Below, piece by piece: positions 1-64,000 of a DNA stretch of 64,000 nucleotides. The DNA comes from an uncultured Oscillospiraceae bacterium. GTDB lineage: Bacteria > Bacillota > Clostridia > Oscillospirales > Oscillospiraceae. The notes beneath the pieces are model-generated. The model ran no database searches and was not told the DNA's origin. It worked only from the letters and a program-made list of their open reading frames with translations. Within the stretch, counting starts at the first letter, position 1, and every line of letters starts with the position of its first letter. Position numbers and translations under genes: made by a program. The DNA lies in contig CANQSF010000005.1 in assembly GCA_947626345.1 (NCBI GenBank), forward strand, positions 1 to 64,000, read 5' to 3'.

Positions 1-73
1 TGATCTGCTGGGTGCCCCGGGGCGTGCGGATATGGGGGGAGGAGGATACGATAAGTTTCCGTTCTTCGTTCAT
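1..73 (-). CDS. rnfD: Rnf complex subunit D (5' end only)
   Basis: The first 24 codons of a gene that runs off the left edge of the window. The start ATG lies one base after the rnfC stop codon and has a GGAGG ribosome site inside the end of rnfC. The readable N-terminus ends in SSSPHIRTPRGTQQI, which fits the start of RnfD, the membrane subunit that carries covalent FMN and follows rnfC in the clostridial rnfCDGEAB order. The identification rests mainly on gene order and this short match, so it is probable rather than proven. Confidence 0.75.
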   Translation of the reverse strand, partial: MNEERKLIVSSSPHIRTPRGTQQI

Positions 74-74
74 C

Positions 75-1454
75 TTATTTGTCCTCCTTCTTCTCGGCGG
101 CCTCGGCCGCTTTGGCCTTTTCCGCCTCTTCCTTGGCCTTCAGGGCGGCCTGATGGGCCTGGACCATGGCTTTGCCGGTCTTGAAGGCGTGGGTCAGGTG
201 CAGCCGGCCCGGGCAGATGTAGGAGCAGGAGCCGCACTCCACGCAGTCCATGATGTTCAGCTTCTGGAGCATCTCCACGTCGCCCTTCTGCTGGTACATG
301 TACATGTAGATGGGCTGCAGGTTCATGGGGCAGCCGTCGATGCACTGGCCGCAGCGGATGCACACGGGGTCGGCGACGGTCCTGTCCTCATCGTCGGAGA
401 AGGCCAGCAGGGACGCGGTGCCCTTGCCGCAGGGGACCTCCAGGTCGTACTGGGCCATGCCCATCATCGGGCCGCCCATGATGATCTTCCAGGGCTCCTT
501 GGCGAAGCCGCCGGTCTGCTCGAACACCCACTCCATGCTGGTGCCCACCCGGACCTTCACGTTCTTCGGGTCGGCGATGGCGGAGCCGGCGACGGTGACC
601 ACCCGCTCGATGGCGGGCCAGCCCTCGTAGCAGGCGCGGTAGACGCTGTAGGCGGTGAAGGTGTTGAACACGTTGCAGCCCACCGCGGCCGGCAGCCCTC
701 CGGGGGGCACCTCGCGGCCGGTGATGGTCTTGATCAGCGTCTTCTCAGCGCCCTGGGGGTACTGGCACTTCAGGGGCACGATCTCGATGCCCATCTGCTT
801 GGCGCCCTTGAAGTTGAGCAGGTCGATGGCGAACTTCTTGTTCAGCTCGATGCCGAAGTAGGCCTTGTCCACCTTGCAGGCCTTCATGATGAGGGCGATG
901 CCCTTGAGAAGCTCCTCGGGGTGCTCCACCATGGTGCGGTAGTCGCTGTTTATGTACGGCTCGCACTCGGCGCCGTTGATGATGACGGTGTCCACCTTGC
1001 CCCAGCCGCTGGTGATCTTGAACGCGGTGGGGAACGTGGCGCCGCCCATGCCGACGATGCCGGCCTCGCGGATGATGGCCGCGATCTGCTCGGGGCTTTC
1101 CAGGGCCTCCGACGGGGCGGGGACCATGGTCTCGGCGGGGGTGTCCTTGAAGTCATTCTCGATGACCACGGAGTTCACCATGTTGCCGAGGTTGTTCAGA
1201 TGGGGCGCGATGGCCACCACCTTGCCGGACACCGAGGCGTGGATGGGCGCGGACACGGGCGCGCTTGCCTCGCCGATCTTCTGGCCCAGCTTCACCTCGT
1301 CGCCCACCGCCACCAAAGGCGAACAGGGAGCGCCGATGTGCTGGGACATGGGGATGACCACCTGGGCCGGCTGGGGGATGGTGGTTATCGCCGCTTCGTT
1401 GGCGGGCGCCTTCATATCGTTGGGGTGCACGCCGCCATGGGACTTAAAGAGCAT
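75..1454 (-). CDS. rnfC: Electron transport complex subunit RnfC
   Basis: RnfC is the peripheral NADH/ferredoxin-side subunit of the Rnf complex, which couples electron transfer from reduced ferredoxin to NAD+ with ion pumping across the cytoplasmic membrane. The 459-residue protein has the KSHGGVHP start, a glycine-rich nucleotide/FMN-binding stretch (GIVGMGGATFPT) and two [4Fe-4S] motifs of the CxxCxxCxxxCP type at about residues 365-376 and 404-415. A lysine/alanine-rich tail ends the protein. I chose the ATG at 1454 because AGAGGTG lies a normal distance upstream; a GTG at 1463 and an ATG at 1460 are too close to that site. It is first in an operon continuing into rnfD and has its own sigma-A-type promoter. 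Confidence 0.97.
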   Translation of the reverse strand: MLFKSHGGVHPNDMKAPANEAAITTIPQPAQVVIPMSQHIGAPCSPLVAVGDEVKLGQKIGEASAPVSAPIHASVSGKVVAIAPHLNNLGNMVNSVVIENDFKDTPAETMVPAPSEALESPEQIAAIIREAGIVGMGGATFPTAFKITSGWGKVDTVIINGAECEPYINSDYRTMVEHPEELLKGIALIMKACKVDKAYFGIELNKKFAIDLLNFKGAKQMGIEIVPLKCQYPQGAEKTLIKTITGREVPPGGLPAAVGCNVFNTFTAYSVYRACYEGWPAIERVVTVAGSAIADPKNVKVRVGTSMEWVFEQTGGFAKEPWKIIMGGPMMGMAQYDLEVPCGKGTASLLAFSDDEDRTVADPVCIRCGQCIDGCPMNLQPIYMYMYQQKGDVEMLQKLNIMDCVECGSCSYICPGRLHLTHAFKTGKAMVQAHQAALKAKEEAEKAKAAEAAEKKEDK

Positions 1455-1488
1455 GAGCATCACCTCTTGCCTAGTTTTATACTTTGAT

Positions 1489-1517
1489 ATAATAGCACAA
1501 CTCCCTTCGGCTGTCTA
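1489..1517 (-). promoter_or_regulatory. Sigma-A-type promoter for rnf operon
   Basis: Reading on the minus strand, the -35 is TAGACA (1512-1517) and the -10 is TATTAT (1489-1494), with a 17-base spacer. Each box matches the consensus at five of six bases. The start codon lies about 35 bases downstream. Confidence 0.75.
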
Positions 1518-1531
1518 TAACTGAATTCGCC

Positions 1532-1568
1532 AAAACACGCGTTCCGATCGCAAAAAATCGCGTGTTTT
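1532..1568. other. Inverted repeat between divergent promoters
   Basis: AAAACACGCG (1532-1541) is perfectly inverted as CGCGTGTTTT (1559-1568) around a 17-base loop, with a T run after it on the plus strand. It looks like an intrinsic terminator, yet it sits between two divergently transcribed genes and upstream of both promoters. It may insulate the two units or be a regulator site; the sequence does not decide. Confidence 0.5.
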
Positions 1569-1580
1569 TTCCACCTGCCG

Positions 1581-1610
1581 TTGCGGCGGGGGACCAAGCT
1601 GTACTATAAT
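1581..1610 (+). promoter_or_regulatory. Promoter for GH2 gene
   Basis: A perfect TATAAT (1605-1610) is preceded 18 bases upstream by a weak TTGCGG (1581-1586). It lies about 67 bases before the glycosidase start codon. Confidence 0.6.
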
Positions 1611-1676
1611 ATGAAGAGGACCAAAAAGATAGAGATAAACTTTTTCCTTTTCAGCCTGTGAGGAGGTGCCTTTTCC

Positions 1677-3308
1677 ATGTTCGACGAATACCCCCGCCCC
1701 CAGATGGAGCGGGCCCAGTGGTGGGACCTGTGCGGGCCCTGGCAGTACGCCATAAACGGCTCCGACGAGCCGCCCGCCGCCTGGGACGGGACCATCCCGG
1801 TGCCCTTCTCCCCGGAGGCGCCCGCCTCCGGCGTGGGCCGGTCCGTGGGGCCGGAGGACCGGCTGTGGTACCGGCGGCAGGCGGATTTTTCCGATGCGCC
1901 GGGCCGGGTGCTGCTCCACTTCGGCGCCGTGGACCAGACTGCCCGTGTCTGGGTGAACGGGACAGAGGCGGGGGCCCACGCCGGGGGCTATACCCCCTTC
2001 AGCCTGGATATCACCGCCGCCCTGGGACCGGACCGGCAGGCGGAGATCCTGGTGCTGTGCCGGGACGGCACGGATGACAGCGGCATGGCCCGGGGCAAGC
2101 AGAAGACCGCCCGGGGCGGCATCTGGTACACCCCCCAGAGCGGCATCTGGCAGCCGGTGTGGGCGGAGGCGGTGCCGGAGACGTATATCAAAAAGCTGCG
2201 CATCACCCCGGATTACGACGGGGCCGCGGTGACCGTGGAGGCGGAGCCCGCCGGCGCGGTGGTCCACTTCGGGGGCGCGGACTATCCCTGCCCCGCCCGC
2301 GTGCCGGTGCCGGACTTTCAGCCCTGGAGCCCGGAGGAGCCGAAGCTGTATGACTTCACCGTCACCCTGGGCCAGGACGAGGTGAAAAGCTATTTCGCCA
2401 TGCGGAAATTCTCCGTGGAGGGGGGCAGGCTGTGCCTGAACGGCAAGCCCTATTTCCACAACGGGGTGCTGGATCAGGGCTACAACCCGGAGGGGCTGTA
2501 CACCTGGCCGTCGGACCAGGCCATGATCGACGACATCCGGCTGGCCAAGTCCCTGGGCTTCAACACCATCCGCAAGCACATCAAGGTGGAGCCCCTGCGC
2601 TGGTATCACCACTGCGACCGGCTGGGGATGCTGGTGTGGCAGGACATGCCCAACGGCGGCGGCCGGCGGTATGACCCCCTGGTGATCCAGGCCCCCGCCG
2701 TGGGCATCGGCGGCCGGATGAAGGACGACCGCTACGGCCGCTTCGCCCGGGCCGACGCCGCCGGCCGGGAGCAGTTTCTCCGGGAGCTGGACGAGATGAT
2801 CGACACGCTGTATAACTGCCCCTGCATCGCCCTGTGGGTGCCCTTCAACGAGGGCTGGGGCCAGTTCGACGCGGCCAAGGTCCGGGAGCATGTGAAAACG
2901 CTGGACCCCACCCGCACCGTGGACCACGCCAGCGGCTGGCAGGACCAGGGGGGCGGGGAGACCCAGAGCCTGCACGTGTACTTCCGGCCCTACCGCTATA
3001 AGCCGGACCGGGAGGGCCGGGCGGTGCTGCTGAGCGAGTTCGGCGGGTACAACCTGCGGGTGGAGGGCCACACCTTCAACGACCGGGACTTCGGCTATTC
3101 CCGGTGCCGGGACGCCGGCGAGCTTCTGGAAAAGCTGAGAAAGCTCTACGGCGAACAGATCGCCCCCGCCCGGGAGCGGGGCCTGGCCGCCGCCATCTAC
3201 ACCCAGCTCACCGACGTGGAGGACGAGCTGAACGGCTTCGTCACCTACGACCGGAAGGCGGTGAAGCTGCCGCCGGAGCAGGTGCGGGCGGTCATCGCCG
3301 GGACATGA
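1677..3308 (+). CDS. Glycoside hydrolase family 2 protein
   Basis: A 543-residue GH2-family glycosidase (beta-galactosidase/beta-glucuronidase/beta-mannosidase fold). In order it has an N-terminal jelly-roll sugar-binding domain (about 15-190), a short immunoglobulin-like domain (about 195-265) and a TIM barrel (about 265-535). The predicted acid/base is Glu392 in FNEGW and the nucleophile Glu454 in LLSEFGGY. There is no signal peptide, so it should act on imported oligosaccharides in the cytoplasm. It is short for GH2 enzymes, lacking extra C-terminal beta domains. The ATG follows AGGAGG. It is monocistronic with no sugar transporter beside it, so the substrate cannot be told. Confidence 0.92.
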   Translation: MFDEYPRPQMERAQWWDLCGPWQYAINGSDEPPAAWDGTIPVPFSPEAPASGVGRSVGPEDRLWYRRQADFSDAPGRVLLHFGAVDQTARVWVNGTEAGAHAGGYTPFSLDITAALGPDRQAEILVLCRDGTDDSGMARGKQKTARGGIWYTPQSGIWQPVWAEAVPETYIKKLRITPDYDGAAVTVEAEPAGAVVHFGGADYPCPARVPVPDFQPWSPEEPKLYDFTVTLGQDEVKSYFAMRKFSVEGGRLCLNGKPYFHNGVLDQGYNPEGLYTWPSDQAMIDDIRLAKSLGFNTIRKHIKVEPLRWYHHCDRLGMLVWQDMPNGGGRRYDPLVIQAPAVGIGGRMKDDRYGRFARADAAGREQFLRELDEMIDTLYNCPCIALWVPFNEGWGQFDAAKVREHVKTLDPTRTVDHASGWQDQGGGETQSLHVYFRPYRYKPDREGRAVLLSEFGGYNLRVEGHTFNDRDFGYSRCRDAGELLEKLRKLYGEQIAPARERGLAAAIYTQLTDVEDELNGFVTYDRKAVKLPPEQVRAVIAGT

Positions 3309-3321
3309 GCGGCGCTCATAA

Positions 3322-3337
3322 AATTTTCCGGAAAATT
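3322..3337. other. 16-bp perfect palindrome downstream of GH2 gene
   Basis: AATTTTCC followed directly by its inverted copy GGAAAATT. It lies between the GH2 stop codon and the XRE promoter. It could form a weak terminator stem or be a protein-binding site. Confidence 0.4.
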
Positions 3338-3350
3338 AAATTACATTCAG

Positions 3351-3388
3351 TTGTCAAACACGGACCCGTCTGGTAAGATGGGTCCGTG
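3351..3388 (+). promoter_or_regulatory. Promoter with embedded palindromic operator, XRE regulator
   Basis: TTGTCA (3351-3356), a 17-base spacer and TAAGAT (3374-3379) form a sigma-A-type promoter. A perfect 9-bp inverted repeat, CACGGACCC (3359-3367) and GGGTCCGTG (3380-3388), flanks the -10 with a 12-base gap. This geometry suits binding by a dimeric repressor, and the adjacent HTH gene makes autoregulation plausible. Confidence 0.65.
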
Positions 3389-3412
3389 AATGATCTTGAA
3401 GGAGGCGTGGAC

Positions 3413-4459
3413 ATGGACATCGGCGCGGTGATCCGGACCAACCGGAAAAAGCTGGGCCTGACCCAGGAGCAGATGGCTTCCCGGCTGGGGGTGACGGCCC
3501 CGGCGGTGAACAAGTGGGAGCGTGGCGCGGCCCTGCCGGACATCGCCCTGCTGGGGCCCATCGCCCGGCTGCTGGGGGTGAGCCTGGAGGAGCTGCTGTC
3601 CTTCCGGGAGGACCTGACGGAGGAGGAGCTGGCGGACCTGATCGGGCAGGGGGACCAGCTGTTCTCCGACGGCCCCTACGAGGAGGCCTTCGCCTGGGTC
3701 CGGGACACCCTGGCCCAGTGGCCCAACTGCGGGAAGCTGACGATGCACCTGGTGCAAATGCTGGATTCCTGGGCGCGGCTGGAGGAGCTGCCCCCGGACA
3801 GGGAGCGGGACAGATTCATCACGGACCGGTACATCCGCCTGCTGGAGAGCGGCGACGAGGACCTGCGCCGGAGCGCGGCGGAGGCGCTGGTGTCGCTGCA
3901 CCTGTGGTGGAAGCAGTATGAGGGCGCGGAGGCGTTTTTGAAGCACTTCTCCAAGTACGATCCTTTGGGAAAGCTGCTCCGGGGCCGGGTGCAGGACGAG
4001 TCCGGCCGGACGGAGGAGGCGCTGCGGACCTATGAGGAGCTGCTGTTCCAGGGCGGCAGCTGTCTGACCATGGTCCTGCAGGAGATGCAGGCGTCGGCCC
4101 TCCGGTCCGGGGACCGGGAGCGGGCCCGGATGCTGGCGGAAAAGCAGGGGGCGGTGGCGGCCGCCTTCGACATGGGGAAATACGCAGAGTTATCGCCGCT
4201 GCTGGAGCCGACCCTGGCGGAGGGGGACGCGGACGGGCTGCTGGCCCTGCTGGGGGAGCTGCTGGAGAGGGCGGACACCCTGGGGGCTTTCGCCGGCTCG
4301 CCGCTGTACGCCCACATGACCTTCAAGCCCCGGGACCCGTCCATGGCCGGGATGGCGCGCCGGGCGGTGCTGGACGTGGGCCAGGAGGCCGCCGTCCTCC
4401 GGGACGATCCCCGCTGGGCGGCGCTGCGGGCCCGGTGGGAAGAAAAGGACGCGGGCTGA
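3413..4459 (+). CDS. XRE-family HTH regulator with helical repeat C-terminus
   Basis: A 348-residue regulator. The first 60 or so residues form a Cro/CI-type HTH (TNRKKLGLTQEQMASRLGVT, then AVNKWERG). The rest is all-helical with repeated Glu/Leu-rich segments resembling TPR-type repeats, as in peptide-sensing or sensory XRE proteins, although no peptide partner is seen nearby. I start at the ATG at 3413, which has GGAGG seven bases upstream, not at an in-frame ATG nine codons earlier that falls inside the operator. It is transcribed alone and converges with tdk. Confidence 0.85.
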   Translation: MDIGAVIRTNRKKLGLTQEQMASRLGVTAPAVNKWERGAALPDIALLGPIARLLGVSLEELLSFREDLTEEELADLIGQGDQLFSDGPYEEAFAWVRDTLAQWPNCGKLTMHLVQMLDSWARLEELPPDRERDRFITDRYIRLLESGDEDLRRSAAEALVSLHLWWKQYEGAEAFLKHFSKYDPLGKLLRGRVQDESGRTEEALRTYEELLFQGGSCLTMVLQEMQASALRSGDRERARMLAEKQGAVAAAFDMGKYAELSPLLEPTLAEGDADGLLALLGELLERADTLGAFAGSPLYAHMTFKPRDPSMAGMARRAVLDVGQEAAVLRDDPRWAALRARWEEKDAG

Positions 4460-4471
4460 GGCCCGCGTCCC
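4448..4471. terminator. Hairpin between convergent XRE gene and tdk
   Basis: GGACGCGGGC and GCCCGCGTCC face each other across a short loop that contains the XRE stop codon. No strong T run follows on either side. Confidence 0.5.
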
Positions 4472-4490
4472 TGCGCTGTGCGTATGTGGC

Positions 4491-5093
4491 TTATTGGGGG
4501 AGGGCGGCCTTTTTTGCCGCCTCCTGCTCGGCGATCTTCTTTTTCCAGCACCGGTGGCACATGGCGGTGTAGGTGTCGTTGCCGCCCAGCATCACCTGCT
4601 GGCCCTGGGTGACGATGTTGCCCTCGGCGTCCAGACGGGCGTTCACCACCGCCTTGCGGCCGCAGGTGCAGATGGTCTTGATCTCCGTGATGGAGTCGGC
4701 CACCTCCATCAGCCGCCGGGCCCCGGGGAACAGGTGGGTGAGAAAGTCCGTGCGCAGGCCGAAGCACATCACCGGCACGTCCGCCGTGTCCACGATGGCC
4801 CGCAGCTGGTCGATCTGGGCGGGGGTGAAAAACTGCGCCTCGTCGGCGATGATCACGTCGCACCAGCCGGCGGACTGATACAGGTCGCCGATGTTGTCCT
4901 CCGGGGCGATCACGTCCCCCTCGGCCTCCAGGCCGATGCGGGAGCGCACCGTGGCCACCCCGTCCCGGGTGTCGGTGGCGGGCTTGATGAGCCAGCAGCG
5001 CATGCCCTGCTCCTCATAGTTGAATTTGGCGATCAGCGCCTGGGCGGATTTGGACGAGCCCATGGCGCCGTATTTGAAGTAAAGTTTAGCCAT
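4491..5093 (-). CDS. tdk: Thymidine kinase
   Basis: Salvage enzyme that phosphorylates thymidine to dTMP with ATP in the cytoplasm. The 200-residue protein has the type-II TK Walker A (GAMGSSKS, residues 9-16), the DEAQFF segment with catalytic Glu85, and zinc-lasso cysteines (Cys142 and Cys144, then Cys179 and Cys182). The first pair is spaced C-x-C rather than the usual C-x-x-C. It overlaps the end of udk by eight bases, so the two pyrimidine salvage genes are co-transcribed and probably translationally coupled. Confidence 0.96.
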   Translation of the reverse strand: MAKLYFKYGAMGSSKSAQALIAKFNYEEQGMRCWLIKPATDTRDGVATVRSRIGLEAEGDVIAPEDNIGDLYQSAGWCDVIIADEAQFFTPAQIDQLRAIVDTADVPVMCFGLRTDFLTHLFPGARRLMEVADSITEIKTICTCGRKAVVNARLDAEGNIVTQGQQVMLGGNDTYTAMCHRCWKKKIAEQEAAKKAALPQ

Positions 5094-5715
5094 TGTCTTC
5101 CTCCTCCAGATGGGCCTGGATGCGCCGGATCAGCAGCTCCACGGCCACGTCGTTCTGTCCCCCCTCGGGGATGATGATGTCCGCCCTCCGCCGGGAGGGC
5201 TCCACGTACAGCTCGTGCATGGGCTTGACGGTGGTGAGATACTGGTTCACCACGCTCTCCAGGCTCCGGCCCCGGTCCCGTACGTCCCGCAGGATCCGCC
5301 GCAGGATGCGCACGTCCGCGTCCGCGTCCACGAACACCTTGATGTCCAGGCTCCGGCACAGGGCGTCGTCCGCCAGGATCAGGATGCCCTCCACCAGCAC
5401 CACCGGTGCGGGGAACATCCGCTGGGTCTGGCGGGAGCGGTTGTGGACGGTGTAGTCGTAGACCGGCTCGTCCACCGGCTCGCCCCGGCGCAGCGCCGCC
5501 AGATGGCGGATGAGCAGGTCCGTCTCGAAAGCGGCAGGCTCGTCGTAGTTGAGCTTGGAGCGCTCCTCCATGGTCAGACTGTCATGGGCGCGGTAGTAGT
5601 TGTCGTGATACAGGGTGCAGACCCGGTTTTCAAACTGCCGCTGCAGCCGGCGGGTGATGGTGGTCTTGCCGCTGCCGGTGCCGCCGGCGATGCCGATGGT
5701 CAGGATCCGGCCCAT
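5086..5715 (-). CDS. udk: Uridine kinase
   Basis: Phosphorylates uridine and cytidine to UMP and CMP. The 209-residue length is normal for the family. It shows the P-loop GGTGSGKTT (residues 11-19), the nucleoside-binding YHDNYY segment, and the VLVEGILILAD strand. A GGGAGG site precedes the ATG. It is first in a two-gene unit with tdk, downstream of a good promoter at 5752-5780. A nucleoside importer lies divergently upstream, so uptake and salvage genes are neighbours. Confidence 0.96.
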   Translation of the reverse strand: MGRILTIGIAGGTGSGKTTITRRLQRQFENRVCTLYHDNYYRAHDSLTMEERSKLNYDEPAAFETDLLIRHLAALRRGEPVDEPVYDYTVHNRSRQTQRMFPAPVVLVEGILILADDALCRSLDIKVFVDADADVRILRRILRDVRDRGRSLESVVNQYLTTVKPMHELYVEPSRRRADIIIPEGGQNDVAVELLIRRIQAHLEEEDNG

Positions 5716-5751
5716 AGGCGAGCCTCCCTTCGGTCCTCTGATATAGAAAAT

Positions 5752-5780
5752 ATGATATCATAAATAAGTCTCGCTTGCAA
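5752..5780 (-). promoter_or_regulatory. Promoter for udk-tdk
   Basis: On the minus strand TTGCAA (5775-5780), a 17-base spacer and TATCAT (5752-5757). Confidence 0.7.
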
Positions 5781-5851
5781 GTGGCGGCGGCGAGCGGGCA
5801 GACTGCAACTAAATTGTGATTTCTGTTTCCGTTTTTTTACGGACCTGTCCA

Positions 5852-5880
5852 TTGAATCTGTGAGGCGGACATGCTATAAT
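5852..5880 (+). promoter_or_regulatory. Promoter for nucleoside ABC importer operon
   Basis: TTGAAT (5852-5857), 17 bases, then a perfect TATAAT (5875-5880). The start codon is about 62 bases downstream, with AAGGAGG in front of it. Confidence 0.8.
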
Positions 5881-5942
5881 TTTACTGTTCGGAACTGGAC
5901 AAATTCTGTCGTTCATCCACGAAATTTTTTAAGGAGGATAAC

Positions 5943-7124
5943 ATGAAAAAGTTTCTGGCACTGCTTCTGGCTCTGGTAATGGTGCTGTCTCTGGCCGCCT
6001 GCGGCGGCGGCAGCAGCAGCGGCAGCTCTGAGCCCGCCGCTGAGGAGGACAAGACCACCGACGCGTCCGATCCCGATTCCATCGAGGATTCCGTCACCGC
6101 GTCCGACAACACCTATGAGGTGGCTTTCATCACCGACGTGGGCCAGCTGAAGGACAAGAGCTTCAACCAGGGCACCTACGACGGCGTGAAGCTGTATGCT
6201 GCCGCCAACGGCAAGGATTACAAGTACTATCAGCCTGCCAACGGCGATCAGGCCACTGACGACGACCGCGTCAAGGCCATGCAGGACGCCGTGGACGGCG
6301 GCGCTGAGATCATCGTGGCCGCCGGCTTCATGCAGGAGACCGCTATGATGAGCGTGGCCGCCGCCAACCCGGATGTGAAGTTCGTGTTCATCGACTGCGA
6401 CCACCCCGTGTCTGACGCCAACGGCGCCGTGCTCGACAACGTGGCGGCCATCTCCTTCCAGGAAGAGCAGAGCGGCTATCTGGCCGGCTATGCCGTTGTG
6501 AAGGAAGGCTACACCCAGCTGGGCTTCGCCGGCGGCGGCGGCGGCACCAACCCGGCCTGCTGCCGTTACGGCTACGGCTACGTCCAGGGCGCCGCTGCGG
6601 CTGCCGATGAGATGGGCGTGGACGTGACCATCAACTACACCTGGCAGTACGGCGACACCTTCTCCGCCTCCCCCGAGCTGCAGACCATGATCAGCGGCTG
6701 GTATGAGAACGGCACCGAGATCGTCTTCTCCTGCGGCGGCTCCATCTTCCAGTCCATCACCGCGGCGGCCGCCGAGAACGACGGCGACGTCATCGGCGTG
6801 GACGTGGACCAGTCCTTCGAGTCCGACACCGTCGTCACCTCCGCCCTGAAGGGCCTGACCGCGGCCACCACCTGGGCCATCGGCAAGTTCTATAATGACG
6901 AGTGGGCCGACATCGGCGGCGTCAACACCATCCGCGGCATCAACGACGACTCCGTGGGCCTGCCCACCGCGACCTGGAGCCTGGAGAACTTCTCCGTGGA
7001 TGAGTACAACACCCTGGTGTCCTCCCTGAAGGACGGCACCCTGAAGGTGGACAACAGCGTCCTGGCCGGCGGCGACATCGTCCAGGCCGCGACCGACCAC
7101 GTGACCATCAACTACGTCGGCTGA
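5943..7124 (+). CDS. BMP-family ABC transporter substrate-binding lipoprotein
   Basis: A 393-residue BmpA/Med-type receptor anchored outside the membrane. The signal peptide ends in a lipobox LAAC with the lipidated Cys20, followed by a Gly/Ser-rich linker. The mature protein starts with VAFITDVGQLKDKSFNQGTYDGV, the family's signature region, and carries the GFAGGGGG segment. Related receptors (B. subtilis NupN, PnrA) bind purine nucleosides, which fits the salvage kinases upstream. A hairpin right after the stop probably lets this gene be expressed above the ATPase and permeases that follow. Confidence 0.95.
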   Translation: MKKFLALLLALVMVLSLAACGGGSSSGSSEPAAEEDKTTDASDPDSIEDSVTASDNTYEVAFITDVGQLKDKSFNQGTYDGVKLYAAANGKDYKYYQPANGDQATDDDRVKAMQDAVDGGAEIIVAAGFMQETAMMSVAAANPDVKFVFIDCDHPVSDANGAVLDNVAAISFQEEQSGYLAGYAVVKEGYTQLGFAGGGGGTNPACCRYGYGYVQGAAAAADEMGVDVTINYTWQYGDTFSASPELQTMISGWYENGTEIVFSCGGSIFQSITAAAAENDGDVIGVDVDQSFESDTVVTSALKGLTAATTWAIGKFYNDEWADIGGVNTIRGINDDSVGLPTATWSLENFSVDEYNTLVSSLKDGTLKVDNSVLAGGDIVQAATDHVTINYVG

Positions 7125-7140
7125 TATCCGGACACATAAA

Positions 7141-7176
7141 AGAAGGGGAAGAGCGCTCTACTCTTCCTCTTCTTTG
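7141..7176 (+). terminator. Leaky terminator within importer operon
   Basis: AGAAGGGGAAGAG and CTCTTCCTCTTCT form an imperfect stem followed by TTTG, just after the receptor gene. No separate promoter is obvious before the ATPase gene, so partial read-through is likely. Such hairpins are commonly used to keep binding-protein mRNA in excess. Confidence 0.6.
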
Positions 7177-7227
7177 TAAAAGCACATAGTTAATTTTCCG
7201 GCAAATCCACAAGAAGGAGGAGGAAGC

Positions 7228-8778
7228 ATGGAGCAGAACCCGGAATATGTCATCGAAATGCTTCACATCACCAAGGAATTTCCCGGCATCAAGGCCAACG
7301 ACGACATCACCCTCCAGCTGCGCAAGGGCGAGATCCACGCCCTGCTGGGGGAGAACGGCGCCGGCAAGAGCACGCTGATGAGCGTGCTGTTCGGCCTGTA
7401 TCAGCCGGAGAAGGGAGAGATCCGCAAAAACGGCCAGCCGGTGAAGATCGAGAGCCCCAACGACGCCACCGCCCTGCACATCGGCATGGTGCACCAGCAC
7501 TTCAAGCTGGTGGACGTGTTCACGGTCCTGGACAACATCATCCTGGGCGCCGAGGACACGAAGCTGGGCTTTTTGCAGAAAAAGGACGCCCGGAAAAAGG
7601 TGGAGGCCCTGTCCGAGCAGTACGGCCTGCACGTGAACCTGGACGCCAAGGTAGAGGACATCACCGTGGGCATGCAGCAGCGCACGGAGATCCTGAAGAT
7701 GCTCTACCGGGACAACGAGATCCTGATCTTCGACGAGCCCACCGCGGTGCTCACCCCCCAGGAGATCGAGGAGCTGATGCAGATCATGAAGAACCTGGCC
7801 GCCGAGGGCAAGAGCATCCTCTTCATCTCCCACAAGCTCAACGAGATCATGGAGGTCTCCGACCGGGTGACGGTGCTGCGCAAGGGCAAATATGTGGGCA
7901 CCATCGACACTGCCGGCACCACCAAGGAGGAGCTGAGCCGCATGATGGTGGGCCGCCCGGTGCAGCTGGTGGTGGACAAGGACGAGGCCAAGCCCGGCGA
8001 GGCGATCCTCACCGTGGAGGGGCTCACCGTTCCCTCCAAGGTCCACAAAAACGATGCCGTGAAGGACGTCTCCTTCACCGCCCACGCCGGGGAGATCGTG
8101 TGCATCGCCGGCATCGACGGCAACGGCCAGACCGAGTTCGTCCATGCCCTCACCGGCCTGGAAAAGGCCAGCGCCGGCAAGATCACTCTGTGCGGCCACG
8201 ACATCACCCACGCCTCCATCCGTTCCCGCAGCCAGACCGGCATGAGCCACATCCCCGAGGACCGGCACAAGCACGGCCTGGTGCTGGATTTCACCCTGGA
8301 GCAGAACATGGTGCTCCAGCGGTATTATGAGCCCCGGTTCCAGAACCACGGCTTCATCCGCTTCGGCGAGGTCCGCACCTATGCGGAGGGCCTCATCGAG
8401 CAGTACGACGTCCGCTCCGGCCAGGGCCCTGTGACCATCGCCCGGAGCATGTCCGGCGGCAACCAGCAGAAGGCCATCGTGGCCCGGGAGATCGACCGGG
8501 ACCTGCCCCTGATCGTGGCGGTGCAGCCCACCCGCGGCCTGGACGTGGGCGCCATCGAGTACATCCACAGCCAGCTGGTGGCCCAGCGGGACGCCGGCAA
8601 GGCGGTGCTGCTGGTGAGCCTGGAGCTGGACGAGGTGATGAACCTGTCCGACCGCATCCTGGTGATGTACGAGGGCGAGATCGTGGGCGAGCTGGACCCG
8701 AAGAAGACCACCGTGGAGGAGCTGGGCCTTTACATGGCCGGCGCAAAGCGCCAGGGAAAGGAGCGTGAGAGCGCATGA
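7228..8778 (+). CDS. ABC transporter ATP-binding protein, NupO type (two NBDs)
   Basis: A 516-residue fusion of two ATPase domains that powers nucleoside import. The first domain has Walker A GENGAGKS (residues 41-48), a variable signature around [11 protein letters not shown], and Walker [14 protein letters not shown]. The second has a degenerate P loop (IDGNGQTE), an intact SGGNQQK signature and a Walker B with Gln where the catalytic acid usually is ([12 protein letters not shown]). One weak and one strong site is normal for the RbsA/NupO group. GAAGGAGGAGG precedes the ATG. The stop overlaps the first permease start (ATGA). Confidence 0.95.
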
Positions 8779-10022
8779 AAGAGAAGACTCCCCTGATGCA
8801 GCGGGAGGGCACGCGCTCCGTGCTCGCCTCCCTGATCAGCATCCTCATCGGCCTGGCGGCGGGCGCCCTGGTGGTGCTGCTGGCCAGCGCGTTCAACAAG
8901 AGCCTGAACCTGAAGACCGCCTGGGAGGGCATCCGCCTCATCTTCCTGGGCATCGTCAGCACCGGCCGCAACGCCGCCGGCGAGCTGAGCTTCGGCTTCA
9001 ACCCGGTGACCTTCGGCAACATGCTCTTCCGGGCCACCCCCCTGATCCTCACGGGCCTGTCCGTGGCCGTGGCCTATAAGACGGGACTGTTCAACATCGG
9101 CGCGCCGGGCCAGTATCTGGCCGGCACCACCGCCACGCTGTTCATCGCCCTGGAGATCCCCACCACCGTGGTGCCTGCCTGGCTGGTGTGGATCCTGGCC
9201 TTCCTGGGCGGCATGGCCGCCGGCGCCCTCTGGGGCGCCATCCCCGGCATGATGAAGGCGTTCCTCAACATCAACGAGGTGCTGGCCTGCATCATGACCA
9301 ACTGGATCGCCGCCAACCTGACCACCTGGGCCTTCGACGTATCCAACCTGAAAAACACCGTGGAGAACACCAAGACCGCTTACATCTACAAGACCAGCTT
9401 CAACGGCGTGCAGACCCCCAAGCTGTTTTTGGACAAGATCTTCCCCGGCTCCCAGGTCAACGGCGGCATCCTCATCGCCGTATTGCTGGCGGTGCTGATG
9501 TACATCATCTTCACCAAGACCACCTTCGGCTATGAGCTGAAGGCCTGCGGCGCCAACCGCCACGCGGCCAAGTACGCGGGCATCAAGGACCGGCGGAGCA
9601 TCGTGATGAGCATGGCCATCGCCGGCGCCATGTCCGGCGCGGGCGCGGCGCTGTATTATCTGGCCGGCAACACGGAGTTTTACTGGAGCACCTATCAGTC
9701 CCTGCCCGCCACCGGCTTCAACGGCATCCCCGTGGCCCTGCTGGCGGTGTGCAACCCCGTCGCCGTCATCTTCACCGGCATGTTCATGTCCATGCTGGAC
9801 ATCGCCGGCCAGCAGCTCACGGCGCTGACGGCCTATAACGAGTACATCACCGACGTGATCATCTCCGTGATCGTGTACCTGTCCGCCTTCTCCCTGGTGA
9901 TCAAGCTGTGGCTGGGCGGCAGAAAGAAGAAGTCCGCCGGCCCCAAGCCGGACGCCAATGCAGAAAAGGCGCCTGCCGCCGCCGTGAGCGCGGCGGAGGA
10001 GGGAAAGGAGGCCGAGAAGTAA
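8775..10022 (+). CDS. ABC transporter permease 1, NupP type
   Basis: A 415-residue integral membrane subunit of the BPD_transp_2 (LivHM/Rbs-like) class. About eight to ten hydrophobic segments run from LASLISILIGLAAGALVVLL to IISVIVYLSAFSLVI. The stretch FNIGAPGQYLAG and the GYELKACGANRHAAKYAG loop, which contacts the ATPase, are typical of nucleoside permeases. The C-terminus is a Lys/Ala-rich cytoplasmic tail. It overlaps the ATPase stop by four bases and the second permease start by one base, showing tight coupling. Confidence 0.94.
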   Translation: MKEKTPLMQREGTRSVLASLISILIGLAAGALVVLLASAFNKSLNLKTAWEGIRLIFLGIVSTGRNAAGELSFGFNPVTFGNMLFRATPLILTGLSVAVAYKTGLFNIGAPGQYLAGTTATLFIALEIPTTVVPAWLVWILAFLGGMAAGALWGAIPGMMKAFLNINEVLACIMTNWIAANLTTWAFDVSNLKNTVENTKTAYIYKTSFNGVQTPKLFLDKIFPGSQVNGGILIAVLLAVLMYIIFTKTTFGYELKACGANRHAAKYAGIKDRRSIVMSMAIAGAMSGAGAALYYLAGNTEFYWSTYQSLPATGFNGIPVALLAVCNPVAVIFTGMFMSMLDIAGQQLTALTAYNEYITDVIISVIVYLSAFSLVIKLWLGGRKKKSAGPKPDANAEKAPAAAVSAAEEGKEAEK

Positions 10023-11053
10023 TGTCCTTTTTGATCCGTCAGACTTTGATCTACGCGGTGCCGCTGATGATCGTGGCCCTGGCCGGCGTGTTCGCCGAGC
10101 GCAGCGGTATCATCAACCTGGCGCTGGAAGGCATCATGATCTTCGGCGCGTTCGTGGGCGTGCTGTTCGTGCGTCTGGTCCAGCAGTGGGGCTGGTTCGA
10201 CGTGGCCAAGCAGATGGACAACTGGGTCGCCCTGCAGGGCTTCGTGCTCATGACCATGGCGGTGGCCGCCATACTGGGAGCGGTGTTCTCGCTGCTGCTG
10301 GCCTTCGCGGCCATCAACCTGCGGGCGGACCAGACCATCGGCGGCACGGCCCTGAACCTGATGGCCCCGGCGCTGGTGCTGTTCCTCATCCGGCTCATCG
10401 CCAACCAGAACACCCTGCAGATGGCCACCGGCGACGCCGCCAGCTGGTTCATGCTAAAAAAGACCATGTTTGGCTTCGACAAAAAGGCCAAGCTGGGTTT
10501 CTTCGCCAGCACGTTTTTGGACAAGGTGTATCTGACCACCTATGTCTGCATCATTGTGTTCATCGTGCTGTCCATCATCCTCTACAAGACCCGGTTCGGC
10601 CTGCGGCTGCGCTCCTGCGGCGAGAATCCCCAGGCCGCCGACTCCCTGGGCATCAACGTGGTGAAGATGCGCTACGCCGGCGTCACCATCTCCGGCGCTC
10701 TGGCGGGCATGGGCGGATTCGTGTATGCCCTCACCACCGCCAACTGCGCCTCCACCGGCGACGTGGCCGGCTTCGGCTTCCTGGCCCTGGCCGTGATGAT
10801 CTTCGGCAACTGGAAGCCCCTGAACATCGCCGGCGCGGCGCTGCTGTTCGGCCTGTTCAAGTGCATCGCCGCCGCCTATGCCAGCCTGGACATCAACGGC
10901 GACGGGGTGTTCCTGCTGGCCAACATCGGCCTGAACGCCAACTTCTACCGGCTGCTGCCCTATCTGGTGACGCTGCTGGTGCTGGCGTTCACCTCCAAGA
11001 GCTCCCGGGCCCCCAAGGCCGAGGGCATCCCCTACGACAAGGGACAGCGGTAA
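10022..11053 (+). CDS. ABC transporter permease 2, NupQ type
   Basis: A 343-residue membrane protein forming the second half of the channel. It has the family start (PLMIVALAGVFAERSGIINLALEGIM), six to eight membrane segments, and the coupling loop FGLRLRSCGENPQAADSLGI. The ATG at 10022 shares a base with the upstream stop codon (TAATG). Together with the previous three genes it makes a complete importer like B. subtilis NupNOPQ. A strong terminator ends the operon at 11061-11098. Confidence 0.94.
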   Translation: MSFLIRQTLIYAVPLMIVALAGVFAERSGIINLALEGIMIFGAFVGVLFVRLVQQWGWFDVAKQMDNWVALQGFVLMTMAVAAILGAVFSLLLAFAAINLRADQTIGGTALNLMAPALVLFLIRLIANQNTLQMATGDAASWFMLKKTMFGFDKKAKLGFFASTFLDKVYLTTYVCIIVFIVLSIILYKTRFGLRLRSCGENPQAADSLGINVVKMRYAGVTISGALAGMGGFVYALTTANCASTGDVAGFGFLALAVMIFGNWKPLNIAGAALLFGLFKCIAAAYASLDINGDGVFLLANIGLNANFYRLLPYLVTLLVLAFTSKSSRAPKAEGIPYDKGQR

Positions 11054-11060
11054 CGCCGCA

Positions 11061-11098
11061 AAAAAGAAAAGAGCCCCGTTGGGGGCTCTTTTCTTTTT
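11061..11098. terminator. Bidirectional terminator, importer operon / radical SAM gene
   Basis: A perfect 17-bp stem whose arms end in A-rich and T-rich tracts (core GAGCCCC/GGGGCTC, loop GTTG). Because both sides carry A/T runs it can terminate the importer operon and the converging radical SAM gene. Confidence 0.9.
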
Positions 11099-11106
11099 GT
11101 CTCCGC

Positions 11107-12441
11107 TTATGTCCGCTCCCGCCAGAGGAAATCGGCGGCGGGGGCCCAGCGGGCGGCGTAGCCGTCGCACTTGGCGCACAGGTGCTCCACGCTCTCCGGC
11201 GACTGCAGGTCCGTGCTCTTGGCGCCGGTGGCGTCCACCATGGCCCGGAGCATCTGGGGGTTCTCCAGCATGGGGCAGGGCCGGAGCATGTTCTCGTTGA
11301 AGGGCTGGCAGTCGTGGTAGGCCATGAACAGCGGCCCCCGCAGGATGTCCAGCAGGCTCTTCTGGCGGATGTTGCCGTCGGAGTAGTGGACGAACACGCA
11401 GGGGTCCACGTCCCCGTTGGCGTTGATGTGCAGGTACCGGCGGCCGCCGGCGATACACCCGCCCACGAACTCCGCGTCGTTTTGAAAGTCCATGGCGAAC
11501 AGGGGCTTGCGGGATCGGTAGTCCCGGATGCGGCGGTAGACGATCTGCCGCTGCTCCGGGGTGGGCAGCAGCTCCGGGGAGGCGTCGTTGCCCACGGGCA
11601 TGTAGTGGAAATACCAGATGAAATAGGCCCCCATGTCGATGAGGCTGTCGTAGTATTCCTCGGAGGTGATGGAGTCGTAGTTGGCGCTGGTGTAGCAGGA
11701 GGAGATGCCGTAGGGCAGCTTTTTCCGGTGCAGCAGGTCCATGGCGGCCCGGGCCTTTTGATACACGCCCTGGCCCCGGCGGCCGTCGGTGGCCTCCTCG
11801 AACCCCTCCAGGGAGATGGCGGGGACGAAATTCTTCACCCGCAGCATCTCGTCGGCGAAGGCCTCGTCGATGAGGGTGCCGTTGGTGAAGGCGAGAAAGA
11901 CGCAGTCGTCGTGCGCCTCGCACAGGCGGATGAGGTCGTCCCGGCGGACCATGGGCTCCCCGCCGGTGTAGATGTAGAAATACACCCCCATATCCTTGCC
12001 CTGGCGGATGATGTCGTCGATCTCGTCATAGGTCAGGTTCAGCCGGTTGCCGTACTCCGCCGCCCAGCAGCCGGTGCAGTGCAGGTTGCAGGCGGAGGTG
12101 GGGTCCAGCAGGATCGCCCAGGGGATGTTGCAGTTGTACTTCTTGCGCAGCTCCTCCTGGCGGGGCCAGCCGGTCAGGGTGGCGTTGATGAAAAAGTTCA
12201 CGGCCACCGCCGTGAGCACCTCCCGGTCCACGTCCTTTATCATGTGCATGACGAACCGGTGATAGGGGTCGGACGGGTCCTCGATGGCCCGGCGGATGAC
12301 CGCCCGCTGGGGGCCGAAGCTGTCCCCGCAGAATTTGTCCGCCCAGTCCATGATCTTGGCGGCGTTCTTCTCCGGGTCCTTGTAAAGGTACTTGATGGCC
12401 TGTTCGATGCCCAGCTTTTTCATGGTGGTGGATGGGTCCAT
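11107..12441 (-). CDS. Radical SAM protein with SPASM-like C-terminus
   Basis: A 444-residue radical SAM enzyme. The [4Fe-4S]-SAM motif CxxxCxxC is at Cys118, Cys122 and Cys125, followed by the YTGGEP SAM-contact strand. The C-terminal part has further cysteines (GGCIAGG, DPCVFVH, RPCPM, HLCAKC) that may hold auxiliary clusters. A roughly 100-residue helical N-terminal region precedes the barrel. The ATG at 12441 has AAGGAGAG upstream; an earlier in-frame ATG is less good. It lies downstream of a TetR gene, so the pair may be a regulated unit. The substrate is unknown; no peptide precursor is visible beside it. Confidence 0.85.
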   Translation of the reverse strand: MDPSTTMKKLGIEQAIKYLYKDPEKNAAKIMDWADKFCGDSFGPQRAVIRRAIEDPSDPYHRFVMHMIKDVDREVLTAVAVNFFINATLTGWPRQEELRKKYNCNIPWAILLDPTSACNLHCTGCWAAEYGNRLNLTYDEIDDIIRQGKDMGVYFYIYTGGEPMVRRDDLIRLCEAHDDCVFLAFTNGTLIDEAFADEMLRVKNFVPAISLEGFEEATDGRRGQGVYQKARAAMDLLHRKKLPYGISSCYTSANYDSITSEEYYDSLIDMGAYFIWYFHYMPVGNDASPELLPTPEQRQIVYRRIRDYRSRKPLFAMDFQNDAEFVGGCIAGGRRYLHINANGDVDPCVFVHYSDGNIRQKSLLDILRGPLFMAYHDCQPFNENMLRPCPMLENPQMLRAMVDATGAKSTDLQSPESVEHLCAKCDGYAARWAPAADFLWRERT

Positions 12442-12569
12442 GATGTTCTCTCCTTTTCTCTTTTTCCCCATCATAGGCCCCTCCGCCCTGGCCGCAAACG
12501 GGCAAAATCAGGCATGTGCTCAAAAATTGGACATATGACCGATTTTGTCCAGCCCCCGCGGCCGCGAAA

Positions 12570-12597
12570 AAGCTCCATGCCGCGCGGCATGGAGCTT
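12570..12597 (-). terminator. Terminator of TetR gene
   Basis: A perfect 28-bp palindrome (arm AAGCTCCATGCCGC), followed on the minus strand by TTTTT. Confidence 0.9.
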
Positions 12598-12600
12598 GCG

Positions 12601-13203
12601 CTATCCGGTTTTGGGGGGCGTCATTTCTCCCCCCAGGGAGCGGGCGATCATCTCCTCCATGGAGCCCCGGCGCAGCTCGGTGATCCGGTGGATGTCCTCC
12701 AGGACCTCGTCCCGCATGTTGGAGTCCAGCCAGTAGGAGATGCACCCATAGGCGATGCAGGTATAATACCGGTGGATCAGGTCCCGGTCGGTCGCCGGCA
12801 GCCGCCGGCCGTTCAGCACCGTGTCCAGATACGCCCCCACCACATGGCCGCAGGTGGACCAGAGGTACCGCTCATACACGTCCCGGCTGGCGGAGTTGTA
12901 GATGTGGAAAATGGCCCTCTTTTTGTCCATGGCGGACCGGATGACGGTCTCCAGGCAGTCCTCCAGACTCTCCAGGGTCGGGTAGCTTTTTATGACGGCG
13001 TCCGCGTCGTCGTTCACAATCTCGGCGATGAGCTCCGGGATGCCCTGGTAGTGGTAATAAAACGTATTCCGGTTGATGCCGCAGGCCGAGACGATGTCCT
13101 TCACGGTGATCTGGGACAGCGGCCGCTGGTCCAGGAGCGTTTCCATCGCCGCCTTGATGGCGGCGCGGGTCAGATCTTTCACCGGCGATCTCTCCTTTTC
13201 CAC
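12601..13203 (-). CDS. TetR/AcrR-family regulator
   Basis: A 200-residue regulator. The HTH lies at about residues 22-55 (ITVKDIVSACGINRNTFYYHYQGIPEL), the usual TetR N-terminal form; the helical C-terminal ligand domain resembles the clostridial TetR_C_7-like class. It is transcribed from TTGACT-17-TAATCT and ends in a strong hairpin 160 bases before the radical SAM gene. The downstream location suggests that gene as a target, but no clear TetR operator was found between them. Confidence 0.85.
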   Translation of the reverse strand: MEKERSPVKDLTRAAIKAAMETLLDQRPLSQITVKDIVSACGINRNTFYYHYQGIPELIAEIVNDDADAVIKSYPTLESLEDCLETVIRSAMDKKRAIFHIYNSASRDVYERYLWSTCGHVVGAYLDTVLNGRRLPATDRDLIHRYYTCIAYGCISYWLDSNMRDEVLEDIHRITELRRGSMEEMIARSLGGEMTPPKTG

Positions 13204-13218
13204 AGGATCTTTCCCATA

Positions 13219-13247
13219 AGATTAGCGTATCTTTCCCCAAAAGTCAA
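13219..13247 (-). promoter_or_regulatory. Promoter for TetR gene
   Basis: Minus strand: TTGACT (13242-13247), 17 bases, TAATCT (13219-13224). Confidence 0.7.
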
Positions 13248-13273
13248 CGTTCCCCGCGGGTGCATATCATGCT

Positions 13274-13402
13274 GCGTTATGCTATAATAGCCGCAGAGCG
13301 GCTATTATATATGATCTCAGGCGGTTTTGCTCCCGGCTTCGCCGGAACCGCAAAACATGCCCCATTATAGCATCCCGCCTGTGGCGTTATGCTATAATAG
13401 CC
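13274..13402. repeat. Duplicated extended -10 promoter block with hairpins
   Basis: A 19-bp direct repeat, GCGTTATGCTATAATAGCC, occurs at 13274-13292 and 13384-13402. Each copy carries an extended -10 (TGCTATAAT) but no good -35. The same TGCTATAAT is present inverted at 13363-13371. Between the copies are ATAATAGCCGC-AGA-GCGGCTATTAT (13285-13309) and a nested stem at 13321-13350 (GCGGTT/AACCGC around CCGGC-TTC-GCCGG). The second direct copy is about 40 bases before the U32 gene and probably drives it. Confidence 0.7.
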
Positions 13403-13441
13403 ACGAACATGACTCGATCACAGGACGGGAGGGTGCGGCCC

Positions 13442-14689
13442 ATGGAACAAGCCAAGGGGCTGGAGGTGCTCGCTCCGGCGGGGGACAGGGAAAAGCTGAT
13501 GGCCGCCGTGGCCTTCGGCGCGGACGCGGTGTATCTGGCCGGGCCGGGCTACGGCATGCGTTCCGCCGCCGGCGTCTTCGGCCCGGCGGACATGGTCTGG
13601 GCGGCGCAGTACTGCCACGGGCGGGGCGTGAAGATGTATGTGACCGTGAACACCATCCCCACCGACCGGGAGATGGACGCCCTGCCGGCCTATTTGGAGA
13701 GCCTGGAGGACGCCGGCGCGGACGGGCTCATCGTCTCCGACCTGGGGGTGCTGGCCCTGGCGAAAAAGTACGCGCCCCACGCCGCCGTCCACATCAGCAC
13801 CCAGGCGGGGGTGATGAACGCCGCCGCTGCAAGGATGTTTTACGATCTGGGGGCGAAGCGGGCGGTGCTGGCCCGGGAGATGAGCCTGGACGCCATCGCC
13901 GAGCTGCGCGCCCGGGTACCGGCGGAGATGGAGCTGGAGGCCTTCGTCCACGGGGCCATGTGCGTGTCCTTCTCCGGGCGGTGCGTGCTGTCCAACTACC
14001 TGACCGGCCGGGACGCCAACCGGGGCGAGTGCGCCCAGCCCTGCCGCTGGAAGTACCGCCTGGTGGAGGAGAAGCGGCCGGGGGAGTACATGGAGATCAC
14101 CGAGGACGGGGGGACCTATCTTTTCAACTCCCGGGACATGTGCATGATCGAGCACGTGCCGGCGCTGCTGGCGGCGGGGGTGAGCAGCATGAAGATCGAG
14201 GGGCGGACCAAGTCCGCCTATTACGCCGCCGTGGTGACCCGCGCCTACCGCCACGCCGCGGACGCGGCTGCGCGGGGCGAGCCGCTGGCGGACGCGTGGA
14301 AAGAGGAGGTCCATGCCGTGAGCCACCGGCCCTACTGCACGGGGTTTTACTTCGGCGCGCCGGGGCAGTATACCGCCGAGGCGGCCTATTTCTCCCGCTA
14401 TGACGTGGCGGCGGTGGTGGAGGCGTGCGACGGCGCCGGGAACGCCCGGCTGACCCAGCGCAACCGGTTCTTCCCCGGGGACGAGCTGGAGCTGGTCATG
14501 CCCGGGCGGGAGCCCATCGCCTTCACCGCCGGAGAGATACGGGACGGCGAGGGCGCGCCCATCCCGGCGGCCAGCCACGCCAAGATGGCGCTGCGCATGA
14601 CGCTGCCGGTACCCGCGCCGGCCCTGTCCATCCTCCGCCGGCGGCGCACCCAGGCCCTGCCCGGCCACGGCATCGACCCGGAGGCGTGA
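13442..14689 (+). CDS. U32-family protein (TrhP/RlhA-like RNA hydroxylation factor)
   Basis: A 415-residue U32 'peptidase' family member. It has the family's start (VLAPAGDREKLMAAVAFGADAVYLAG), STQAGVMN, and the signature around GAMCVSFSGRCVLSNYLTGRDANRGECAQPC with its clustered cysteines. Proteins of this family act in tRNA U34 hydroxylation (TrhP) or 23S rRNA C2501 hydroxylation (RlhA) rather than as proven proteases; which one applies here cannot be told. I start at 13442, where GGGAGGG lies a few bases upstream, instead of an ATG eleven codons earlier. Confidence 0.88.
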   Translation: MEQAKGLEVLAPAGDREKLMAAVAFGADAVYLAGPGYGMRSAAGVFGPADMVWAAQYCHGRGVKMYVTVNTIPTDREMDALPAYLESLEDAGADGLIVSDLGVLALAKKYAPHAAVHISTQAGVMNAAAARMFYDLGAKRAVLAREMSLDAIAELRARVPAEMELEAFVHGAMCVSFSGRCVLSNYLTGRDANRGECAQPCRWKYRLVEEKRPGEYMEITEDGGTYLFNSRDMCMIEHVPALLAAGVSSMKIEGRTKSAYYAAVVTRAYRHAADAAARGEPLADAWKEEVHAVSHRPYCTGFYFGAPGQYTAEAAYFSRYDVAAVVEACDGAGNARLTQRNRFFPGDELELVMPGREPIAFTAGEIRDGEGAPIPAASHAKMALRMTLPVPAPALSILRRRRTQALPGHGIDPEA

Positions 14690-14715
14690 CGGGCGGGCCT
14701 GAATAAGCAGAAAAA

Positions 14716-14743
14716 GGACGGTATGGCAAACGCCATACCGTCC
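14716..14743. terminator. Terminator between U32 and MBL genes
   Basis: GGACGGTATGGC, loop AAAC, GCCATACCGTCC. On the minus strand it is followed by TTTTTC, so it mainly serves the MBL gene. Confidence 0.88.
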
Positions 14744-14758
14744 CGGTCTATGCGGTTT

Positions 14759-15637
14759 TTATGCCCGCTCCCATAGGAGCATATCGTCCTCGAACCGGGC
14801 GGTCAGGCGGCCGGCGTCCCGCAGCCAGCTGAGATAGGAGCGGACCGTGCTGCCCACCAAGGCGTGCTGCTCGAAGGTCATGACCAGCGCATATTTCCGG
14901 AACAGCCCCTGCAGGACCCGCTCGAAGCACACCGGCTCCCGGCAGATGTCCAGGATGGCCTGGGCCACCTCCATCACCGCGTCGATGTTGACCTGGGCCA
15001 GTTCCGCCACGCTCTCCGCCGCCGGGGCGTGGGCGGGCACGAACATGGTCCCCTCCATGGTCTTGACCCGCTCCAAGGTGTCCAGATAGGCGGCCACGTC
15101 CCAGAGAAAGCCGATGCGGTATTTCTCCAGCGTCTCCCGGCTGGACAGACAGTCGGCCAGATACACCACGCCGTCCGCCGTGCGGAAACCCACCATGTCG
15201 AAGCTGTGGCCGGGCAGGGGGATGAGCTGCCAGCCCTCCGGCAGGACGTCCTCCGTCAGGGGCAGGGCGTCGCTGGGCTGGGCCATGAGGAATTTGTGCC
15301 GCAGGTCCCGGCCGGGGAAGCCGCCATACAGCAGCGAGGGCTCCAGCACGGGATGGCGGGTGAAGGCGCACTCGATGCCGGGGGCATAGATGCGGCAGCC
15401 GGTCTGCTTTTGCAGGTACTGGCCGCCGCCGATGTGGTCGGCGTGGGAGTGGGTGTCGTATATGGCGTCCAGCCGCCAGCCGTTGGCGTCCAGCAGCTGG
15501 CGGACCTTCCGGCCGGCGTCCTTGTCGTTGCCGCTGTCGATGAGGCAGACCCGGTCCTCCGCCAGCCGGACCAGGCCGATCTTGGCGGGGCTCTGGATGT
15601 ACCCGCAGCGGTCGGTGAGCCGGATCAGTTCATACAT
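14759..15637 (-). CDS. MBL-fold metallo-hydrolase
   Basis: A 292-residue metallo-beta-lactamase-fold hydrolase. The HxHxDH metal motif is at His63, His65, Asp67 and His68 (THSHADHIGG); further ligands are in PLPGHS and LADCLSS. The C-terminal 90 residues form a helical domain with HTH-like character (CFERVLQGLFRKYALVMT), as in RNase-Z/LACTB2-like proteins. It starts 23 bases after a secreted protein gene in the same direction, so they share a transcript. Substrate unknown. Confidence 0.88.
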   Translation of the reverse strand: MYELIRLTDRCGYIQSPAKIGLVRLAEDRVCLIDSGNDKDAGRKVRQLLDANGWRLDAIYDTHSHADHIGGGQYLQKQTGCRIYAPGIECAFTRHPVLEPSLLYGGFPGRDLRHKFLMAQPSDALPLTEDVLPEGWQLIPLPGHSFDMVGFRTADGVVYLADCLSSRETLEKYRIGFLWDVAAYLDTLERVKTMEGTMFVPAHAPAAESVAELAQVNIDAVMEVAQAILDICREPVCFERVLQGLFRKYALVMTFEQHALVGSTVRSYLSWLRDAGRLTARFEDDMLLWERA

Positions 15638-15660
15638 GGCCGTTTCCTCTCGCGGCTGGT

Positions 15661-17343
15661 TCAGTCCGGATAGAAGCGGCGCAGGGCGGAAAAGTCCATC
15701 ACGTCGCCGTTGCCGTGGCCCTGCTGGATGTTCATGGGCCCGATCCAGAGGGAGAAGGAATCCTGGGCGTCCTCAAAGGCGGACTGGGACACCTCGGTGC
15801 CGGCCACGATATACTGGCCGTCCTTCTCCGCGCCCACCTGGCCGTGGGACTCCATGGCCAAGCCCTCGCCGAAGGCGCCCATCCCTTCGTCCAGGGGGAA
15901 ATAGGCGTAGTAGTTGTTGAACTGGTCGCCCTCCCACATGTGGAACTCCAGCATCATGACGACGGTGCCGTTCCGGCGGAGCAGGGACACGCTGCCGCTG
16001 TTGCCACCCACCTCTTTATAGAGCTCGTTGCGGGCCAGCAGGGTGGCCCCGCCGTCCCGGATCAGCCAGGCGTCGGTCATCACCGAGTAGTTGTTGCCGA
16101 TGACCGTCTCATACTCCGTCAGCAGCAGCATGCCGTCGTCCAGCTCCGCCACGAAGCCCAGCGGCTCCATCCAGCCGGAGTCGCCGTCGTTGAAGCCCTC
16201 CAGCTTCTCGGTGGCGTCCAGCACCGCGTCCACGCCGCCGGGGATGGTCGTCATCCCGCCGGCGGATGCGCCGGAGGCGCCGTCGTTGTTCACCCGCAGG
16301 GAGAACAGGGTGTCGCTGAGGGCGGCGGTCACCTGATCGACGTACTCGTCGGTGGCCTCGGAGGACACCTCCCAGTAGTAGTCGCCGGAGACGAACAGCA
16401 CCACGTTCACGGCATAGTGCTCGCCGTCCTTATAGCACTCCAGGGAGAGCATGTCATAGCTGTACCGCCCCAGGTCGAAGTGAGAGGGCTGGGCCGTGAG
16501 CCGGGCGTCGTCCCGGTATTTGAAGTAATAGCCGCCGCAGCTGTCCATGACCGTCTCCAGATCGTAGGTGGACTCCCAGGCGCACTGGCGGACGGAGATG
16601 TTGGCCTCGACGAACACACCGTCCACCGGATAGATGGAGATGCTGCTGCTGTATGCCTTCACCTCGGCGGTGTCCCGGGCGAAGAACTGCACCGGCAGAT
16701 CCTCGCACTGCTCGTTATAGAGCGTGTACCCGTCCTGCTGATAGGCGCCGGTGACGGTGAAGCTGCCGAGCATGTGCTCCAGCTGCTCCACGTAGGTCTC
16801 CGCGTTGCTGGCCGCGTCCCGCAGCAGGACCTGCAGGCAGTAGCAGCCGAAGTCCCCCTTGCCGTCGAAGAGATAGAGCGCGCCGGAGTAGGACTCGCCC
16901 TTGCGCTGGGTGGAGTAGGCGCACACGTAGCAGCGCTTGCCGTCCACTTCGCCCCAGCCGGAGTCCACGATCTCCAGATCGGACGTGCCGGCCCAGTCGG
17001 CCAGCACCGACTCGTCCGCCTCGATGAAGGCGGCGAAGTCGTCCGCGCTCTGGATGAACTGGGTGTTGTCGGCGGTGGTGAAGGCGTACTCCGCCGCCAC
17101 CACGAAGTCGTCGCCGTCGGAGATCATGACCCCGTTCGGGTAGGGCTCCGTCACGTTGTACCCCGCCGGCACGTCCATGGTGAACTTCACCGTGTCGTTT
17201 TCATACTGTTCGTAGCCATTCCCCGAGGAGCGGGACGAGAGGATCGTCCTGTCCGCAGGGGAGAGGAAGCCGCTGCCCAGTGCCATCGCCGCCAGCATCA
17301 TCGCTGCCAGGGCCAGGGCCAGGAGCCGTCTGCGCGTCGTCAT
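15661..17343 (-). CDS. Secreted protein of unknown function
   Basis: A 560-residue exported protein with no family I recognise. An Arg-rich start and hydrophobic stretch (TTRRRLLALALAAMMLAAMALGS) make a signal peptide, with no lipobox. The mature part is acidic and rich in Tyr, Asp and Gly, with two similar sections (about 45-190 and 200-345) that both read like a lipoprotein-type beta domain (YEQYENDTVKFTMDVPAGY), then a third beta-rich part. I use the ATG at 17343 because AGGAGGG precedes it. It leads a two-gene transcript with the MBL hydrolase. Confidence 0.75.
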   Translation of the reverse strand: MTTRRRLLALALAAMMLAAMALGSGFLSPADRTILSSRSSGNGYEQYENDTVKFTMDVPAGYNVTEPYPNGVMISDGDDFVVAAEYAFTTADNTQFIQSADDFAAFIEADESVLADWAGTSDLEIVDSGWGEVDGKRCYVCAYSTQRKGESYSGALYLFDGKGDFGCYCLQVLLRDAASNAETYVEQLEHMLGSFTVTGAYQQDGYTLYNEQCEDLPVQFFARDTAEVKAYSSSISIYPVDGVFVEANISVRQCAWESTYDLETVMDSCGGYYFKYRDDARLTAQPSHFDLGRYSYDMLSLECYKDGEHYAVNVVLFVSGDYYWEVSSEATDEYVDQVTAALSDTLFSLRVNNDGASGASAGGMTTIPGGVDAVLDATEKLEGFNDGDSGWMEPLGFVAELDDGMLLLTEYETVIGNNYSVMTDAWLIRDGGATLLARNELYKEVGGNSGSVSLLRRNGTVVMMLEFHMWEGDQFNNYYAYFPLDEGMGAFGEGLAMESHGQVGAEKDGQYIVAGTEVSQSAFEDAQDSFSLWIGPMNIQQGHGNGDVMDFSALRRFYPD

Positions 17344-17377
17344 GATCGTGTCCCTCCTGATCGGATTTTGTACCATT

Positions 17378-17407
17378 ATAATACCACTGGAGATCAGTGG
17401 CTGTCAA
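17378..17407 (-). promoter_or_regulatory. Promoter with dyad in spacer
   Basis: Minus strand TTGACA (17402-17407), 18-base spacer, TATTAT (17378-17383). The spacer holds a perfect dyad, CCACTG-5-CAGTGG (17384-17400), a possible operator for the secreted protein/MBL unit. Confidence 0.7.
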
Positions 17408-17423
17408 TCGGCGCGGGCCGGCG

Positions 17424-18626
17424 TCAGCGCTCACGGAGGACCTGGAAGATGAAGAACTTCAGATAGCTGGAGTCCTCCGCGCCGAAGAGGATGGGGTGGT
17501 CCGGGGCCTGGGTGCGAAATTCCACCAGCCGCAGCCGCTTGCGCACGTTGTTGGCCGCCTGGCGGACCGTCTCGGCCAGCAGGGCCGCGTCCACGAAGTG
17601 GGAGCAGGAGCAGGTGGCCAGATACCCCCCGTCCTTCACCAGCTGCAGGGCCCGGAGGTTCACCTCCCGGTAGCCCTTCACCGCGTTTTTCACCGCGCCA
17701 CGGCTCTTGGCGAAGGCCGGCGGGTCCAGGATCACCACGTCGAACTGCTGGCGCTTTTTGATGAGCTCCGGCAGAAATGCAAATACGTCCGCGCACTGAA
17801 CGGTCACCCGATCGGCCAGCCCGTTGAGGGCCGCGTTCTCCCGGGCCTGAGCGACCGCCAGCTCCGAGGCGTCCACCGCCAGAACGCTCTCCGCCCCGGC
17901 CTGGGCCGCGTTCAGGGCGAAGGAGCCGGTGTGGGTGAAGCAGTCCAGCACCCTCGCGCCGGGGCACAGGGGCCGGATGGCCCGGCGGTTATATTTCTGG
18001 TCCAGGAAAAAGCCGGTCTTCTGCCCCTCCGCCACGTCCACCAGGTACCGCACGCCGTTTTCGCAGATCTCTACCTTGGTGTCGAAGGCCGGGCCGATGA
18101 AGCCCTTTACCCGCGCAAGGCCCTCCCGCTCCCGGACGGGGGCGTCGCTGCGCTCGTATATGCCCCGGACGGTCACCCCGTCCGCCGCCAGAGTTTCCGT
18201 CAGCAGCTCCAGGATGGTCCCCTTCATCCGGTCGATGCCCAGGGCCAGGGACTGGACCACCAGCACATCGGCGAACTTGTCTACCACCAGCCCCGGCAGG
18301 AAGTCCGCCTCCCCGAAGATGAGCCGGCAGGCGGCAGTGTCCACCGTCCTTTTCCGGTACTCCCAGGCGGCGCGGACCCGCTTTTGGAGAAACGCCCGGT
18401 CGATGAGGGCGTTTTCCTCCCGGCTCATCACCCGCACGGTGAGCTTGCTGTTCCGGTTGAGAAAGCCCTGACAGAGGAACCGGCCCTGGTGGTCCGCCAC
18501 GGCGACGATGTCCCCGTCCTGCACGTCGCCCCGGATGGAGGCGATCTCGTTGTCGTATATCCAGGGGCCGCCGGCCTTCAGCGCCCGGCCCTCCCCCTCC
18601 TTCAGGGTGACGATGGCCTTTTCCAT
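17424..18626 (-). CDS. Class I SAM-dependent rRNA methyltransferase (RlmI/RlmK-like)
   Basis: A 400-residue methyltransferase of the RlmI group, which makes m5C in 23S rRNA. It has an N-terminal PUA-type RNA-binding domain (about 1-75), then the Rossmann SAM fold with motif I VLDCFTHTGSFAL, SVLAVDASELA and motif IV ILDPPAFAKS, and the catalytic-region cysteines ATCSCSH near the end. GGGAGG sits very close to the ATG at 18626; an in-frame ATG 27 codons upstream has no ribosome site. It is monocistronic and divergent from uvrB. Confidence 0.9.
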   Translation of the reverse strand: MEKAIVTLKEGEGRALKAGGPWIYDNEIASIRGDVQDGDIVAVADHQGRFLCQGFLNRNSKLTVRVMSREENALIDRAFLQKRVRAAWEYRKRTVDTAACRLIFGEADFLPGLVVDKFADVLVVQSLALGIDRMKGTILELLTETLAADGVTVRGIYERSDAPVREREGLARVKGFIGPAFDTKVEICENGVRYLVDVAEGQKTGFFLDQKYNRRAIRPLCPGARVLDCFTHTGSFALNAAQAGAESVLAVDASELAVAQARENAALNGLADRVTVQCADVFAFLPELIKKRQQFDVVILDPPAFAKSRGAVKNAVKGYREVNLRALQLVKDGGYLATCSCSHFVDAALLAETVRQAANNVRKRLRLVEFRTQAPDHPILFGAEDSSYLKFFIFQVLRER

Positions 18627-18765
18627 ATCCTCCCGCCTTTCTGGGAATATTTTACATGGACCGGCCCCGGCCGTCAAGACGCGGCGCGCAGGGCCCCTCC
18701 CGGCCATTATACCCCGGCGGGCCTATATCGCGCAAGGATGGGGACAGCCGATGCGGTCCGTTTGC

Positions 18766-18793
18766 TTGTACTTTCCCGAAAGTATGCTATAAT
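18766..18793 (+). promoter_or_regulatory. uvrB promoter with dyad operator in spacer
   Basis: TTGTAC (18766-18771), 16 bases, TATAAT (18788-18793). A perfect dyad TACTTTC-CC-GAAAGTA (18769-18784) fills the spacer. It is not the Bacillus SOS box (CGAAC-4-GTTCG) but occupies the place expected of a LexA site. Confidence 0.75.
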
Positions 18794-18837
18794 GTAAATT
18801 CACCGCATACCCAATGCACATCCAAGGAGGCCGAGCC

Positions 18838-20814
18838 ATGGAATCCAAGCCCTTCAAAGTCGTATCCCCCTATGAGCCCGCGGGCGACCAGCCCGAGGCC
18901 ATCGACGCGCTGGCGTCGGGGCTGGAAAACGGCATCGACGAGCAGGTGCTCCTGGGCGTCACCGGCTCCGGCAAGACCTATACCATGGCCAAGGTGATCG
19001 AGCGGGTCCAGCGGCCCACCCTGGTGCTGGCCCACAACAAGACCCTGGCCGCCCAGCTGTGCGCCGAGTTCCGGGAGTTCTTCCCGGACAACGCGGTGGA
19101 GTATTTTGTCAGCTACTACGACTATTATCAGCCGGAGGCCTACATCCCCCACACGGACACCTTCATCGAAAAGGACGCCTCCATCAACGACGAGATCGAC
19201 CGGCTGCGCCTTTCCGCCACCGCGTCGCTCTTAGAGCGGCGGGACGTGATCGTGGTCAGCTCCGTCTCCTGCATCTACGGCCTGGGGGAGCCGGACGACT
19301 TCGCCGCCATGATGGTCACCCTGCGGGTGGGCCTCACCATGAAGATCGAGGACCTTTCCCGGCGGCTGGTGGACATCCGCTACGAGCGCAACGACATCGC
19401 CTTCGAGCGCAACAAGTTCCGTGTCCGGGGGGACACGGTGGAGATCTGGCCCGCCTACTGGAAGGACACCGCCATCCGGGTGGAGTTTTTCGGCGACGAG
19501 ATCGACCGCATCAGCGAAGTAAACGCCGTCACCGGCGCGCCCATCCGGCGGCTCAATAACATCCCCGTCTGGCCCGCCAACCACTACGTGACCACCAAGG
19601 AGAAGATGGAGGCCGCCATCGTGGAGATACGCAAGGAGCTGGAAGAGCGGGTGGCCTGGTTCGAGCAAAACGGCCGGCTCCTGGAGGCCCAGCGCATCCG
19701 CCAGCGCACCGAGTACGACATCGAGATGATGCAGGAGCTGGGCTACTGCTCCGGCATCGAGAACTACTCCCGCATCATCTCCGGCCGGGCCCCGGGCAGC
19801 GCCCCCATGACCCTGCTGGACTATTTCCCCAAGGATTTCGTGCTGTTCGTGGACGAGAGCCACGTGACCCTGCCCCAGGTGCGGGCCATGTTCAAGGGGG
19901 ACTTCAGCCGCAAGCAGACCCTGGTGGAGTACGGCTTCCGCCTGCCCTCGGCCTTCGACAACCGGCCGCTGAAGTTCGACGAGTTCACCCAGCGCATCCA
20001 CCAGGCCATTTACGTGTCCGCCACCCCGGCGGAGTATGAGCGCAGCCGGGCCGGCCAGATCGCCGAGCAGGTGATCCGGCCCACGGGCCTGCTGGACCCC
20101 CGGATCATCGTCCGGCCGGTGGAGGGCCAGATCGACGACCTCATCGGCGAGATCAACGCCCGTGTGGAGAAAAACCAGCGCACCCTGGTCACTACCCTCA
20201 CCGTGAAGATGGCGGAGGACCTGACCGCCTATCTCACCGACGCGGGCATCCGCAGCCGGTATCTGCACCACAACATCGGCTCCATCGAGCGGATGGAGAT
20301 CATCCGGGACATGCGCCTGGGCCGGTTCGACGTGCTGGTGGGCATCAACCTTCTCCGGGAGGGCCTGGACCTGCCGGAGGTGTCCCTGGTGGCCATCCTG
20401 GACGCGGACAAGGAGGGCTTTCTCCGGTCCGAGACCAGCCTCATCCAGACCGTGGGCCGGGCCGCCCGGAACGCGGAGGGCACGGTCATCATGTATGCCG
20501 ACGAGATCACCCCCTCCATGGACGCCTGCATCAAGGAGACGGAGCGCCGCCGGGCCAAGCAGGACGCCTTCAACCGGGCCCACGGCATCGTGCCCCGGAC
20601 CATCATCAAGGACGTGAAGGACATGATGGAGCTCTCCGCCGGGGCCGAGGAGGCCGAGGCCGTCACCGCCGCGGGCATCAAGATGACCTCCGCCGAGCGG
20701 AAGGCGGAGATCGAGAAGCTGGAAAAGCAGATGCGCAAGGCCGCCCAGATGCTGGAGTTCGAGGTGGCCGCCGTCATCCGCGACCGGCTGGTGAAGCTCC
20801 GGGGCGAGAAGTGA
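18838..20814 (+). CDS. uvrB: Excinuclease ABC subunit B
   Basis: UvrB is the damage-verifying helicase-like subunit of nucleotide excision repair, loaded by UvrA and then joined by UvrC. The 658-residue length is normal. Walker A GVTGSGKT (residues 40-47), the beta-hairpin [10 protein letters not shown], the DESH box, the YVSATP and QTVGRAAR helicase motifs, and a C-terminal UVR domain are all present. AAGGAGG precedes the ATG at 18838. No uvrA or uvrC follows; a terminator comes at once, so uvrB is a lone unit with its own probable SOS-type control. Confidence 0.97.
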
Positions 20815-20823
20815 ACAGGAAAA

Positions 20824-20855
20824 GGCCCCCGGACACAAGTCCGGGGGCCTTATTT
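20824..20855 (+). terminator. uvrB terminator
   Basis: GGCCCCCGGAC, loop ACAA, GTCCGGGGGCC, then TTATTT. Confidence 0.9.
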
Positions 20856-20864
20856 CGTCCGGGA

Positions 20865-21845
20865 TCACATGACGAACTGGATCACGCAGAAGGCCGCGTA
20901 GATGGCCAGCAGGGCGACGCCCTGGGACCGGTACAGCTTCCCCTTCGCCAGGGCGGGGACGGTGAGCAGCAGCATCACCGCGAACATCACCGGGATATCC
21001 AGCACCAGCGAGGCGTTCATGCCGGCGATCATGGACCCCTGGGGGATGCTGAAGGGGGCCAGGGTCACGGACACGCCGCTGACCAGCACCAGGTTGAACA
21101 GGTTCGCCCCGATCACGTTGCCCAGGCTGAGGGCCCCGTGGCCCTTGGCAAGGGAGGTGATGGCGGTGACCAGCTCCGGCAGGGAGGTGCCCAGGGCCAC
21201 GAAGGTCAGGGCGATGACGGATTCGGGCACGCCCATGGCCTGGGCGATGAGGGTGCCGTTATCCACCAGCAGATCCGCCCCCACGGCGATGAGGGCAGCG
21301 CCCACCACCAGCAGCAGGATGCTCTTGCCCAGCGGCAGCTCCTCCGCGGGGGCGTCCTCCTCCGGGGTCTCCGCCGTCGGCTTTCCGCCCCCCTTGCCGG
21401 TCATCTGCCGGACGGTGAGGATCATGTAGGCCACGAACATGACCAGCAGCACGATGCCCACGAACCGGCTGAAGTATTGGGTGGAGTAGGCCACGCCGGC
21501 GTAGAACAGCGCGGCGATGAAGAAAAACAGCACCGGCAGCCGCAGGGCGCTCCGGTCCACGGGGCCGGGCCGGGCGGCGATGGTGATGGCGGCGATGAGG
21601 GAGGTGTTGCAGATCACCGAGCCGATGGCGTTGCCGTAGGCGATCTCCCCGTGGCCGATGAGGGCCGAGGTGGTGGACACCATCACCTCCGGCAGGGTGG
21701 TGCCGATGGACACCACCGTGGCGCCGATGAGCAGCTCCGGCAGATGGAACCGCCGGGCGATGCCCGTGGCGCCGTCCACGAACCAGTCGCCGCCCTTGAT
21801 CAGGCACAGCAGCCCCAGGATAAACAGCAGTACAGGTACCAGCAT
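20865..21845 (-). CDS. Calcium/sodium antiporter (CaCA family, YrbG-like)
   Basis: A 326-residue membrane exchanger with about ten transmembrane segments in two inverted halves. Each half holds the family's alpha repeat: GTTLPEVMVSTTSALIG with GNAIGSVICN, and GTSLPELVTAITSLAKG with GNVIGANLFN. The two halves are joined by a short Glu/Gly-rich cytoplasmic loop. This predicts Ca2+ (or other cation) extrusion driven by Na+ entry, which fits an organism that runs a sodium- or proton-pumping Rnf complex. It is transcribed alone from TTGACG-16-TATAAT, with a small hairpin (TCTGTCC/GGACAGA) in the leader. Confidence 0.93.
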   Translation of the reverse strand: MLVPVLLFILGLLCLIKGGDWFVDGATGIARRFHLPELLIGATVVSIGTTLPEVMVSTTSALIGHGEIAYGNAIGSVICNTSLIAAITIAARPGPVDRSALRLPVLFFFIAALFYAGVAYSTQYFSRFVGIVLLVMFVAYMILTVRQMTGKGGGKPTAETPEEDAPAEELPLGKSILLLVVGAALIAVGADLLVDNGTLIAQAMGVPESVIALTFVALGTSLPELVTAITSLAKGHGALSLGNVIGANLFNLVLVSGVSVTLAPFSIPQGSMIAGMNASLVLDIPVMFAVMLLLTVPALAKGKLYRSQGVALLAIYAAFCVIQFVM

Positions 21846-21897
21846 ATGTCCGTTACGCTCCTTGCTTTATTCTGTCCGTCGGACAGACACACCCCTT

Positions 21898-21925
21898 ATT
21901 ATAACGCCGGACGGCCCGCCGTCAA
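21898..21925 (-). promoter_or_regulatory. Promoter for antiporter gene
   Basis: Minus strand TTGACG (21920-21925), 16-base spacer, TATAAT (21898-21903). Confidence 0.7.
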
Positions 21926-21952
21926 CCCCCTGCCGGGGAAAACCGAACGCAG

Positions 21953-21989
21953 ACCCGGGCCGGGGGAGCTTGTCTCCCCCGGCCCGGGT
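21953..21989 (-). terminator. Terminator after radical SAM gene
   Basis: A perfect 16-bp stem (ACCCGGGCCGGGGGAG arm, 5-base loop). No clear T run follows, so termination is inferred from the strong stem between two same-strand genes. Confidence 0.65.
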
Positions 21990-22042
21990 CGTTGATGGCC
22001 AGGTGCGGTCGTGAGGCTTTTGCGGTCCCGCCGCGCCGCCGG

Positions 22043-22927
22043 TCAGCCGGGGGCGGCGTGGGCCCGGAGCAGCAGGTCGATGGCGCTGAGAAGCTGCTGC
22101 TTCTGGTCCGGGAGCATCCCCCGGATGGTGTACTGGTCCAGGACGGTGGTGTCCTCGAACAGGCAGTCCGTCACTGCCAGCTCCCGGAGCATCAGCTCCT
22201 CCTCCGCCAGCACCTCCCAGGGGCCCATCTGGGTGAAATGGCCGGCCTGGGCCTGGCGGTAAAGGGGCGTGCCCGGGTACAGGTGCAACTTCAGGCACCA
22301 GATGTTTTTCGGGTGGGTGCGGTTGAGCATGCGGGCGGTCTCCACCGCGTGCAGGCGGGAGTACTCCCGGCCGCCCAGCCCGGGGATGACGGTGACGAAA
22401 TAGTCGATCCCCGCCGCGTCCAGCCGCCGCAGGGCCTCCACCGTCTGGTCGGCGGTGACGCCCTTTTCACACCGGAGGAGGATGCCGTCGCAGCCGCTCT
22501 CCACGCCGATGTGCAGCGCCCGGACCCCCGCGGCGGACAGGGCCGCCAGCTCGCCGGGGGTCTTTCGCAGCACGTCGTCCGCCCGGGCGTACATGGCCAG
22601 GGCCTCCACCCGAGGCATATGCCGGGCCACCAGCGTCCGGATGGCCAGCAGCCGGTCCGTGTCCATGCAGAAGGGATTCTCCCCCAGCAGGAACAGCCGG
22701 GTCTGCGCCGGCTGGAGCCGGGCCAGCACCGTCAGCCGCCGCTCCACCTCCTCCAGGGGGATGAGGCGGAAGTCGTCCTTGGCGAAGTCGCAGAAGGCGC
22801 ACCGGCGCCAGGAGCAGCCCAGCGCCACCTCCAGCGCCCCGCTGGTCTCCTCGTGGGGCGGGATATAGATGGTGTCGTGGGTGTAGATGGAGCGGTACAG
22901 CTCCTCCCGGGTCGCGGGCTCACCCAT
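22043..22927 (-). CDS. Radical SAM protein, HemN/Elp3-like
   Basis: A 294-residue radical SAM protein of the class that looks like coproporphyrinogen dehydrogenase. The cluster motif is CX4CX2C (GCSWRRCAFCDF, Cys38, Cys43, Cys46), a spacing seen in some Elp3/HemN-like proteins rather than the classic CX3CX2C. VESGCDGIL and TVIPGLGG are further family features. The ATG at 22927 has no clear ribosome site, but its codon overlaps the stop of a 13-codon upstream ORF that does. Physiological role unknown. Confidence 0.83.
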   Translation of the reverse strand: MGEPATREELYRSIYTHDTIYIPPHEETSGALEVALGCSWRRCAFCDFAKDDFRLIPLEEVERRLTVLARLQPAQTRLFLLGENPFCMDTDRLLAIRTLVARHMPRVEALAMYARADDVLRKTPGELAALSAAGVRALHIGVESGCDGILLRCEKGVTADQTVEALRRLDAAGIDYFVTVIPGLGGREYSRLHAVETARMLNRTHPKNIWCLKLHLYPGTPLYRQAQAGHFTQMGPWEVLAEEELMLRELAVTDCLFEDTTVLDQYTIRGMLPDQKQQLLSAIDLLLRAHAAPG

Positions 22928-22961
22928 GGCGCGGGGGACGGCGGTCGGTCGCTTTTTTCAT
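22920..22961 (-). CDS. 13-codon leader ORF overlapping radical SAM start
   Basis: MKKATDRRPPRHG, preceded by AAGGAGG at good spacing. Its TGA stop overlaps the radical SAM ATG (ATGGGTGA). This arrangement would deliver ribosomes to a start that has no site of its own. The peptide itself probably has no function. Small size keeps confidence low. Confidence 0.4.
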   Translation of the reverse strand: MKKATDRRPPRHG

Positions 22962-23092
22962 GGTGGCCTCCTTCATGATTTTTGATTGTTTGATCGGTCA
23001 GCGTATGTTCGATGGCTCGCCGGGATGTCCGGCCGGCCGGTCCGCCTGTCCGGGCCGGCCCGCCGTCTGTCCCGGTCCGCCGGGATCACGTC

Positions 23093-24586
23093 TCAGCCGC
23101 AGCAGCAGTGGCCTGCGCCGTCCCGGCTGTGGCTGTTCTCCGCAGGGTCCTTCATGCAAAGGTGCACGGCCCCCGTGGTGAACGCATGGGGCAGGGCCAG
23201 GATGTTGGGGTGGGGCCCCACGTACTTCTTCATGGCGTCGGCCAGGGCCTCCTCCACGGTGGCCCGGGTCTTCAGGCCCATGCCCCGGGCGATGCCCGGC
23301 TCCCGGGCGCCCACGATGTAGATGGCGCTGGTGTGCTCCTCGGCCAGGTGGCCGCAGCTCATCATGCTGAAGCCGTGGAAGGGGTGGAAGGCGTTGGCGA
23401 AGCGGTACTTGTCCGTGTATTCCTTGCGGGTGGCGAAATACTCCCCGTACCGGTCCATATCCGGCAGGATCTGCATGTAATCGTGCTGGAACATCTCATA
23501 CAGCTCCCGCAGGTAGGGCCAGCGCTCGTCGTGGAACCACCCATCGCAGATGCTGGGCACGATGAACACGCAGTGGTCGGCCATCACCCGCTTGTGGCGG
23601 ATGACCTGGGCCGACAGGGCCTGCATCATCTGGATGGGGTTGGTGCCCATGCCGGGGCCGTAGTGGAAGTTGGTGGGCATGCCGAACACCATCACGTCGT
23701 ACTTCTTCTCCGCCCAGTGGACGTAGGTGCGCTTGTCGGCCATCTTCCAGCTGACGGGCTGCATCTCCTTGGCCCAGCCGGAGTTGATCTCGATCTGGCG
23801 GCTCTTGGTGTCCAGCACCGCGTCGCAGCAGAAGAACTTGTGGCCCATCTTCTCCTCCATCAGCATCCCCTGCTCGTCGAACTTCGAGCGCATGACGCTG
23901 TGGGTGGACACGGGCACGAAATCGGGCGCGTGCATCACCCGGGGGATATGGTGGCCGGCGATGGAGCGCCAGTGGGTGATGCCGGTGGCGCAGTGCTTGT
24001 ATCCGCCGGAGTAGCCGCCGTAGGGGTTGCCCTGGGTGTGGCCGATGAGGATGGGGATGTCCGCGTCGAAGACGTACTTGTTCATGAGCACATGGTCGCC
24101 GGAGGCGGTGAAGCCCAGGTCCACCATGTGGTCGTAGTCCTCGCTGTCGTGGCTGGTGATCTGGCCGGTGGGATAGAACTCGTTGAACAGCTGCTCGCCC
24201 AGGATGGTGCGCATCTCGGGCACGGTGGCCCGGGGATGCAGGCCGTTGGAGATCAGCAGCAGGATGTCCTTTTTCTCCACGCCCGCGGCGTAGAGCTCGT
24301 CCAGGCAGGCCCGGATGGACACCTTCCGGTGGCTGGTGGGCTGCACGCCCCCCTTGACGATGTCGGGGATGACGAACACCACCGTCTTGCCCGGGCCGGC
24401 CAGCTCCTTCAGGGGGGGCATGCCGATGGGGTGGCGGATGGAGTCCAGGGTGGCGGCGTAAAGGCTGTCCCAATCCTGGGGCAGGCAGGGCGGATCGGGC
24501 ACCGTCTCGCCGGGGATGAACACGTCGGTCCACTCCGGCAGCTCCGCGCTCATCATGCCGTGGCCGTACTCAAAATCCAGTTTCAT
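23093..24586 (-). CDS. LarA-like (DUF2088) nickel-pincer racemase/epimerase homologue
   Basis: A 497-residue member of the LarA superfamily, which racemises or epimerises alpha-hydroxy acids using a nickel-pincer nucleotide. Likely counterparts of LarA's key residues are His117 (SNGLHPR), His183 (IGHTQGN) and Lys197 (YSGGYKH), the last being where the cofactor attaches in LarA. It is longer than LarA (about 425) and ends in an unusual CCCG tail. There is no larB, larC or larE in the window to make the cofactor. It is the third gene of an operon behind a phosphatase-superfamily protein and a hydroxyacid dehydrogenase, which fits a hydroxy-acid substrate. Confidence 0.82.
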   Translation of the reverse strand: MKLDFEYGHGMMSAELPEWTDVFIPGETVPDPPCLPQDWDSLYAATLDSIRHPIGMPPLKELAGPGKTVVFVIPDIVKGGVQPTSHRKVSIRACLDELYAAGVEKKDILLLISNGLHPRATVPEMRTILGEQLFNEFYPTGQITSHDSEDYDHMVDLGFTASGDHVLMNKYVFDADIPILIGHTQGNPYGGYSGGYKHCATGITHWRSIAGHHIPRVMHAPDFVPVSTHSVMRSKFDEQGMLMEEKMGHKFFCCDAVLDTKSRQIEINSGWAKEMQPVSWKMADKRTYVHWAEKKYDVMVFGMPTNFHYGPGMGTNPIQMMQALSAQVIRHKRVMADHCVFIVPSICDGWFHDERWPYLRELYEMFQHDYMQILPDMDRYGEYFATRKEYTDKYRFANAFHPFHGFSMMSCGHLAEEHTSAIYIVGAREPGIARGMGLKTRATVEEALADAMKKYVGPHPNILALPHAFTTGAVHLCMKDPAENSHSRDGAGHCCCG

Positions 24587-24613
24587 GTGTCGCTCTCCTT
24601 TGTTGTGATGTTC

Positions 24614-25528
24614 TTACTGAAAGCTGTCGTAGTGCCGCTGGAAGACTTTATATACGGCGCTGCTGTCCTGGCCGCCCAGGCCGTCGGCGCTGGCCAGCTC
24701 GTTGTACATCTGCACAGTGCCGGCGATGAAGGAGGGGGCCTTGGCGTCCTTGGCCATCTGCAGGGCCAGCTTCGTGTCCTTCAGCAGCAGATCCACGGTG
24801 AAGGCCGGCGTCTCGAAGGCGTCGTCCAGGATGCACTTGCCCACCTCCCGGAACAGGCCGCTGACCGTGGCGGCGCTGCTGGAGGCCACCGTGTCGTAAA
24901 ACACCTTCTTGTCGATGCCCACGTGGTCGCAGATGGCCATGACCTCGCTGCTGATGGCGTTGATGCAGGAGAACATCATCTGGTTGAGCAGCTTCAGGGC
25001 GTTGCCCGCGCCGTGGCCGCCCACATGGATGGCGTTGGCGGCGAAGGTGAGCAGGACGGGCTTGGCGTATTCCAGGGCGTTGGGGTCGCCGCCGGTGGGC
25101 AGCATCCACTTGCCTGTGGCAGAGGGACGGCCCAGGATGGGGCAGTCCAGATAGGCCGCGCCGGTGGCCTCCACGCCCTCGGCGTTGCGGCGGGTGGTGT
25201 CCGGGTCCACGGTGCTGGTGTCGATGACCACCTGGCCGGGGCCGAGGACCTTCACCATGCCGGTCTCGCCGAACAGCACCTCGTCCAGCTGGGCGGGGCC
25301 GGGCAGGGACATGATGATGATACTGGCCTTCTCCGCCACGCCGGCGGGATCGGCGGCCACCTGGGCGCCCATCTTTCCGGCGCGCTCGGCGGCGGCGGGG
25401 AACGCGTCGCAGGCCACCACCTCATAGCCGGCGTTCAGCATGCTCTCCAGCATGCAGCAGCCCATGCGGCCGCAGCCCACCAGGCCGACTTTTTCGATCT
25501 TATCGCTCAATGCGGTCCAGGACGTCAT
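24614..25528 (-). CDS. NAD(P)-dependent beta-hydroxyacid dehydrogenase
   Basis: A 304-residue member of the 3-hydroxyisobutyrate/tartronate-semialdehyde reductase family. The N-terminal Rossmann domain has the dinucleotide motif VGLVGCGRMG (about 14-23), followed by the substrate-binding YLDCPILGRPS and the catalytic-lysine region GNALKLLNQM. The ATG at 25528 has AAGGAGG upstream, and the gene overlaps the end of the upstream phosphatase-like gene by 29 bases, so it is part of one transcript. It should oxidise or reduce a small hydroxy acid; the true substrate is unknown. Confidence 0.88.
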   Translation of the reverse strand: MTSWTALSDKIEKVGLVGCGRMGCCMLESMLNAGYEVVACDAFPAAAERAGKMGAQVAADPAGVAEKASIIIMSLPGPAQLDEVLFGETGMVKVLGPGQVVIDTSTVDPDTTRRNAEGVEATGAAYLDCPILGRPSATGKWMLPTGGDPNALEYAKPVLLTFAANAIHVGGHGAGNALKLLNQMMFSCINAISSEVMAICDHVGIDKKVFYDTVASSSAATVSGLFREVGKCILDDAFETPAFTVDLLLKDTKLALQMAKDAKAPSFIAGTVQMYNELASADGLGGQDSSAVYKVFQRHYDSFQ

Positions 25529-27524
25529 ACAAAACACCTCCTTCAGCATCCTTGGGGACGTCCACGTTCAAAAGCTTTGCCAGGGTCGGCGCCACGTCGA
25601 TGATCCGGGCGGGGTACTTGCGCTCATACTTGGGCACCCCCGGGCCCACCATCAGCATGCAGGCGTGCATGTCGTGGAGGGTGGGCTCCGCCAGATGGAC
25701 GCCGGTGAAGTTGCCGCACACGGCGGAGTAGTCGCCGTCGTTCTCCTGGACGATGTCCTGGATCAGGTCGGGGAAGTTCTTGCACAGCCGGGCCTCCTCG
25801 TACAGCTCCCGGTTGGCGATCATCCGCTCGGAGCCGTCCCGGTATTTGATGGCGGAGCGGTAGATGAACGGGTGGGACATGTAGCCCGGCTTCCAGGCGT
25901 ACAGCACGTCGCCCACCCGGTCGTAGCCGGGCCCCTCGTAGATGCCCAGCCGGCCGGCCTCCTTCTTCTTCAGGGCGTAGGCCACCACGTTCTCGCCGGT
26001 CTCCGGGTTGCGCATGGCCAGCAGGGTGTTGATGATCTTCTCCTGCACCTTCTCGTAATCCTCCGGCTCCACGATGCCGTGGGGGTCGCGGCCCTTCAGG
26101 TTGATGAAGATATGGGCGTGGCAGGGCTCCAGGGGATGGCACATGGTCTTGTCCCAGTCGATGGTCAGGTTGGAGGGGTCGTCCGTGGACAGGTCCAGGT
26201 TGTACTTGAGAAGCCCCGCCCGGGCCAGATGCTCCTTCACGAAGGGGTTCCAGTCCAGATGGGTCATGCCGTGGTCGGAGATGAGCACCACGTATGTATC
26301 ATCCAGATCCACGGCCTCCATGATCTTGCCGATGTTCTCGTCCACCTGGCGGTAGACCTCCCGGATCATGTGCCAGCAGAAGGGGGCGGTGCGCTCGCTG
26401 TAGACGCGGGCGGTGGGCTCGATGCCGGCGTACAGGGCGTGCTCGATGTGGTCGATGGTGCCCACCCAGGAGAAGGCCATGTCCCACTGCTGGTGCTCCA
26501 GCACGTAGCGGGTGGCGTTGCCCCACCAGTTGGCGTGCAGGCTCAGCTGCTCCAGATACAGGTCGGAGTTCATCCATCCGTCCATGAAGGCCCAGGGGTC
26601 GTCCACCTCCATGTAGGCGCCGGCGACCGCCTCCACCTCCTTGCTCAGACTGGCGGGCACGGAGTAGGGCTCGGCCATGTTGATGGAGCTCTGGTAGAGC
26701 TTGAAGTCCTTACCGTCGGGGCTCAGCTCCAGGATCTGGAAGCGGAAACGGCCGTCCCGCTGGTAGTCCCGGGCGTGGAAGTTCTTGGTGATCCAGGGGC
26801 CGTAATCGCCCATGGCGATGTCGGTGACGGCCTGGGAGGCGTCCTTGCTCTCGGAGATGAGCATCCGGTCGTAGCCGGCGTCGGTGCTGGCGTAGACCAG
26901 CACGTACATCTTATAGCCCTCCACGTAGGTGGGCGGCACGGTGATCTCGAACTGCAGATGGGGCTTTTTGCTCTCCGGCATGTTGCTCCAGCCCTCCGCC
27001 GGCTCGGTCTGGACCTGGACGGCCCGGCCGGGGATCTGGTTGCAGTGCAGCAGCTTGTTGGAGAAGCAGGCGCTGGAGGCCACGTCCCACAGGGGCATGT
27101 AGAAATACCGGAACGGCGGGTTCAAAGACCCGGCCAGCTGGCAGCCGTCCTCCTCGGTAATGGCCCCCATGGGGAAGGTCACCGGCCAGTTGATGAGGGC
27201 GGTCTTCTTGCCCAGGCGCTTGCCCACGTCCCACAGGGTCTCGCACAGCACCTCGTTGCGGTCAAAGGAGGTGTGCCAGTGGTCCAGCTCCTCGCCCTGG
27301 TGCTTGACCATCAGACTGGGCACGCCGTTGGTGCCCGAGCCGGCGCCGCTGACGATGGCCGTCCACGCCGCCGCGGTCAGAGGCGGGAAGACGGTCTCCA
27401 GCCGGGAGAATACGCCCCGCTGCATCAGCTTGGCGGTGTTGGGCATGGCGCCCTCCTCCACGAACTTCTGCACCAGGTCGGGCATGGCGGCGTCCAGGCC
27501 CAAAAATAGTATTTTTTTGTCCAT
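25500..27524 (-). CDS. Alkaline-phosphatase-superfamily phosphodiesterase-like protein
   Basis: A 674-residue protein of the type I phosphodiesterase/nucleotide pyrophosphatase group. Metal-site candidates are Asp11 (LGLDAAM), the nucleophile Thr50 (FPPLTAAAW), the GTIDHIEHAL Asp/His pair, the SDHGMTH pair and a C-terminal His. A beta-rich insert of roughly 150 residues separates the halves. There is no signal peptide, so it should be cytoplasmic, unlike many secreted relatives. It leads the LacI-linked operon and is followed by the dehydrogenase and LarA-like genes. It could hydrolyse a phosphate or phosphonate ester feeding those enzymes; this is inference. Confidence 0.85.
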   Translation of the reverse strand: MDKKILFLGLDAAMPDLVQKFVEEGAMPNTAKLMQRGVFSRLETVFPPLTAAAWTAIVSGAGSGTNGVPSLMVKHQGEELDHWHTSFDRNEVLCETLWDVGKRLGKKTALINWPVTFPMGAITEEDGCQLAGSLNPPFRYFYMPLWDVASSACFSNKLLHCNQIPGRAVQVQTEPAEGWSNMPESKKPHLQFEITVPPTYVEGYKMYVLVYASTDAGYDRMLISESKDASQAVTDIAMGDYGPWITKNFHARDYQRDGRFRFQILELSPDGKDFKLYQSSINMAEPYSVPASLSKEVEAVAGAYMEVDDPWAFMDGWMNSDLYLEQLSLHANWWGNATRYVLEHQQWDMAFSWVGTIDHIEHALYAGIEPTARVYSERTAPFCWHMIREVYRQVDENIGKIMEAVDLDDTYVVLISDHGMTHLDWNPFVKEHLARAGLLKYNLDLSTDDPSNLTIDWDKTMCHPLEPCHAHIFINLKGRDPHGIVEPEDYEKVQEKIINTLLAMRNPETGENVVAYALKKKEAGRLGIYEGPGYDRVGDVLYAWKPGYMSHPFIYRSAIKYRDGSERMIANRELYEEARLCKNFPDLIQDIVQENDGDYSAVCGNFTGVHLAEPTLHDMHACMLMVGPGVPKYERKYPARIIDVAPTLAKLLNVDVPKDAEGGVLYDVLDRIER

Positions 27525-27633
27525 TTCATGCCTCCTAAATTTACGAAAACTAATGATTTACGGAATTTTCCTTCCATAAAAAGGGATTTTAGTCTTTAAA
27601 ATGACAACTCGTTACAGTATAATTTCACTTAAA

Positions 27634-27662
27634 ATTGTACAGATAGCACAATCATCTGTCAA
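27634..27662 (-). promoter_or_regulatory. Promoter for phosphodiesterase/dehydrogenase/LarA-like operon
   Basis: Minus strand TTGACA (27657-27662), 17 bases, TACAAT (27634-27639). The leader to the first start codon is long, about 105 bases and AT-rich. The surrounding 295-base gap also holds CGTTTGCG and CGTTTCGT half-site-like sequences (27678-27699) that could bind the divergent LacI protein. Confidence 0.75.
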
Positions 27663-27724
27663 CAGCTATTTGCCCAATCGTTTGCGTTGCGTTTCGTAAA
27701 AAACGGAGAAAAACCGACTTTTTG

Positions 27725-27753
27725 TTGTTTTCCCCCGTTCGATATGGTATGAT
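27725..27753 (+). promoter_or_regulatory. Promoter for LacI gene
   Basis: TTGTTT (27725-27730), 17 bases, TATGAT (27748-27753). Confidence 0.65.
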
Positions 27754-27819
27754 ACACTCCACTGTGCCAGTCCCGGGCGCGTTTTGGCAGCCCAGCGGGA
27801 CGAAAGGAGCTTCCCCCTT

Positions 27820-28872
27820 ATGAATCTGAAGGATATAGCAAAGCTGGCGGGCGTATCCGCCTCCACCGTCTCCCGTGTGGTCAACGGCGGCGACACCTCC
27901 GCCGCCAGCCGGGAGACCCAGGAGAAGATATGGTCCGTGGTGCGCATGGAGGGATACATCCCCAACCAGACCGCCCGCAGCCTCCGCCAGCCCCAGAGCC
28001 AGTCCAAGCGGACCATCCGGGAGATCGACTGCGTCTACGCCCGCACCGCGGGCTCCCTGATCGACCCCTTCTTCACCACCCTCATGCACCACGTGGAGGT
28101 GGAGGCCATGGCCCAGGGCTATAACCTTCGCTACCAGTTCTCCATCGCCGACCTGGAGCCGGAGAAGTTCTCCAGCCCCTTCTCCAACGTGGAGGCGGCC
28201 ATCGTGCTGGGCCGCATCGACGAGCGCGCGCTGAAGAGCCTGCGCAAGTATTACCGGCACCTGGTGTGCACGGGGTTGCAGGAGACGGACTTTCCCGTGG
28301 ACCAGGTGATCGCCAGCGGCTACCGGGCAGCCTACAGCTGCGTGGAGTACCTGATCGCCCTGGGGCACCGGGACATCTGCTATCTGGGGGAGACCATCAA
28401 CGAGCAGCGGTACCAGGGCTATGCCGACGCCATGCGCGCCCACGGTGTGGAGGATAATCTGCCCTATGTGGCCGAGGCGCCCTTCTCTCCCGCCGGCGGG
28501 TTCGAGGCGGTCAACCGGCTGCTGGAGGGCGAGCGGCCCTTCACGGCCATTTTGTGCGCCAACGATATGCTGGCCATGGGCGCCATGAAGGCCCTGCGGG
28601 AGCACGGCCTGCGCATCCCCCGGGACGTGTCCCTGGTGGGCATCAACGACATGGAGACGGTGCGCTATCTGGACCCCATGCTCACCACGGTGCACGTGCC
28701 CCTGGAGGAGATGGGCCGCCACGCGGCGCGGCTGCTCATCGACCGGATCGAGGGCGGCCACAGGCTGCCGGCCAAGGTGATCCTCCCGGCGGAGCTGGTC
28801 CTGCGGGAGTCCTGCGGGCCCATCGGGGAGCCGAAAAAGAAGGGGAAGACGCCCCGGGCGGACGCCCCGTAA
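27820..28872 (+). CDS. LacI-family transcriptional regulator
   Basis: A 350-residue LacI/GalR regulator. The N-terminal HTH is MNLKDIAKLAGVSASTVSRVVNG, and the hinge is followed by a periplasmic-binding-like domain (about 65-330) with the usual ILCANDMLAMGAMKAL and VSLVGINDMETVRYLDP segments. The ATG at 27820 has AAAGGAG upstream. It is divergent from the phosphodiesterase/dehydrogenase/LarA-like operon, which is its likely target. The C-terminus ends in a lysine-rich tail. A strong terminator follows. Confidence 0.93.
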   Translation: MNLKDIAKLAGVSASTVSRVVNGGDTSAASRETQEKIWSVVRMEGYIPNQTARSLRQPQSQSKRTIREIDCVYARTAGSLIDPFFTTLMHHVEVEAMAQGYNLRYQFSIADLEPEKFSSPFSNVEAAIVLGRIDERALKSLRKYYRHLVCTGLQETDFPVDQVIASGYRAAYSCVEYLIALGHRDICYLGETINEQRYQGYADAMRAHGVEDNLPYVAEAPFSPAGGFEAVNRLLEGERPFTAILCANDMLAMGAMKALREHGLRIPRDVSLVGINDMETVRYLDPMLTTVHVPLEEMGRHAARLLIDRIEGGHRLPAKVILPAELVLRESCGPIGEPKKKGKTPRADAP

Positions 28873-28888
28873 GGCGGCATTTGGGCAA

Positions 28889-28926
28889 AAAAAGAGACGG
28901 CCCCTGGACAGGGGCCGTCTCTTTTT
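28889..28926 (+). terminator. LacI gene terminator (bidirectional)
   Basis: A perfect 18-bp stem with A5 and T5 at its feet (core GAGACGGCCCCTG). It can also end the converging Sel1 gene. Confidence 0.92.
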
Positions 28927-28982
28927 GGAACGTTTTGACCGGCGGAAGGCCGGACGGGGCCGGTTTTATCGGCGCGGGCCGC

Positions 28983-30353
28983 TCATGCGGCGGGCGTCTC
29001 CGCCATGGCGTCCAGCCGCTCCTGGGAGGCCTGGCTGCCCAGGGCGGCGGCCTCTTCATAGAGCTGGCGGGCCATGTCCAGGTCCTGCTCTACGCCGTCG
29101 CCGGTGGCGTACATCGTCCCCAGCAGGCCGTATGCGTCCCGGCTCGCGTCCCGGCTGCCCGTCTCTGCGGCGGCGGTGAGCAGCTGGACGGCCTTGTCCG
29201 GGTCCTTCTCCACGCCCTGGCCGTTCAGGTACATCATCGCCAGGTTGCACATGGCCCGGGCGTTGCCCAGAGCGGCGGCCCGCTCGTACCACTGGCGGGC
29301 CAGATCATCGTTTTGCTCCACGCCGCTGCCGGTGTCGTACAGGTACCCCACCCACGCCTGGGCATAGGGGACGCTGCGCTCCGCGCTCATACTGAAGTAG
29401 GCGAACGCCTTCTCCATGTCCTGCTCCACGCCGTCGCCGGTGGCGTACATCGTCCCCAGCAGGCAGGGCGCGTCCATGCTGTTGGCCTCCACGGCGGCGG
29501 TGAGCAGCTCGACGGCCTTGTCCGGGTCTCTCTCCACGCACTTGCCCGCGCGGTACATATCTCCCAGGATCCACATGGAGACGGTATCCAGCCCGTCGCC
29601 CAGCGCCGCGATGGCCTCATAGGCCTGGGTGTAGAGCTCGTCGGCCCGGGCGGGGTCCTGCTCCACGCCGTCGCCGTAGCTGTAGAGCAGCGCAAGGCGG
29701 TATGTCGCCTCGATCTGGCCCTGCTCGGCGGCCTTTTCGTACCAGGAAGCCGCCTGGGCGTAGTCTATATCCACCGCGCCGTAACCGTATTCATAGATCT
29801 GGCCTGCGATCTCCTGGGCGTTGGACAGGCCCTGCTCCGCCGCTAGAAGGGCCCACTTCATCGACTGGGCGAAATCCGGGTCCACGCCCTGGCCGTTGAA
29901 ATAGATGATGGACATGGACAGCTGGGCGTCGGCAAAGCCCTGCTCCGCCGCCCGCTGTATCCATTCCAGCGCCTGGGCATAGTCCTGCTCCACGCCCAGC
30001 CCGTTGATGTACAGATAGCCCACGGCGTACTGGGCGTCGGCAAAGCCCTGCTCTGCTGCCAGCAGGAACATCTCCATCGCCCGGCCGTAATCCTGCTCCA
30101 CGCCCTGGCCGTAGTTGTAAAAAACGCCCATGGTATACTGGGCCTCGGCCAGGCCCGCCTCCGCGGCCGCGTTGAACTGCTCGACGGCCCTGTCGGTGTC
30201 GCCCTCGTCCAGGGCCTCCCACGCCTGGTCGTAGAGCGCCCAGGCGTCGACGCCGTCCGCGTCGTCCTCCGCCGCCAGTGCCGGCGCGCTCAGTCCCAGG
30301 CACAGCGCCGCCGCCAGCGCCAGGGCTATCCATCGCTTCAAGCTGTGTTTCAT
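28983..30353 (-). CDS. Secreted Sel1-repeat protein
   Basis: A 456-residue exported protein. The signal peptide (MKHSLKRWIALALAAALCLG, cleaved after ALA) is followed by about ten to eleven Sel1-like repeats of roughly 36 residues, each with AEAGLAEAQYTMGVFYNYGQGVEQDYGRA-type sequence. Sel1 repeats are TPR-like solenoids that bind other proteins. The near-identical repeats suggest recent expansion. AAGGAGAGG precedes the ATG. No partner gene is adjacent, so the function is open. Confidence 0.9.
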   Translation of the reverse strand: MKHSLKRWIALALAAALCLGLSAPALAAEDDADGVDAWALYDQAWEALDEGDTDRAVEQFNAAAEAGLAEAQYTMGVFYNYGQGVEQDYGRAMEMFLLAAEQGFADAQYAVGYLYINGLGVEQDYAQALEWIQRAAEQGFADAQLSMSIIYFNGQGVDPDFAQSMKWALLAAEQGLSNAQEIAGQIYEYGYGAVDIDYAQAASWYEKAAEQGQIEATYRLALLYSYGDGVEQDPARADELYTQAYEAIAALGDGLDTVSMWILGDMYRAGKCVERDPDKAVELLTAAVEANSMDAPCLLGTMYATGDGVEQDMEKAFAYFSMSAERSVPYAQAWVGYLYDTGSGVEQNDDLARQWYERAAALGNARAMCNLAMMYLNGQGVEKDPDKAVQLLTAAAETGSRDASRDAYGLLGTMYATGDGVEQDLDMARQLYEEAAALGSQASQERLDAMAETPAA

Positions 30354-30390
30354 CGTGGCCTCTCCTTATCTCTATGTGTGCGAAATACGA

Positions 30391-30448
30391 AGAAAAACGG
30401 TCCTGATGACGAGGGCGCCAGCCCTCAGGATCCTCAGAACCGTTTTCT
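30391..30448 (-). terminator. Displaced terminator of tRNA-fMet
   Basis: A long imperfect stem (AGAAAAACGGT against ACCGTTTTCT, enclosing GAGGGC-GCCA-GCCCTC) with a T run on its minus-strand 3' arm. It lies just outside the left 12-bp att copy. Joining the outside flanks at the repeat would place it directly behind the CCA end of the initiator tRNA. Confidence 0.7.
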
Positions 30449-30534
30449 GTATGGTGGCGGGAGAGGGATTGCTACATTTCCCCCGATACTATTTGGAAAT
30501 AGAGTGTAATCACCAGCGGTCCCGGCGTTTGGGC

Positions 30535-30563
30535 TTGTTTTCCTGCAGATCATATGTTATTCT
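30535..30563 (+). promoter_or_regulatory. Promoter of small transcript in element
   Basis: TTGTTT (30535-30540), 17 bases, TATTCT (30558-30563). Downstream come a GGTGC-TTCG-GCACC tetraloop hairpin (near 30570) and the 26-codon ORF. Confidence 0.55.
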
Positions 30564-30638
30564 GTCGATGGTGCTTCGGCACCAGGGCGCTGAACAACGG
30601 CGGCGGTTGGCCACAATCCCCGAAAGGGGGTGAGGCTT

Positions 30639-30719
30639 ATGCGTATTACGCTACATATCGGGCCTTACCGGGTCACGATCATAGTCGTGAGAAGCAGAAA
30701 CCGCCACCCGGCACGGTGA
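30639..30719 (+). CDS. 26-codon ORF, small basic peptide (type I toxin-like?)
   Basis: Encodes a peptide starting MRITLHIGPYRVTIIVV and ending in a basic RSRNRHPAR tail. The ribosome site (AGGGGGTGAGG) is strong but lies on the 3' arm of a CCCC-GAAA-GGGG hairpin that could hide it. A stem around the stop codon (GAAACCG...CGGTTTC) and a terminator follow. A short hydrophobic stretch plus basic tail and a highly folded mRNA are features of type I toxins, but no antisense RNA has been shown and I do not recognise the family. Confidence 0.5.
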   Translation: MRITLHIGPYRVTIIVVRSRNRHPAR

Positions 30720-30748
30720 CGGTTTCCATACGAAACTGATTCACAGCT

Positions 30749-30779
30749 AGGGCTAACCGCTGTCACAGCGCCCTTTTAT
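30749..30779 (+). terminator. Terminator of small transcript
   Basis: AGGGC...CGCTG-TCA-CAGCG-CCCT followed by TTTTATA. The transcript from 30570 to here would be about 210 bases. Confidence 0.65.
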
Positions 30780-30851
30780 ATGCTCATTATAGACCGGGCC
30801 GGGCTTGCCTGTCAAGCCTCGCACGCGCTTTTTTGCAAATGGGAGCCGGGG

Positions 30852-31070
30852 TTATTCCCCGGCTCCTTCGCTTTTGTGTTCTATGATGTCTCCTATCTGA
30901 CAGTTGAGCAATTCACACAGGGTATCAATCGTTCCAAGAGAAACAATCTCGCCATGCCGCAACTGTTGGATGACTCGCTGCCCAAAGATATTTTCTTTTC
31001 TGAGTCGGTAGCTACTATATCCGGCATTCTTTAAAGCTTCCAGGACATCAATCTTGTACCGCAATGGCAT
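30852..31070 (-). CDS. Small XRE-family HTH regulator of the element
   Basis: A 72-residue Cro/CI-like repressor (MPLRYKIDVLEALKNAGYSSY start, RVIQQLRHGEIVSLGTID recognition region). It belongs to the compact HTH group common on mobile elements. AGGAGGTGG precedes the ATG at 31070; a longer reading to 31181 has no ribosome site. It is divergent from the 71-codon ORF and recombinase, with two back-to-back promoters and a palindrome between them. This is a lysogeny-switch-like layout that could keep recombinase expression off. Confidence 0.85.
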   Translation of the reverse strand: MPLRYKIDVLEALKNAGYSSYRLRKENIFGQRVIQQLRHGEIVSLGTIDTLCELLNCQIGDIIEHKSEGAGE

Positions 31071-31093
31071 CACACCACCTCCTGCGGATAATA

Positions 31094-31122
31094 TTATAAC
31101 CCTTATATGCACACATTTCAAG
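31094..31122 (-). promoter_or_regulatory. Promoter for element XRE gene
   Basis: Minus strand TTGAAA (31117-31122), 17 bases, TATAAT (31094-31099). Confidence 0.75.
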
Positions 31123-31151
31123 TGTACTAAATCGCTAAAATATGCACCCAA

Positions 31152-31165
31152 AATATGTACATATT
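31152..31165. promoter_or_regulatory. Candidate repressor operator
   Basis: AATATGT directly followed by its inverted copy ACATATT. Related ATATGCAC sequences lie at 31107-31114 and 31140-31147. All fall between the divergent promoters. Confidence 0.5.
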
Positions 31166-31170
31166 GATGG

Positions 31171-31199
31171 TAGACATACACTCAAATTGGGTATATAAT
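31171..31199 (+). promoter_or_regulatory. Promoter for 71-codon ORF and recombinase
   Basis: TAGACA (31171-31176), 17 bases, TATAAT (31194-31199). Confidence 0.75.
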
Positions 31200-31251
31200 T
31201 GGACACATAAGACGCCCCGACATCAGCGGGGAAAAACAAGGAGGTTTCACA

Positions 31252-31467
31252 ATGGACGAACACAACAAGACTGACGGAAGCGATCTGATGTGGAACGTGG
31301 GCCTTGAGATGGAGACGAGGCACACGAAGCTGGACGCGCAGATCACGATACTTGGGTATGTCATTGAGGGCATGGAGGAACGTGCGGCCGGCGCCGACGG
31401 CGGGAAGAACACGCAGATGTCCCGGAATTTTGCCGCAGCGTATCCCTCTTGCAAAACTGATCAATAG
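31252..31467 (+). CDS. Small protein of element, unknown function
   Basis: A 71-residue acidic protein (MDEHNKTDGSDLMWNVGLEM start) with AAGGAGG before the ATG. No family recognised. The +1 frame continues open past its stop to 31546 and reads SASPEIRRAALAVLNAA, which looks more like real protein than the annotated C-terminus. A frameshift near 31440 may therefore have shortened it. It sits between the element's operator and the recombinase. Confidence 0.6.
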   Translation: MDEHNKTDGSDLMWNVGLEMETRHTKLDAQITILGYVIEGMEERAAGADGGKNTQMSRNFAAAYPSCKTDQ

Positions 31468-31593
31468 CGCATCGCCAGAGATACGGCGCGCAGCACTGGC
31501 TGTTCTAAATGCTGCTGCAGAGGATGGGACTCAGGTCAATATATAAAAACAGCCCCAGTGCTGTCTGCACTGAGGCAAAAGAGAAGGGGTATT

Positions 31594-33008
31594 ATGCGTG
31601 CTGTTATCTATGCCAGGTTTTCATCTGACCGGCAAACAGAGGAGAGCATAGCCGCCCAGGTTCGGGCCTGTCGTGAATATGCAGAGAAGCGCGGCCTGGA
31701 CGTCATAAAGGTCTATGCAGATGAAGCTATCAGCGGAAAGGAAAGCAAGACATCCAGCCGCGTACAGTATCAAGAAATGCTGAAAGCCGCCGGCCGCGGC
31801 GAGTTCGACGTGATTTTGGTACACAAATTTGACCGTGTGGCCCGCTCACTGAATGAGCACGTCAACCTGCAGGCCCGGTTGAACAAGTGGAATGTGGAGT
31901 TGGTCGCTGTCGCCCAGGATTTCGGCGGCGGGGCAGAGGCAAAGATAATGAAAGCCCTGATGTGGTCGCTGTCGGAGTATTACCTGGACAATTTGGCCGG
32001 GGAAGTTCGCAAGGGCCAGAAGGAGATAGCCCTGCAGGGGAAGCACAACGGCGGTGTGCCTCCATTCGGATATGATGTGGTAGATCAGCAGCTTGTCATC
32101 AATCCGCTGGAAGCTGAATATGTCCGGCGGATCTTCGCGGCCTGCATCGCCGGGACCGGGTACGGGGAGATCATCAAGGACCTGGACGCCGCCGGCATAA
32201 CCGGCAAGCGTGGCCGGCCAATCAGGTACCCGCAGATCTATGAAATGCTACGCAACGAGAAATACGCCGGGGTTTACCTATTCTCACCCACAGAGGCCAG
32301 CGCCCGCGCTGACCGCAGGACAAAGCCCGACGCCATCCGCATAGAGAATAACCACGCCGCCATCATCAGCAAGGAGGATTTTGCGAAAGTGCAAGAGATA
32401 ATGACTTCAAGGAAACACGCTGGGAAGCGTAATTATCTGTGTTCAGGCCTTGTATATTGTTCATGCGGTGCGAAGATGCACGCGAGTATCAGCAAGAGGA
32501 AGGGACACGAATACCCATACTACAAATGCTCAAAGAGCTGCGGTGCGCCCGTCGTGAAGATGGACGCGGTCGACGCTGCTGCCCTTGCCTATCTGCGTGA
32601 GATCCTCAGCGACGAAAACCAGGAGCGCATAGCTGCCGCTCTACGGGAATACGACGGAAGCGAGGCGGACCGGCTGGAGGGCTTCCAAGCTGCCAAGAAG
32701 AAGCGTATCAGGGAGAAGCAGGCAGAATATGACGCCTTGCTGAAAAACCTATCCAGCGGCGCGCTGCCGCCGGAGGTCATTTCCGATGTGGGCCAGAGGA
32801 TGAAAGACCTAAAGGACGCCATCGCCGCCCTGGAGACCCAGGAGCCGCCCAAAGACTACACGACGGACCAAATCAGGGCGTGGCTCAATTCTATCAAAGA
32901 GGCCCCGACTGATACCGCCGTGAAGCTGCTGATCGAGCGAATTGAGGTACAAAAAGACACGACCGCTTTCAACATCGAATCGACGTTAAAAACGGTCGTG
33001 CGGAATCT

Positions 33009-33030
<22 letters not shown>
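31594..33030 (+). CDS. Large serine recombinase (site-specific integrase)
   Basis: A 478-residue large serine recombinase. The N-terminal resolvase domain has the nucleophile in YARFSSDRQTEESI and the HKFDRVARS active-site arginines. It is followed by the recombinase domain (GGVPPFGYDV...INPLEAEYVRRIF), a zinc ribbon (LVYCSCGAKMHASI with a later CSKSCGAP), and a coiled coil with a C-terminal DNA-binding part. I start at 31594, which has GAAGGGG upstream. The last eight codons (LGGGRRI) are encoded by the antisense of the tRNA-fMet 3' end, as expected of a recombinase next to its own attachment site. Confidence 0.93.
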
Positions 33031-33085
<55 letters not shown>

Positions 33086-33100
33086 ATATGGGGGACCATC

Positions 33101-33129
33101 ATAATACCATGAAAACGGTTCCTTGTCAA
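33101..33129 (-). promoter_or_regulatory. Promoter of tRNA-fMet
   Basis: Minus strand TTGACA (33124-33129), 17 bases, TATTAT (33101-33106). Confidence 0.85.
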
Positions 33130-33161
33130 GGATTGTTTGCCGTCGAAAAGGGGAAAAAGAC

Positions 33162-33183
33162 GGACCGTCCCGGAGGACGGTCC
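33162..33183 (-). terminator. Terminator after acyl carrier gene
   Basis: GGACCGTCC, loop, GGACGGTCC, followed on the minus strand by GTCTTTTTCC. Confidence 0.88.
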
Positions 33184-33191
33184 GCCTGCGC

Positions 33192-33419
33192 TCATTTTTC
33201 CTGCAGGGACTGGATGAATTCCCAGATGGCCTGGGCGGAATTGAAATTCTCCGGCTCCAGATCGGCCATGGAGATCTCCACGTCGAAAACGTCCATGATC
33301 TCGTTCACCAGGGCCGTGATATCGAAGGAACCCAGAATGCCGTCGTCGATCAGGGCCGTTTCGGTCTCAAAGTCCACATCCGGCCGCAGGTCCTGCAGAA
33401 TTTCCATCAGATCTTCCAT
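33192..33419 (-). CDS. Acyl-carrier-protein-like phosphopantetheine protein
   Basis: A 75-residue carrier protein. The phosphopantetheine attachment Ser31 lies in DDGILGSFDI, where classical fatty-acid ACPs read DSLD. Very acidic, four-helix length, as for ACP or DltC-like carriers. It is 20 bases behind an acyltransferase gene on the same transcript, so it may carry an acyl group for that enzyme or for a small secondary pathway rather than fatty-acid synthesis, for which no genes are present. Confidence 0.85.
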   Translation of the reverse strand: MEDLMEILQDLRPDVDFETETALIDDGILGSFDITALVNEIMDVFDVEISMADLEPENFNSAQAIWEFIQSLQEK

Positions 33420-33439
33420 TGATATCCCTCCTGTTATGA

Positions 33440-34012
33440 TCAGACGTGCGTCTCGCCCGTCAGCTTTTTCTCAAATTCCAGCAGACCCTTTTCCCGCTCC
33501 TTGATCCGCCGGGCGGGGATGCCCACGTAGATGCCCCAGGGCTCGGTGGACCGGTTGATGAGGGTCATGGAGCCGAAGGAGCAGCCCTCGCCGATGTGCA
33601 CGCCGGGCATGAAGGAGCAGCCGGTGCCGGTGAGCACGTGCTTTTCCAGCACCACGGGCAGGTTCTTTTCAAACCGGAAGGCCCGGGGGACGGTGGGGTT
33701 GTTGAGGCTGGCGCCGGAAAAGTCGTCGCTGGTGGCGTAAAAGGCGTTGCGGGAGGAGATGCCGCAGAAGTCCCGGATGGTGATGCTGGACTCCCCGGCG
33801 TACAGCTCGCAGTTGGAGCTGATGTGCACGTGGTCGCCGATGGTGATGTCCCCGTTGAGGATGGTGAAGTCGTCGATGAGCACATGGCTGCCCAGGGAGA
33901 TCTGGTCCGGGGTATAGATCCGGCAGGTGCGGCTCACCAGGACCTGTCTGCCCAGGGAGCGGAAGCCGATCTCCGCCAGCTCTTTTCGGGTGTAATAGGG
34001 GTTGAGCTTCAT
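33440..34012 (-). CDS. Hexapeptide-repeat acyltransferase
   Basis: A 190-residue left-handed beta-helix protein, similar to galactoside/maltose O-acetyltransferases. Hexapeptide-type runs (ISLGSHVLIDDFTILNGDITIGDHVHI and later VHIGEGCSFGSMTLI) span most of the protein, ending in WGIYVGIPARRIKERE. It probably transfers an acetyl or other acyl group to a sugar. The downstream ACP-like gene hints at an acyl-ACP donor. Its own promoter (TTGCAT-17-TAGTAT near 34037-34065) lies in the gap after the lipoprotein gene. Confidence 0.82.
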   Translation of the reverse strand: MKLNPYYTRKELAEIGFRSLGRQVLVSRTCRIYTPDQISLGSHVLIDDFTILNGDITIGDHVHISSNCELYAGESSITIRDFCGISSRNAFYATSDDFSGASLNNPTVPRAFRFEKNLPVVLEKHVLTGTGCSFMPGVHIGEGCSFGSMTLINRSTEPWGIYVGIPARRIKEREKGLLEFEKKLTGETHV

Positions 34013-34072
34013 GTCCTTCCGCCTTTCATCGCTATACTAGCACACCGGACTGTCATATGCAACAGTCTTCTG

Positions 34073-34879
34073 TCAGAAATACAGCCCCAGGGAGATGGGG
34101 TATTCGTAATACTCCGCGCCGGCGAGGGCGTAGATCCGGCCGATGGACCGCAGCTGGCCGTCGGGGCCGATCCAGACGCGGCCGGTATCGGCGTTGTCCG
34201 GGGCAACCGTCTGGTCGTACATCTGCTGGTAAAAGTCCCCCATCTGCCCGGCCAGCTGGAAATACAGCTCGGTGTACAGCTTGCCCATCTTCTCGCACTC
34301 CAGGCCGGCCACGTACTCCTCCGTCAGGTCCAGCTGATCCAGCAGCTCCTCGCCGGTCAGGGCCAGGCCGGTGGTCAGGTCCAGGTTGTACACGCCGTAC
34401 AGGATCACGTCGTTCATGGGGGTCCGGTCCACCAGCAGGATGCTCACCACATCCCCGGTGCGGCTGGCCTCATAGTACACGGTGTATTCCGGGTCGGCGG
34501 CGTCCTGAGAGAACTGGGCGGTCACGTCGCCGTTGATGGCCTGCGCGCCGGGGCAGTCCAGGGCGATCCGGGGCAGGACGCCCGGCTCCTCCACGGCGTC
34601 CGTCACGATGTCCTCCAGGGCCAGGGCGGTGAAGTCCGTGTCCGGCGTATCGGGGATGTCGGAGGCGGAGGCCTCCATCGCCGGCCCGGCGTCCGGCGCC
34701 GGGGCAAGGTCCGCGTCAGAGCCGGAGGCGGGCTCCACAGCCGTCTCCTCAGTGGGCTCGATGGCTGGTTCTACGGTGGGCTCCGTCTCGCCGGCGGGGC
34801 TGTCCGCCTCCTGGGCGGGGGCGCAGCCGGCGGCGAGGAGAAAGCATACGGTCAGAAAAAACAGAAGAAAGCGTTTCAT
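34073..34879 (-). CDS. Putative lipoprotein with Glu/Pro-rich linker and DUF3298-like domain
   Basis: A 268-residue lipoprotein. The signal peptide ends with lipobox LAAGC (Cys18). Residues about 22-80 are a low-complexity Glu/Pro/Thr/Ala linker. The folded part (about 85-268) reads PRIALDCPGAQAINGDVTAQFS...TVYYEASRTGDVVSILL and later GVYNLDLTTGLALTGEELL, resembling the RsiV/DUF3298-type extracytoplasmic fold. It overlaps the mutY stop by four bases, so they are co-transcribed, although a functional link is not evident. Confidence 0.75.
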   Translation of the reverse strand: MKRFLLFFLTVCFLLAAGCAPAQEADSPAGETEPTVEPAIEPTEETAVEPASGSDADLAPAPDAGPAMEASASDIPDTPDTDFTALALEDIVTDAVEEPGVLPRIALDCPGAQAINGDVTAQFSQDAADPEYTVYYEASRTGDVVSILLVDRTPMNDVILYGVYNLDLTTGLALTGEELLDQLDLTEEYVAGLECEKMGKLYTELYFQLAGQMGDFYQQMYDQTVAPDNADTGRVWIGPDGQLRSIGRIYALAGAEYYEYPISLGLYF

Positions 34880-35925
34880 GATGAGCTCCTTTCCAACAGA
34901 TCCTTGTAAAACCGGAAGGCGGAGGGGGTGGAATAGCCCTCCTCCCGCTCCCGGGCCGTGGTCCAGGCGAACAGCTCCGGCGCGGCGGCGCACCGGACGC
35001 GCCAGCCGGTCATGTGCCATTCCAGGTGGGTGAAGATGTGCCGGGCGTCCCCGCAGGGGACGGCGGCCTCCGGCTGGCAGCCCCAGGCCCGGGCCAGGGC
35101 CAGGACGGCGTCCTCGTCCAGAGCACCCTCCACGTTGGGAAATTCCCACAGCCCCGCCAGCAGTCCCTTGTCCGGCCGCTTCGCCAGGGCGACGCGGCCC
35201 TCGTGCTCCAGCAGGAACACGGTCCGCGCCTGGATGCGCCGGGGCTTTTTTTCGGGCATTACCGGCCAGTCCGCCTCCCGGCCGGTCCGGTGGGCGGCGC
35301 ACATCCCCGCCAGGGGGCAGACCGGGCAGTCCGGGGTGCCCGGCAGGCAGACGGTCTCCCCCAGCTCCATGAGCGCGGAGGTGAACGCGCCGCATCGGCC
35401 GGGGGGATACTGCTCCCGCAGCGCCTGGCGGCAGGCGGCCTTCACCCGGGGCTCGCCAATGCTGTCCGGGCAGCAGGTGAGCCGGGCGCAGACCCGCAGC
35501 ACGTTCCCGTCCACGGCGGGCTCCGGCAGACCGAAGGCGATGGAGGCGATGGCCCCGGCGGTATAATCCCCCACCCCGGGCAGGGCCCGCAGGGCCGCGA
35601 GGTCGGCGGGAAGGCGTCCGCCGTGCTTTTCCACGATGAGCCGGGCCGCTCTGTGCAGGTTCCGGGCCCGGGAGTAATAGCCCAGCCCCTCCCACAGCTT
35701 CAGCACCTGCTCCTCCGGGGCGGCGGCCAGGTCCTCCACGGTGGGCAGCGCGGCGAGGAACCGCTCGTAATAGCCCCGGGCTGCCTCGATGCGGGTCTGC
35801 TGGAGCATGATCTCTGAGATCCACACCCGGTAGGGGTCGGCGTCCCGCCGCCAGGGCAGGTCCCGGGCGTTGGCGGCGTACCAGGCGAGCAGCGCCTCCA
35901 CCAGGCCCTCCGGCAGCTTATCCAC
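34876..35925 (-). CDS. mutY: A/G-specific adenine DNA glycosylase
   Basis: MutY removes adenine mispaired with 8-oxoguanine. The 349-residue protein has catalytic Glu38 (ISEIMLQQT), the HhH-GPD motif LPGVGDYTAGAIASIAFG with catalytic Asp139 (VDGNV), the [4Fe-4S] loop CX6CX2CX5C at Cys193, Cys200, Cys203 and Cys209, and a C-terminal NUDIX-like 8-oxoG recognition domain (about 230-345, HIFTHLEWHM). Length and domains are normal. It is the first gene of a unit with the lipoprotein. Confidence 0.96.
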   Translation of the reverse strand: MDKLPEGLVEALLAWYAANARDLPWRRDADPYRVWISEIMLQQTRIEAARGYYERFLAALPTVEDLAAAPEEQVLKLWEGLGYYSRARNLHRAARLIVEKHGGRLPADLAALRALPGVGDYTAGAIASIAFGLPEPAVDGNVLRVCARLTCCPDSIGEPRVKAACRQALREQYPPGRCGAFTSALMELGETVCLPGTPDCPVCPLAGMCAAHRTGREADWPVMPEKKPRRIQARTVFLLEHEGRVALAKRPDKGLLAGLWEFPNVEGALDEDAVLALARAWGCQPEAAVPCGDARHIFTHLEWHMTGWRVRCAAAPELFAWTTAREREEGYSTPSAFRFYKDLLERSSS

Positions 35926-36026
35926 GTCTCCCGCCCCCTTTTGCTACAGCAATTGTTCTGCGGCTATTAAAGCACACCTGCCCGTCCCGGTCAAGGGCCG
36001 GTCCGCCCTGACAGGGGCGGGAATGA

Positions 36027-36623
<597 letters not shown>

Positions 36624-36699
36624 CGGAAGGACGGCTGTCCGCCGGAAAAGTTCCCGCCCGGGCCGGGCGGGGGATCATATAATGAAAAGGAGAGGGAAC

Positions 36700-37665
36700 A
36701 TGAGCAGGGAGATCTGCGTTTACATGGACGAACTGGAGCCCCATCATCTGGACAAGATCGCCGCCGTCGCGGCCGCCGGTGGCATGACCGCCCGGTTCTT
36801 CCGGACGGGGGAGGAGGACGCGGCCCGTGCCTGCGCCCGGGGCGCGGAGGTGCTCTACTCCATGTCCCGCAAGCCGCTGGCCTGGGCGGAGGATTTGAAG
36901 TGGTACTGCAGCGCCAGCGCGGGGGTGGACGATCTGAGCGCCCGGCCGGAGATGGTGCCCGCGGGGTGCGTGGTGACCAACTCCAACGTCTACGGCCTGA
37001 CCATTGCCGAGCACACGGTGATGGTGGCGCTGATGCTGCTGCGGCGGATGCCGGCGTATGAGGCCCGGGTGCGGGAGAAGCGCTGGCAGGGGGGCCTGCC
37101 CATCCGGTCCATCCACGGGCTGGAGGCGGTGATGGTGGGCACGGGCCAGATCGGCCGGTGCATCGCCGACCGGTTCCACGCCCTGGGAGCGGCGAAGGTC
37201 ACCGGCGTGAACCGGTCCGGCCGGAGCGTGGAGGCTTTTGACGAGATCGTGCCCGTGGACCGGATCGACCAGGTCCTGCCCGGGGCGGAAATGGTGATCC
37301 TGGCGGTGCCCGGCACGGACCGGACCGTCCGGCTCCTCAGCCGGGAGCGGATCGCCCTTCTCCGGCGCGACGCGCTGGTGATCAACGTGGGCCGGGGCAC
37401 CGCCATCGACCAGACGGCCCTGACGGAGGCGCTGAACGATGGGCGGATCGCCGGGGCGGCCCTGGACGTGGCCGTGCCGGAGCCACTGCCGGCGGACGAT
37501 CCGCTGTGGACGGCGAAGAACCTGATCCTCACACCCCATGTGTCCGGCAACTTCACCCTGGCCTACACCCGGGACCGGAACGTGGAGAGCTTCTGCGGCG
37601 ACCTGGAAAATTACATCGCCGGCCGGCCGCTGGCCCATCGGGTGGACCTGGCCCGGGGCTACTGA
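36700..37665 (+). CDS. D-2-hydroxyacid dehydrogenase family protein
   Basis: A 321-residue NAD(P)-dependent 2-hydroxyacid dehydrogenase. The Rossmann motif is VGTGQIGRCIADRF. The catalytic Arg is expected in NVGRGTAIDQ, the Glu in the region around DVAVPEPLP, and the His in LTPHVSGN. The NSNVYGLTIAEHTVMVALML stretch is typical. AAGGAGAGG precedes the ATG at 36700. TATAAT at about 36677-36682 may provide a promoter of its own. It reduces an alpha-keto acid or the reverse; substrate unknown. Confidence 0.92.
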   Translation: MSREICVYMDELEPHHLDKIAAVAAAGGMTARFFRTGEEDAARACARGAEVLYSMSRKPLAWAEDLKWYCSASAGVDDLSARPEMVPAGCVVTNSNVYGLTIAEHTVMVALMLLRRMPAYEARVREKRWQGGLPIRSIHGLEAVMVGTGQIGRCIADRFHALGAAKVTGVNRSGRSVEAFDEIVPVDRIDQVLPGAEMVILAVPGTDRTVRLLSRERIALLRRDALVINVGRGTAIDQTALTEALNDGRIAGAALDVAVPEPLPADDPLWTAKNLILTPHVSGNFTLAYTRDRNVESFCGDLENYIAGRPLAHRVDLARGY

Positions 37666-37675
37666 GCGGAAAGGA

Positions 37676-37705
37676 CCGCCCGGGGCAGACGTCTGCTCCG
37701 GGCGG
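37676..37705 (+). terminator. Terminator after hydroxyacid dehydrogenase
   Basis: Two 15-base arms (CCGCCCGGGGCAGAC and an inverted copy with one mismatch) with no loop bases between them. No T run follows. Confidence 0.6.
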
Positions 37706-37758
37706 CCGCTGTGTCTGCCGCCGTCCCGGCGTCATATACTGGCCCGGGGGAGTGAAAG

Positions 37759-38019
37759 ATGCAGGAGCAGAGACCCTCGTCCGACCGGGAGGAGACGCCG
37801 GGCCGCCGGTCCATGCGGCGGCTGCGGCTGTATAACGGCATGGCGGTGCTGTTCACGGCCATGGGGGCCATGGGCGCGCTGGCGGTACTGGAGGCGGTGC
37901 TTCCGGCGGAGCGGGGCACGCTCATCGGCGATGCCTTCGAGGCGTTCAAGCTCATCGCCGTGACGGTGCTGGGCTATGTGTTCGGTGCCGACCGGACCGG
38001 GACCGGCGGCGAGGGATAA
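37759..38019 (+). CDS. Small membrane protein, unknown function
   Basis: An 86-residue protein with a charged N-terminus (about 25 residues) and two hydrophobic helices (YNGMAVLFTAMGAMGALAVL and FKLIAVTVLGYVFGA). It resembles small 2TM proteins seen in Firmicutes and has no recognised function. The ribosome site is GGGGGAG. Confidence 0.6.
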   Translation: MQEQRPSSDREETPGRRSMRRLRLYNGMAVLFTAMGAMGALAVLEAVLPAERGTLIGDAFEAFKLIAVTVLGYVFGADRTGTGGEG

Positions 38020-38025
38020 AAAAAG

Positions 38026-38644
38026 AAGCGGCGCCTTTGGGAGCCGGTCCTTTTGAGCTTGTCTTTTATAGGTAGGAGAATGATCTCATTACAACAGTAT
38101 TTGCTTGACCCCTGTGGGACCGCGAGCATCCCGTATTGGAAGTATAAAAGCATCGCTGTGCCTCAAAATATGATGATCGTCCATCAAAGAGAGTTGACGG
38201 ACGAGTTGCTCCTGGATCACAGGGATGAACCATACTTTCGGCTGTATCACGATTTGAAAAATGTCAGGCAGATGACGGTGCAGGAGGCGAAGTTCGCAAC
38301 GGTCTCGGGAAAGATCCGTGATCCGTCCGCGGAACGCCTATACCGGAAATGCGGCTTCGTCGGAACGGATATCTGGCATATCCTCACCCCAAAAGACTAA
38401 AAGGAAAGCGGCGCCTTTGCAAAGGCGCCGCTTTTGGCTGTCAGAGAATGTCTAAAAGGGAGCGAAGGCCGGTCAGGCCGAGCCGCGCGGCGGGCCGCGC
38501 GTCAATCCAAAAGCCGCAGTACGTCAGGCTTTTGGATTATGCCGGCGGGATTCATTTCCGCCGAGCAGATCATATCGAGCGGTCAAAAAACTCGTTTTTT
38601 GACAAGCTCAAGCGGCGCCTTTGCAAAGGCGCCGCTTTTGGCTG
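38026..38644. repeat. Repeated hairpin array flanking GNAT remnant
   Basis: A 35-bp block whose core is AAGCGGCGCCTTT-GC-AAAGGCGCCGCTT and which ends TTTTGGCTG occurs in full at 38406-38440 and 38610-38644, and in part (14 bp) at 38026-38039. Between the full copies are a perfect 12-bp stem AATCCAAAAGCC (38504-38515) with its inverted copy at 38527-38538, a GGCGG/CCGCC stem near 38542-38562, and TCAAAAAAC-TC-GTTTTTTGA (38583-38602). The block after 38610 can also terminate the zinc-ribbon gene on the minus strand. Confidence 0.75.
38080..38400 (+). pseudogene. Internally deleted GNAT acetyltransferase remnant
   Basis: The N-terminal half (MISLQQYLLDPCGTASIPYWK ... DEPYFRLYHDL) and the extreme C-terminus (VSGKIRDPSAERLYRKCGF, then VWHIL-like DIWHILTPKD) match the two ends of a clostridial GNAT acetyltransferase. 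The central acetyl-CoA-binding region is missing; a short unrelated join (VRQMTVQEAKFAT) replaces it. The frame is still open, 106 codons, but the product could not fold as a GNAT enzyme. A copy of the hairpin repeat found on its far side starts just upstream at 38026. Confidence 0.7.
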
Positions 38645-38647
38645 CGA

Positions 38648-39073
38648 TCATTCCTCTTTGGGGGTCTCCTCTTCCGTGTCGAACTCCAGCGTCTCGCCGC
38701 AGGCGGGGCACTGGATGGAGCCGCCGGCCAGGACGCTCTCCTCGAAGGTGACGGTCTCGCCGCAATTGGGGCACTGGCACTCGTAAAACACGGTCTCGCC
38801 GTCCCAGGGCTCGCCCTCGTCGTCCTCGTCCTCGCCGTCATCCTCCTCTTCGTCGCCGAACAGGAGCTCCTCCACGTCCTCCAGGTCGTCGCTGACGGCG
38901 TCCAGTCCCTCGCCCAGCTCGGCGAGCGCGCCGTTCAGATCCTCCTGGTCCAGGGCCAGATCCTCCAGGATGTCCACGATGGTGGTCAGCAGCTTTCCCT
39001 CCTTGGTGGCGGGATCGGTGCCGTAGCCCTCGGCCAGGCCCCGCAGATACGCGACTTTTTCGGCAGTGGTCAT
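38648..39073 (-). CDS. CD1247-type zinc-ribbon protein
   Basis: A 141-residue protein with a conserved helical N-terminal domain (TTAEKVAYLRGLAEGYGTD...KLLTTIVDILEDLA), an acidic linker (EEEDDGEDEDDEGE) and a C-terminal zinc ribbon with two CxxC pairs (CPNCGETV and CPACGETL). Proteins with this domain order are widespread in Clostridia and have no settled function. It lies 21 bases after efp on the same transcript. Confidence 0.85.
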   Translation of the reverse strand: MTTAEKVAYLRGLAEGYGTDPATKEGKLLTTIVDILEDLALDQEDLNGALAELGEGLDAVSDDLEDVEELLFGDEEEDDGEDEDDEGEPWDGETVFYECQCPNCGETVTFEESVLAGGSIQCPACGETLEFDTEEETPKEE

Positions 39074-39094
39074 AGCGCCGCTCTCCCTGTGGGA

Positions 39095-39658
39095 TCAGCC
39101 CTTGGCCCGGCCCAGATACTCGCCGGTGCGGGTGTCGATCTCGATGCGCTCGCCCGGCTCGATGAACAGGGGGACCTTGATCTCCGCGCCGGTCTCCAGG
39201 GTGGCGGGCTTGGTGGCGTTGGTGGCGGTGTTGCCGGCAAAGCCGGGGTCGGTCTCGGTGATGGTCAGGGTCACGAAGTTGGGCGCGTCCACGGCGAACA
39301 CCACGCCCTTGTAGGAGCTGATGGTGCAGACCTCGTTCTCCTTGACGAAGCGGAAGCCGTCGGACAGCTTCGACTTGTCGATGGGGATCAGCTCATAGGT
39401 CTCGCCGTCCATGAAGTAGTAGATGTCGCCGTCGGCGTAGCTGTACTCCATGTTCTTGCGCTCCACGTAGGCGCTCTCGAACTTGGCGGTGGGGTTGAAG
39501 GAGGTCTCCACCACGGCGCCGGTGATGACGTTCTTCATCTTGGTGCGCACGAAGGGGGAGCCCTTGCCGGGCTTGACGTGCTGGAATTCGATGACCTGCA
39601 TGACCTGACCGTCCATCTCGAAGGTCACGCCGTTGCGGAATTCGCCTGCTGAAATCAT
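39095..39658 (-). CDS. efp: Elongation factor P
   Basis: EF-P helps ribosomes through polyproline stretches. At 187 residues it has the KOW-like domain I and two OB-type domains. The tip loop reads [14 protein letters not shown], with the modifiable residue at Lys32. [18 protein letters not shown] and the C-terminal [19 protein letters not shown] are typical. CGGAGG precedes the ATG. It has its own promoter in the gap behind the peptidase gene. Confidence 0.97.
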
Positions 39659-39699
39659 ATAACTATCCTCCGTATGAGTGGTTTGTGTGTTAACGATTC

Positions 39700-39728
39700 A
39701 TTCTACTATAGATTTTTCGCTTTGACAA
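39700..39728 (-). promoter_or_regulatory. efp promoter
   Basis: Minus strand TTGTCA (39723-39728), 17 bases, TAGAAT (39700-39705). Confidence 0.75.
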
Positions 39729-39735
39729 CCCTCTT

Positions 39736-40797
39736 TTACAGGATTATCAGCTCCTTGGGGGCCTTCGTCAGGTTTTCCGCGCCGCCGTCGTGGAGCCAGA
39801 GCATGTCCTCGATGCGCACGCCGAACCGCCCGGGCAGGTAGATGCCCGGCTCCGCGGAGATGACCGCGCCCTCGGGCAGAGGGCCCTCGTTGCCCGGCCG
39901 TGCGCCGGGGTCCTCGTGGATCTCCAGACCCAGGCTGTGGCCGAAGCCGTGGCCGAAATACGCCCCGTAGCCCGCGTCGGCGATGACCTTCCGGCCCGCC
40001 TCGTGCACGTCCTTCCCGGGCACGCCGGGGGCGGCGGCGGCGATGCCCGCCAGCTGGGCCTGCAGCACCGTGTCATAGACCCGGCGCATCTCGTCGGTGA
40101 CGTGGCCCACCGCCACGGTGCGGGTCATGTCGGAGCAGTAGCCGTGGTAGAGGGTGCCGAAGTCCATGGTGATGAAATCCCCGTCCTTCACCACGTTGTC
40201 CCCGGGCACGCCGTGGGGCATGCTGCTCTTGGCGCCGGTGACCACGATGGGGTCGAAGGAGTTGCCCTCGCCGCCGAATTTATACATCCGGTAGACCAGC
40301 TCCGCGGCGATCTGCTGCTCTGTCATGCCGGGCTTGATGATGCCCAGCACCTCGTCCAGGGCCTTCTCCGCGATGCGCTGGGCGGCCACGATGGCGTCCA
40401 CCTCGTCCCGGTCCTTGCAGGCGCGCAGGCCGGCCACGATGTTCCCGTCCTCCTCCAGGGGAACGCCCAGGGCCTTTTCCAGCCAGGCCCACTGGGCGTG
40501 GCTGAGCCGGGAGGGGGACGCGGCGGCCCGGGTCAGACCCTGACTGGCGGCCAGCTCGCCCAGCATGGCGCTGAGGGAGTGGCCGGTGGAGGTGCACAGC
40601 ACCTCCATGTCCCGGATGGCGGCGGTGGCCGCCTCCACATAGCGGGAGTCGGTGATCACCCAGGCGCCGTCATGGGTGATGACGGCGGCGCCGTCGTCGA
40701 TGTGAAAGCCCGTGGCGTAGCGGATGCTGACCGCATCGGTCATCACCAGCGCCTGATGGGAGCCCAGGGCCTCGCGGATGTTGGATACGTGTGACAT
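39736..40797 (-). CDS. Xaa-Pro aminopeptidase/dipeptidase (M24 family)
   Basis: A 353-residue two-domain peptidase that cleaves X-Pro bonds. The N-terminal creatinase-like domain is about residues 1-125. The C-terminal pita-bread domain supplies the two-metal site: MDFGTLYHGYCSDMTRTV (two Asp), GHGFGHSLGLEIHEDPG (His), ISAEPGIYL (Glu) and VRIEDML (Glu). It is next to efp, a pairing common in Firmicutes. GGAGAACATCC precedes the ATG. Confidence 0.93.
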   Translation of the reverse strand: MSHVSNIREALGSHQALVMTDAVSIRYATGFHIDDGAAVITHDGAWVITDSRYVEAATAAIRDMEVLCTSTGHSLSAMLGELAASQGLTRAAASPSRLSHAQWAWLEKALGVPLEEDGNIVAGLRACKDRDEVDAIVAAQRIAEKALDEVLGIIKPGMTEQQIAAELVYRMYKFGGEGNSFDPIVVTGAKSSMPHGVPGDNVVKDGDFITMDFGTLYHGYCSDMTRTVAVGHVTDEMRRVYDTVLQAQLAGIAAAAPGVPGKDVHEAGRKVIADAGYGAYFGHGFGHSLGLEIHEDPGARPGNEGPLPEGAVISAEPGIYLPGRFGVRIEDMLWLHDGGAENLTKAPKELIIL

Positions 40798-40855
40798 GGA
40801 TGTTCTCCTTTTATGTTGAAAGATATTGAAAACGAATGGTACAGGGCGGCCGCGC

Positions 40856-42229
40856 TCACTCGGTCCAGGGGCCGGACCAGTCCACCCCGTCGAACAGGGC
40901 CGGCTGGCCGCCGATGGTGAAGAACACCCGGTCCACCTGGTCCAGGGCGGTGAGGGAGGCGGTCATGGACCGGACCGCGATGGCCCGGTGCTCCGCCGGG
41001 AGGGAGGCGAAGAAGCTCTCCGACAGGTCCACCGTGCAGGAGGAGCCCCGGGCGGTGACGCTGCCCACGGTGCCGCTGCCGGAGAACAGGGCCGGATATC
41101 CCGGCTCCGCCGCGGTGAGCAGCGCCGCCAGCACCGCCTCCGGCACGGAGTCGTGCTCGCCCACGCTCACCCGCCAGGGCAGAGGCTCCACCGCCTCCAG
41201 GCCCGGCAGGGGCAGATACAGGTCCACGTCCAGCTCCCCCTGGTCCTCCGCCGACGGGGCGATGGCCTCCTCGTACCGGAGCAGGGGCTCCGCCAGGGAG
41301 CGGTAGACGTACCGGTCCACGCTCTGGCCCTCCACCAGGATCCGGACGCTGTCCACCTGGGGAAGGGCGGTGAGGGAGTCGGCGATGGAGCACAGGGCCA
41401 GCCGCTCTCCCGCGGCGGTATCGGGACGGCCGGTGATGAACGCCTCGGACAGGTCCACCGTGCACACGCCCTCATCCGTCTGGCAGGAGAGCAGCCGGGT
41501 CCCCGCCGGGATGGCGCTGCGCAGCTCCCCGCTGTTGGGCCCCCGCAGCAGCTCCTCCATCACGTACCGGTCCGCGGCCACGTCCTCGTCCAGGGTCAGG
41601 CTGTGGTACTCGCTGACCAGGTACCGGCCCTCGCCGTCGGCAAAATACAGCCGCAGCTGCCGCACATAGGGGTCGGTGTCCGACGCCAGCAGCAGCGCGT
41701 CCTCCGGCACCAGGCCGGAGAAGAGGGTCTGCCCGCCCGCCGTCACGGTGACGGCGTCCGCCCCGTCCAGCTGGCACAGGGTCAGGGCCAGGGCCAGAGC
41801 GGCGGCGGAGCGGTCCATCCCGTCCGCGTCCAGGAAGCTCTCGCTCAGACGCACGGTCACGATGCCCCGCTCCAGGGACCAGTCCTCCACGGTCACCCCC
41901 GCTGGCAGGGCGCAGCGCAGGTCCTCCGTCTGGCTGGGGGAGGCGAACAGATCGATGGCCGCGGCCAGCTCGTCCGTGACGCCCTCCGGCGGGAGAAGAT
42001 GCTCCCAGCCGGTGAGGGAGCCGTCCGGGTCCGCCCGCTCCGTCGCGCCGGGGTCCACCGGCGTGAGCCGGCAGATGGCCAGCGAGCCCTCCGCCGCGCC
42101 GTCCTCGGGCTGTTCCCAGGGAAGGTCAAAGGGCAGCTCGAAGGGCAGCTGCAGGGAGGCGGGATCGAAGGCGCAGCCGCTCAGCAGCAGCGCCAGCACC
42201 AGCGCCAGGGCGAAAAGCCGCGCTCTCAT
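40856..42229 (-). CDS. GerMN-domain lipoprotein
   Basis: A 457-residue lipoprotein with lipobox LLSGC (Cys18). Three GerMN-like units can be seen, each centred on a (V)DLSE-type strand: VRLSESFLDADG (about 125-140), CTVDLSEAFITG (about 240-255) and CTVDLSESFFAS (about 395-410). GerMN domains occur in GerM and in LpqB. It overlaps the sensor kinase stop by four bases and is therefore part of a regulator-kinase-lipoprotein transcript, as in the actinobacterial MtrA-MtrB-LpqB unit. Confidence 0.87.
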   Translation of the reverse strand: MRARLFALALVLALLLSGCAFDPASLQLPFELPFDLPWEQPEDGAAEGSLAICRLTPVDPGATERADPDGSLTGWEHLLPPEGVTDELAAAIDLFASPSQTEDLRCALPAGVTVEDWSLERGIVTVRLSESFLDADGMDRSAAALALALTLCQLDGADAVTVTAGGQTLFSGLVPEDALLLASDTDPYVRQLRLYFADGEGRYLVSEYHSLTLDEDVAADRYVMEELLRGPNSGELRSAIPAGTRLLSCQTDEGVCTVDLSEAFITGRPDTAAGERLALCSIADSLTALPQVDSVRILVEGQSVDRYVYRSLAEPLLRYEEAIAPSAEDQGELDVDLYLPLPGLEAVEPLPWRVSVGEHDSVPEAVLAALLTAAEPGYPALFSGSGTVGSVTARGSSCTVDLSESFFASLPAEHRAIAVRSMTASLTALDQVDRVFFTIGGQPALFDGVDWSGPWTE

Positions 42230-43638
42230 GACGCGCCTCCCTTCGGTGTGTACAGGGGGAAGGTGACGGTGAACACGGTGCCGCCCTCCGGCCGCCGGTC
42301 CACCCGGATGGCGCCGCCGTTGGCCTGGACCGCGTCGTGGACGATGGCCAGGCCCAGACCGCTGCCGCCGCTGGCCCGGGAGCGGGCCTTATCCACCCGG
42401 TAGAACCGGTCGAAGATGTGGTCCACGTCCGCCTCCGGGATGCCGATGCCCGTGTCGGACACGGTGAGCACCGCCGCCGTCCCCTCCGGGCGCAGGCGGA
42501 TGGAGACCGCGCCGCCGGGGACGTTGTACTTCACGCCGTTCTCCGCCAGGTTGAAGATGATCTGGTACATATCGTCCGCGGAGGCCAGCACCACGCAGTC
42601 CTCCGCCAGGTCGTGCCGGATTGTCACGTTCTGAGACGCGGCCAGGGGCTGCAGCAGCTGGAGCGTGCGCTCCGCCACGGAGCGCATGTCCACCGGCTCC
42701 CGCTGGCGGACGGACACGCCGGCGTCCAGCTTCGTCAGGCTCATGAGCTTTTCCGTGATGCGCTGGAGCCGGTCGGCCTCGCTGCCGATGTCCCGGGCGA
42801 ACTCCCGGGTGGTGGGGCCGTCCATGGTGTCGGACTGGGCGATGCTGTCGCTGAGCAGCCGGATGGCGGCCAGGGGGGTCCGCAGCTCGTGGGAGGCGTC
42901 GGACACGAACCGGCGGCGCACCTCCTCGGTGCTCTCCAGCCGGCCGGTGAGCACGTTGAACTCGTCGGACAGCTCCGCCAGCTCATCCCGGCCCCGGACC
43001 CGGACACGGGTGGCGTAATCCCCGCCCCGGACCGCGTCCATGGCGGCGCTGAGCCGCTTGATGCGGCGGGTGAGGGTGGAGGCCAGCACGAAGATGATGA
43101 CGAGCCCCGCCCCGCCGAACAGGGCGGACATGTTCAGAAGGTTCCGCTGCAGCCCCGCGATCAGCTCCCCCTGGGACTGGTCGTATTCATAGAGGAACAC
43201 CGCGCCCATGACGGAGCCGCCGGCGGCCACCGGCGTGGCGCATCGGCTGGTGAAGGCCCCCTCGGTATGGGAGTAGGAGCAGGAGAACCAGGCGTACCCG
43301 TCCAGGGCGCCCGCCAGCTCGCTCAAAAGGCCGTAGCGGCCCACGGCGCTGTCGTCCTGGTCGGTGTCGTAGAGGATGCGGCCGGACTGGTCGGCGACCA
43401 GCATCCGGGTGACCGGCGCCACGTCCAGCAGCCGGACCACCTGCTCCACCGATTCCGGGGTCAGCACCTCCAGCGCCGCCAGGGAGCTGGAGATCACGGA
43501 GCCCTGGGACTGGAGGGCGCTGCGCTTGGCGTCGATCACCATGTCCCGGCTCACCAGGATCGGGTAGATGTTCACGAACACCAGCAGCGCCGCCGTGAAC
43601 AGGGAGAAGGCGGCGGACAGCTTCGTGCGGACGGACAT
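42226..43638 (-). CDS. Sensor histidine kinase
   Basis: A 470-residue membrane kinase. One TM helix (about 8-30), an extracellular sensor region (about 32-165), a second TM (LFGGAGLVIIFVLASTL), a HAMP domain (about 190-242), the phosphoacceptor His in SDASHELRTPLAAI, and the ATPase domain with N box (NLAENGVKYNV), G1 (VSDTGIGIPEAD) and G2 (GSGLGLAIV) are all present. It is 22 bases behind the response regulator and overlaps the GerMN lipoprotein. Confidence 0.95.
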   Translation of the reverse strand: MSVRTKLSAAFSLFTAALLVFVNIYPILVSRDMVIDAKRSALQSQGSVISSSLAALEVLTPESVEQVVRLLDVAPVTRMLVADQSGRILYDTDQDDSAVGRYGLLSELAGALDGYAWFSCSYSHTEGAFTSRCATPVAAGGSVMGAVFLYEYDQSQGELIAGLQRNLLNMSALFGGAGLVIIFVLASTLTRRIKRLSAAMDAVRGGDYATRVRVRGRDELAELSDEFNVLTGRLESTEEVRRRFVSDASHELRTPLAAIRLLSDSIAQSDTMDGPTTREFARDIGSEADRLQRITEKLMSLTKLDAGVSVRQREPVDMRSVAERTLQLLQPLAASQNVTIRHDLAEDCVVLASADDMYQIIFNLAENGVKYNVPGGAVSIRLRPEGTAAVLTVSDTGIGIPEADVDHIFDRFYRVDKARSRASGGSGLGLAIVHDAVQANGGAIRVDRRPEGGTVFTVTFPLYTPKGGAS

Positions 43639-43660
43639 GCCCCGTTTCTTCGGTTTTTTC

Positions 43661-44344
43661 TCAGTCCTTGAAATAGTACCCCACGCCCCACTTGGTGATG
43701 ATATACGCCGGCTCCGCCGGGTTGGGCTCCAGCTTCTCCCGCAGCCGGCGGATGTGCACGTCCACGGTGCGGATGTCGCCCTGGTAGTCGTAGCCCCATA
43801 TCAGGTCCAGCAGGCTCTCCCGGGAGAAGACCTTCCCGGGGGAGCGCATGAGCAGCTCCACCAGGTCGAACTCCTTCACCGTCAGGTCCACGGCCCGGCC
43901 GTCCACCTGGGCGGAGCGGCGCTCGGTGTCGATGACGATGGAGCCCCGGGCCAGCCTGCCCTCCTGTCCGCCGGCGGCGGCCTGGAGGCCGGCCCGGCGC
44001 AGCAGCGCCCGCACCCGGGCCTTCAGCTCCAGGATGTTGAAGGGCTTGGTGATGTAATCGTCCGCGCCGTACTCAAAGCCGATGAGCTTGTCGGTGTCCT
44101 CGCTCTTGGCGGTGAGCATGATGATGGGCACGGTGGAGAACTCCCGGATCTTCATGCAAGCCGCCAGCCCGTCCATCTTCGGCATCATCAGGTCCAGGAT
44201 GATGAGCCCATAGTCCCCTGAGCGGGCCATCTCCACGGCCGTCAGCCCGTCGTAGCAGGCGTCCACCCCGTAGCCCTCGCTCTCCAGATTGAACTTGATG
44301 CCCTTGACCAGCAGCTCCTCGTCGTCCACTACCAGGATCTTCAT
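43661..44344 (-). CDS. OmpR/PhoB-family response regulator
   Basis: A 227-residue regulator. The receiver domain has the acidic pair in VVDDEE, phosphoacceptor Asp in ILDLMMPKMDG, Thr in MLTAKSE and Lys in ITKPF. The C-terminal winged-helix DNA-binding domain (about 130-227) ends with VDVHIRRLREKLEPNPAEPAYI and VGYYFKD. It is WalR/PhoB-like in layout and precedes its kinase in the same transcript, behind the ComEA-like gene. Confidence 0.96.
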   Translation of the reverse strand: MKILVVDDEELLVKGIKFNLESEGYGVDACYDGLTAVEMARSGDYGLIILDLMMPKMDGLAACMKIREFSTVPIIMLTAKSEDTDKLIGFEYGADDYITKPFNILELKARVRALLRRAGLQAAAGGQEGRLARGSIVIDTERRSAQVDGRAVDLTVKEFDLVELLMRSPGKVFSRESLLDLIWGYDYQGDIRTVDVHIRRLREKLEPNPAEPAYIITKWGVGYYFKD

Positions 44345-44359
44345 GACTGCGCTCCTCGC

Positions 44360-44713
44360 TCAGAATTCGATGTATGGGGCGATGGCCTCATAGGTGGCCG
44401 GGCCGATGCCCTGCACGGCCATCACGTCCTCGGGACCGGTGAAGGGGCCGTTGGCCTGCCGCCAGGCGACGATCCGCTCCGCCAGCACGGGCCCCACCCC
44501 GGGCAGCTCCTGCAGCTGCTCTGCCGAGGCGGCGTTCAGGTCCAGCCCGCCGGCCCGCTCCGCCAGGGCCGCCCGGTCCGGGGCGGTCAGGGCCATGGGC
44601 ACAGCGCCGCCGTCCAGAGCGTACCAGACCGCCGTGCCCGCCGCCAGCAGCGCGGTCACGGCCCACAGCGCCGGCCGAAGGGCGCTCCGTTTTCGCCTCG
44701 CCATTTTTTGCAT
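44360..44713 (-). CDS. ComEA-like helix-hairpin-helix membrane protein
   Basis: A 117-residue protein with an N-terminal TM anchor (LRPALWAVTALLAAGTAVWY) and a C-terminal double HhH DNA-binding domain (LDLNAASAEQLQELPGVGPVLAERIVAWR ... VMAVQGIGPATYEAIAPYI). This is the ComEA core, the DNA receptor of competence, but the usual SLBB domain and comEC partner are absent. No ribosome site is evident; an alternative start is the ATG three codons in. It is 15 bases before the response regulator. Confidence 0.8.
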   Translation of the reverse strand: MQKMARRKRSALRPALWAVTALLAAGTAVWYALDGGAVPMALTAPDRAALAERAGGLDLNAASAEQLQELPGVGPVLAERIVAWRQANGPFTGPEDVMAVQGIGPATYEAIAPYIEF

Positions 44714-44735
44714 GAAAGTTTAAGAAAGTTAAAGG

Positions 44736-44764
44736 TTGCTTTTCCGAAGGATTTTTTCTATAAT
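44736..44764 (+). promoter_or_regulatory. Promoter for carboxypeptidase-like gene
   Basis: TTGCTT (44736-44741), 17 bases, TATAAT (44759-44764). Confidence 0.75.
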
Positions 44765-44813
44765 AGAGCAAAACGATCCACCTCTATCATACCATACTTT
44801 CCCGGAGAATGAC

Positions 44814-46334
44814 ATGAAAAAATTCAAGCTGTTGTCCTTTCTTCTGATCATATCGCTGTTCGTCACCCTCCTGGCCGTGCCGGCGGCCGCCGTGCCGGAG
44901 CCCACCGTGAACGCTCAGTCCGCCGTGGTCATAGACGCGGACACCGGGGACGTGATGTATCAGCTCAACGCCGACCAGCGCTTCTCCCCGGCGGAGATGA
45001 CCATGGTGATGACGGCGCTGATGACGGCGGACGCCATCCAGGAGCGGACCGTGGCCCTGTCCGACCAGGTCACCGCCTCGGAGGAGATCTATTACAACGT
45101 CACCGACAATTCCGTCACCATGGACCCGGCCATGAAGCCGGGGGAGACCCTGTCGGTGGAGGATCTGCTGTACGCGCTGTTTCTGCAGTCCGCCACGGAG
45201 GCATGCAACGCCCTGGCGGAGCACGTGGCCGGCTCGGTGAACACCTTCGTGGCGGGGATGAACCGGCGGGCCCAGGAGCTGGGCTGCCGGAACACCCACT
45301 TCGTCAACGCCAACGGCCGGCCGGCGGAGGATCAGTACACCACCGCCATGGACATGGCCGTGATCGCCCGCCAGCTGGTGGGCAACGCCCAGATCCTGGG
45401 CATCAGCGGCGCCGCGACCCATACCGTGGAGGCCACGGACCAGGCCAACGAGCGAGTGATGACCAACCGCAACGAGATGGTCACCCCCGCCAGCGACCTG
45501 TACTTCGACCGGGCCTACGGCATCAAAAACGGCTATGACGAGGGCTATGGCCGGTGCATGGTGGCCGCCGCCGAGTGGAACGAGGTGAACGTGATCGCCG
45601 TGGTCATCGGCTGTCCGGAGGTGGGCGACCAGTTCCGGGCCGCCCGGAGCCTGTTCGACTGGGTGTTCGCCAACTTCAGCTACCGTCCCCTGCTGTCCAC
45701 CACCCAGGTGCTGGACACCATCGAGGTGGAGCTGGGCAGCCCCGGCAGCGTGGGCGTGCGGGCGGAGAGCGGCATGTCCCTGATCCTGCCCAACGACCAG
45801 CAGCTGGGCGACGTCCGCTATGAGGTCCAGTACGCCCACGAGCAGGAGGGGCGGAAGCTGGAGGCCCCCATCAACGCCGGGGAATACCTGGGGACGGTGG
45901 AGGTGTTCCTGGACGGGGAGAGCTACGGCACCTCCCGCCTGGTGGCCGCCACCTCGGTGGAGATCTCCCGGGTGGAGTACATGCGCACCCAGCTGAAGGG
46001 GATGTTCCAGACCCCCGCCATCCGCCAGATCGTCACCGTGCTCATCATCCTGCTGGCCATCTATCTGCTGCTGATGGTGTTCTACTTCGTCCAGCGGTCC
46101 CGCCATCTGCACAGCCTGCGGGTGGCCAAAAAGGACCGGGCCATCGCCCAGGCCCAGCGGGAGGCCCAGTGGATCGACGACCCGGACGACGAGGACGACT
46201 ATGACGGCCCCGCCGGTTACATCGACCGGCCGGAGGACGGCCCGCAGGACGAGGACGGTTACGACGACGGCCCCGCCCCCCGCGGCGCCCACTCCGCCGA
46301 CGAGGATTACTTCGACAGCTACTTCAAGGGATAA
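44814..46334 (+). CDS. Catalytically degenerate D,D-carboxypeptidase-like protein (pseudo-PBP)
   Basis: A 506-residue secreted/membrane protein with the S11 peptidase fold of DacA/DacF. A signal peptide (about 1-26) is followed by the transpeptidase-like domain (about 30-285), a PBP5_C-like beta domain (about 300-395), a TM helix (VTVLIILLAIYLLLMVFYFV, about 405-425) and an acidic cytoplasmic tail. The fold is recognisable (ALAEHVAGSVNTFVAGMN, NTHFVNANG), but every catalytic motif is changed: the usual PASxTK is PAEMTM (Ser to Glu61, Lys to Met64), SxN is SAT (126-128), and KTG is KNG (238-240). It cannot act by serine acylation and may be a scaffold or sensor. GGAG precedes the ATG. Confidence 0.85.
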   Translation: MKKFKLLSFLLIISLFVTLLAVPAAAVPEPTVNAQSAVVIDADTGDVMYQLNADQRFSPAEMTMVMTALMTADAIQERTVALSDQVTASEEIYYNVTDNSVTMDPAMKPGETLSVEDLLYALFLQSATEACNALAEHVAGSVNTFVAGMNRRAQELGCRNTHFVNANGRPAEDQYTTAMDMAVIARQLVGNAQILGISGAATHTVEATDQANERVMTNRNEMVTPASDLYFDRAYGIKNGYDEGYGRCMVAAAEWNEVNVIAVVIGCPEVGDQFRAARSLFDWVFANFSYRPLLSTTQVLDTIEVELGSPGSVGVRAESGMSLILPNDQQLGDVRYEVQYAHEQEGRKLEAPINAGEYLGTVEVFLDGESYGTSRLVAATSVEISRVEYMRTQLKGMFQTPAIRQIVTVLIILLAIYLLLMVFYFVQRSRHLHSLRVAKKDRAIAQAQREAQWIDDPDDEDDYDGPAGYIDRPEDGPQDEDGYDDGPAPRGAHSADEDYFDSYFKG

Positions 46335-46360
46335 CGACCACCTCTTTTGGAACGATAAAA

Positions 46361-46386
46361 GACCGGGGCGCGAAAGCGCCCCGGTC
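46361..46386. terminator. Bidirectional terminator
   Basis: GACCGGGGCGC, loop GAAA, GCGCCCCGGTC, with ATAAAA before and GTTAT after. Serves the carboxypeptidase-like gene and the converging lipoprotein. Confidence 0.85.
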
Positions 46387-46396
46387 GTTATCTCAT

Positions 46397-46729
46397 TTAT
46401 TTCTTTTTTAGCTTAATTTCGTCTTGAATCAACGAGTTGCCTTTAATGTCAAAGGGCGTAATAAAACCATCATGGTAAAGCTCCAACTCGCGCCCGTCCA
46501 ACGCCCACGTTCCGGCTTCATCACTGCTATACACCCCGTTTCTGTAGATTACTTCAAAATATGTACCATCCTCGTAAATGTCCAAAATCTCGCGTCTGTC
46601 CACACCCATATATGACCATTCGCCTTCCCAAGTCCCGACGACGTTTTCCTCTGTAGCACATGCGGCAAGAGAGAAGCACAGGGAAAGGATAAGAATTAGA
46701 GCCGTTGTGTGCGTAAGTGTTCTTTTCAT
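46397..46729 (-). CDS. Small lipoprotein, unknown function
   Basis: A 110-residue lipoprotein. The signal peptide ends in SLAAC (Cys24), and the mature part begins VVGTWEGEWSYMG, a lipocalin-like beta-barrel start seen in small Firmicute lipoproteins (DUF5640-like). GGGGG lies upstream of the ATG at 46729. It is last in a three-gene, AT-richer transcript and was probably acquired with its neighbours. Confidence 0.7.
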   Translation of the reverse strand: MKRTLTHTTALILILSLCFSLAACATEENVVGTWEGEWSYMGVDRREILDIYEDGTYFEVIYRNGVYSSDEAGTWALDGRELELYHDGFITPFDIKGNSLIQDEIKLKKK

Positions 46730-46754
46730 AAATACCCCCTGAAACAGCATGGCA

Positions 46755-47042
46755 TCAATGTAAATCGTTCGCAGGTATTCTATCTGTGTTCTTTGCTATT
46801 TTTTCTACGTTTTCAAGATAATCAGCAATCAGCATACCGCTCATGTATTCGAGGAATCCAGCTATACAAGAAGGAATCACCCAAATTAAGAAGTCGAAAA
46901 ACGTATCGCCAAATATATCAACATCTATAATCCAGGCCATCCAATCTGATATGCCTGCCAATATCCCAAACACTACGTGTAGAATCGCTATAATGGTAAC
47001 TGCTTTTCTATACACCTGAATCCAGTTGGTGTTTTTAAACAT
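46755..47042 (-). CDS. Small membrane protein, unknown function
   Basis: A 95-residue protein with two TM helices (VTIIAILHVVFGILAGI and FLIWVIPSCIAGFLEYM). AAGGAGG lies eight bases before the ATG at 47042. It is between the HTH and lipoprotein genes on one transcript. No family recognised. Confidence 0.7.
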   Translation of the reverse strand: MFKNTNWIQVYRKAVTIIAILHVVFGILAGISDWMAWIIDVDIFGDTFFDFLIWVIPSCIAGFLEYMSGMLIADYLENVEKIAKNTDRIPANDLH

Positions 47043-47058
47043 AAGCATTTCCTCCTTT

Positions 47059-47250
47059 TTATCCTGTTGTGTGATTTTCATCAGTTTTTAATTGCTTTGG
47101 ACATTCTGCGTCTTTTGGAATATGCCACGGGCTTCCTGGCCCATCGTGGTCAGCCCCAGGGATGAGGCCTGTTTGACACCATTTTCTTATTGTGTCCTGA
47201 GTGTATCCCCATCGTTTAGAGGCTTCCTTTGTCCCTATTGTTTCACTCAT
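47059..47250 (-). CDS. MerR-like/excisionase-type small HTH protein
   Basis: A 63-residue DNA-binding protein (MSETIGTKEASKRWGYTQDTI, then KWCQTGLIPGA and SPWHIPKDAECPK). The TKEASKRWG-type HTH and the WxIPKDAE ending are common in small clostridial proteins encoded on accessory elements. GGGAGGG precedes the ATG at 47250. It is the first gene after a structured leader containing an intrinsic terminator, so its expression probably depends on read-through. Confidence 0.75.
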   Translation of the reverse strand: MSETIGTKEASKRWGYTQDTIRKWCQTGLIPGADHDGPGSPWHIPKDAECPKQLKTDENHTTG

Positions 47251-47277
47251 AAGCATCCCTCCCATATAAAATAAAAA

Positions 47278-47299
47278 GTGCGCAGCCGGAGCTGCGCAC
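47278..47299 (-). terminator. Intrinsic terminator inside operon leader
   Basis: On the minus strand GTGCGCAGC, loop TCCG, GCTGCGCAC, then TTTTTATTTT. It stands 28 bases before the HTH gene start, so it ends a short RNA or acts as an attenuator. Confidence 0.85.
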
Positions 47300-47321
47300 G
47301 AAAAACGCAGTCTCCGTTTGC

Positions 47322-47440
47322 TGCGACACAAACCTCATTCAACGCGCAAAGCGGATACGAGAAGGAGACGCGTTTTTACCAAAGGTAAAACGTATCCACC
47401 TCACGCATTGTTATTCGGTTTGTGTCGCAACCTTAGTATA
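47322..47440 (-). ncRNA. Structured leader RNA / candidate cis-regulatory RNA with its promoter
   Basis: Promoter TTGTAA-17-TATACT (minus strand, -10 at 47435-47440) would start transcription at about 47428, the first base of a long nested hairpin. The outer stem is 13 perfect pairs (47417-47429 with 47322-47334), then GGATACG/CGTATCC (47353-47359 with 47391-47397) and TTTTACC/GGTAAAA (47374-47380 with 47384-47390). The GGAGACGCGTTTTT strand in the loop region can instead pair with AAAAACGC-A-GTCTCC at 47301-47315, next to the terminator. Such exclusive pairings are typical of attenuators. A 10-codon ORF (MREVDTFYLW, 47376-47408) lies inside but has no ribosome site. Confidence 0.6.
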
Positions 47441-47479
47441 CCACGGACAATGCCGCTTTACAAGGGCGTTTTGGGCATG

Positions 47480-47512
47480 AGGAAGCCCCCGGACCGGGAG
47501 GTCCGGGGGCGG
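47480..47512. terminator. Terminator hairpin
   Basis: GCCCCCGGACC and GGTCCGGGGGC around a short loop, between the accessory operon promoter and the small Cys protein gene, whose transcript it would end. Confidence 0.7.
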
Positions 47513-47532
47513 TCTTTACTGTGTTTCCTTGC

Positions 47533-47724
47533 TCACATATCTACCTTCTCGGGGCATCGCGCATAGCGGCCCAATTCACCGATGGCATTATCCGTGCTCC
47601 CATAGGGACAGGTATTGTTGCGAAAGTGGCTGCAATGGGAACAATTGCCCATTTCAAATTGGCTGAGCACCCCGCCGCTGACGCCCTCCATGGCCGTCTC
47701 GTCCGGCTTATTTTCTTCGCTCAC
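47533..47724 (-). CDS. Small cysteine-containing protein
   Basis: A 63-residue protein from a GTG start with GAAGGA upstream. The middle has CSHCSHFRNNTCPYG and later ARCPE, four cysteines able to hold a metal. The family is not recognised. It has its own promoter, TTGTAA-17-TATACT, nearly identical to that of the operon at 47.4 kb, suggesting that the two units came from one duplication or one element. Confidence 0.55.
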   Translation of the reverse strand: MSEENKPDETAMEGVSGGVLSQFEMGNCSHCSHFRNNTCPYGSTDNAIGELGRYARCPEKVDM

Positions 47725-47760
47725 GGTCCGTTCCTTCTTTATCGCCGTGCTGGCCAGGCC

Positions 47761-47789
47761 AGTATATTACGCCCGCTTTAGTTTTACAA
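47761..47789 (-). promoter_or_regulatory. Promoter for small Cys protein
   Basis: Minus strand TTGTAA (47784-47789), 17 bases, TATACT (47761-47766). Confidence 0.65.
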
Positions 47790-47810
47790 GGGCGCTCGCG
47801 GCATGATGAG

Positions 47811-47844
47811 CCCCGGCCCGATGCATGCGCGCGCCGGGCCGGGG
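47811..47844 (-). terminator. spo0A terminator
   Basis: CCCCGGCCCG and its inverted copy CGGGCCGGGG around a 14-base loop. The T run is poor. Confidence 0.6.
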
Positions 47845-47861
47845 GATATATCGCTATGCCC

Positions 47862-48653
47862 TTACGCCTGGCCAGATTTGCGGCCCAGGGTGAGGGAGTC
47901 GGCAATCATGGCGATGAACTCCGAATTGGTGGGCTTACCCTTGATGTTGGACACGGTGTAGCCGAAGAACTTTTGCAGCGTCTCCAGGTCGCCCCGGTCC
48001 CAGGCCACCTCGATGGCGTGGCGGATGGCCCGCTCCACCCGGCTGGGGGTGGTGGCGAACTTCTTCGCCACGGCGGGGTAGAGGACCTTGGTGACGGCGT
48101 TGATGACCTCCATGTCGTTGACGGTGAGGATGATGGCCTCCCGCAGGTACTGGTAGCCCTTGATGTGGGCGGGCACGCCGATCTCATGGATGATGTCGGT
48201 GACTACGGCCTCCAGGGTGGGCTCCTTGGGCAGCGCCGCGATGGCCACGCCCTGGGAGACGGGCTTTCCGGGGCGGCGGCGCTCGGCGGCCACCTGGCGG
48301 ATGTGGGTCAGCAGCGCGGGCACGTCGCAGGGCTTGGGGATGAAGTAATATGCGCCCAGCTCCGAGCAGGCAGTGACCACCTGGTCGTTGAAAAAGCCGG
48401 ACAGGACGATGGCCGCCGGACCGTCGTCCTGGTCCCGTAGCGCCGCCAGCAGGCCCATGCCGTCCAGCCGGGACAGGACCAGATCCGTCACCAACACGTC
48501 AGGCCGCAGCGCCTGTGTCATCGCCAGCGCCTCCTGACCGTCGCCCGCCGTTCCGACCACCAGAAGATCCCCCTCGGCGTTGATCACATCCGAGAGCATC
48601 TTCCGAAAGTCCTCGCCGGGATCGGCAATGAGAATGCGCGTCGTAGTTTCCAT
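47862..48653 (-). CDS. spo0A: Stage 0 sporulation protein A
   Basis: Spo0A is the master regulator of sporulation entry. The 263-residue protein has a receiver domain (Asp11, phosphoacceptor Asp57 in [11 protein letters not shown], Lys in FIPKPC) and the diagnostic C-terminal DNA-binding domain with [31 protein letters not shown] and [15 protein letters not shown]. The acidic pocket reads ADPGED where B. subtilis has ADDN. A GGGAGG site precedes the ATG. Two 0A-box-like sites lie upstream, indicating autoregulation. Its presence shows that the organism descends from spore formers. Confidence 0.97.
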
Positions 48654-48724
48654 GAAAGTTTCCTCCCAGTATCAAATTACGGGGCCGCCGTGTCTCTCTG
48701 TCGCGAATCTCCGTTGTGTCAGCG

Positions 48725-48756
48725 TTTACAATTTACCATAATGACTTCTCTATTGC
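48725..48756 (-). promoter_or_regulatory. spo0A promoter
   Basis: Minus strand TTGCAA, 17-base spacer, TAAATT, about 75-100 bases before the start codon. Confidence 0.65.
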
Positions 48757-48808
48757 AACAGAAAACCAGGAAAATAGCGGCATTTTTTGTTGACATAATA
48801 TTACAGCA

Positions 48809-48825
48809 TTCGACGATTTTCGACA
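48809..48825 (-). promoter_or_regulatory. Tandem 0A boxes upstream of spo0A
   Basis: TTCGACG (48809-48815) and TTCGACA (48819-48825) repeat at a 10-base interval, one helical turn. The second is a perfect match to the 0A box (TGTCGAA on the other strand). Confidence 0.65.
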
Positions 48826-48915
48826 CCGCCGCGTCGATGTCTGTCGGCGGAGGACGAAAAAAGGCGGAGGCCGGACAGCGGCCCCCGCGGGGAGGATATG
48901 CCGTTTTTTGCATGC

Positions 48916-50007
48916 TCAGCCGCCCCGCTCCCGGGCCCGGCGGCGGACCCGGTTCAGGTGGCGCTCGAAGTGGCCCTGGTCCATGAACGCGGCCAGGGTG
49001 TACTGCTCCAACACCGGCACGGAGCAGGAGTACATCCCCACCCGCTGCCGGTAGAGGGGGATCAGCGCCGGCGGCAGGATCATGTATCCCATGCGCATGG
49101 ATGGCGCCAGGCTCCGGGAGAAGGTGTTCAGATAGATCACCGAGCCCCGCTCGTCCATGCTGTAAAGGCTCTCCAGGGGGCGGCCGGCCTGGTAGAACTC
49201 GCTGTCGAAGTCGTCCTCCACCAGGTACCGTCCGGGCCGCCGGGCGGCCCACTGCAGGTATTCATACCGCTTGGCGGCGGGGGCGGTGGCGCCGGTAGGC
49301 CAGCTGTGGAAAGGGGTCACATGCAGCACCTCCGCCTCCGTGGCGGCCAGGGCGGCGCTGTCCACCCCGTCCGGGCCGATGGGCAGCCGCTCCACCCGGG
49401 CGCCCATGCCCCGGTACACCGCCTCGATCTGGCCGTAGGAGGGCCACTCGATGGCGTACAGCTTCTCCCGGCCCAGCGTCCGCGCCACCGCGCCGTACAG
49501 CTGCTCCGAGCCGGAACCCACCACGATCTGCTCCGGCTGGGCGTGCATGCCCCGGCAGCGCAGCAGATACCGGGCGATGGCGTTGCGCAGCACGGCGCAG
49601 CCCTCGTTGGGGGACCGGGCCACCAGGCGGCTGCCCTGGTCGGTGATGACCTTGCGCAGCGTCCGGAACCACAGGGAATAGGGGAAGTCCGTTTGCGTCT
49701 GGGCCCGCTCCTCCTCCAGCAGCCGCAGCGGCTCCCGTCCGGCCGCCGGGGCCGGGGCCGGCACGCCCTCCGCCAAGACGTAATAGCCGCTCCGCTCCCG
49801 GGCGGCGGCGTAGCCCTCGTCCACCAGCAGGCGATAGGCGGCCTCCACCGTCACCACGCTGACGCCCAGATGCTCCGCCAGCGCCCGCTTGGAGGGCAGC
49901 CGCTCTCCCGCCGCCAGCGCCCCAGCGGCGATGTCCTCCCGGATGGCACGGTACAGGGCGTGATACAGGGGCGTCTTGCCCTGTTTGGTGAGATCGTAGG
50001 TCAGCAT
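48916..50007 (-). CDS. MocR-type GntR regulator, truncated and lacking the PLP lysine
   Basis: A 363-residue MocR/PdxR-like protein. The N-terminal winged helix (ERLPSKRALAEHLGVSVVTVEAAYRLL) is intact, followed by an aminotransferase-like fold (GSGSEQLYGAVARTLG, VEDDFDSEF). At the PLP Schiff-base site the sequence reads NTFSRSLAPS, with Arg298 where MocR proteins have Lys. It also stops after HFERHLNRVRRRARERGG, about 100 residues short of the normal C-terminus. It therefore should not bind PLP covalently. It lies 57 bases behind a nucleotidyltransferase gene. Either a decaying gene or a regulator no longer using PLP. Confidence 0.82.
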   Translation of the reverse strand: MLTYDLTKQGKTPLYHALYRAIREDIAAGALAAGERLPSKRALAEHLGVSVVTVEAAYRLLVDEGYAAARERSGYYVLAEGVPAPAPAAGREPLRLLEEERAQTQTDFPYSLWFRTLRKVITDQGSRLVARSPNEGCAVLRNAIARYLLRCRGMHAQPEQIVVGSGSEQLYGAVARTLGREKLYAIEWPSYGQIEAVYRGMGARVERLPIGPDGVDSAALAATEAEVLHVTPFHSWPTGATAPAAKRYEYLQWAARRPGRYLVEDDFDSEFYQAGRPLESLYSMDERGSVIYLNTFSRSLAPSMRMGYMILPPALIPLYRQRVGMYSCSVPVLEQYTLAAFMDQGHFERHLNRVRRRARERGG

Positions 50008-50040
50008 TTGCTCCGCTCCAGCGCTCCTTTTATGAAAATG

Positions 50041-50060
50041 CCCCCGCCATGGGCGGGGGA
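50041..50060 (-). terminator. Hairpin between nucleotidyltransferase and MocR genes
   Basis: CCCCCGCC and GGCGGGGG around a short loop, followed on the minus strand by CATTTTC. May reduce read-through into the MocR gene. Confidence 0.55.
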
Positions 50061-50064
50061 TATG

Positions 50065-50976
50065 TCACGCCCACAGGCGCTCCGGGTACGTCCCGGCGGC
50101 CCGCATCGCCGCCAGGGCGCTCTGCAGGGCGGGCAGGTCCTCCCGGTAGGTGACACCGTGCCAGACCTCCTCCGTGGGCAGGGCCCTGACCCGGTCCGTC
50201 CCGGCGGCCAGACAGCCGTTCACCACAGCGGGCAGGAAGAACTCCGCCCGGGCGGGGTCCTTCGGCATGTCCGCGGCCAGGAACCGCTCCAGGCCCTCCG
50301 CCACGGCGTCCATGAACCCGGGCTGGAAGCCCCAGGTGTTCAGGCTCACCGGCGCGTCCGGGTCCAGGGCCGTCCAGCTGGCGCCCCCGTCCAGGGTATA
50401 GGCGGGGCTGTCCGCCGGGCCGCGGATGGCGGTGCGCTCCGTCACCGTCTGCAGCCAGCTGTCCCCGTCCACGGTGCAGATGCCCCGGGCCACGGTGCCG
50501 TTCTCCGTCAGGGTGTTGCGCAGCTTATAGGTCACCAGGGCCTGCTCGCGGGCCCCGCCGTCCCGGGACAGAAACCCCGCCAGGGCCCGGAAGGCCCCCG
50601 GGCCGTAAAAGTCGTCGGCGTTGATGACGGCGAAGGGCTGGTGGATGAGCCGCCGGGCGGCGTATACCGCGTGGCCGGTGCCCCAGGGCTTGACTCGCTC
50701 CGGTGGCGCGGAGAAGCCCGCCGGCAGGTCGTTCAGGTCCTGAAAGGCATAGCGCAGCTCGCAGCCTTTGCCGATCCGGTCCCCCACGGCGGCGCGAAAA
50801 TCCGCCTCGATCTCCTTTTTGATCACGCACACCACGGTCTCAAAGCCCGCCCGGACGGCGTCGTACACGGAGTAATCCAGGATCACTTGGCCGGCCCCGT
50901 CCACGGCGGTCATCTGCTTCAGCCCGCCGAACCGGCTGCCCATCCCGGCGGCCATGATCACCAGCATCGGTCTCAT
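50065..50976 (-). CDS. Sugar-phosphate nucleotidyltransferase family protein
   Basis: A 303-residue NTP-transferase-fold protein. The signature loop is LVIMAAGMGSRFGGLKQM (about 4-21), followed by GTGHAVYAAR and the metal-binding Asp pair in AVINADDFYGP. It is close to the group that activates sugar or choline phosphates with NTP. I choose the ATG at 50976, with GGGAGG upstream. Its promoter carries a perfect dyad over the -10. No sugar pathway genes are adjacent. Confidence 0.88.
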   Translation of the reverse strand: MRPMLVIMAAGMGSRFGGLKQMTAVDGAGQVILDYSVYDAVRAGFETVVCVIKKEIEADFRAAVGDRIGKGCELRYAFQDLNDLPAGFSAPPERVKPWGTGHAVYAARRLIHQPFAVINADDFYGPGAFRALAGFLSRDGGAREQALVTYKLRNTLTENGTVARGICTVDGDSWLQTVTERTAIRGPADSPAYTLDGGASWTALDPDAPVSLNTWGFQPGFMDAVAEGLERFLAADMPKDPARAEFFLPAVVNGCLAAGTDRVRALPTEEVWHGVTYREDLPALQSALAAMRAAGTYPERLWA

Positions 50977-51057
50977 CCCATCCACCTCCCGCAAGGATCG
51001 CCCATTTGCCATGTCGCGCGGTCCCGGCGTTGGCCGGGAGCGCGACCGGTATTTTGA

Positions 51058-51109
51058 GGTAAAATAGCTGCTTCGGCGCTATTTTACCATGACCGCCGGG
51101 ATTTTACAA
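51058..51109 (-). promoter_or_regulatory. Promoter with dyad operator, nucleotidyltransferase/MocR unit
   Basis: Minus strand TTGTAA (51104-51109), 17 bases, TAAAAT (51081-51086). A perfect 11-bp dyad, GGTAAAATAGC (51058-51068) with its inverted copy at 51078-51088, covers the -10. Confidence 0.7.
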
Positions 51110-51153
51110 CCGCGGGACCGCTCCGGCGGGCATACTGGGAAGAGAGGGGAGAT

Positions 51154-51192
51154 GAATTTTTAGCACTCTCAACATGAAAGTGCTAAAAATTC
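51154..51192. promoter_or_regulatory. CIRCE operator (HrcA site) upstream of hsp20
   Basis: TTAGCACTC, nine bases, AAGTGCTAA at 51160-51186 matches the CIRCE consensus (TTAGCACTC-9-GAGTGCTAA) at 17 of 18 bases. The perfect dyad is longer, 14 bp per arm (51154-51167 and 51179-51192). Confidence 0.9.
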
Positions 51193-51277
51193 ATAATTCA
51201 TTCATATCAACATATAAATTTATTCACAATTTATGTGTATGATACAGACAAATCAAAGAAACAGGAGGACTTTCACA

Positions 51278-51688
51278 ATGTTTGATATGATCCCTTTCAC
51301 CAGCCGCGCTTATACCCCCGCCAAGAGCTGGGACCCGTTCCAGGAGTTTTTCGGCACGGTGGCCCACGCCGCCGCCACCGACATCCGGGAGAGCGACGAC
51401 GCCTTCGTCATCGAGACTGAGCTGCCCGGCTACGATAAGGACGAGATCGCCGTCAGCATGAAGGAGGGCGTGCTCACCGTCAAGGCCGAGCACAAAGCCG
51501 ACAGCAAGGCCGACGAGAAAAGCTATATCCGCCGGGAGCGGACCTTCTCCACCGTGGAGCGGCGGTTCGAGGTCTCCGGCGTGGACGCCGGGGCCATCAG
51601 CGCCCAGTACGTCAACGGCGTGCTGCGGCTGACGCTGCCCAAGCTGCCCGAGGTGGTGCCCCAGCAGTATCAGATCCAGATCCAGTAA
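51278..51688 (+). CDS. Hsp20/alpha-crystallin small heat-shock protein
   Basis: A 136-residue ATP-independent chaperone that holds unfolding proteins. The alpha-crystallin domain runs from about residue 35 to 128 (ATDIRESDDAFVIETELPGYDKDEIAVSM start) with the VNGVLRLTLPK strand containing the family's GxL, and a short QIQIQ tail. AGGAGG precedes the ATG at 51278. A CIRCE element about 90 bases upstream predicts HrcA repression; hrcA itself is not in the window. Confidence 0.95.
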   Translation: MFDMIPFTSRAYTPAKSWDPFQEFFGTVAHAAATDIRESDDAFVIETELPGYDKDEIAVSMKEGVLTVKAEHKADSKADEKSYIRRERTFSTVERRFEVSGVDAGAISAQYVNGVLRLTLPKLPEVVPQQYQIQIQ

Positions 51689-51713
51689 GGTCTCATCTCT
51701 CTTTTCCCTCCCC

Positions 51714-51746
51714 GGGCGGTGCGCCGAAAGGCGTGCCGCCCTCTTT
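51714..51746 (+). terminator. hsp20 terminator
   Basis: GGGCGGTGCGCC, loop GAAA, GGCGTGCCGCCC (two mismatches), then TCTTTTC. Confidence 0.7.
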
Positions 51747-51942
51747 TCATGGGGGAGAGATCCCGCGCCGGTGAGGGGCGGCAAACGGCAAAATATCCCG
51801 CCCCGGCGGCCGTCGGGGCGGGACGTTTTGTGCGTCCTGACAGGAAAAATGTCAATTTATAAAATCCCCTTGCATATCATGAAGAAAGGTGGTAACATAC
51901 ACGGCACGCGGACAAATGCCCGCGTAAGGGGGACGTTTTCGC

Positions 51943-52389
51943 ATGGCAAGCAACGATCGGGGACAGTTCTATCTCGTGGAGGGGAGCGCCCTGCCGGAGG
52001 TCTTCATCCGGGTCACCCAGGCCCGGGAGCTCCTGGACACCGGCCGGGCCCAGACCGTGGCGGAGGCCGCCGAGATGGTGGGCATCTCCCGCTCCGCCTA
52101 TTACAAATATAAGAACGCCATCATGCCCTTCCAGAACGTGGCGGGGGGACACATCGTCACCTTCCAGATCATGCTTCGCCATCAGATGGGCATCCTCAGC
52201 GAGGTGCTGGCGGTGTTCGCCGACACCGGCGCCAACATCCTCACCATCAACCAGGGGATCCCAACCAACGGCGCTGCCCCGGTGACCATCACGGCGGATC
52301 TGACCGCCCTGGACACCTCTGCGGAGACGTTCCTGACCATGCTGTCCGCCATCGACGGGGTCATCAAGGCCGCCATCGCGGCGGGCTGA
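51943..52389 (+). CDS. ACT domain protein (UPF0735 type)
   Basis: A 148-residue protein with an N-terminal helical/HTH-like region (AEAAEMVGISRSAYYKYKNAIMPF) and a C-terminal ACT domain (IVTFQIMLRHQMGILSEVLAVFADTGANILTINQGIP). Proteins of this form usually sit before homoserine dehydrogenase and probably sense an amino acid. The ribosome site GGGGG precedes the ATG. Promoter CTGACA-17-TAAAAT lies near 51838-51866. It is 12 bases before hom, forming an ACT-hom-lysC operon. Confidence 0.9.
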   Translation: MASNDRGQFYLVEGSALPEVFIRVTQARELLDTGRAQTVAEAAEMVGISRSAYYKYKNAIMPFQNVAGGHIVTFQIMLRHQMGILSEVLAVFADTGANILTINQGIPTNGAAPVTITADLTALDTSAETFLTMLSAIDGVIKAAIAAG

Positions 52390-52400
52390 GAGGAGCGGAT

Positions 52401-53600
52401 ATGGTAAAATACGCGATCCTGGGCTTCGGCGTGGTGGGCCGCGGCCTGGCCGAGGTCATGGCCGACCAGCGGGAAAAGCTGGCCGCGGCCGCCGGCGAGG
52501 ACATGGAGCTGGGCTATATCCTGGTCCGGCACGACTATCCGGCAGGTCCTTTTCAGGACAAGCTGATCCGGGATTTTTCCCTGATCGAGAACGACCCGTC
52601 CGTGGCCGTGGTGGCGGAGGTCATCGGCGGCACGGACGCGGCATACGAGTACTCCCGCCGGGCGCTTATGGCCGGCAAGAGCGTGGTCTCCAGCAACAAA
52701 CAGCTGGTGGCCGAGCACGGGGCGGAGCTGGCAGCGCTGGCCCGGGAGCACGGCGTGAGCTACCTGTTCGAGGGCAGCGTGGGCGGGGGCATCCCCCTGC
52801 TGCGGCCCCTTTGCCGGTGCCTGGCTGCCAACCGGATCGACGAGATCTGTGGCATCCTCAACGGCACCACCAACTACATCCTCACCGCCATGGCTCAGAA
52901 GGGCCAGGCCTATGCCGACGCGCTGAAGACGGCCCAGCAGCTGGGCTATGCAGAGGCGGACCCCACCGCCGACGTGGAGGGCATCGACGCCTGCCGCAAG
53001 ACCGCCATCCTGGCGGATCTGGCCTTCGGCGTGAACGTGGATCCGGCGGACATCCCCACCCGGGGCATCACCGCCGTGGCGCCGGCGGATCTGGAGCTGG
53101 CCCAGGCGCTGGACGGCGCGGTGAAGCTGCTGGGCCGGGCGGCCCGCGCCGGGGAGGCGGTCTGCGCCTTCGTGGAGCCCCATTTCATCCCCCAGGGTCA
53201 CATCCTGGCGTCGGTGAACGGGGTGATGAACGGCTGCGCCATCCGGGGCAGCGCCGTGGGCGAGGTGGTGCTGTGCGGCCCCGGGGCGGGGTCCCATCCC
53301 ACCGCCAGCGCCGTGGCGGCGGACGTCGCCGACGCGGTGCGCCACAGGGCCGATCCCATGATCCCCGACCTGGGCGCGCCGGGGGGCAGGCTGCTCCCGG
53401 CGGACGAGCTGTGCTCCCGGTGGTATGTGCGGGCCCAGTGCGGCCCGGAGGCAGTATCCGCCGCCTTTCCCGGCGCGGAGCCCGTGTACGGCTCCACGGG
53501 GGAGTGCGGCTTCGTCACCGCCGCTATGCTGGACCGGCGGCAGCTGGAAAAGAAGCTGGCCGCGGTGAACGGACGGGCCGCTTACCGGGTACTGGCATAG
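52401..53600 (+). CDS. hom: Homoserine dehydrogenase
   Basis: Reduces aspartate semialdehyde to homoserine, the branch to threonine and methionine. The 399-residue protein has the Rossmann start VKYAILGFGVVGRGLAEVM, the substrate domain with GTTNYILTAMAQKG and YAEADPTADVEGIDA, and a C-terminal ACT-like domain (about 325-399). GAGGAG precedes the ATG. It is in an operon with the ACT protein and aspartate kinase. Confidence 0.96.
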   Translation: MVKYAILGFGVVGRGLAEVMADQREKLAAAAGEDMELGYILVRHDYPAGPFQDKLIRDFSLIENDPSVAVVAEVIGGTDAAYEYSRRALMAGKSVVSSNKQLVAEHGAELAALAREHGVSYLFEGSVGGGIPLLRPLCRCLAANRIDEICGILNGTTNYILTAMAQKGQAYADALKTAQQLGYAEADPTADVEGIDACRKTAILADLAFGVNVDPADIPTRGITAVAPADLELAQALDGAVKLLGRAARAGEAVCAFVEPHFIPQGHILASVNGVMNGCAIRGSAVGEVVLCGPGAGSHPTASAVAADVADAVRHRADPMIPDLGAPGGRLLPADELCSRWYVRAQCGPEAVSAAFPGAEPVYGSTGECGFVTAAMLDRRQLEKKLAAVNGRAAYRVLA

Positions 53601-53649
53601 AATGGAGGGGCGCGAGCCCGTACCTGAAAATTAAGGAGACTGGATATAT

Positions 53650-54858
53650 ATGCTGATCGTACAAAAATTCGGCGGCTCCTCCGTGGCCGACGTGGGGCGT
53701 ATCCGCAACGTGGCGGGGATCATCGCCGAGAGCTACCTGCTGGGCAACGAGACCGTGGTGGTCCTGTCCGCCCAGGGCGATACCACCGACGAGCTGCTGG
53801 AGAAGGCCGCCGAGATCAACCCCGCTCCCTCCAAGCGGGAGCTGGATATGCTGCTGGCCACCGGCGAGCAGCAGTCCATCGCCCTGATGGCCATGTGCCT
53901 GGAGGGCATGGGCCTGCCGGTGGTATCCCTCACCGGCTGGCAGGTGGGCGTGCGCACCGACGCCAACTACGGCACCGCCCGCATCCGCCGGGTGGACACC
54001 GAGCGGCTGCGCCGGGAGCTGGACAAAAAGCGGATCGTGCTGGTGGCAGGGTTCCAGGGGGTCAATAAGTTCGACGACTACACCACCCTGGGCCGGGGCG
54101 GCAGCGACACCACCGCCGTGGCCCTGGCCGCGGCGCTGCACGCGGACCGGTGCCAGATCTTCACCGACGTGGAGGGCGTGTATACCGCCGATCCCCGGAA
54201 GGTGCCCGGGGCGCGGAAGCTGGAAGAGATCACCTACGACGAGATGCTGGAGCTGGCCAGCATGGGCGCCCAGGTGCTGATGAACCGCTCCGTACAGCTT
54301 GCCAAGCGGTACGGCGTGGAATTGGAGGTGCTCTCCTCCCTGGTGAGAGCGCCCGGTACAAAGGTCAAGGAGGTTACCAAGAACATGGAAGAGATGAAAG
54401 TGACCGGCATCGCCAAGGATGACAAGGTGGCCCGGCTGACCGCCGTGGGCGTGCCCGACCGGCCCGGCTCCGCCTTCAAGGTCCTCAACGCCGTCTCCCG
54501 CGCCGGCATCAACGTGGATATGATCATCCAGGCCGACACCACCGCCTCCACCAACGACATGAGCTTCACCGTGGCCGAGGCGGACGCGGACGCGGCCTAT
54601 AAGGCCCTGACCGACCGGCAGGCGGCCATCGGCTTCGACCACGTGACCGTGGACAAGAGCATCGCCAAGGTCAGCGTGGTGGGCGCGGGCATGATGAGCT
54701 CCGTGGGCATCGCGTCGCTGGTGTTCGAGGCCCTCAACGACGAGCACATCAACATCCAGATGATCAACTCCAGCGAGGTGAAGATCTCCTGCGTCATCGA
54801 CGCGGCCAGCGCCGACCGGGCCGTGGCCGCCATCCACCGGAAGTTCTTCGAGACGTAA
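53650..54858 (+). CDS. lysC: Aspartate kinase
   Basis: Phosphorylates aspartate, the first step to lysine, threonine and methionine. At 402 residues it has the kinase start VQKFGGSSVADVGRIRNVA, GRGGSDTTAVALAAAL, TDVEGVYTADPRKVP, and two C-terminal ACT domains (about 260-330 and 335-402) that give feedback control. AAGGAG precedes the ATG. The first and the homoserine steps are thus co-expressed with a separate ACT sensor gene. A strong terminator ends the operon. Confidence 0.96.
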   Translation: MLIVQKFGGSSVADVGRIRNVAGIIAESYLLGNETVVVLSAQGDTTDELLEKAAEINPAPSKRELDMLLATGEQQSIALMAMCLEGMGLPVVSLTGWQVGVRTDANYGTARIRRVDTERLRRELDKKRIVLVAGFQGVNKFDDYTTLGRGGSDTTAVALAAALHADRCQIFTDVEGVYTADPRKVPGARKLEEITYDEMLELASMGAQVLMNRSVQLAKRYGVELEVLSSLVRAPGTKVKEVTKNMEEMKVTGIAKDDKVARLTAVGVPDRPGSAFKVLNAVSRAGINVDMIIQADTTASTNDMSFTVAEADADAAYKALTDRQAAIGFDHVTVDKSIAKVSVVGAGMMSSVGIASLVFEALNDEHINIQMINSSEVKISCVIDAASADRAVAAIHRKFFET

Positions 54859-54876
54859 AGACCACCCACATAGACC

Positions 54877-54907
54877 GCGCCCCCGTCCGTCGGACGGGGG
54901 CGCTTTT
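54877..54907 (+). terminator. Terminator of ACT-hom-lysC operon
   Basis: GCGCCCCCGTCC, three-base loop, GGACGGGGGCGC, then TTTTCC. Confidence 0.92.
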
Positions 54908-54914
54908 CCGCTTT

Positions 54915-55160
54915 TCAGGAGAGCTTCTCGGCCTGGGCCTGGGAGATCTTCATCCGCACGCCCTTGGAGGCCAGGGCGCTCTCCAGCCAGCTCTCCAGGC
55001 GGGAGGCGTTGGCGTTGATGTACTTCACCGCCAGCTCCTCCTTGGCGCTGTCCGGCAGCGCCCGGGCCATCATGGCCGCGGGACCGGCCATGTCCCCGGC
55101 CAGGGCGGCGATCACCGCGTCAAAATCCACGTCGCTCACGTTGAATCGAAGCTGTACCAT
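54915..55160 (-). CDS. Small protein, unknown function
   Basis: An 81-residue protein (MVQLRFNVSDVDFDAVIAAL start) with two amphipathic helices, no signal or TM segment and no recognised domain. An extended -10 (TGCTATACT) lies about 75 bases upstream. It is transcribed alone on the minus strand between lysC and a MarR gene. Confidence 0.6.
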   Translation of the reverse strand: MVQLRFNVSDVDFDAVIAALAGDMAGPAAMMARALPDSAKEELAVKYINANASRLESWLESALASKGVRMKISQAQAEKLS

Positions 55161-55273
55161 CTGCTGTCGCTCCTAAACATGTATTTCCCGCCCCGCGGGG
55201 CAGGCAGTTCTCTAACCGATATCAGTATAGCATATCTTTCCTTGTTTTGCACCCCGCCGCCAACTGGATGGGA

Positions 55274-55302
55274 TTGACAATTTCCAGCGGATGCGATAAA
55301 CT
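55274..55302 (+). promoter_or_regulatory. Promoter for MarR gene
   Basis: TTGACA (55274-55279), 17 bases, TAAACT (55297-55302). Confidence 0.75.
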
Positions 55303-55335
55303 GAAATTACAAAGAGTTATAATGGAGGTGATATC

Positions 55336-55761
55336 ATGCTCTATCAGAAGCTGAAGGAGCTGTACGAGGCGGCACGGCTGAAGAACTACCGGGAACTGTT
55401 CAGCCGGGTAAAGGAGCGGGACGGCTCGCTGAGCGCCACGGAGGCCTACGCCGCCGACGTGATCTATCTGCTGGGCAGCCCCACGGTCAGCGCCTTTGCC
55501 GAGACCCTGGGCATCTCCCAGCCCAACGCCACCTACAAGATCAACAACCTGGCCGCCAAGGGCTACGCGGTGCGCGGCGCCTCCGACACGGACCGGCGGG
55601 AGTGCCGGGTGTCGGTGGGGGAGCGGTTCTACTCCTATTATGACACGGAGTATCCCTTCATCGCCGAGAGCGTGGAGCAGCTGCAGAAGAAGTATTCCCC
55701 GGAGGAGCTGGCCCTGCTGGAGCGGATGGTGGAGGACATGGTGGAGTCCATGCGCCGGTGA
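55336..55761 (+). CDS. MarR-family regulator
   Basis: A 141-residue winged-helix regulator. The recognition region is VSAFAETLGISQPNATYKINNLAAKGYAVRG, followed by the wing (SDTDRRECRVSVGERF) and a long C-terminal dimerisation helix. AATGGAGG precedes the ATG. No target genes adjoin it; the tRNA-Ala comes next. Confidence 0.9.
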   Translation: MLYQKLKELYEAARLKNYRELFSRVKERDGSLSATEAYAADVIYLLGSPTVSAFAETLGISQPNATYKINNLAAKGYAVRGASDTDRRECRVSVGERFYSYYDTEYPFIAESVEQLQKKYSPEELALLERMVEDMVESMRR

Positions 55762-55787
55762 ATTTGTCCCCGCGGGCAAAAAAACCG

Positions 55788-55816
55788 TTGACAATCACCC
55801 GGCAATCTGGTATGAT
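55788..55816 (+). promoter_or_regulatory. Promoter of tRNA-Ala
   Basis: TTGACA (55788-55793), 17 bases, TATGAT (55811-55816). Confidence 0.85.
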
Positions 55817-55833
55817 ATTACCCGTTCCGAGAT

Positions 55834-55909
<76 letters not shown>

Positions 55910-55917
55910 AGAAAAGA

Positions 55918-55946
55918 AAGACACGCGAGAGCGTGCTTTCTTTTTA
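55918..55946 (+). terminator. tRNA-Ala terminator
   Basis: AAAGACACGC, loop GAGA, GCGTGCTTTC (one mismatch), followed by TTTTT. Confidence 0.85.
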
Positions 55947-55955
55947 GGTGGATTT

Positions 55956-55977
55956 TTGCAACTAAATTTAGTTGCAA
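55956..55977. promoter_or_regulatory. 22-bp perfect palindrome upstream of hicAB
   Basis: TTGCAACTAAA directly followed by its inverted copy. It lies 43 bases before hicA and is a good candidate for the HicB operator. TAATAT/TATAGT at 56001-56008 may be the -10. Confidence 0.7.
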
Positions 55978-56020
55978 CACGATTGCCAGTCATCGAGCTA
56001 ATATAGTAGGGGGTATACCC

Positions 56021-56274
56021 ATGGGACAAAAGGAAAAGCTGATAGAGAAGCTGAAGGCCAAACCCAAGACGTTCACCTTTGACGACGCGGAGGCGCTTTT
56101 GCGGTATTTTTCCTACAAGCGCTCCAACAAGGGCCGCACAGCGGCTCGCGGGTCATGTTCGTCAGCGACACATACGCCCCGATCTTGCTCCACAAGCCCC
56201 ACCCCCGGAAGGAGCTTTTGGAGTATCAGGTCAAACAGCTCATAGAGATTTTGGACGAGGAGGGTCTGATATGA
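56021..56274 (+). pseudogene. hicA: HicA mRNA interferase toxin, frameshifted
   Basis: HicA is the RNA-cleaving toxin of the HicAB pair. The start MGQKEKLIEKLKAKPKTF...YKRSNKGRT is intact. From 56138 the frame jumps: the remaining part (RVMFVSDTYAPILLHKPHPRK, then KELLEYQVKQLIEILDEEGLI) is in the next frame. Loss of one base near 56138-56141 (GCACAGC where GCACCAGC is expected) explains it. The catalytic position in this subfamily (TSGSR/H) falls at the break. Its true stop overlaps hicB (ATGA). As it stands the toxin should be dead, ending early at about 56245 in the wrong frame. Confidence 0.85.
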
Positions 56275-56612
56275 GCAATACGATGGAATACAAGGGCTAT
56301 ACGGGCAGCGTTGAGTTTTCGGAAGCGGACGGCGTCTTCTTCGGGAAGGTGCTGGGCATCCGGGCGCTGATCTCTTACGAAGGGACCACCGCGAAGGAAC
56401 TGATCGACGACTTCCACGGCGCCGTGGACGACTACCTGGCGCTGTGCGAGGAAAACGGCGTCGAGCCGGAAAAGGCATATAAAGGCAGCTTCAACGTGCG
56501 GGTGTCGCCGGAACTGCACCGGCAGGCCGTGACCTATGCCGCCGCCCATCAGATGACTCTCAACAGCTTCGTGGAAAGCGCCATGCGAAACACTTTACGC
56601 TCCCAGGGCTGA
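56271..56612 (+). CDS. hicB: HicB antitoxin
   Basis: A 113-residue HicB-family antitoxin. It has the partial RNase-H-like fold (MEYKGYTGSVEFSEADGVFFGKVLGI...ALISYEG, AKELIDDFHGAVDDYL) and a ribbon-helix-helix DNA-binding end (FNVRVSPELHRQAVTYAAAHQMTLNSFVESAM). The reading frame is full length. It overlaps the hicA end by four bases and probably binds the palindrome at 55956. It is intact although its toxin is broken. Confidence 0.93.
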   Translation: MSNTMEYKGYTGSVEFSEADGVFFGKVLGIRALISYEGTTAKELIDDFHGAVDDYLALCEENGVEPEKAYKGSFNVRVSPELHRQAVTYAAAHQMTLNSFVESAMRNTLRSQG

Positions 56613-56654
56613 CGGCTATGGGGGCGAAACGCATTTGCTGCTGGAAAATATGAG

Positions 56655-56687
56655 AAAAAGGGCGTTCCATTCGGGACGCCCTTTTTT
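56655..56687 (+). terminator. hicAB terminator
   Basis: AAAAAGGGCGT and ACGCCCTTTTTT around a short stem-loop. Confidence 0.88.
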
Positions 56688-56705
56688 CATGGCCGACGGG
56701 GCCGG

Positions 56706-57227
56706 TCAGTCCTCCCACTCGGCTTTGTGCTGTTCCCACCACGCCGGGAACGCCGGGTCTTTCGGGGAGAGGGTGGGCTTGATTTCAGAGGCAATACGAA
56801 CTGTATCATTCAACCTTTTATCAAACGGCGTAACATAAGGCGCTTCATGACTGCCACCCAAATATAACAATTCAAGTAAAACCGCTTTGCTCTGCGCCCA
56901 TGTTTTTCCAGCGTAAGTTTTAGCAAAATCGCTCATGGATTGTCGTTCACTCAAATGTTTTTCTGAATGGACACAATCCAACTGGCCGTATAGGTACATA
57001 ATTGACTTTTTGTTTTGAGCGACTACGTCGCCATCAAAATCAATCACTATAGAATCTTTTTCGCTATACCCTAACCTCTCAAAAAACAGTCTGGCTGTTG
57101 TTCTATTTTTACAGTCTTTTTTCGCCAAGCACCTCTCAAAGATTGCCTGAACATTTTCCTCGGTTAAGTCCAAAGGCTTAAACCCTTGCTCTGCAATCTT
57201 TTTTGCGTATTTATCTCGTAGGCCCAT
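56706..57227 (-). CDS. Hypothetical protein, AT-richer
   Basis: A 173-residue protein (MGLRDKYAKKIAEQGFKPLDL start) with no recognised domain. It has FERCLAKKDCKNRTTARLFFERLGYS and DIDGDVVAQN-like segments and ends in AFPAWWEQHKAEWED. Base use is less GC-rich than its neighbours, which points to recent arrival together with hicAB. The ATG at 57227 has AAAGGGG upstream. Confidence 0.65.
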   Translation of the reverse strand: MGLRDKYAKKIAEQGFKPLDLTEENVQAIFERCLAKKDCKNRTTARLFFERLGYSEKDSIVIDFDGDVVAQNKKSIMYLYGQLDCVHSEKHLSERQSMSDFAKTYAGKTWAQSKAVLLELLYLGGSHEAPYVTPFDKRLNDTVRIASEIKPTLSPKDPAFPAWWEQHKAEWED

Positions 57228-57380
57228 ATCCCAACGCCCCTTTCCAAAAATCAAGAAAATCCTGCTGCCGCATGTATTATAACACACCGCCGCGGCAAAT
57301 GCCACCGCGGATGAACGAGGCCGCGGGAGCGGCATTTGCGGTCACTGATGCTCCCAGGGGGGCGTTCCATGCACAGAGCA

Positions 57381-57409
57381 TTGACACCGGCGGGAAAAAG
57401 TGCTATTTC
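57381..57409 (+). promoter_or_regulatory. Promoter for secreted protein gene
   Basis: TTGACA (57381-57386), 17 bases, TATTTC (57404-57409). Confidence 0.65.
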
Positions 57410-57442
57410 TGCCCTATCCTACATTTTTGGAGGTTTTTTGTA

Positions 57443-58333
57443 ATGAGAAAACTGACTGCCCTGTTTCTGAGCGCGCTCATGCTCATCGCCATGTGCACGC
57501 CGGCGTTCGCCGCGGCCGAGCCCGAGCTGGAGGACGCCCCGTTCACCATGGAGGAGATCACCGAGATCAACGATCCCCGCGCCGTCCTGGAGAAGTACGG
57601 CACGCTGCGCATCGACGAGCAGATGATGACCGCCGATGGCGAGCCGTTCGGCTTCGCCCACTACCAGTTCTCCCTGACGGAGGACGGCCAGGTGCTGTCC
57701 AACGTCCACCTGCGGGAGGGCGACATCGAGGTCTTCGCCAACTTCTCCGTGGCCGACGATATGCCCGGCAGCATGTTCTGGAGCGGCAACAACGGCCAGG
57801 TCCTGTACTGCATGCCCTCCTGGGAGTATGAGCAGTTCGCCCTCGATCCCCTGGGCCTGGAGCGGGGCGAGCAGACCGTGGTCGATTACGGCGTATACAA
57901 CGGCTCGGTCATCCTGGTGGTGTCCACCCCCGACCCGGCGGATGAGAACGCCCGCACCGTGACCGACATGTTCGCCGAGGAGGAGAGCGGCCTGCTCATC
58001 AGCAAGAACGCCGTGACCTACGTCCCCTCCGACGACGGCGAGGTGGAGGACGGCTGCTCCCACTACGTGTACCAGTACGGCATGCCCTACGATCCCGAGT
58101 TCGATGAGACGGTCAACGAGGGCGGCGCGGAGAGCTTCTGCGCCCTGACGCTGGTCATCAACCCCGGCCAGGACAACGAGGAGACCCAGCAGCTCAACGT
58201 GGCCCTGGACCTGGAGGTGCAGTTCACCGCCCTGGAGGACGTCGCCATCTATGCCGACGAGGACCTGACCGAGGCCGTGGACACCATCGACACCTCCGCG
58301 GAGAGCGCCACCTACTACGTCGTGGTGGGCTGA
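57443..58333 (+). CDS. Secreted protein of unknown function
   Basis: A 296-residue exported protein. The signal peptide (MRKLTALFLSALMLIAMCTP, cleaved near AFA-A) is followed by an acidic beta-rich mature part (FTMEEITEINDPRAVLEKYGTL...FGFAHYQFSLTEDGQVLSNVHL), with two rough halves. No membrane anchor or sorting signal. GGAGG precedes the ATG at 57443. No family recognised. It is transcribed alone between a promoter and a strong terminator. Confidence 0.75.
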   Translation: MRKLTALFLSALMLIAMCTPAFAAAEPELEDAPFTMEEITEINDPRAVLEKYGTLRIDEQMMTADGEPFGFAHYQFSLTEDGQVLSNVHLREGDIEVFANFSVADDMPGSMFWSGNNGQVLYCMPSWEYEQFALDPLGLERGEQTVVDYGVYNGSVILVVSTPDPADENARTVTDMFAEEESGLLISKNAVTYVPSDDGEVEDGCSHYVYQYGMPYDPEFDETVNEGGAESFCALTLVINPGQDNEETQQLNVALDLEVQFTALEDVAIYADEDLTEAVDTIDTSAESATYYVVVG

Positions 58334-58354
58334 TCCGCCTGTGAATGCATCAAG

Positions 58355-58383
58355 AAGGACACGCGTGAGCGTGTCCTTTTTTG
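58355..58383 (+). terminator. Terminator after secreted protein gene
   Basis: AAGGACACGC, loop GTGA, GCGTGTCCTT, then TTTTGAT. Confidence 0.92.
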
Positions 58384-58443
58384 ATACACGCACCCCGCGA
58401 AGGACCGTCGAAAATTGTATGATTTTGGCAGCGCCGCGGGATA

Positions 58444-58472
58444 TTGCTTTCAGCGATAGTTTTTGATATAAT
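58444..58472 (+). promoter_or_regulatory. Promoter for LytTR gene
   Basis: TTGCTT (58444-58449), 17 bases, TATAAT (58467-58472). Confidence 0.75.
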
Positions 58473-58507
58473 TAAATTGTAATTGCGACAGGCCTCCCCA
58501 CGTTTCG

Positions 58508-58540
58508 AGGTGGTGAAAAACCTATACTTTTTCACCACCT
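58508..58540 (+). other. Perfect 13-bp hairpin in LytTR leader
   Basis: AGGTGGTGAAAAA (58508-58520), seven-base loop, inverted copy at 58528-58540. It lies in the leader about 50 bases before the start codon. Without a following T run it is more likely a binding site or mRNA-stabilising stem than a terminator. Confidence 0.6.
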
Positions 58541-58589
58541 GCGCTGACATGGGGTGGTCTGACGAACGCGGCAAAGGCGGGAGGCACAC

Positions 58590-59321
58590 ATGAGACTGAC
58601 GATCTGCGACGGCGCGCCGGAGGAGCGGCAGGCGGCCCGGGCGCTGGCGGAGGAGTACATCCGCCGCCGGGGGCTGGACATGGACCTGGTATGCTTCGCC
58701 TCCGCCGGGGAGCTGCTGGCCTGGGAGCAGAGCCGGGGTGCGGGGGAGCTGTACCTGACGGAGCTGCGCCTGCCGGACATGGACGGCGCGGAGCTGGTCC
58801 GGCGCATCCGGGCCCGGCGGCCCCGGGCGGCCGTGATATTCCTGACCTGGGCGGAGGACGGCCGCGCCCAGGCATTTTCCGTGCACGCCTTCGACTATCT
58901 GGCCAAGCCGGCGGAGCGGCACGCGCTGTTCCGGTCCCTGGACGAATGCCTGGCGCTGTTGAAGCCGCCGGCGCGGCGGATCGCGGTGAAGACCGCCGAC
59001 GGGGAGATCTTTCTGGAGCCGGAGCGGATCAACGCCGTGGAGTACAGCGGCCACCGTTTCGTCTTCCGGCTGGCGGGGGGCGGCAGCGTCCAGAGCCTAT
59101 ACCGGCGGGAGCCCTTCGGGCAGCTGGCGGGCCAGCTGGTGGACACCGGCCGCTTCATCCGCTGCGCGGAGGGCTACGTGGTGAACATGGAGAACGTCCG
59201 CACCGTCACGGCGGCGGGGCTGGGCATGGCGGACGGCACGCAGTACGTGGTGACCCGCAAGTACGCGGAGGCGAAGCGCCGGGCGGCGGCCTATCTGGCG
59301 GAGCGGGGCGGCGTTGATTGA
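58590..59321 (+). CDS. LytTR response regulator with atypical receiver
   Basis: A 243-residue AgrA/LytR-type regulator. The receiver (1-120) keeps the Thr (IFLTWAED) and Lys (YLAKPAE) of the family, but the phosphoacceptor Asp is Glu58 (LYLTELRLPDMDG) and the acidic pair reads CDG rather than CDD. The LytTR DNA-binding domain covers about 132-235 (FLEPERINAVEYSGHRFVF, FIRCAEGYVVNMENV). GGGAGG precedes the ATG. No histidine kinase is adjacent. It may work without phosphorylation, Glu possibly mimicking phospho-Asp. The next gene encodes a giant surface protein, a plausible target. Confidence 0.87.
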   Translation: MRLTICDGAPEERQAARALAEEYIRRRGLDMDLVCFASAGELLAWEQSRGAGELYLTELRLPDMDGAELVRRIRARRPRAAVIFLTWAEDGRAQAFSVHAFDYLAKPAERHALFRSLDECLALLKPPARRIAVKTADGEIFLEPERINAVEYSGHRFVFRLAGGGSVQSLYRREPFGQLAGQLVDTGRFIRCAEGYVVNMENVRTVTAAGLGMADGTQYVVTRKYAEAKRRAAAYLAERGGVD

Positions 59322-59330
59322 GCGCATATT

Positions 59331-59416
59331 ATGTCAATCGCGTGACATTTATTGCCAATTGGCAGATATTATTAGAATATGGGTGCAGTTATGTTTACCA
59401 GTCTGCCCATGGGCAG
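59331..59416 (+). promoter_or_regulatory. Three consecutive palindromes upstream of surface protein gene
   Basis: ATGTCA-6-TGACAT (59331-59348), TGCCAATTGGCA (59353-59364) and CTGCCCATGGGCAG (59403-59416) are all perfect dyads in the 181-base gap. A -10-like TATTAT or GAATAT lies between the second and third. They are candidate regulator sites for the surface protein. Confidence 0.55.
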
Positions 59417-59502
59417 TCCCACAATATAGCCCGGGCGGCGTTTTCCGCGGCGAGCGCGGCAGGCGGCGCGGGCCCGACTTCTTGGCATGAGGGGAGAAAG
59501 CG

Positions 59503-62500
59503 ATGACAACGAGAACGCGGACGAAGAGGATGCTGGCGGCGCTCCTATGCGCGGTGATGGTGCTGAGCCTCCTGCCGGTCACGGGGCTGGCGGCGGCCAG
59601 CGGGCACACCGGGGCCACCACCGGCGTGACCGGCCGGGACGCGGACCCGCCTACCACGGATACGTATGACCAGTACCTGCTGGGCGGCAAGGACGGCCCC
59701 AACGGCAGCGGTTCCCGGTACGCAGGGCGCATCTGGTCGGACAAGACCGTCATCGCCTATGATGAAGAAAGCAAGGGCGCGTCCATCTCCCTGGACATGG
59801 CCTCTGACGGCTATGCCGGCGGCGTCACCACCGACGAGGATTTCCTGCATGTGTTTTCAGTGCTCGGTTCCAACCAGGTGGTGAACGGCGAGACCACGTC
59901 CCCCCTGGACGTGGTGCTGGTGCTGGACATCTCCACGTCCATGACGGATTGGACAGGTACCGCTAATGCAGGTCATCCTGACAACAATGACGCGTTGCAT
60001 CAACTAATAAATACCACAAACAGCTTCATCAGCCGACTGATGAATGAAAAACCAGACCCCAACCACCCCGTTCACCCGGAAAACCGGGTGGGCGTGGTGG
60101 TCTACGGCGGCGGCAGCCAGACGTTGCTGGACTTGGGTCAATATACCCCAAATAGTGAAGGGGTGTATTTGTCCATAGATGACGGGAGTTGCCGACATAA
60201 AGCTGTTGACCATCCAAATACGGATGTCCCTTCAGGTTATTTTTCTATAATCAAGACAAATGTAAAAGAGGCGAACAAAACAAGCAGCATTATGCTCGCC
60301 GACTCCACCTATCTGCAGGGCGCCCTCTATGACGGCATGACGATGCTGGCGGAGGCGAAGGATACCACCGTCCCGGACGGTGAGCACAAGGGGGAGAAGC
60401 GCACCCCCATCCTCATCGTCATGACCGACGGCGCCACCAATATGATCAGTGCCACCAGCACGAACGGCGGCGGTGGGACTTCCTATGACTGGTTTAACCC
60501 TCTCCACAACGAAATCATTCCCACTGCAGGTAGCGGTGCTGAGTACGCCGCAGCAGGCGCAAATCCGCTCTATGCGGACTGCAACGCGGCCACTGGTGTT
60601 GGCGACGCTGCCCTTGCAGATACAGTGCGCAACTCTGTAAAGAACCGTGCTCTGGAGGTGGAGGCCATTGCCCCCCGGTCGGTGTCCAACCTGTTGCTGG
60701 CGGGCTACATGAAGAACAAAATCGAGGCCCACTACGACATGGATATGCAGGGCTACTCCCTGGGATATAATGTCGGCACACTAAGTGTGGGTGTGTTCGG
60801 CTTGGAGCAGCTGTATGCCACCCTAAACCCCCAGGCATACTTCACCACTGACCGAGGCACCTGGAATAGTAGCCTCAATGCCAGGCAAAGGGACCTGGCT
60901 GATGCGCAGCAAAATGATGTCGAAACCGCGCTGAAAGCTTATGTGGCCGATCAAGAGCCAGAAATGCGCTTTCCCCGTAACGCTAACGAGAAGCATCTGT
61001 TTACTGGTAATTTGACCGACAATGGTCAATACGCCAATTTCACTTGGCGCCATCCGGGAGGCGACGAGGCCCAGTATGATGTAGACAAGTTCGAGGATGT
61101 CTATTACATCGACCAATACTTTACCGCCGAAAATGCGGACGAGATGGACGACATCTTCGACCAGATCTTCAACATCGTCACCGGCACGGCCTTCACCATC
61201 GTGGAGGGCCAGAACGCCTCTACCGCCTCCAACGCCCTCACCTACATGGACCCCATCGGCGATTACATGGAGGTCAAGAGCATCGACAGCCTCCTCCTGT
61301 TCGGCAATATGTACGGCGTGGTGAAGACCGCCGTGTACGACTTCCAGTGGAACGAGGACTACATAACCAAAAAACTAGGCCAAAGCCATGGTACGCCATT
61401 CACGCCCGGCTGGTATTCCGGCGAGACCGGCGACAAGGGCGCGCCTTGCGAGGCAGGGACCCCCGGCGCAGTCTACCGCCTGGACTTCAAGACCACCCAG
61501 CAGTTCGTGCCCACATTGGTAGAGAAGAACAGTGTGGACGACATGGATGCCAAGCAGCAGCACACGGTCTATACCATGTACCGCCTGTCCGGCGGCGGCA
61601 TGGATGACGAAAATACCCGCCGTCTGTGGCGGCTGAACCCGGCCTACGCAGACTCCACCAACCAGGCCTTTGACAGCAATTATATCCTGGCGAACCAGGG
61701 CTTCACGGAGGAGACCGCCCCCGTGGGGGCCTACCGGCTCAGCGATATCCGTATGTGGGTGGAGGACACCGGCAACTGGCAGGACACCTCCGGCATGGCC
61801 TCCAGCGCCGGCTACAGCGAGGCCCTGTGGCTGAACATCCCCGCCAACGCCGTGCCCGTCCAGCTGGCGACCATCAATCTTAACGCCGAGGGCAAAGTGG
61901 CCGAGTACGGCACCAACCTGGGCGGAGACGGAGCCCATGATGCTGCGTCGAGCGACCTCTGGCGGGTGACGAAGAGCACAGACCAGCTCTACCAGGAATC
62001 CACCCCCCTGCGTGTGTTCTACTCCGTGGGCGTGGAGGACGATATCCTCTATGCGAGCGGGGACATCGACATGACCAAGGTGGACCCTGACTACATAACG
62101 AGCCACACCTACGACGGCGCGGTCTATTTCATCTCCAACTACTTCTCCGGCAAGGCGGGCTACCCCCAGGGGAACCCGGTGCTCAGCTTCTCCCCCGGCA
62201 GCGCCAACCGCTATTATCTGTTCCAGAAAAACCTGCCCCTGTATAAGAACCCCGACAACGGTGCAGGCGGAGAGGTAAAGCTGACCAACGTCGGCAAAGC
62301 TGACGTCACGGCCACGCTGGACGGAAAAGAGCTGGAGCTGGTAGACGAGACAGGGGAGCTCGACCCGAACGGCGATTATTACATCGTGATCGACTTTTAT
62401 AAGCGTGGCAGCAACGAGGTCGTCCATCTGGCCGTGCCCCGGAAGGGCTCCGACTTCGGCTCCGGCGTCGGCTTCGGCACTGCCGAGTTCCTGTGCTGGC

Positions 62501-64000
62501 TGAACCTGAACGGCAATGTCGTCAGTCCCGACGACGTGACGGCGAAACCCTCAGGGGACACCGGCGACAGGTGGGTCATCGCCACCAAGGTGGGCGGCCT
62601 GCGCACCGGCAATATCAACGAGGCGGCGGGCGCAAAGACGCCGAACACGACCCAGACCGCCGGGGACTACATCTATCCCACCATCGGCAGGAGCGGGTCC
62701 GACCCCTATGTGAACGACTATCTGGGCAACAACGGCTGGCTGCGGCTGGAGGATACCCAGCTGCTGGTGACCAAGACCGTCCTGCCCACCGAGTCCCAGC
62801 CCGTGGACCCCAACGAGCCCTTCGATTTCCAGGTGTTCGTGGAGGGCGTCAGCGGCACCGTCAACGCCGTGGTGGTCCAGTGGGACGACTTCGCCGAGCT
62901 GTGGCGGCGGCGCATCGGCTCCATCGACGTGATCACCGGCAATGCCGGCTATGCCCAGAGCGCCAAAGATCCCCTGAACCCCGCCTTGGTGCCCTACGAG
63001 ATCGAAGGCGAAACCAAAGAATGTGTCGTGTATCTGGGCAATAATACAGAGGTGGCAGATAACACCGTGCAGGTGTACTCCTCGAAGGAGGACGCGACGC
63101 AGGTGGGCGGCTTCACCACCTATGTCACCGCCGAGCAGATAAACGATGCGTACAAGCTGACCACTCCCACCAGCGATTACGCCGTCGAGGACGATGATCA
63201 CCCCGCCGGCACCCGTGTCTTCTGGTGCAAGGCTTATCTGCACGTGGGCGATGAAAGCACTACGGGAGGTTCCGGCGAGGCGCCAACAGATCCGCAACTT
63301 GAGCAATATTTCACACCGGTGGATAGGTTCCCCATCGCCACCCTGTATCTGGATGAGGACCATGGCCTGCGCAGCGGCATCCGTATCGAGTCCCCCTTCG
63401 CCATCTCCTGGCGGTACATGATCAAGGAGATCACCTTCGGCAGTGTGACAGAACTCTACGATAATCAGGGCTTCCAGAGCGCCAGGCATGCAGAGGGCGC
63501 GTCGTTTAGGGAGCCGTTTACGACGGATGATATTAAGGAGCACACCGCCCAGTTCAAGCTCCGGGACGGCGAGGGCCTGCTGTTCACCGGTTTGCCGTAC
63601 CAGACCAACTACCGCGTCACCGAGAGGCTCACCGGCGAGCAGGCCAGCAAGGGCTATACCCTCAAGGGCGTTGAGCAGGTGTTGTTCAATACCTCCCGCG
63701 AGTTCTCACTGAGCGACACGAAGATACCCGAGGACCAGTGGCCAACAAGCCCGCCGCAGTCCCGTGACCCCGGCTATGCCAAGCTGGAGGGCGGCTATGA
63801 CTTTATAAACGATGATGAGGGAGTGACGGGCAAGATCAGCGAGCCTACCCCCAATCCCGCATATACCCAAAAAACGCTGGATAACAGCGCCTATTTCGAT
63901 GCTGAACACAATGTCTACTCCGTCTTTAAGGACACCAGTACTGCGGAGTCGGCGGCCCACTTCACCAATACCTTCGCGCCCAAGACCCTGACCATCGCAA
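59503..64000 (+). CDS. Giant vWA-domain surface protein (5' part, runs off window)
   Basis: One uninterrupted frame of 1,499 codons with no stop before the window ends. A signal peptide (Arg/Thr-rich start, then MLAALLCAVMVLSLLPVTGL) leads to a von Willebrand A domain whose MIDAS is VLDISTSMTDW (Asp142, Ser144, Ser146), interrupted by long inserts. Later parts are beta-rich and include repeats ending in FTNTF (at 63959-63973), the hallmark of SpaA/Cna-B-like or T-antigen-type modules of Gram-positive pilins and adhesins. A C-terminal sorting signal would be expected beyond the window. It probably is a pilus-tip or adhesin protein. GGGGAG precedes the ATG. Confidence 0.85.
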   Translation, partial: MTTRTRTKRMLAALLCAVMVLSLLPVTGLAAASGHTGATTGVTGRDADPPTTDTYDQYLLGGKDGPNGSGSRYAGRIWSDKTVIAYDEESKGASISLDMASDGYAGGVTTDEDFLHVFSVLGSNQVVNGETTSPLDVVLVLDISTSMTDWTGTANAGHPDNNDALHQLINTTNSFISRLMNEKPDPNHPVHPENRVGVVVYGGGSQTLLDLGQYTPNSEGVYLSIDDGSCRHKAVDHPNTDVPSGYFSIIKTNVKEANKTSSIMLADSTYLQGALYDGMTMLAEAKDTTVPDGEHKGEKRTPILIVMTDGATNMISATSTNGGGGTSYDWFNPLHNEIIPTAGSGAEYAAAGANPLYADCNAATGVGDAALADTVRNSVKNRALEVEAIAPRSVSNLLLAGYMKNKIEAHYDMDMQGYSLGYNVGTLSVGVFGLEQLYATLNPQAYFTTDRGTWNSSLNARQRDLADAQQNDVETALKAYVADQEPEMRFPRNANEKHLFTGNLTDNGQYANFTWRHPGGDEAQYDVDKFEDVYYIDQYFTAENADEMDDIFDQIFNIVTGTAFTIVEGQNASTASNALTYMDPIGDYMEVKSIDSLLLFGNMYGVVKTAVYDFQWNEDYITKKLGQSHGTPFTPGWYSGETGDKGAPCEAGTPGAVYRLDFKTTQQFVPTLVEKNSVDDMDAKQQHTVYTMYRLSGGGMDDENTRRLWRLNPAYADSTNQAFDSNYILANQGFTEETAPVGAYRLSDIRMWVEDTGNWQDTSGMASSAGYSEALWLNIPANAVPVQLATINLNAEGKVAEYGTNLGGDGAHDAASSDLWRVTKSTDQLYQESTPLRVFYSVGVEDDILYASGDIDMTKVDPDYITSHTYDGAVYFISNYFSGKAGYPQGNPVLSFSPGSANRYYLFQKNLPLYKNPDNGAGGEVKLTNVGKADVTATLDGKELELVDETGELDPNGDYYIVIDFYKRGSNEVVHLAVPRKGSDFGSGVGFGTAEFLCWLNLNGNVVSPDDVTAKPSGDTGDRWVIATKVGGLRTGNINEAAGAKTPNTTQTAGDYIYPTIGRSGSDPYVNDYLGNNGWLRLEDTQLLVTKTVLPTESQPVDPNEPFDFQVFVEGVSGTVNAVVVQWDDFAELWRRRIGSIDVITGNAGYAQSAKDPLNPALVPYEIEGETKECVVYLGNNTEVADNTVQVYSSKEDATQVGGFTTYVTAEQINDAYKLTTPTSDYAVEDDDHPAGTRVFWCKAYLHVGDESTTGGSGEAPTDPQLEQYFTPVDRFPIATLYLDEDHGLRSGIRIESPFAISWRYMIKEITFGSVTELYDNQGFQSARHAEGASFREPFTTDDIKEHTAQFKLRDGEGLLFTGLPYQTNYRVTERLTGEQASKGYTLKGVEQVLFNTSREFSLSDTKIPEDQWPTSPPQSRDPGYAKLEGGYDFINDDEGVTGKISEPTPNPAYTQKTLDNSAYFDAEHNVYSVFKDTSTAESAAHFTNTFAPKTLTIA

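Follow-up and report, generated by a model that had tools for sequence, protein, structure and literature searches.

Retention of an S11 D,D-carboxypeptidase pseudoenzyme at a comEA-linked locus in Oscillospiraceae

Related penicillin-binding proteins and dead cell-wall factors

Acylation by the S11 enzymes needs both a serine and a lysine. The class C low-molecular-mass penicillin-binding proteins (PBPs), i.e., E. coli PBP5/PBP6 and the B. subtilis DacA/DacF type, have the same ectodomain fold, PBP5_C domain and signal peptide as the protein that is described here. Our protein, however, lacks the catalytic Ser and Lys, the Asn of SxN and the Thr of KTG, and carries a predicted single-pass transmembrane (TM) helix and a cytoplasmic tail where these PBPs have their amphipathic anchor. 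The sensor domains of BlaR1/MecR1 are extracellular, PBP-like and membrane-linked as well, but they need an acylated serine, which is absent here, where the position is occupied by E61.

Cell-wall hydrolase folds that have lost catalysis and are kept by selection are known from the degenerate LytM factors. EnvC, NlpD and DipM are catalytically dead regulators of the cell-wall amidases; the dead cleft of EnvC binds its partner, and EnvC probably lost its activity independently of NlpD (PMC8416486). Their fold is unrelated to that of the S11 proteins, and a role as regulator is one that we infer for the protein studied here. Among the PBPs, PBP 2B of B. subtilis has a structural role without catalysis (PMC5656894), and the inactive S44G variant of E. 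coli PBP5 pairs differently and causes bulging, whereas the absence of PBP5 hardly disturbs the cell shape (PMC5596342). Catalysis-independent effects of a PBP fold, as proposed in this study, therefore have precedents, but these are engineered laboratory mutants, while a natural pseudoenzyme family is considered here. A literature search that combined pseudoenzyme with penicillin-binding protein found no paper, although few subscription journals were covered and an earlier description is possible.

The gene, its product and its neighbourhood

The window, which is the whole stretch of 64,000 nucleotides that was analysed (contig CANQSF010000005.1), belongs to a genome (G000) of 2.6 Mb that is 98% complete. 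The features that are discussed below are collected in Table 1. The open reading frame is complete, with an ATG start, 506 codons and a stop, and its product matches the Peptidase_S11 family of Pfam across residues 26-267 (E=3e-53, 181 bits compared to a cut-off of 27.6 bits). The order of the domains is a signal peptide, S11, PBP5_C, a long helix (401-455), within which the membrane span lies, and an acidic, disordered tail. PBP5 and PBP6 from E. coli and P. aeruginosa were found among the sequence matches. An AlphaFold2 model that was built from the window protein and 18 related sequences had a mean pLDDT of 79.9, and the PBP5/PBP6 structures aligned with it over residues ~21-387 with Z ~38; the overall rmsd was large, probably because of the domain arrangement. 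By the homology of the S11 domain and by these structures, the protein belongs to the S11 D,D-carboxypeptidase family in fold and descent.

Table 1. Positions of the pseudo-carboxypeptidase gene, its parts and its neighbours in the window
Feature	Position	Strand	Details
Sensor histidine kinase (HK), conserved neighbour	42226..43638	-	
OmpR/PhoB-type response regulator (RR), conserved neighbour	43661..44344	-	
comEA-like gene, divergent neighbour	44360..44713	-	HHH_3 7e-22; synteny conserved in family
Sigma-70-type promoter TTGCTT-17 bp-TATAAT	44736..44764	+	upstream of pseudo-carboxypeptidase gene
Pseudo-D,D-carboxypeptidase gene (S11/PBP5 type)	44814..46334	+	506 aa; catalytic Ser, Lys, Asn, Thr lost
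Extracellular S11 pseudo-catalytic domain	44892..45614	+	residues ~27-267; Pfam PF00768, motifs E61/M64, SAT, KNG
PBP5_C-like C-terminal beta domain	45675..45962	+	residues 288-383; Pfam PF07943 1.2e-7; beta strands in model
Transmembrane helix and basic juxtamembrane helix	46014..46166	+	residues ~401-451; model helix 401-455; lowest beta/alpha in dead clade
C-terminal cytoplasmic motif EDYFDSYFKG	46302..46331	+	core DYF[DE]x[FY]F at 46305-46325
Terminator-like hairpin, then T-rich stretch	~46354..46392	+	RNA fold of 46335-46400: -32.4 kcal/mol, z -5.6

The active-site motifs have all been altered. Motif I reads SPAEMTM, so that neither the SxxK nucleophile nor the general base is present, and no lysine is found close by in the helix; SAT (126-128) is found where SxN is expected and KNG (238-240) in place of KTG. 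Because two Paenibacillus homologues (L046 and L049) combine KNG with an intact SxxK, KNG alone is no proof of inactivity, and our argument was built on the Ser and Lys. From the established chemistry of S11 enzymes it follows that neither D-Ala-D-Ala nor a beta-lactam can acylate a protein without Ser61, Lys64 and intact SxN and KTG.

The gene is divergent from the genes for comEA, the RR, the HK, a GerM-like protein, PepP and EFP, and this order is kept throughout the genus and, apart from some exceptions, in the family as well, beside active and inactive versions alike. Due to this common gene order, the comparison of active and dead genes is one of positional orthologues. The promoter, in the form TTGNTT-17-TATAAT, was present in all 9 active and in 25 of the 26 dead orthologues of the genus with enough upstream sequence, with a spacer of exactly 17 bp in each of the 34 genus genes that have it, and is followed by a GGAG ribosome site. 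Directly 5' of the -35 box lies an 11-bp direct repeat, GAAAGTTTAAGAAAGTTAAAG (44714-44735, + strand), which was considered as a possible response-regulator site and dropped, as it is not conserved in the relatives. Approximately 1.5 kb downstream of the gene, spo0A was identified (47862-48653, - strand; Response_reg and Spo0A_C, 3e-46), and it is also found near the orthologue in several other members of the genus.

These observations bear out a preliminary description of the locus as regards the preserved D,D-carboxypeptidase fold, the intact 506-codon frame with its promoter and terminator, and the loss of SxxK, SxN and KTG as E61/M64, SAT and KNG, the loss now extending to 26 sequences. 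Two of its points needed amendment. The RR and HK genes, which it had placed next to the gene, are separated from it by comEA and stand equally beside active orthologues. The acidic tail is there too, with the added detail that it ends in a conserved motif, DYF(D/E)x(F/Y)F.

This motif also occurs in the remainder of the window's group and in a Ser-to-Asp protein of genome G076, and takes the form RDYFEEFF in many active members of the family and DDYFDSFF in active members of the genus; several other dead subclades are missing it. No second protein with a C-terminal DYF motif was found, the DNA pattern matching once in the whole genome. We infer that the motif may be a docking peptide. Expanded cytoplasmic tails with acidic repeats, e.g., YADEGQ, were observed in the dead orthologues L027, L029, L033 and L026.

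Spread of the loss and selection on the dead proteins

An orthologue was present in all 34 other genomes of the genus, with an identity of 44-90%. Ser61 and Lys64 were missing in 25 of the 35 genomes and intact in 10; together with one extra contig (L039), this gave a dead set of 26 sequences, the frames of which are all open, contig ends aside. In a phylogeny from which the motif columns had been masked, the 26 dead sequences formed one clade that was nested among the active orthologues (bootstrap/SH-aLRT 100/99). On the evidence of these sequences, the catalytic machinery disappeared a single time, in an ancestor shared by most of the genus, while the fold, the signal peptide, the TM helix, the promoter and the locus were retained under purifying selection. 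Both further S11 genes of the source genome have intact motifs, as do all of the other S11 paralogues that were sampled across the genus. A mutation of a single lineage or an assembly error was rejected, the loss being common to 26 sequences; a separate dead duplicate was rejected as well, since the dead genes occupy the same locus as the active orthologues and the genuine paralogues that were examined are all intact. The preliminary description had named a mutation of this copy alone, with close relatives intact, as what would speak against it; the opposite was found, though intact versions do occur in members of the genus that are more distant.

The analysis of selection, which that description had proposed, gave omega values well below 1 for the 26 dead sequences. 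With the codon models of IQ-TREE, the one-ratio omega was ~0.28 in the dead clade and ~0.08-0.1 in the active clade, omega=1 being rejected with a 2dlnL of over 1200. Within subclades, the values were 0.13-0.26 for the dead and 0.05-0.15 for the active proteins, and omega=1 was again rejected in each (in the window's subclade, lnL -2727 compared to -2777 at omega=1, 2dlnL ~100); four close dead pairs had NG86 values of 0.05-0.07. Because synonymous sites are close to saturation in deep pairs, the subclade and close-pair values are the safer ones. Evolution is faster in the dead clade than among the active orthologues, and the pattern is therefore partly one of relaxed constraint.

The relaxation is uneven. 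Structural glycines and residues of the core fold stay in the dead orthologues, while the columns that were lost are mainly the catalytic motifs and their neighbours; most of the positions that are invariant in the active and variable in the dead proteins are P59, S61, T63, K64, N128, Y175, G236, T239, G240, T242, A245, C248 and L249. In the dead clade, E, G, A, T, V, N or F is found at position 61 and M, V, T, A, Q, L, F or R at position 64. The pocket beta was 0.046 compared to 0.150 in the rest of the domain for the active proteins, and 0.341 compared to 0.322 for the dead ones, a contrast that is partly built in because the motifs by which the two classes are defined were among the pocket sites. 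A comparison of columns revealed no newly conserved pocket residue in the dead clade. In the dead clade, conservation is higher in the TM/juxtamembrane part than in the ectodomain (beta/alpha of 0.12-0.13 compared to 0.18), which is not so in the active orthologues. At the level of sequence, then, the gene encodes a conserved S11 pseudoenzyme, in which the active site is lost while fold and expression signals are under purifying selection in many species, as had been suggested at the outset.

Outside the genus, the nucleophile was lost in G076 (Ser to Asp), in G042 and in the group of G045, G041 and G091, while in G043 the position is Cys. This Cys protein (L083) keeps the Lys and SxN and has KSG, and might be an active thiol version. 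Parsimony on the tree required five changes of the nucleophile, or four if the Cys protein is counted as active, and a single clade of all of the dead sequences, i.e., one origin, was rejected (AU p=0.0004). By this reconstruction, other genera account for at least three further, independent losses of the nucleophile at this locus. The dead state was found in each of the 6 orthologues that were read in the genus of G045 and Ser-to-Asp domains in 6 of 7 genomes in that of G076, while in the genus of G042 KTG was lost in all 12 orthologues read, some of which keep SxxK. In the g43 lineage, only the Ser has changed (to Asp) and the Lys and often KTG remain; altered motifs also occur in a few relatives at the level of the order. 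Genomes G074, G200 and G201 encode, in one frame, an intact S11 domain, a Ser-to-Asp S11 domain and a TM helix. Such active-dead fusions are single frames of 813-941 aa (L080 from 3581 onward on the + strand; L190; L192/L194). The presence of a dead and a live domain in cis suggests that the dead S11 domains serve live ones, and is suggestive with regard to an EnvC-like interaction with an active cell-wall enzyme.

Possible roles of the retained protein

The reading that we favour, with a probability of roughly 0.6, is that the pseudo-carboxypeptidase has a non-catalytic job as a membrane-spanning scaffold for active cell-wall enzymes or as their allosteric partner. Beside its enzymatic activity, the ancestral protein would already have served, as a single-pass membrane protein, to link the extracellular cell-wall machinery with a cytoplasmic partner via the C-terminal DYF motif. 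The presence of two other intact S11 enzymes may then have made catalysis dispensable, and the dead protein would now act as the scaffold or partner, by analogy with the degenerate LytM regulators (EnvC) and the dimers of E. coli D,D-carboxypeptidases, where a subunit that is inactive still has an effect. Three findings go against this proposal: an exchange of the ectodomain in one lineage, which is unexpected for a fixed scaffold interface, the absence of the C-terminal motif in several dead subclades, and the faster evolution of the dead clade with its share of relaxed constraint.

The exchange concerns G001, the RR, HK and TM part of which are 92%, 91% and 85% identical to those of the window, while its ectodomain is only 48% identical and groups elsewhere; its placement with the clade of the neighbours was rejected (AU p=2.6e-9), although that clade has a support of 99 in the RR+HK tree. 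Such a pattern indicates at least one intragenic recombination event. In L038 and L013 (G001), the signal-peptide side, TM and tail are window-like and the ectodomain has been exchanged between lineages. The conflict of the trees, along with an ectodomain that is less conserved than the TM part in the dead clade and not in the active orthologues, would be expected if the dead ectodomain were a variable surface receptor or decoy, a target of or protection against phages, bacteriocins or host immunity, that diversifies by allele exchange. We regard this as unlikely, since only one clear swap was detected, the ectodomain omega is ~0.2 and a custom FUBAR-like grid found no positively selected site, i.e., none with a posterior over 0.7 for beta>alpha. 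A sensor without catalysis, which would detect stem peptides or beta-lactams and signal via its tail or the adjacent two-component system, is favoured by the extracellular PBP fold with its TM helix and cytoplasmic tail and by the RR and HK neighbours, but is quite unlikely. Ligand binding may persist in the g43 lineage, but the window's clade does not conserve those motif residues that contact the ligand, the two-component system flanks the active orthologues as well and the upstream repeat is not conserved. Of the roles that the preliminary description had offered, namely a scaffold or a peptidoglycan- or beta-lactam-independent sensor, the scaffold would thus fit best and the sensor is weak, since the two-component system also accompanies active orthologues and the substrate-binding pocket residues were not kept.

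A slowly decaying relic, in which some constraint remains on folding alone (avoiding toxic misfolding), would account for the faster evolution of the dead clade and for the diverse, unconserved residues at the motifs. With 26 open frames, retained promoters, omega far below 1, loss of the gene in none of the 35 genomes and repeated losses that are retained across other genera, this is very unlikely. The kept fold and the remaining S126 and K238 of the window protein could be taken as signs of an enzyme with a new chemistry in the same cleft; however, the pocket has no newly conserved residue and the positions that are newly invariant in the dead proteins lie elsewhere, which makes this extremely improbable.

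Returning to the scaffold or allosteric partner, a wider version of this proposal is that the comEA-linked, TM-anchored S11 proteins of the family are a two-function class, the essential role of which is non-catalytic transmembrane coupling between cell-wall enzymes and a cytoplasmic partner via DYF(D/E)xFF, catalysis having been shed on separate occasions in several genera. We put this forward tentatively, at somewhat less than even odds; if it is true, these proteins would be a natural family of pseudo-PBP regulators that is comparable to EnvC. Since the genus has active and dead orthologues at one locus, and its relatives have active-dead fusions, the non-catalytic role is directly testable.

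Homology-based annotation of such genes would be D-alanyl-D-alanine carboxypeptidase, whereas a widespread set of these S11 proteins is expected to be neither that enzyme nor a target of beta-lactams. The surprising element is the recurrence of the loss at one locus. The question of a non-catalytic role of PBPs has so far been approached through engineered mutants (PBP 2B and PBP5 S44G); the repeated and retained loss of catalysis at this locus is a natural experiment, in which a low-molecular-mass PBP has been kept for something other than peptide trimming.
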